Origin: Hysterium pulicare CBS 123377
Taxonomy: Eukaryota > Ascomycota > Dothideomycetes > Hysteriales > Hysteriaceae
DNA: 23,740 bases
Reading direction: 5' to 3'
Assembly (NCBI GenBank): GCA_000467715.1
Contig: AJFK01000482.1
Location: 1-23,740 of the forward strand
In this document: positions 1-23,740 of the stretch, one piece after another
Layout of the letters: each line of letters opens with the position of its first letter
How positions within the stretch are numbered: the stretch's first letter is position 1
The notes under the pieces: generated by a model
Told to the model about the DNA's origin: nothing
Databases searched by the model: none
The model's input: only the letters and a program-made list of their open reading frames with translations
Position numbers and translations under genes: made by a program

Positions 1-1
1 G

Positions 2-778
2 TTCTCTCACGCAGCATGGGAAATCATGGAGATGTTGATGGAGGATGAAAAAGCGAAGAAAAATCAAAGTCTACTGCTTTCGACTCCGGCGACTCCGACG
101 ACTCCGACGACTTCAACGACGGTGGAGATTGATGACGAGAGGGCGAAGAAAGCTGAATCTGATCTTCGTAAAGCGAGCTCTGATTCCACGTGTCGGGCGT
201 CCCACGAACCTCAACCCGGTTCCAGCGTTGTGCGAAAGAGTTCTGCGCCTGTATCGCCCGCCGATAGCACATCCTCTGGGCCAACGGAAAGGTATGAAGA
301 TGGCGATTCGGGACTCCACTCAAGAGGCAAATCATCTAAGAATTCATCAGCTCTTCCCAGCGCCACCCCGCCGCTCGAACAGCGTGTATGGGAAGCTCAA
401 TCCTGCACGCAGAAAGCTGAGAACGACTCCGAATCCTTTTACCAGAGCACATCACAAAGAATCCATTTCCAGAATGTAGATTACAAGGCGAAGAAAGTCG
501 AGCGTCGCGCAAAAAGCTTGGCTGAGAAAGACAGGGTATTGAGAGAGGGTGATGGGTCGAATTTTGACGAGACGCCGAGGAGAAGGAGTACGGGAGATAG
601 GCAGGAGGAGCTGAGACGACGATGGTTAGAAGAGAACAGTGAATGGGTGGAGGTTGCAGAGAGTCGTTATATGTCTATGGCGGAAGTTTTGCATGGGAAA
701 AGAGTGGTGAAAGTGGCATCATATGATGTTTTCGTTGACGAGAAGGCGAAGGGATTCTTGGGCGATGAGCCATTGTGA
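2..778 (+). CDS. 3' part of an unrecognised, mostly disordered protein
   Basis: The frame is open from base 2 to a TGA at 776-778, with eight codons before the first ATG at 26, so the gene probably starts upstream and only its C-terminal part is seen. From the ATG there are 250 residues. The first 130 or so are rich in Ser, Pro, Thr, Lys and Glu and should be disordered. They include a threonine/proline tract coded by a short imperfect 9-base tandem repeat near 84-121. From about residue 150 onward comes a strongly charged, helix-prone segment with basic clusters (ERRAK, PRRRS, ELRRRW). A more folded-looking tail follows, with SRYMSMAEVLHGKRV and ending in GDEPL. I do not recognise a domain. 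It is convergent with the MON1 gene, with about 300 bases between the stops. The reading frame is well supported by length and coherence; the function is unknown. Confidence 0.7.
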   Translation, partial: FSHAAWEIMEMLMEDEKAKKNQSLLLSTPATPTTPTTSTTVEIDDERAKKAESDLRKASSDSTCRASHEPQPGSSVVRKSSAPVSPADSTSSGPTERYEDGDSGLHSRGKSSKNSSALPSATPPLEQRVWEAQSCTQKAENDSESFYQSTSQRIHFQNVDYKAKKVERRAKSLAEKDRVLREGDGSNFDETPRRRSTGDRQEELRRRWLEENSEWVEVAESRYMSMAEVLHGKRVVKVASYDVFVDEKAKGFLGDEPL

Positions 779-1076
779 GATGGCTAAACGCTAAAATTTC
801 AGTTCGGTTCGCAGTTCAATTCGGTTATGCAGCCTCTTTTGAGGAAATGCCGCGTGGGTTGATGTTTGGGTATTGTTGTGGCCATCGGCGCTGGACTCTG
901 AGACCTGGGGTTGTGGCGTAGTCTTTGTGAGCCAGCTATTGTTATTTCGTCAGAATCTCCCGAAATGACTTGCATTGCTTGTACTGCTTGGGTATCTTCG
1001 TGTGTGCTACCGCCATCGCTTTCGGAGATAGCGCGGCGCAAGTTTTCCTAAATCCATGATATATTCCACATCAAAC
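779..1076. other. Intergenic region between convergent genes
   Basis: This 298-base stretch lies between the stop codons of the unknown + strand gene and MON1. It must hold both 3' untranslated regions. Short open frames in it have no coding character, and I see no RNA gene or repeat. Confidence 0.6.
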
Positions 1077-3297
1077 TCAAAACACCGCTCCACCAATGAT
1101 GAATACCCTCTCTTCCTCTCGCCGCACCCACTGTATGACTTTATTGGCAGCCTGCGCGAGTGCGGCGCGAGACGTGGTTACGGGCGCTACACAATAGAGC
1201 TCAAACAATGGCGTCGTCCACGCGAGGGCGATGTTAGTCGTAGACGTGGAGTGATGGATCTTCAGCTGTGTAGGCTTGGTATGTAGGTGTGCATGGAGGG
1301 CCTGATACAGATTCATCAATCTAGGGAAGCAAGTTAGCTTTGGTTGCAAGATATATCAGCAACTGCGGAAGTAGTTAGGTGTGGTCCGCGTCTAGGGAAG
1401 CAACGTATCCGATGCTGAGTACGCAGACGGGCAATAGTCATGTATGTTTGCCAAAGCATCCTAACACGTACCGTCTTCGACTCAATGTAGTGCTGAAATG
1501 TGGTTCAAAAGAGGGCATCGTAAATTGGACGTTGCCACGTGACTTGTACAAGAAATGGCGTAGAGGAGATCCGGGTACAATGTCCGTGCAACTCGGGCGG
1601 CCCTGTCTTACTGCCGCACGAATCAATTCAATACTAGAGTTCTTTTGCAGTTGCTGTATGGAACATGTCAGTCCGACCGATTCATCGGGAAGCGGAGTTA
1701 TCGGTGTTAATGTCTCACCTCAACGAGATTGTCTCGCGTTTCGCGTAGTTCAAAAAACCCCTCTTTGTTCGCACTGATCAGAAGGATGGCAACTTCATCT
1801 TGTTCGCCAGATGATGACGCCGGGCGTTCTTCGACTTGCTCCGTGGGTTTTTCTAGATTCAGAAAGCTGACGTACATGTATAGGAAGCCGGTGTTGTTGA
1901 ATCCTGGTAAACAAAGGGGAATCCAATTTTCACCACCACCAGCCTTGACACTACCTGCCTCGAAGAGCATATTGAAAATTAAATGTAGGTCGCCCGGATG
2001 CAAAGAGTGCTTCTTGGGTCTGACGACGCTAACGAGCTTGCCGCCGGCAACTATGAGACCATAAAGGAGGCTTTCGCTTCGTATCTTGAGGAATGTGTTG
2101 TTGATGACTTGGCGGTGCGATTTTCGTAGTTTGAGACACTCGAGTGCCGAAAGTAACGTGGAAGGTGACCCTCGTGTAAATCCATCCGCGAGAGCAGATA
2201 TTAATGTTTCTGTGCCTTGAAGAGGTCTACGAAGGTCGTAAGATGCTCGGTTGGCGAACATGCGTTCCATGCTGGGTAGCGTAAGAGTGGACAATATTTG
2301 CATATACAGTGCATCCAACTGGGCACGCAATTGAGAATCGCTTTCTCCCAATCGAGTAATAGCAACCAAGTTGAGAGGGCCTTTTGTCATAACCACAAAT
2401 CGAACATCACCGGCAGTAAAGCCCCTCAAAAGATCGTTCGCTCCTTGATAGAAAGAGATAATCGTTTGCACAACACCGATATAGTTTGTTATCAGCTGAT
2501 CATCTCCGTGGCGGCTATAAATTGGCTTGCCGGCAGAAGATAGGATGAGGAAATGTTTTAATTTCGATCTCCATTGTACCATTACAGCTTCTACAGAAAA
2601 TAAGAAAATCAGCAGGCGCTCCTAATAACCGGAAGATCCTCTGACCTTCATTCGAGCCATCTGCTTTGATCTCGTCAACCTCATCAAATTCGTGTTCGAA
2701 TGCATGCTCGAAATCCGGATCGTCAGGAAATAGCACTTCATTATGCTCATCGAATGTGTGACCCAAAGACGTGAAAAGAGGTTTCTCAGGGTCCCCGAGC
2801 ACTTCACCTAGCATGCTCTCCGCATAAGCTCCCGTTCCCATGGTGGGCGCGAAGCTCCTAACGCTTGCGGCATCTTCAACATCACTTGCAGCGCGGCTTG
2901 CGCTCGGACTGCTTAACCCCAAATACCTTTTCTTCTTGGTCCCGCCCGATGAGGGTGAGTAATCTCTAGTCTCATCATTGTATGTTTGTGTATCGGCATA
3001 AGACAGTTGCGTGGTTGCTTGCGATTGTAGGCTTGGTCTGGTAGGTCGTGGGCCACTTGAACTTTGCGGCCGTGAGTCCAGAAGAGATACATTCCTCGGC
3101 CGGGGAGGAAGTGGAGGAGGTGTTCCTTCCAGCGAAGGTGAGTCCCCGCTATTTGAGGTATTTCGTGAGGCACTCTGTACTATGTTGATGGTAGGATTGA
3201 TGAAGTCTTTCTGGTTGACCTTATCTCCATCATTAGAAGAGCTCGCGGGAGCTTCTCCCAGAGATTCTGGGTGTTTGGATTGGCTAGTATCACCCAT
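1077..3297 (-). CDS. MON1: Mon1, subunit of the Mon1-Ccz1 Rab7/Ypt7 exchange factor
   Basis: Mon1 pairs with Ccz1 to form the nucleotide exchange factor that loads Rab7/Ypt7 on late endosomes, autophagosomes and vacuoles. Exons on the minus strand are 3297-2646, 2590-1719, 1653-1472 and 1320-1077, giving 649 residues, close to the yeast protein. Introns are 55, 65 and 151 bases; each has a CTGAT, CTGAC or CTAAC branch motif, and all phases join cleanly. The first 215 residues are a disordered, Ser/Pro-rich tail. The conserved part starts at [20 protein letters not shown] (first longin domain, from about residue 229). It continues through [20 protein letters not shown], the [19 protein letters not shown] block and [19 protein letters not shown], and ends at [14 protein letters not shown], all typical of Mon1. 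The ATG at 3297 is the first in frame. The 151-base third intron contains a second copy of its own 3' splice site. The family assignment is secure. Confidence 0.97.
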
Positions 3298-4055
3298 GAA
3301 TGGAGATGCCAGGCATCAATGGGTTATCGGTAGGGGACAAATGTAATTGGTAACATTAACTGGGCCATGGTTGTGGTTGTGAGCAAGGACTTGAGGTTTC
3401 TCGATGACGGTCGTCACTCGAAAGTGGCACGGACCCTTTTCGACTGAGAACTGCATCCAACCGACTTTACAGAGAAATATATCATGCATCGCAGAACTTC
3501 ATCCAGCAAATGAGCGATAAAGCATAGGAGGACGCAGAGTTTCTATCATGTCTATTATGTCAAAATGATTTTATAATCTCCCCATTCGCAGAGTCTGTAT
3601 CAACAGGATGCACGACAAAACCTCTCTACCTCGGCCAAGAGGGCAAATCTTTCCTTAACTACATCCTCATGATGAAATCGTGAGACCCAGAAGAAACATA
3701 TTTCATGTTGCTCTTATATCAAGGCGTCAGACATGTTTCGTATAGCACGTGGGTTGCATGTCTTACACATATACATTCAGGTATTAGGAGTCATTTTCGC
3801 AGATCAACCCGAAGTAACACAATAACCCGGCACTTCATAGGTTTGAGAGGAAGCAATATTATAGCTTGCTTTGGATATAGATAGAAAGCAATGTCTTAAT
3901 CTTATTGTTTTCGATTTGGAGGTATATTTCTTTTCATTACGCCCGTGGCTTACAAGATACGGTGAGGGGTAGCCCCCCAACCATAGTGGGGTAGTCTTAT
4001 AACTTCCGTGTCATGACTGGATCAAAAAAAGGACCCAACTAAGACGCCGGAGAGC
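3298..4055. other. Upstream region of MON1; no gene seen
   Basis: This stretch runs from the MON1 start codon to the tRNA terminator. The first few hundred bases should hold the MON1 promoter and 5' leader. I find no open frame with coding character in the rest. Confidence 0.5.
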
Positions 4056-4061
4056 AAAAAA
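4056..4061 (-). terminator. Pol III terminator of the tRNA-Leu gene
   Basis: On the minus strand a run of six T lies five bases beyond the discriminator base of the tRNA. Such runs end RNA polymerase III transcription. Its presence at the right distance argues that the interrupted tRNA gene is a live transcription unit. Confidence 0.8.
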
Positions 4062-4110
4062 GATATTGACAGCAGTGAGGTTCGAACTCACGCGGGTTTC
4101 CCCAGTAGAG

Positions 4111-4124
4111 GATTCAATGTAGAA
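4111..4124 (-). other. Canonical 14-base tRNA intron after position 37
   Basis: The intron TTCTACATTGAATC sits between G37 and C38, where nuclear tRNA introns belong. Its bases UUGAA can pair with U32-A36 of the anticodon loop, including the U32-A pair at intron position -3, leaving the expected three-base bulge at the 3' site. This fits the bulge-helix-bulge recognised by the tRNA splicing endonuclease. The copy of TCTAC inside the intron mimics the true 3' anticodon strand. Confidence 0.8.
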
Positions 4125-4136
4125 CTTAAATCTACC

Positions 4137-4189
4137 CTTGAGTGAAGGTTAGCTTAATGAAGAGCGAGTAAGTGAGCGGGGGTACGAAC
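4137..4189 (-). other. Putative spliceosomal-type intron 2 after tRNA position 25
   Basis: This 53-base insertion starts GTTCGT, a weaker donor, has GCTAAC with the branch A 12 bases before the end, and ends in CAAG. Removing it joins AAGGC to GGTAGA, which gives both the missing D-stem base C25 and the start of the anticodon stem. It lies only seven bases from intron 1. A cut shifted by one base gives the same product. Confidence 0.6.
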
Positions 4190-4196
4190 GCCTTGG

Positions 4197-4252
4197 CTTT
4201 ATTGATGCGTTAGTATCATCGCTAAGATAGCATGAACAGTGTCCAAACTTAC
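4197..4252 (-). other. Putative spliceosomal-type intron 1 in the tRNA D loop
   Basis: This 56-base insertion starts with GTAAGT, holds a perfect TACTAAC branch box whose branch A lies 13 bases before the end, and ends in AAAG. Size and signals equal those of the protein-gene introns in this window. Removing it joins GAGTGGT to CCAAGGC and restores the D loop. A cut shifted by two bases would also restore a valid D loop, so the exact ends are not fixed by tRNA structure alone. Confidence 0.65.
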
Positions 4253-4271
4253 ACCACTCGGCCATACTGTC

Positions 4272-5600
4272 TTGAAGATGGTATTTTCGAAAATTGAACG
4301 TTAACTACAATATATACACTATCAAGAGCGAATTAAGAGTGAAATTGTGGCACGGCCACGAGTGTTGGGGGCAAAGAAGCGGCAGGGAGCGGAGAAAGCA
4401 TCGGCTGACTACCAAGGTACCACAAGCGTCTTATTCAGTATGTTTCTGATTGGTTAGAATCCTTTCCGTGGCCTCGCGTCACCTTTTTGAAGGATACGAA
4501 ACATCATTCGGTTAAAAAACACATCTAGTAGTTGAAGTCACTTTGATTCAGGGGCTAATCCTACATGCCACAGATTCGAATAGCTCTAAAGTCCAGATGT
4601 GTTCAACATGTGACAGCCTAGAGAACTTACGATATTGAAGAGAAATGATACTCCCTCCCTTGCTGCTCAAAAAAGCAAATATCCAGCGGACTCTGGACAC
4701 TATACCTATCCGGAGCAATGCATCTGTAATTAAGCATCTCAAACCCAAACATTAATACTGACAAAAAATTACAACACAAACCGGTGAGAAGAAGCACGCG
4801 AAGACCTCCCACAAATCAGGTAAAGCGGCGGCCGACTACCCTACCCGATAACGACGGATTGCCTTCCCTCACCGGTGCGATATTCATTGAAAAAGGCCTC
4901 ATAAACGCCCGGTGGACTTCCTTGAATGGGAGATATCATTTTCGCCCGCCGTCGCGGGCGCATGACCGCCGCCTCGGTCGGAGCCATCACTTATATCCGA
5001 GATTCCTACCGGAGATAGCTTATGTACTATGATGCTACACCACAATCTGTACGGGAAAGAAAGTAGGCAGCATAGTGCTACGAATAGCTGGTATTAGAGC
5101 TTGTTACGACTTTGGGTATTCCGGGAATTGGTGCACCTTTCATTTTGTATCTAAGCCCTGTTTGTAATCTGGGATGATGCACCAAAATTGCTGCCTGCCA
5201 TGCACCTTTGAAGGCTGCTCAAAGATGATGGTAGTCAATTCAATAATGATAAACCTATTTTCGAATGCTAGAGGTTTTAGGAGAAGTTCCGTAGGGATGC
5301 TGGTCGGACTGGGGGTAGTTCAAATAACAACTATTCGAATCCTGAGATGCTCAGGATAATTGTACTCCTTTGCTAGCGTTAGTTCCATGTGCCTGAAATA
5401 AAGAATCATTAGAGGCCGAATTGACTGCTAGGAGAGGAAAATCCAGACTCCAAACATCAGTGGAATGATGCATATATTATGAAGTGTTAAGAACTGCCGT
5501 ATCCGAACAATGTAGTACTCGTTCATAGAAATTAGTATACCTTGGTTTGAAAACATTGTTCAGGTGGAAACATCGAGACCTTACCTGTTGTAGATGGCAT
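4272..5600. other. Gene-poor stretch, nothing recognised
   Basis: About 1.3 kb upstream of the tRNA gene holds only short open frames on both strands. None has family motifs or plausible splice linkage. The bases next to 4271 should carry upstream Pol III context. Confidence 0.5.
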
Positions 5601-6849
5601 TTAGATTTCGAATCTACTAGAATTCCACGGAGAATATCTATCAGCCGACCATAGTTCGAACTGTTTCCAGAACTCTAGGAAACTATCGTCAACCATAAAT
5701 CTACACGGAACCTCGACCGGTATGCTTCCAACGTCATGTATCAACTCCAAGGAGGAAAGGCTCGGAATATGCGTTCCTCTATAACATTGTACGTTAGTCA
5801 TCCTTAGATCTTCTAGAACAACACGGCAGTTCAGCACTGTGGAGACTTCCGCATCTTCGGCACTGTTCAAAGCTTGATGATTAGAGCGAGGGTGTAGCCA
5901 TTGGTCGCGCAGTGGCTTCCCGTACAGTGGGTTAAGTCATGCAGGTTCCTGACGTACTCGTACTCGTACTGAATGCCATTCTCGTGGTTGTTGAGTTCAA
6001 TGGCTAAGAAACAGCACCTCCTATAGTCGGTAGGATTGCTTCATTTTTCCCCCTGATAATGCCGACTGTCGAAAATACGAGTTCAAAGCCGAATGTTTCT
6101 CTAAGACCACTCTGAGTATACTTGAACGAGAAATCTTCGGCCGAGGGGTTTTATAGTCGGTCCAGCTTCCGAGAAATGAGCTTAATTGAAGTTAGGTGCC
6201 CGCTAGTCAGCAAGAAATTTGCGATAGAATTGCCTGGTTTGAAAAGGCTCTAGACATTCACCGGGTTTTGGCCGAAGTAATGAATCTGTCACGTTGTAAG
6301 GGGATATTCTCTCTATTTGAGAGCGCGAGATGACGATTCGGGAAATGATGGTTGGGTCGATCGTGATGCAGGCCCATTCTGGATATCTATTGGTAGAAGT
6401 ACCCAGTTAAACTTTCGTATGCCCCACTTTAGAAGGCATCAAAATGTGATGCACATGATAGCGTCGTGAAATCATGATGTAGCCATTCGAAAGGAAGCCT
6501 GTAACATGCGGCTCTCGACTGTTTTTTTGACGGACGAAGCGATATGAATTGTCGCGGTCGTCAAAAGAGTGACGTGTAGATCATTTCACGGCTTCCAAGG
6601 TTCAGGTTTACTGTGGGCTAGTATTGAAACGAAAATGCCGAGGAAAAACCACCTAACGTTAGTGACTTTCCGTTTGCGATCAACAACTGTCAAAATTTCT
6701 TCCCAGAAAGCTGAAGACGTCTGGAGAAGACGGCTAGATGGGGTTGATTTCAACGCAAATTTCTGGCTTCACGATGGAGGGTGAGAAGGAGGTTGATCGC
6801 TGATCGGAGTTAGTAGAGACCGAGAACACTTCGTCGCCTCACCGCACAT
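5601..6849 (-). pseudogene. Decayed gene for an unrecognised protein
   Basis: Reading the minus strand from an ATG at 6849 to a stop at 5601, protein-like sequence appears in successive pieces spread over all three frames. Examples in order are AFWEEILTVVDRKRKVTNVR, YPEWACITIDPTIISRIVIS, YTQSGLRETFGFELVF, DLTHCTGSHCATNGYTLA and FWKQFELWSADRYSPWN. The order, density and absence of repeats suggest one old gene of roughly 400 residues with at least five breaks. Several of the stops are of the kind C-to-T change makes from CGA, CAA or CAG. I do not recognise the family; the last 90 residues look leucine-rich and could belong to one of the large F-box-like or otherwise uncharacterised fungal families. 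A multi-intron live gene is possible, but I could not find a set of splice sites that joins the pieces. Confidence 0.55.
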
Positions 6850-7203
6850 ATCGGATTTTCAGAGCGAGATAAGCATAAAACAAAATCGCGCACAAGGGTA
6901 GCATATCGTACAGCGAAAAGGGATGCTCCACTGGTCATGCGACGTGTTCTTGGAACTGTTTGCTTGCTGTAAAGAAAAGTTTAGCGCTCGAGATTCGGAT
7001 ACGGATATTCGCCAAAAATTATGCTTGCGGCAGATCTGCACATAAGTTGCATAATTCGTGTTGGCGTCCGGATGCTATCCGACTGCTTGGCACGGGCAGC
7101 TTTGCGAGAAGATGAATGGGAGTGATGTCGAGCATGAACTCGTGGTGGTGATGATTACAATCTATCCAGAGCTCCATATCTAAGGGTCGCCGAAGCTTAG
7201 TGC
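6850..7203. other. Spacer between the decayed gene and the mutarotase
   Basis: This stretch holds no supported gene. It should include the mutarotase 3' untranslated region and the former promoter of the decayed gene. Confidence 0.4.
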
Positions 7204-8245
7204 TTAAGCTTCCCAGCCCCGATAAACAATTTTGCTGCCATACTTTTCTCCTTTTTTGAGCAGGACCATGCCCTTGTATTCAGGGATGTTGACTGCATTC
7301 ACATATCGACTCGGCTCGACACAGAATCCCGAACGTGCTCCGCGGGCAGGTAGTCCTTCGACAGCTGGGACATCAATGTATTTACCTGTATAGAATTGGA
7401 ATGCCGGCTCCGTACTTGAGATCTCGAGATGAAGTTTGGTTTCTGGATGATAGAACGATGCCAATTTCTGGAGCGGCAATGACCTCGTGTCAATTGGAAC
7501 GCTAGATGGATCGGTGTTCAGAATGAAGCAATCATCAATATCAGGTTCTTTCTCTCCTAAGGTGAAGGTCTTGTTTGAAGTTACTCCTGGATATTCTTCA
7601 ATGGATCCAGTAGGAATACCACCAGAGTCGACGACTTGATACTTATTCGTTGCCAAAGTAACATCAGTACCAGAGATGCTCGAAGAGTTTCCAAGGTTGA
7701 AATAGCTTTGGCATTGCAGTCAGCATATACGTCTCTACTCACCTTTCTTTGACTCACCTGTGGTTGGTCATTCCGATGGCTGTCTCACTTGAATCACCTC
7801 CTACCAGTTCCGCTTCATACTCAATCAACAATAACTCTTGTCCTTCCTCTTTCACTGGCGTGTACCAAACCTTTGCCTCAACGGTGCCGGGATACCCTTC
7901 TTCTCCATCTACACTAGTATACTTGAAAAGAATGGCATCTTTCCCGTCCTTCTGAACTTTCGAAGGTCCCTCAAACTCTCGCTTTCCCCAGCCCATGTTG
8001 CCTCCGTGCAGCGAGTTTGGTCCATTATTAGCGGCTAGCTGGTATGATTTACCGTTTAAATCATTGATCTTTGCGCCGGACACGCGATTGGCAATTCTTC
8101 CAATCGTCTCGCCGAAAAATGGAGCGTTGTGTTTTTTGTACAGATCCGCATTTGGGAAGCCTTGGACTATGCTTTTGCCATTGATTTTGAAGTCTTGGAT
8201 GATGGCGCCAAGCGGAAGGAAGGTAAAAGCTTGCGAAGAGGACAT
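7204..8245 (-). CDS. Aldose 1-epimerase (galactose mutarotase)
   Basis: The enzyme interconverts alpha and beta forms of galactose, glucose or related sugars at the entry to the Leloir pathway and is normally cytosolic. Exons on the minus strand are 8245-7758 and 7705-7204, with a 52-base GTGAGT...CTGAC...AG intron, giving 329 residues, about the normal length. Family signatures are all present: HNAPFFGETIGRIANR (residues 39-54), NNGPNSLHGG with the substrate-binding His80, and TNHSYFNL with the second catalytic His at 162, formed across the splice junction. DIDDCF follows near residue 219, then GFCVEPSRYVNAVN with the catalytic Glu at 293. There is no signal peptide. The start is the only in-frame ATG before the conserved LPLGAIIQDF strand. 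The next gene upstream on the same strand is a zinc-cluster regulator. Exact sugar preference cannot be read from sequence. Confidence 0.95.
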
Positions 8246-9404
8246 GGTGATAGGGTTCGGTGACAGGAAGTTTGTGGAAAAGGGAGCTTTGATGTCCAGG
8301 CGGTGGGATGGGGTGGCAAGACTGTGTAATGGATGTCAGTAGGCAAGCTAGGATGCTCAGGAACCTCAATCTGAACGGCATTTGACACTTCAGGAAGGAT
8401 TCACCATGAGGATCGTCTCAAAACAAGCGTGGAGAGCCGTATGAGGCTCATGATCATTGAATGAATTCGTCTACCCCACAGTGGGGTTTGCTCGTAGAAT
8501 TCGCAGACTTACTGGGGATTGGAAGTCGAAAGTCCCAATGCTGATTCCAAAAGGGAAATCTTCTAGAATGCTCGTGAAGGAAGGCGTGCGTTTATGAAGG
8601 AATGCCAGTCAAGGTACTGAATAAGAGGAGTGGAGTTAGACATGGTGAATGATTGACATTTAGGCTAATCGGAGGAAATTATTCCGTTGCTTTTTCAATG
8701 AACACATCAAGAGCTGTTGTCCAGCAAGTGAGCTGGGCATGGAGAAGCTGTAGAAGAATGGTATAAGATTTGACAGTATTAGAGAGATCAATGTTTCGCA
8801 AGTCATAGCCCTTGTCGATGGGGCTTCTGCATGAGCAGTAGGATAAGGTCAAGTGTTGTAAATGCGATCGTCTTGCGCTTGTTTGTGGCCGCATGGATGA
8901 CAAAGATTAGTCATGCCGTGGCTGGCTTTAGTGCAACAGATCTACTGCAGCGATTCGACGGTCCCAAACCGCATTTCGAAGAGGCCTGTTCTATTACTCA
9001 TCAGAGTGCACCAAAGCGGAAGAAACTTCTTGAGTGGAAGTGTAAAAGTACAAGTTCTATCAAGTCAATCGGCGTTCAGTGACCTCACTCAAGATCTTTA
9101 GGCAGTCTTGTTAAGTCTGCCTTTATCGTTGCACCCTTCTCTTGAGATCGCTCGTTCCTCGGAAGTGCTTCGCTTCTGGACTCTAGCCATCGCCCAACGT
9201 CATGATTAAGCGTTCATTTCCAAATCCAGTCTTCTTAATGCTCCGAGAAAAGTAAACCTATCCGGCGATGCTGAGTAATCCTAATTCCAAATCCCTTGTA
9301 CTCCAGAACACCTTTGATGACCATCCGACCACGGAAACCCCCAACGCTTGAACGCTTGATGATGTACCAAAGAACAATAGGATAAGAAACGAAGGTAGAG
9401 GCAA
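8246..9404. other. Region between the mutarotase and the transcription factor
   Basis: About 1.2 kb holds the mutarotase promoter and the 3' end of the transcription factor gene. A minus-strand frame at 8903-8679 ends in a helix-like LLQLLHAQLTCWTTALDVFIEK, but it has no proper start, donor or partner exon, so I do not call it a gene. A compact inverted repeat lies at 8463-8502. Confidence 0.4.
8463..8502. repeat. Compact inverted repeat flanked by GAATTC
   Basis: The core ACCCCAC-A-GTGGGGT (8473-8487) has 7-base perfect arms around a single base. It is framed on both sides by GAATTC (8463-8468 and 8497-8502). It lies about 220 bases upstream of the mutarotase start. It could be a binding site for a dimeric regulator, a hairpin, or chance. 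Confidence 0.4.
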
Positions 9405-10420
9405 TCAGGTGATGACCGGATTGATAAAATTGTTGAAATCGAGATCGTTGGAATCCTGCCAATTGGGCAGTGTTGGACCTGACGGATGTATCGAATACGG
9501 ATCAAGTAGCATCGCTCCAGAATCGTAGTTGTTCAGCGAGTCGAATGAGGGCATGTACTTGAAATCCATTGGTTCATCCATCATCATCGGTTCTGCAGTC
9601 CATGACGGTTGCGATAGAGTCGATGGATCTAGGCCACTGCGCATCAATGTCGACGCTACGAAAGGATTTTCTAACTTCATTGTCGAGGTTAATTCCGATT
9701 GTCTTGGGAACGGACTGTGCATCGGTGGCGTGGGAGGTGCGTTGTTGCGGGGAAAGGGGTCGGTGAAAGGGACCGATTTCGTTGTTGGTGTACCACCATA
9801 TGATGAGGAAGAGGATCCAATTCCATGTTCAGAATCTGAACTTATCGAACTCCGTCGATGGGTATATGTCGCCCCGTTATCCAGGAGTCGTTGCTGCATA
9901 CGATTGCAGTCCTCTTCAAATCCATCGTAATTGCTACTGCTGTCGGTGCTTGGGTGGAGCAGGTCCAGTCTCTCGAGGATATCATGAGTAAGTGGATGTC
10001 CACCTTGCGCATCAGGCAGCGGACGTCCTGGCCACCCCTGGCCGCTTTGTAATCGGGTGTAGAGTTCTCGAAGACCAGCTACGAGTTGTGTTTGCTGTTG
10101 TTCGAGCATTTCGACATATCTAAATATGTTAGCAATGCGCGGAATATCGTACTGTTAGGGAAGCTTTACCCTTTGGGATACACCTTGTCTTGCGACTTTT
10201 TCCTTTCACCAAACACACATATGGTGTTGTCTGCTTTGCACCGACTGCAAGGACTAGCACCATCACACTGCGATGCAATTAGCTTTTGGGGCACAATGAA
10301 TGATTGTTTGGGTCAACACACCTTTGATTTCTTTAGACGACAGCGATCGCAAGCTTTACACACTCGCTTTCTGATATTATCTTGATGTGACTCCATTGAA
10401 TTTGACCGTTGGCTAGACAT
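9405..10420 (-). CDS. Zn2Cys6 (fungal zinc-cluster) transcription factor
   Basis: Exons on the minus strand are 10420-10322, 10267-10170 and 10119-9405, with introns of 54 and 50 bases, giving 303 residues. The N-terminal cluster reads CDRCRLKKSKC, then PCSRC and a final Cys, with the six ligands at Cys24, 27, 34, 40, 43 and 50 (x2, x6, x5, x2, x6). Intron 1 falls just before Cys34. A basic linker (ERKKSQDKVYPKG) and a short coiled segment (YVEMLEQQQTQLVAGLRELY) follow, typical of dimerising members. The rest is Ser/Pro-rich with acidic aromatic patches such as DDLDF-type motifs near the end, as expected of an activation region. No fungal-specific middle homology domain is present, so it is one of the short zinc-cluster proteins. 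The in-frame ATG at 10420 gives a normal N-terminus. The target is unknown; the neighbouring mutarotase is a possible one. Confidence 0.93.
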
Positions 10421-10970
10421 TGAGAATTGTAGAAAATAAGAAGAGAACAGGTATGGTAGGATATCGATTCAGCTAGGTGGAGAAGACTGAGTATTATATG
10501 GTACAAGCTCGTCAAGGTATGGTCTGAGTACGAACGGGGGTCCAGGCATACAGGACGCATGTGCGTGGGTGGACTGAGCATTATATCTCTTAACGTCAGA
10601 GGCAGGTCCAACGTCCTCGGGCATAACGGTCGAGGCATAAGGGCAGTACAATACGTGTAATAATGGAGGCCATGGAGCTCGGGTGCGAAAACCCCCCAAA
10701 GCACCTCGGTGACCACTGACATGCATCATCATCAGTCGGGGAAGGTTGGATTACATTTGGCCGCATGGCAGGGGGCTGGTATTGGCGTGCTGCGCCAACC
10801 CTACGAAGACTTTTGGCTCTGTGACGCCCGCAACGGGTTACAAAGCGCGGCCTCCACTCGGCCACAGCATGCGCCGTGAGGAGCGAGCGCGCATTCTGAC
10901 TGGGACGAGCGCACGCCATACCAGCCTTGACGAGCCGATGGATCTGATGATTTGATCCACCACGCCCGCC
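10421..10970. other. Upstream region of the transcription factor
   Basis: This stretch should contain the promoter of the minus-strand regulator. From about 10740 the base composition becomes more GC-rich and all frames run open by chance. A 69-codon plus-strand frame at 10746-10955 overlaps nothing known and is not called. Confidence 0.4.
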
Positions 10971-11723
10971 GTGAAGGACCAGTTCGAAAACCCCCAGGAA
11001 GAGGCCCAGAAAGATGCATCCGTGTGCAGGGCGGAAGACGGCAACTGGAGGGCAACGATCGACCCCGGAAATCGGATCCACTTGGAAGCCGACATGGTTT
11101 CGGACGAAGCTTCTGTGCCTTTTGCAAACAAGGCCGGCTTTGTCGTCCGCTACTCTTCCGTGCCATCATCATCACTAATATCATCTGGGCCGTGGATGCC
11201 CCTCGGCCGAGCATACGATCACCAGCTCCTCAACTCTGCTCTGTTCACGGCGACGTTGGAGGGCGAAAGCGAGAGAAAATGGCTCAACGGCATCGTCCAG
11301 CACAGCGCTGACGTTCGCAAGCTGAGCGGCCGCAACGAAATGCTCGAAGGAGCGCTACATCATTCTCATTCCGATTTCAAGTGCCCAAGCCACGTTCTAT
11401 ATGCTTCGTACAAACCATGTGAAAGCGAGGAGCGTCGCGTTCACGAGCAGATTACCGTGCTGAGCGGCACTGGCTATTCCGCATCCGTCATTTCACTAAC
11501 ATGCACCACCCTCGATCCAGCAGACCCTGCGAGGCTGCTTACACGATACAGGGATGACTCTTTGATGCTACCTGCAAGTGGGATTTCAAACATTCTGCCA
11601 GAAGCACAGAAGCGGTGGAAGTGGAATTCCGAGTATCACCAATTTTCAAATCTGTGGGCCTTCCCAGGGAGTGGCTTTGTGGTGCTTATCAATATTCAAC
11701 GTTGGAGCCCACTACCAAGATAG
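10971..11723 (+). CDS. Orphan open frame, hypothetical protein
   Basis: An uninterrupted frame of 250 codons runs from an ATG to a TAG. I see no domain, signal peptide or membrane segment. The first part is hydrophilic and acidic, and a segment such as ATLEGESERKWLNGIVQHSA looks helical. It lies in a locally GC-rich patch where the opposite strand is also open for up to 160 codons, which weakens the case. The length without a stop in the AT-richer second half (after about 11350) is the best argument for coding. It is divergent from the transcription factor gene. It could be a lineage-specific gene, an exon of a longer one, or a chance frame. Confidence 0.3.
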   Translation: MKDQFENPQEEAQKDASVCRAEDGNWRATIDPGNRIHLEADMVSDEASVPFANKAGFVVRYSSVPSSSLISSGPWMPLGRAYDHQLLNSALFTATLEGESERKWLNGIVQHSADVRKLSGRNEMLEGALHHSHSDFKCPSHVLYASYKPCESEERRVHEQITVLSGTGYSASVISLTCTTLDPADPARLLTRYRDDSLMLPASGISNILPEAQKRWKWNSEYHQFSNLWAFPGSGFVVLINIQRWSPLPR

Positions 11724-14700
11724 CCTCATCAGATTCTTCCATAACGTTAACTGCCTTGAGTATGGAGTATGTACCAACATTGTCCTCGTTATCTCCCTTA
11801 TTTCCTAGTTTCGGGTTTCTGTTGAGTTCAAGCTTTTAGTTTTGCAACGGCTCGGTTCCAGTTGTATAGGTCGGTCATTTCTCGTCTGCCTTCGCATTGT
11901 TGAATCACTCTCGGTTTCTTCATACGCCCGTACACTGCATTCAGGCCCGCCCTGCATGCCGTTATGACCAGCGGCCAAGTGCATTGGCTTTTCCCGCCCA
12001 GCCAAGGCTGAATTACTGAACAATCTAGAGTCCGAGGCGCACTTCGACTATCGACGACAAACTCAGAAACTGTACTCAAATCTTGCCATCGTCAAGAATC
12101 GTGGCTGGGCATCTCAATCAGTCTGAAATTGCGAGGTTTCGTCTCCTAGCTATCTCATTTGCATCCATAATGCCCTTTTCATCTCATTGGCCAGTTCGGA
12201 ATCCTGCATTGGCCTGACTGGCTGTGCACTCTGGAGTAAGCTTAAATTTCGTGTGTAACGTCAGCAACACCAAACCACTTGTCAGCCTTCAGCAGGAATA
12301 GGCAATTGCTGGAGGGCGCTTTATCTTTCTACCTCTCTTGGGCAATTTCTCGCCATGCACCTGGGCTGACGATGGGTTTGCCGACTTATCCACTATACCA
12401 TGAGAGGGAAACCTTGGTATTTATTAATGCAACAACCTCCGTCTTCGGTCCTACAGAGTCTCGCGTCGGTTACTCTTCTTGGTTTTTGATTGGAGCCTTT
12501 GCATGTTACTATGGCTTACCAATAGGGCCACATGGTGGGTTTATATGACCGATCATGCATACGATAAGTGACTGTTACTGACACTTGGAATCACGACGAT
12601 TCAGCAACTTCTTGTATTACTTTCAAATCGACGAATACTTGCTATTCTCAATCTCGAAAAGTTTACTAAGCCCTAGTGATTAAGGCTGAATGAGTTGTCA
12701 TGGACGAGTAAACGCCAGCGCAACTTCAGCCTATCGCGCATCTAGACCCTATCCTCACATTCTCAGGAACGTCAGATATATATCCCGAACGAAGGAAGCA
12801 TCTCGTGTATCTTCAGAAATGTTTCACGTCCAGCCCTAGGCCGACGCCATGATTGATAAGGGCGCAATCCTTCTGGTAAGGCATCAGCACTGTGGTGCAG
12901 GCCAGGTATACAAAGGACGGTTTACGCCTAGTTCCTTGCAACAGCTCTTAGCCCTCAGAAACGGATGCTGTCCAGTACTCACCATTGGTCAGATTTCCTT
13001 ACAGTACGGTCCAATGAAGCGGTACCACGTTGAATATAAGGCATCGAAGTAAAGCCCCTACGTCCTTGGAACCTGCTCATCGTTTGAGATTCGAAATACA
13101 ACATCCGCCGATCCTCGAGCAAATGCCCAAGAGAAATTCAATTCTTTACTTGGTATCATCAGCAGTCGGACGAACTTAGAAACCGGTTGAGTAAACTCAC
13201 AAAATATGATAGCCATGATGTACTAAAAAATTGTGGCTGCTCACTCTACGACTCATACCTAGATGTACTAATCAAACTCGGCAGCGCCGTCCGAAAAGAG
13301 TGATAGGTTTTCAAAAGTGTCCGAATACCTTTATTGCTCATTTAATCCCCACGATTCCAGATCAAGACCCACAGATTCACGACAATCACAATTATTTATT
13401 ACAACCGCTTTGAAATGGGGCTCCTGTTTGCGACTATTGCCCAAAATTTGTTCCTTGATACTTGGCAAGGTTGGCCGCATTGACCGGAGACTGCTGGGGT
13501 CTGCCCTACAGCGAAAGTTCCCACCAACATGCCACGTTCGATCGGCCTAAAAGCAGTATGTTGCCGATCGGATGAATGAGGCTGCCCGACTCCAAAACTC
13601 GATAAGATGAGACAAGGTACCGGTGTGCCGATCTATAATGGGACCTTTAAGCCAATGAACTTGATAAACTCAGCATTACTGACTGCTGCCTAATGCCTAG
13701 AAGAATTAAATAGTCCCAAGCAACAAAACAAAATGGTCTCCACTGCAGGTTGTAACTTTAATATGCCCAGCATCTTTTTCTGTGTACCGAATGCGAATAC
13801 GGAGAATACGCCAGGAGGCCAAGCGGCCAATCACTTTGCTCCGCCGCCGCTTCAACAACCCCACAAACACGCAACACGCAACCGTCAAGAAATCCTTTCC
13901 CAATAATGCACTCCTAAACGACAAGACCGCCAAGGCCATTTTAAAGCTGTGTATTTCCCACGCAACCTATATTCACAGCCTCATCCCTTACGTTCTCTGA
14001 CAGAAAGTATACACAGCCCCAGCCTCCAAGTCGGCGGTTACCAGAAACGCCGAGCAAGTCATCCAAGGCCTGAATTAGCCTTGGGTCGTGTTTGATTACG
14101 TCTCCCCCAAGCACTTGGAAAACAGATATTGCTATAGGGAGATTCAGTCGTTGTTTCGAGTCACGGTTGCGAAAAAGTTTTGATTTCGAAATTTCTTTCA
14201 GGGGCGGATGGCGTACCACCTATTCTCCCTACTGACTAAGGACGGGTACTCGGCCATTCGTTCACTCGCTATTTATCACGTGCTCTCGTATACCTTCCTT
14301 GAATAAGAATACACGGGCGAGGCTGAAGGGGTGGAAGGACGTTGTTTCCGGGTGCCGAAGGGTCTGTTGCCTAGCTAACTGCAGATGGACTAATTCGGGC
14401 GGATTAAATGATTTCCAGACAACACCCTCTCCACCACTGTCGAAATACCAGCTATTGCCCCTCTTTTTCACATTGATCAAAGACTCGGTCGAATTATGGA
14501 CTTTGAATTGCTGGGGTTCCTGCGTGGTTAGACTTGCTGTTGCTGGCAACGTGCATATCGTTCTAAGTATGGTTTCGACCTACTTGTCTGCCTATCTTCC
14601 ATCAACTCACAACTTAGAAAAAATGCAGCCCGAGTGAAACTTGCGTTATTTCAGTATTCAAAACTATACTCTCCGCTTGTACTCCCGTCTCCTTCGGTCA

Positions 14701-15633
14701 GCAAACATTCCTTCTCGCAGTAGAAGCATCCCACCTTAAGTCACAGATCTTATAAGCTCCCCTGCCCATCCCCCTTCACATACGAAGCATGCGCAATACG
14801 GTATTCGGCTTTGCACATACAGACGCATATCGACCCCGCGTCCTCCATCCCACCTCCAATCTTCTCCAAGAATACTCCAAGTCAACCCCGAGAGATGTTT
14901 TCTCTGTTATGCAAAACCTTACCGCTGTATCATCTTGGGCCGAGAAAATTCCCAAACCGCCTACTTCCTTTTCCTAGAATGGATACTCAGCAAAGCCAAA
15001 CCCTTAACTCTCTCTTCGATATCCTGTCATAAAATACTACTAGAGCAGGTAGGCAGGAACCATTACCGGCGCCCAGCTTGATTGGCGAAAACGATAATGG
15101 CGTCCGGGGTAAAGAAAAGATCGACCCGTCGGTGATCGGAAGGTGAGTTTGCGATGGATTGGGAGACCGGAGTATGGGGTTACGAATATGCATGTCAGAC
15201 TTCTGTATATCCCGTGCAACGTTGGTTGCTCGAAACAGTATTACGCAGAGAATGGGAATTGACTCCGAATCCTGCGGAAGTTTAGATTAATGCTGTGGCC
15301 GGGTTTGGATTTGCGCATGGAAAGCTCTTAAGACGGTTAGTAAGACGATTCCTTCTAAGTCAGCATGCGGAAAGTAATATATGTCACGCGTTCTCCGTGT
15401 TCCGGTAAAGCAATGCTGGAATAGGTAATTCCGAATGTCTCCCTCTCTGCCAACCTTATGTACGTATAGGGTAAGGAGGCCAAGTTTTCTTCATTTGATA
15501 TCAGAAATCTAGGTAGGGTCAAGGCAAAACCATGCAAATCCTTCAGTTCTCATCCCACGAACACTTTCTAAACAACATGTTTCTCTCAGCATCGCTCTTA
15601 ATTTAGCAATCTAGATGCTACCATCTCTCCCAA
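11724..15633. other. Long stretch without a convincing gene
   Basis: About 3.9 kb with only short open frames on either strand. I looked at the longest: a hydrophobic 89-codon frame at 12279-12548 on the plus strand, and minus-strand frames at 14549-14262 and 14219-13941. The two minus frames share a phase but are separated by several stops. None shows family motifs or a good splice context. No tRNA, long repeat or recognisable transposon was seen. Confidence 0.45.
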
Positions 15634-16331
15634 CTACCTTTTAGTTCCGTAGCGGCGCCTAGGCATCCGACAAAATCCCCTTGGAAACCTCAACCCAAAA
15701 CTTCCTTGATAAATCGTCTTCCCCATCAACAACTCCCGCATAGCATCCGAAAAGACCACCTGGCCATTCAATACCCCCAGCTCCACACAAGCCAAGAAAA
15801 TGCCCATTGTTCGCCCGAGTCTCTCGGCTTCCATTGCTGCCCATTGCTCCAAGGCGGTCCGTTCCTTTAATTTCAGCTTCAAGGAATCCATCCCATCCTA
15901 TCGCCATATGCAAAACTACCATGCGGTCCTTCTCCAAAAACCCCCCGCTTTCATACCTTCTAGCCAGATACCCCCAGCCCATCTAACCGGTTCCATCCAT
16001 CCATCAGGCCTTTTCACTCTCAGGACCCTTTGGGCCCGATGTTCCAGGCGCATGCTCGAAGATGTTTTGAAGGTAAGGGACAGGCCAAGCCAAAGCCCAA
16101 AAGCCCAATACCTCTCGGCCCCTACCGTAACCAGCCATGATTCCAAGTTGAATTCCCGCCTGGCCACCATTCATTGGGCCCTTTTTGATCCAAGTTCTCA
16201 TTGTAACAAAGCCTCACTATGAATCCAAGAGTCTCAGAGCCACGTGCTGTATGGATCGGGATCGGTGGATTGGTAGAGAGAAGGGGGGAGAAAGAGCGGT
16301 CCCCTTCTTCGACCACCCAGAAGAAGAGCAA
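15634..16331 (-). pseudogene. Cluster of overlapping open frames, possible decayed gene
   Basis: On the minus strand several frames of 60-107 codons overlap here. Two stay in one phase (16201-16004 and 15982-15659) with a short gap, and a third (15891-15634) carries a helix-like block, LGRTMGIFLACVELGVLNGQ. That pattern fits an old protein gene with a few frame changes. The area is also fairly GC-rich, which opens frames by chance, and I recognise no family. It lies just downstream of the tyrosine phosphatase, on the same strand. Confidence 0.25.
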
Positions 16332-16757
16332 AGCGAAGAGAGGATCAGTTTATCTCTGAACGAGGTGACTAAGTGCTAAAAAAAAACAGATTAGGTATCC
16401 CAAGCCAAAAAATCAATCACAAGTGCACATACGCAGTAAAAAGGATTATTAAATCTTAGGTATCTGCCCAACATAAACTTACAACAAAAGTCCTCTCATG
16501 ACCCTTCATTCGTCATTAGCCCCCCCGCCTAATGTATGCCCATGTCCAAAAACAGAGGAGAAATGCCCGACGAGATATATCAAATGCATGTACAGTAAGT
16601 AAGCAGTAGCTTGTAAGAAGAGACGCTCCGAAAGAGAACAAAATACTATCCAATTCAACGTACAGAGTGCCGGAAAGCCAGCCGCGCAAAACGGAGAAAT
16701 GCAGAGATTGAAAGGTTTTAAGACCAGGGGAAAAGGGGAAAGTATATCAGAGAAAGC
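16332..16757. other. Region downstream of the tyrosine phosphatase
   Basis: This region follows the phosphatase stop codon on the minus strand and should hold its 3' untranslated region. A run of A near 16378-16386 is the only low-complexity feature seen. Confidence 0.4.
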
Positions 16758-18277
16758 TCAAGTTTTGCCCTGCTCAAACTCTATCTCGCTCTCCATAAGC
16801 TCCGATTCCAATTCCGCATGCAAATCCTCATCCCCAACAACGTGCCCGTCGCGCCCCTCATCTCCCTCACCAAGGCTCTCCCTCTCCGGTCTCAGCTTCT
16901 TCCTGGGTTCACTACTAGCACTTCTACTCCCACTCCTGCTTCCGCTCGTACTCCTACTACTCCCCAACAGACCACCCCCCATCTGCAGCCCAAGCCCCAG
17001 CTTCGCCGCTTCCTCAGGGTGCAGCGCCGCCCACCTCTCGCGCCACCGCTCGCGCATAACATCGTACAGAAAATTGAACTGCGCTTCCCCCTGCACCATC
17101 ATCATCCTCTGCTGCCTTAACCTATCCACCACGTCGATGATCGGATCCATTTCATCTTCCACTTCGTCCAGACTGCCTTCTTCGAGTTCTTGGAGGAGGA
17201 AGTCGAGGGCGATGAAAGAGCCGCTGCGGCCAACGCCCGCGCTACAATGTACGATGCGCGGATTCGCGAGGTTGTGTTCGCTCTTGGTGCGGGAGAGGGC
17301 AATGAGGTTGAGGAGGGCGGCGCGATCGGCGCCTTCGGGAACCAGGAAATCAGGCCAACCGCCGAAGAGGAGGTGGTGGATTTTCCTAGTTGAGGTTTCG
17401 CTCTCGTCGTCTTCGTGTGTTTCGCGCATTTCGAGTTCGCGGATCGTTGCTCGCGTCTCTTCACTTTCCGTGAGGGAGAGAAGAGTGACGGTGCTCGTGA
17501 AACCGTCCGCGAATTCATCGTGCGGGTTGATGGTGATTGTTGGGGAGGAGAGAGATGATGGGTAATAGAGATGACATTTTTCGCGGCCGGATTCGTGGGT
17601 TTGGGTTAGCATTATTATGACGGCCGGAGACTCGGTTTCGTGCCAGATCATGCGCCAAATGTGCGAGGTTTGTTCTGCTTTCGGGCCCTGCGTTGCGATG
17701 TATCTTAGCTCTGTGTCTGACTTGGTCGTCGTCAATACAATCGGCGAGGCATTGATGTAGTCGTTGTGACCCTCCGGCACCTTTAACTTTACCCGATTAT
17801 TTACATACGGATCTACGTTCGCATATCGGTTTCGATTTAGGGCAATTTCTGGGGACACTCGTGCCCATTTGGATGGATATGTCTCTGATTCATGGTTCTG
17901 TGAGGCGTGTGCCAACCGTCTCCTCTGTTCCCACTCTAGATCGACGAATTTGTTATGTATCTCTACAACTCAATTATTAGCCAAAACCTCTCCAAACCAT
18001 TGTAGGACCATGTCTACCTGCCTGTTCTAGTCTGCTTCAAGAAAGCTGGATATGGTGTTGGATCCAACTGCGGCGAAGGTTCTATTATGCTTGGAGTTTG
18101 TGAAGGACTCGGTATAATCAAGGACGGAGCGCTCGCAGAGGGTTGAAGCCCATGAGTATTTATAGGAGACGGGTTTATGACGGCAGGTGTGGTGGCAGAG
18201 GAACGTGTACTATCTCTGGATCGCGAACGCTTGATCGAAGAGGTCGGTGAGGCGGGGACTTCAAGCGGCGTGGACAT
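16758..18277 (-). CDS. Classical protein tyrosine phosphatase
   Basis: The enzyme removes phosphate from tyrosine in signalling proteins; fungal relatives act on stress and mating MAP kinases. Exons on the minus strand are 18277-18022 and 17962-16758, giving 486 residues. The catalytic domain starts at KFVDLEWEQRRRL and NRNRYANVDPY. It has NDYINASPIV, YIATQGPKAEQTSHIWRMIW, the WPD loop GGWPDF (Asp290), the P loop VHCSAGVGRSG (Cys325) and the Q loop QGEAQFNFLY (Gln377). An acidic insert (ETHEDDESETS) precedes the WPD loop. The C-terminal 90 residues are low-complexity Ser/Arg/Glu. The first 85 residues are Ser/Pro-rich. The intron (59 bases, 18021-17963) appears to use GC at its donor, since the nearby GT puts the conserved LEW block out of frame. 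The frame stays open upstream to 18892, so a longer N-terminus cannot be excluded; I chose the ATG with context ACAATGTC. Confidence 0.93.
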
Positions 18278-19299
18278 TGTCTCACCAGTCCTCAGGCCGT
18301 GCCCAACCTTACATACGGCTTTGCGCCGGAAGGCGCGGATTTTATGCAGCTTGAATGTCTTTCTGGGAGCAAGTTCAGGACTATGAAGGGATATATTCGA
18401 TATACCGATTTGGGGGCTTCCGAGAGGTTCTGAGGAGGGAGCGGCGGGGGAATCAATTTTGAATGTCTCCCGAGGTCTAGGTCTAGGGCTGTTGGAGAGG
18501 TGGCGTGCTGGTATTGCTTTTGGGGAAGTGGATCGTGCCAAATGGTCGACGAACCAGAGCAGGCGGTGTTGTTTGCGCAATGTGTAAAGATGTCGATCGA
18601 TGGAGAATGCCTGAAGGTTAGAAGGAGGTGAAACGGCGTTTGGGCGGCTGGGAATGATGCCGAGGTGATTTGCAAGGCTGTGAAGGATGTTTGAACGAGC
18701 TTCCAGAGCGTGCGGGTATGTTCCAACGAGCAAGATTTGTATGGCAGCAAGCTTCTCTCTCTGCTTCTCCGGGAAACAGCGAAATATGTACCGGGACGAG
18801 GGGTTGAGGGCGATATGGCGATATGGCGGCCAGGCACGCGGGCAAGATTGAGGGATCACCGAGAGGACGTAGCGTCGAGGTTCTAGAAGCACGCTGGATG
18901 GTGCGCAACGAGGCTGTCGAGGAAGAAGTTAGTCGGTGTGGAAGTTATGTACAGGGAGGGAGAATGGAGAGGGCGAATTGTGTAGGTGAGGGCGAGGGGG
19001 TGCCATGGTGTTTAGTGAATGATGATAGAGGGGTTGAATGTTTGCCCAAGCCTTATGCACGGCATGCATGCAAAACGTGCTCGTCTCCAATCTTCGCCAT
19101 CCAAATCTCCGCCCCCCAAACACCCGCACCATTGTCACGACAACAACCGCCTACGGATTGGAAGACACCAAATCTCCGCCACTGTTTTCGCGTAGACTAT
19201 ACATGACGGCTTAATTATGTCGCGCTTCTTGTGGATGGCTTTGGAGGTTTGTCGACCCCACTTAGGTCCCTATGAACGTACTAACATCCGCTTTTAGGC
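18278..19299. other. Upstream region of the phosphatase, with an open in-frame extension
   Basis: The phosphatase frame continues open for 205 codons from 18278 up to an ATG at 18892. The two other minus frames are also open for long spans, so the lack of stops may reflect composition. The extension contains two similar short blocks, RPRETFK and APRKTFK. Near 19217-19297 the plus strand shows a possible 51-base intron ending in TACTAAC...TTTTAG just before the coding remnant that follows. Confidence 0.4.
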
Positions 19300-19645
19300 T
19301 TGGGCAGTCCAAAGAGTATGATCAGCCTCATTGATCCCCATTTCATCTCCGCATATCTGATTAGATGGATGCAGCTTATTCGAAGTGCTGTCTTTCAACG
19401 CGGCGTTTCAAAGGTCTACCGAAAGATAAACCGCCTCCCACCGGAAGAGGAGGTGACCCAGATTGAAAGTGGGTATCCAGGAGAAAGATACATTTGATGT
19501 GACGATCGCTAATCAAGCGTCTCTAGAGTCCGGTCCTTCGTTCTTATCGCATTTCAAAGAGGAGATACAAGCACAGTTGAGAGGCACGCCGACTAAGCCA
19601 CCCAAAATGAGTAACTCCAAAGAACTCATCGTCCGGAAAGAATGA
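19300..19645 (+). pseudogene. Short coding remnant, probably broken
   Basis: Two overlapping plus-strand frames read as one protein-like sequence with a single frame change near 19470-19485. The first contains DPHFISAYLIRWMQLIRSAV and RKINRLPPEEEVTQIE. The second contains DTFDVTIANQASLESG and SHFKEEIQAQLRGTPTKPP and ends at a TGA at 19643-19645. A consensus branch box TACTAAC (19279-19285) and acceptor TTTTAG sit just upstream, so this could be the last exon of a gene whose first exon is lost or very short. I do not recognise the family. It could also be a live gene with a sequencing or assembly error. Confidence 0.35.
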
Positions 19646-20782
19646 GCATCACGGTCGACTGTAAACGAACAAGACCCAATACTACTATGCCGTCTACGAA
19701 GATCTCCTTTGCGAATGCTAGGACTTAGGTTTTACCCTGGATCCAGATTAGTAATCTCAATCGTTGTGATTGCACGGTCGTAGCTCCGAACGGTGGCCAA
19801 GTGCCATGTTCGACCATACCTGAAGTGTATACCGTTGCTACTCGCGTTCGGAATCAAGGCGTTATATTCGGATGATATGCCAGATGGTTAGAGACACGGA
19901 GCAGGCGATAGAGGGGACCTCTTGGTGGAGAGTATGGAAGAATTGGATAAGTTCCTTCCACCATAGGAGTTGAATCACATACGGAAAGGGGCATTGTCGA
20001 TCTCACTACTCATGAACAGCTTGGTCCATTGTACATACTATCATATGTACTCTTTGTAGATAACTGTAAAGATCCGCGCGGTGTGTACCTGTAAAGCAGA
20101 TTGCATTAGTTGACGTCACGATATACTAAAATTTATTATCATTAAACAACTTCCAATCTGCCAACTCATATCTACATTGCTTCTTCATTATTTCTAACCT
20201 TTTTTACCTCTTTATCCTCCGCACTGCAACCTTAAAAGACAACCCGTCATCCCGCGCCGTTCAATCTCGGGCTGGACTTCAAAACCCCTCACCTGTGTAA
20301 GATAAATGACTTGCATTGCATGGAAGCTAGTCCGGAATATATTGTTAGAAGAGTCAAATTTTGAGATGAAGCCTTAGCTTTCTGAAGTGTAAAGAGCTGT
20401 CTGTGGCATTGCCCCATGAATTAGTGGAATGAAAGTGTTCGCTAAGAATCGACGACAGGGGGAGGCGCGATACGTTCGTTATTGGGGTTTGAGTAGTGCA
20501 GATAACTTTAAAATGGAAATGGGGGTGAACGAATATCAGATCAAGAGTATGGGGTAGCATTCTACATTGACTAAAGATTGTCGAAAAGAGTATTTCAATG
20601 TGCATGATGAGGAATATATGAAGGAAATGTGAAAGGGGTAACGGGGGCAGGTGATGAATAAAGGGGGAATCAAGAACGGGAATTGCTTCGGATCACACCA
20701 TTCGACATCATATCGCATGTTCCTCAACCCCGCTTACTCTTCAGCGCTAAACATCCTTTCGAAAGCTAAATTCGACCGACAC
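19646..20782. other. Intergenic region, no gene seen
   Basis: About 1.1 kb between the coding remnant and the cupin gene. It holds only short open frames without coding character. A perfect TGACGTCA (CRE/ATF-type site) occurs at 20111-20118, not near a recognised start. Confidence 0.45.
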
Positions 20783-21244
20783 TCAACGGTTGAAGTGCAC
20801 ATCCACCTGATAGGCCTGTCGAGTATCACGAACCTCCTTCATCGTTCCTCGATCGACAAATCGTTGCGCGGTAGCGATTGAGAGCCGACGATGTCCCTCA
20901 ACGAAAGTACAGCCGTTCGGACCTGCGGTGGCTTCGTATTCGACCAATCCAGCGACTGGAATCTCCTCGCCCACCCGATAGGTACGTGCAGTGACAGAAC
21001 GATGGTTGGAGTGCTGAAACGTTAGGTCGCCTTGGATTATGAGGTGCGTGTTTACGCTGTGGTGGCTGTGGGTATTGAGGCGGCCGCCGCTGGGACTGTT
21101 AGCTAGATTCAGTGGTGGGATGAGGTTGTGGACTACTTACGGGCCAAGCGTGTTGGTATTGACGAATGTGTAACCTTTGTTCTGTAGGTATTGTTCGGCT
21201 TGGGTGAGGGTCCGATCATATTTGAACGTAGGCCCGGAAGACAT
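20783..21244 (-). CDS. Small single-domain cupin protein
   Basis: Two minus-strand exons, 21244-21141 and 21095-20783, joined by a 45-base intron (GTAAGT...GCTAAC..AG), code for 138 residues. Residues 36-61 resemble cupin motif 1: GGRLNTHSHHSVNTHLIIQG, with histidines 44, 46, 47 and 52 as possible metal ligands and Gly57 at the turn. Motif 2 would be VGEEIPVAGLVEYEA (76-90), where the usual His is replaced, followed by NGCTFVEGHR with His103. The length fits one beta-barrel domain with no signal peptide. Such proteins bind metals or act as small isomerases, oxygenases or sugar-binding proteins; which applies here cannot be told. The start is the only ATG that keeps exon 1 in frame. It lies downstream of the DUF155 gene on the same strand, with about 750 bases between. 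Confidence 0.85.
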
Positions 21245-21990
21245 GATGAATTGATTGAAGCAGCTTCTTGATGTAGGTGATGAGGATGATTACAGTGCCG
21301 TTGGCTTGGTTTGAAGCTTTCTCTGCGCTGATGGTTATAGAGAATTTGAAAGCACTGTGATGAGTTGGATAAAGGTATAATCTGCTTTCCTGGAACAACG
21401 ACATGCTATTTATCTCGTCTCTAGAATACGAGTTCTGCAAAGATAAGACAGTTTTAGACATTGTATTGGAGTGACATGAGCAGTTGTGCTAGACAGAGTG
21501 GTTTGTTGAATCTGATGTATTCATCACGGTCTGTGCATGCTGCCTTAAAGAGCGAGGTTCTTTGTGTCTGTGTCTGAATTAGTAGGTAAGACAAGTCGAA
21601 GCTCAGATATTCATGAAGACTGGCTTGTGACATCAAACAAGCTATCGAAGGCTGTCAGTGCAAGAATGCAGACAACGAAACTACCAGGAAACTTTGTCCT
21701 AGTTTGAAACCTTGACCAAAGAAACCAGTAAGTTCTAGTCGCAAGGAATAGCCTGCTGGTCACGAATTTCAGAGGTGCATAATATGTGAAAGAAATAACA
21801 AAAGAACGCTGCGGGAGTCGAGTGATTTGATTGATTCCGAGAAGTTGAGTAGAGGCCGGTTTCTGTTCCCCATGCTTCAAAGTCACGCTGTGCAAAGCAC
21901 GGCGCGACATGTACGATACCTATCCAGACTGGCCTAATTCACAGGCTCTAAACTCTGATAGAGCCTGAGAGGGGTATCTTGAGTAGTACA
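21245..21990. other. Promoter region of the cupin gene and 3' flank of the DUF155 gene
   Basis: This region holds only short open frames, the longest 99 codons on the minus strand (21910-21611). That one is hydrophobic in parts but has no recognisable motif. I do not call a gene here. Confidence 0.4.
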
Positions 21991-23487
21991 TCATGCACTC
22001 TTTCTCTTATTCTGTTTCTCCAGATACTGTCGAAGTAGCGATTCGGTACTCCCAGGATCATCTCTCTCTTGCACATCTTTCCAGTGACGATAGAATTCAA
22101 GGACTACTTCAACAGCGATGAGTGCGATGATAGCCCATTCGAGTCGGAGACCATGCTTCTCGCTCAGTGATTCCCTCAGCACGCTTGCAATTTCTTGCGC
22201 AAATCCAATTTTCTCGTTCAGAACTTTGATACGTACGCCCACGTCCAAGGCACGACCAACTTGATCATAGTACTCTCCGAGGCCCAACTCATGCCTACTG
22301 TCCCAGAAAATATCGGGCAACGAATCGGTAAGTTCGGAATAGAGATTGAGCTGAGCTCGGATACTCAAGAGTTCGCCGGTCTTGCGTAGGATGAAAGATC
22401 TGTTGAAAGGTATATTTGACCCTTTGGCGAGCATCGTAGGAATGGATCTGGTGGAGTGCTGGTAGGAGCTGAGAAGACTCTCTAACACTGCTAGTTTAGT
22501 GGACCTGGCTAGACCCGATGAGAAGGCGATTTTGGCAAGTATGGTATCGACTTCATGGCGCTGATCTGGTTCATGGGCAGAGCCAGATGCCATTTCATTG
22601 GTGGCTCTCATATTCTGAGTTTGGCTACGCACCGTGACCTCGTCCCGACTATCGGCATCGTGTGATTCTGCCTTTGTGCCCAAGATGATCGTGTCTCCAA
22701 TGATCTCGCTGCTCTCTCTTGTGGGATCCTCTAAATACTCCAAGTCTTCAGTCTCCAATAATTCTAGATGTGAGCCTTCTGCGGACGCTGGGAGAATGCG
22801 ATTGATCAAGCTCAAAGCTTCCGATTGTCGCACATTCCAGGTCACAACAGTTCCAGAAGGGAAAATGAAGATGTCTCCTCGCCCTTGAGATTCCTTGGCT
22901 TCCGATGGTTTCTCTGCCGTCTGCACATGTATGACTTGAGGGTACAATCCCGTAGAGTAGGGGTCGAGCTGATATCCTTGAGCTTTGATCAATCGGGAAG
23001 CGGAGGAAATGTTGTATTGCTCGGCCGCGCAGAAAGCTGTTACAGTCTGGTTGTTTCGAATTGTCAATAAACAGACAGCGCCAATATGGACAATGCTGCT
23101 TACCATTGTATCAACTTCCGGATCCACGAATCTCTTGTTCCCCTTGCCTTTGACAAACCCTCCTCTTGACCTCTGAGCTTCTACTGCTACACTGCGGAGA
23201 GAAGAAGTCTTAGCTGCAGTCTTCCTTGCAGCTTTGCGGTTCTGTCTTTGGTCGTCATCTTTTGGGTCTGTCGATGTGAGGAATTCATCCTTTTGTGGTT
23301 GTTCCTGTCTCCTATATGCGACTCGGGAAGATGCAAATGCTCTTGAAGGCAAGTTCTGCCATTTCGACGGTGCCGGTGTTAAATGAAGGCAAGGTATTCG
23401 GGATGAGCTCCGGTAGCGTGTTGCTTGCGCACTTATCGCGCTGCTCCTAATTAAGCATTTTACCACATTGTTTTGGGGAAAAACCAT
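21991..23487 (-). CDS. MRX10: Mitochondrial DUF155 protein of the Mrx10/RMND1 type
   Basis: Members of this family (yeast Mrx10, human RMND1) are inner-membrane proteins linked to mitochondrial translation. The ATG at 23487 opens a 55-residue presequence-like stretch rich in Arg and Ser and almost free of acid residues (RSSAISAQATRYRSSSR). A basic linker follows, then the DUF155 core, from VTAFCAAEQYNISSASRLI and GLYPQVIHVQT through IFPSGTVVTWNVRQSEA to DIFWDSRHELGLGEYYDQV and GLRLEWAIIALIAVEVVLEF. That last piece is a membrane helix at about 431-447, and a charged tail faces the other side. A 57-base segment (23047-23103) with GTAAGC donor and CAG acceptor sits in frame without stops and interrupts the conserved DPEVDT...TVTAFC join, so I treat it as an intron. 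The spliced protein has 479 residues. The cytosolic paralogue Rmd1 lacks the presequence, which favours Mrx10. Confidence 0.92.
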   Translation of the reverse strand: MVFPQNNVVKCLIRSSAISAQATRYRSSSRIPCLHLTPAPSKWQNLPSRAFASSRVAYRRQEQPQKDEFLTSTDPKDDDQRQNRKAARKTAAKTSSLRSVAVEAQRSRGGFVKGKGNKRFVDPEVDTMVSSIVHIGAVCLLTIRNNQTVTAFCAAEQYNISSASRLIKAQGYQLDPYSTGLYPQVIHVQTAEKPSEAKESQGRGDIFIFPSGTVVTWNVRQSEALSLINRILPASAEGSHLELLETEDLEYLEDPTRESSEIIGDTIILGTKAESHDADSRDEVTVRSQTQNMRATNEMASGSAHEPDQRHEVDTILAKIAFSSGLARSTKLAVLESLLSSYQHSTRSIPTMLAKGSNIPFNRSFILRKTGELLSIRAQLNLYSELTDSLPDIFWDSRHELGLGEYYDQVGRALDVGVRIKVLNEKIGFAQEIASVLRESLSEKHGLRLEWAIIALIAVEVVLEFYRHWKDVQERDDPGSTESLLRQYLEKQNKRKSA

Positions 23488-23740
23488 CGCCAAAAGAGAG
23501 ATGCGATGATTCTTTGTGCATTGCGCTCACCGCTGTGAATTGATGGTGGAATAACGGGGCTTTAATACAGAGAGCTGGAGCTTTCTCGTGCACGTTCTTC
23601 CGAGGCTTGACGCAAGAGCTTGGCATCGACATCACAGCTATTCCCGCCCGACGGTACATTCACCATCTTCAATCCAATCCTGCATTTCTAAGCTTCTTGA
23701 AGCGGTTCTTACACACTCCGCAGCTCATGCATCCAGCATG
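23488..23740. other. Upstream region of the DUF155 gene
   Basis: These 253 bases up to the window edge should contain the 5' leader and promoter of the minus-strand gene. No further gene is supported. Confidence 0.4.

Follow-up and report, generated by a model that had tools for sequence, protein, structure and literature searches.

The genome of the ascomycete Hysterium pulicare CBS 123377 contains a tRNA-Leu(UAA) gene interrupted at three places, by two inserts in its D arm that carry the signals of spliceosomal introns and by a canonical tRNA intron next to the anticodon. The gene lies on the minus strand of the window, i.e. the whole stretch of 23,740 nucleotides of contig AJFK01000482.1 (assembly GCA_000467715.1) that was analysed. 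It is probably a nuclear gene with two U2-type introns in addition to the canonical one, from which the spliceosome would remove the two inserts to yield a working tRNA. In a wider sense, spliceosomal introns have probably colonised a nuclear tRNA gene and been kept there, its Pol III precursor being converted into a working tRNA by two unrelated machineries acting in order, so that leucine decoding would depend partly on the spliceosome.

The four exons, once joined, form an 82-mer that ARAGORN identifies as tRNA-Leu(taa) (Table 1). The same identification is obtained for the 96-mer in which the 14-nt intron is retained. The raw window and the unspliced locus gave no tRNA call with ARAGORN, and the Rfam cmscan of the raw window returned no match at E-values up to 1. 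All 20 stem pairs checked in the 82-mer form (7 in the acceptor, 3 in the D, 5 in the anticodon and 5 in the T stem), one of the acceptor pairs being T-G. The T loop is TTCGAAC, the variable region GGGGAAACCC corresponds to a long variable arm and the 3' end is an A (A73). When the 82-mer is folded as a single strand, the acceptor, anticodon and T arms are drawn and the D arm is misdrawn in the lowest-energy form. The fold only modestly beats shuffled sequences (z -2.05, with 6 of 200 shuffles equally good), which counts against the preferred reading. The initial annotation of this DNA had proposed an 82-base product, three introns of 56, 53 and 14 bases with their coordinates, complete pairing of the stems, intact Pol III boxes and a T6 run after the gene. 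Coordinates, lengths and product are exact on the minus strand, the pairing holds for every pair checked, the A and B boxes are intact and T6 is found at 4061-4056. The interrupted structure of this tRNA-Leu(UAA) gene is real.

Table 1. Features of the interrupted tRNA-Leu(UAA) gene, its Pol III signals and the protein-gene introns of the window used for comparison
Feature	Position	Length	Strand	Remarks
Interrupted tRNA-Leu(UAA) gene	4067..4271		-	First to last mature base; from sequence and ARAGORN
Exon 1	4253..4271	19 bases	-	5' acceptor strand, D stem 5' strand, D loop up to base 20
Insert 1	4197..4252	56 nt	-	Spliceosomal-type (GTAAGT / TACTAAC / AAAG); D loop at 20/20a
Exon 2	4190..4196	7 nt	-	CCAAGGC; D loop end and D stem 3' strand
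Insert 2	4137..4189	53 nt	-	Spliceosomal-type (GTTCGT / GCTAAC / CAAG); at 25/26
Exon 3	4125..4136	12 bases	-	Base 26, 5' anticodon stem, anticodon TAA, base 37
Canonical tRNA intron	4111..4124	14 nt	-	At 37/38, one base 3' of anticodon TAA
Exon 4	4067..4110	44 bases	-	3' anticodon stem, variable arm, T arm, 3' acceptor strand, discriminator A
A box	4254..4264		-	TGGCCGAGTGG; intact; one base from insert 1
B box	4078..4088		-	AGTTCGAACCT; intact
T6, putative Pol III terminator	4056..4061		-	Five bases past mature 3' end
TATA-like stretch	4308..4316		-	TATATATTG; 37-45 bases upstream of mature 5' end; weak, by eye
MON1 intron	2645-2591	55 nt	-	Joins reading frame
Aldose epimerase intron	7757-7706	52 nt		Joins reading frame
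Zn2Cys6 factor, first intron	10321-10268	54 nt	-	Joins reading frame
Zn2Cys6 factor, second intron	10169-10120	50 nt	-	Joins reading frame
Small cupin-like gene intron	21140-21090	51 nt		Joins reading frame

ARAGORN is too permissive to fix the borders of the inserts, since it passes 28 of 97 deletion variants of the locus, 13 of them as tRNAs other than Leu. The class II D-arm motif TGGCCGAGYGGTYNAAGGC was used instead. Of all possible excisions of 20-119 nt within 4300-4040, only that of 4252-4197 restores this motif, and its ends are GTAAGT and AAG. The borders of insert 1 are dictated by the tRNA and independently coincide with splice sites. For insert 2, a shift of one base leads to an identical product and the GT-AG borders are one of two registers. 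The motif itself is that of a normal class II D arm. A scan of viral contigs found it in at least 120 stretches; among the 120 loci listed, which hold 789 tRNAs according to ARAGORN, it occurs in 110 tRNAs (92 Ser, 11 Tyr, 4 Cys, 3 Asn and no Leu). These viral loci were picked by the D-arm motif and consequently provide no independent profile.

The initial annotation described both inserts as mRNA-type, and the full set of spliceosomal-intron signals was indeed recovered in each. Both have GT-AG borders with a GTNNGT donor (GTAAGT...AAG and GTTCGT...AAG) and a CTAAC branch site, the branch A being separated from the final AG by 11 bases (insert 1) or 10 bases (insert 2), with no earlier AG in between in either insert. 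Their resemblance in size to the protein-gene introns of the window had also been pointed out. This is borne out closely, as the five in-frame introns retained for comparison measure 50-55 nt and insert 1 exceeds the longest of this small set by one base. Branch distances in these five introns range from 7 to 16. The donor GTAAGT is shared with the small cupin-like gene and GTTCGT is found in none of the five. The gene models behind the comparison are partly corroborated by Pfam: the joined epimerase covers positions 14-299 of PF01263 in one stretch and the joined Zn2Cys6 factor matches Zn_clus. The small gene with the intron at 21140-21090 has no Pfam match and its cupin-like name is the authors' reading. 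A sixth candidate, a 67-nt intron in a DUF155 gene, breaks the reading frame and was left out. Zn_clus, MON1 and the shortness of the introns suggest a filamentous ascomycete as the host.

Strict intron criteria were defined as GT-AG borders, a GTNNGT donor and a CTRAY branch site before the first following AG, and looser criteria as the same without GTNNGT. All strict signals are carried by two of the five protein-gene introns, those of the epimerase and the first of the Zn2Cys6 factor, so that the strict set measures consensus strength rather than what the host can splice. The MON1 intron and the second Zn2Cys6 factor intron are devoid of a GTNNGT donor, and in the intron of the small cupin-like gene an AG immediately follows the branch site. 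If anything, the two inserts display a stronger consensus than the local average.

Chance assembly of such a structure is ruled out in practice by three controls. In the first, the whole window was cut on both strands into 230-nt tiles every 25 bases, and ARAGORN was run on each raw tile and on all the variants obtained by taking out one GT..AG segment of 45-75 nt or two. A single tile in 1,882 (188,663 variants) yielded tRNAs, and it is this locus. In the second, 200 dinucleotide shuffles of the locus (12,087 variants) gave no tRNA with ARAGORN. In the third, stretches of the size of each insert were examined outside the locus. GT..AG borders occurred in 145 of the 46,848 stretches of 56 nt, a well-placed CTRAY in addition in 4 and GTNNGT as well in none; for the 46,860 stretches of 53 nt, these counts were 167, 8 and 0.

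The splicing signals were then compared between machineries. In the standard register, the central helix of the bulge-helix-bulge motif is complete for the 14-nt intron (4/4), vs 0/4 for insert 1 and 2/4 for insert 2; over nine registers, the best score of the inserts is 2/4. The signal of the tRNA endonuclease is present at the 14-nt intron, as expected, and absent at both inserts, and their assignment as bulge-helix-bulge introns was rejected on these scores. As ectopic tRNA introns cut by the tRNA splicing endonuclease, the inserts would resemble those of Cyanidioschyzon, nucleomorphs and archaea, among which positions 20/21 and 25/26 are known archaeal ectopic sites and tRNAs with several introns exist (PMC4090602, available sections). 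The missing motif is strong but not conclusive evidence against such an origin, because many Guillardia tRNA introns have no defined bulge-helix-bulge either (PMC3978253, available sections). However, the full GT-branch-AG signals would then be a coincidence, and this origin is very unlikely. Group I and group II introns were also rejected, 53-56 nt being too short and the window having no Rfam match. The spliceosome is the one machine left whose signals match.

The internal promoter and the terminator point to transcription of the gene by Pol III. The gap between the A and B boxes is 165 bases, and 42 bases minus the three introns. The longest T run within the gene is three; absence of TTTT was discarded as evidence for Pol III, since 47-49% of the 205-nt stretches of the window also have none. 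A second T run (T7, 4030-4024, minus strand) about 25 bases past T6 could be a back-up Pol III terminator. Spliceosomal splicing normally takes place on Pol II RNA, and the MON1 reading frame, which is on the same strand, starts downstream at a distance of several hundred bases. The tRNA might in that case be embedded in a capped Pol II transcript and be excised from it after splicing. The intact boxes and the T6 just after the tRNA speak instead for Pol III, which makes a Pol II host transcript the least likely of the explanations considered.

A folded tRNA body is what both RNase P and the tRNA endonuclease recognise. The inserts break the D arm, hence the spliceosome should act first. In the proposed pathway, Pol III would make a precursor of ~210 nt by means of the intact A and B boxes, and the spliceosome would excise the 56- and 53-nt introns. 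Only after this step would the tRNA body fold. RNase P and the 3' processing enzymes would then act on the folded body, as would the tRNA splicing endonuclease, taking out the 14-nt intron.

The main rival to an active, spliced gene is a recently disabled copy. According to this explanation, which is unlikely, one tRNA-Leu(UAA) gene out of several received spliceosomal introns or intron-bearing DNA, and this copy, no longer needed or expressed, is yet to decay. Redundant tRNA genes tolerate such losses, and short insertions in the D and T arms of eukaryotic tRNAs have been supposed to mark pseudogenes (PMC4090602, available sections). Nevertheless, two events have apparently occurred, and yet the tRNA is undamaged and the full splice signals are retained. 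A simple and approximate simulation of decay, with a wrong index at one of its 16 fixed positions (C20b for A21), left the tRNA intact in 8% of cases when divergence was 5% and in 0.7% when it was 10%. This speaks against a disabled copy without being decisive, as 61% of cases were still intact at 1% divergence. Old gains of both inserts would mean that the gene is under selection, whereas nothing follows from very recent ones. As to the number of gains, a short-word BLAST against the window gave, for either insert, no match longer than 9-10 bases, whether to the other insert or elsewhere, and two such dissimilar inserts suggest two events. Reverse splicing or intron transposition, proposed in the initial annotation, would be a hypothetical origin for them. 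The 5-mer CAAGG is found at 4195-4191 and 4140-4136 on the minus strand, as a repeat at the two borders of insert 2. It is possibly the trace of a short duplication on insertion and could be due to chance. Scans of viral contigs for interrupted and uninterrupted tRNA-Leu found none of either.

Spliceosomal introns of Pol II RNA and endonuclease-cut introns of tRNA are usually held to be strictly separate, apart from U6 and some rDNA. U6 introns are found in other fungi besides Schizosaccharomyces pombe, and rRNA is a Pol I product. In the portion of the open-access literature searched, no spliceosomal intron was found reported in a nuclear tRNA gene, in agreement with the statement of the initial annotation that no GT-AG intron was established there, and no action of the spliceosome on a tRNA precursor was found documented. 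Within that portion, the Pol III RNA genes known to hold mRNA-type introns are those of U6 and of no tRNA, the closest precedent being U6 of fission yeast. In this yeast, S. pombe, the U6 snRNA gene has a short mRNA-type intron that is removed from this small Pol III RNA during maturation (PMC10484740, available sections). The differences are that U6, unlike a tRNA, works within the spliceosome and so has a route open to reverse splicing, and that the tRNA-Leu(UAA) gene described here combines two introns of this type with a tRNA intron. The tRNA not being a spliceosome component, the special route proposed for U6 is not applicable to it.

Other known systems share part of this arrangement. 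The nuclear rDNA of fungi, which also encodes structural RNA, likewise contains spliceosomal-type introns (PMC11782384, available sections), but no second splicing system operates on the same transcript. Ectopic and multiple tRNA introns have been described in archaea, Cyanidioschyzon merolae and the nucleomorph of Guillardia theta (PMC4090602, PMC3978253). In the last two, a eukaryotic nucleus and a nuclear remnant, tRNA genes likewise have introns elsewhere than in the anticodon loop, with two or three of them in some genes (PMC4090602); in contrast to the present inserts, these introns are either ascribed to the tRNA endonuclease or given no explanation, and the available sections describe no GT-branch-AG signals for them. 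Fungal introners are mobile spliceosomal introns of Pezizomycotina, said to be without target duplications and terminal inverted repeats (PMC9860276, available sections). An introner would be expected to have near-identical copies elsewhere in the genome; within the window, neither insert has a second copy. The text of PMC9860276 does not mention tRNA.

If the preferred reading of a spliced, active tRNA gene is true, the spliceosome can work on a tRNA precursor, the locus would be a clean system for the order of processing, and it would be relevant to the way in which introns spread. Since the gene in its uncut form escapes both ARAGORN and the Rfam scan, a targeted search of fungal genomes may reveal more cases.

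Several protein-coding genes were recognized around the tRNA, all on the minus strand. The MON1 gene (vacuolar fusion protein with FUZ/MON1/HPS1 longin domains, 1707-3315) has a single 55-nt intron; it shares its strand with the tRNA and lies downstream of it. A MON1 pattern scan of viral contigs found 9 stretches, with no relative among them. The Zn2Cys6 transcription factor (9405-10420) has two introns, one of which splits the cluster domain. A protein tyrosine phosphatase is encoded at 16758-17969 (PF00102, E 2e-55). A protein of the RMND1/Sif2-Sif3/Mrx10 family is encoded at 21991-23526 (DUF155, E 8.7e-48), and its gene may have a 57-nt in-frame intron at 23103-23047.
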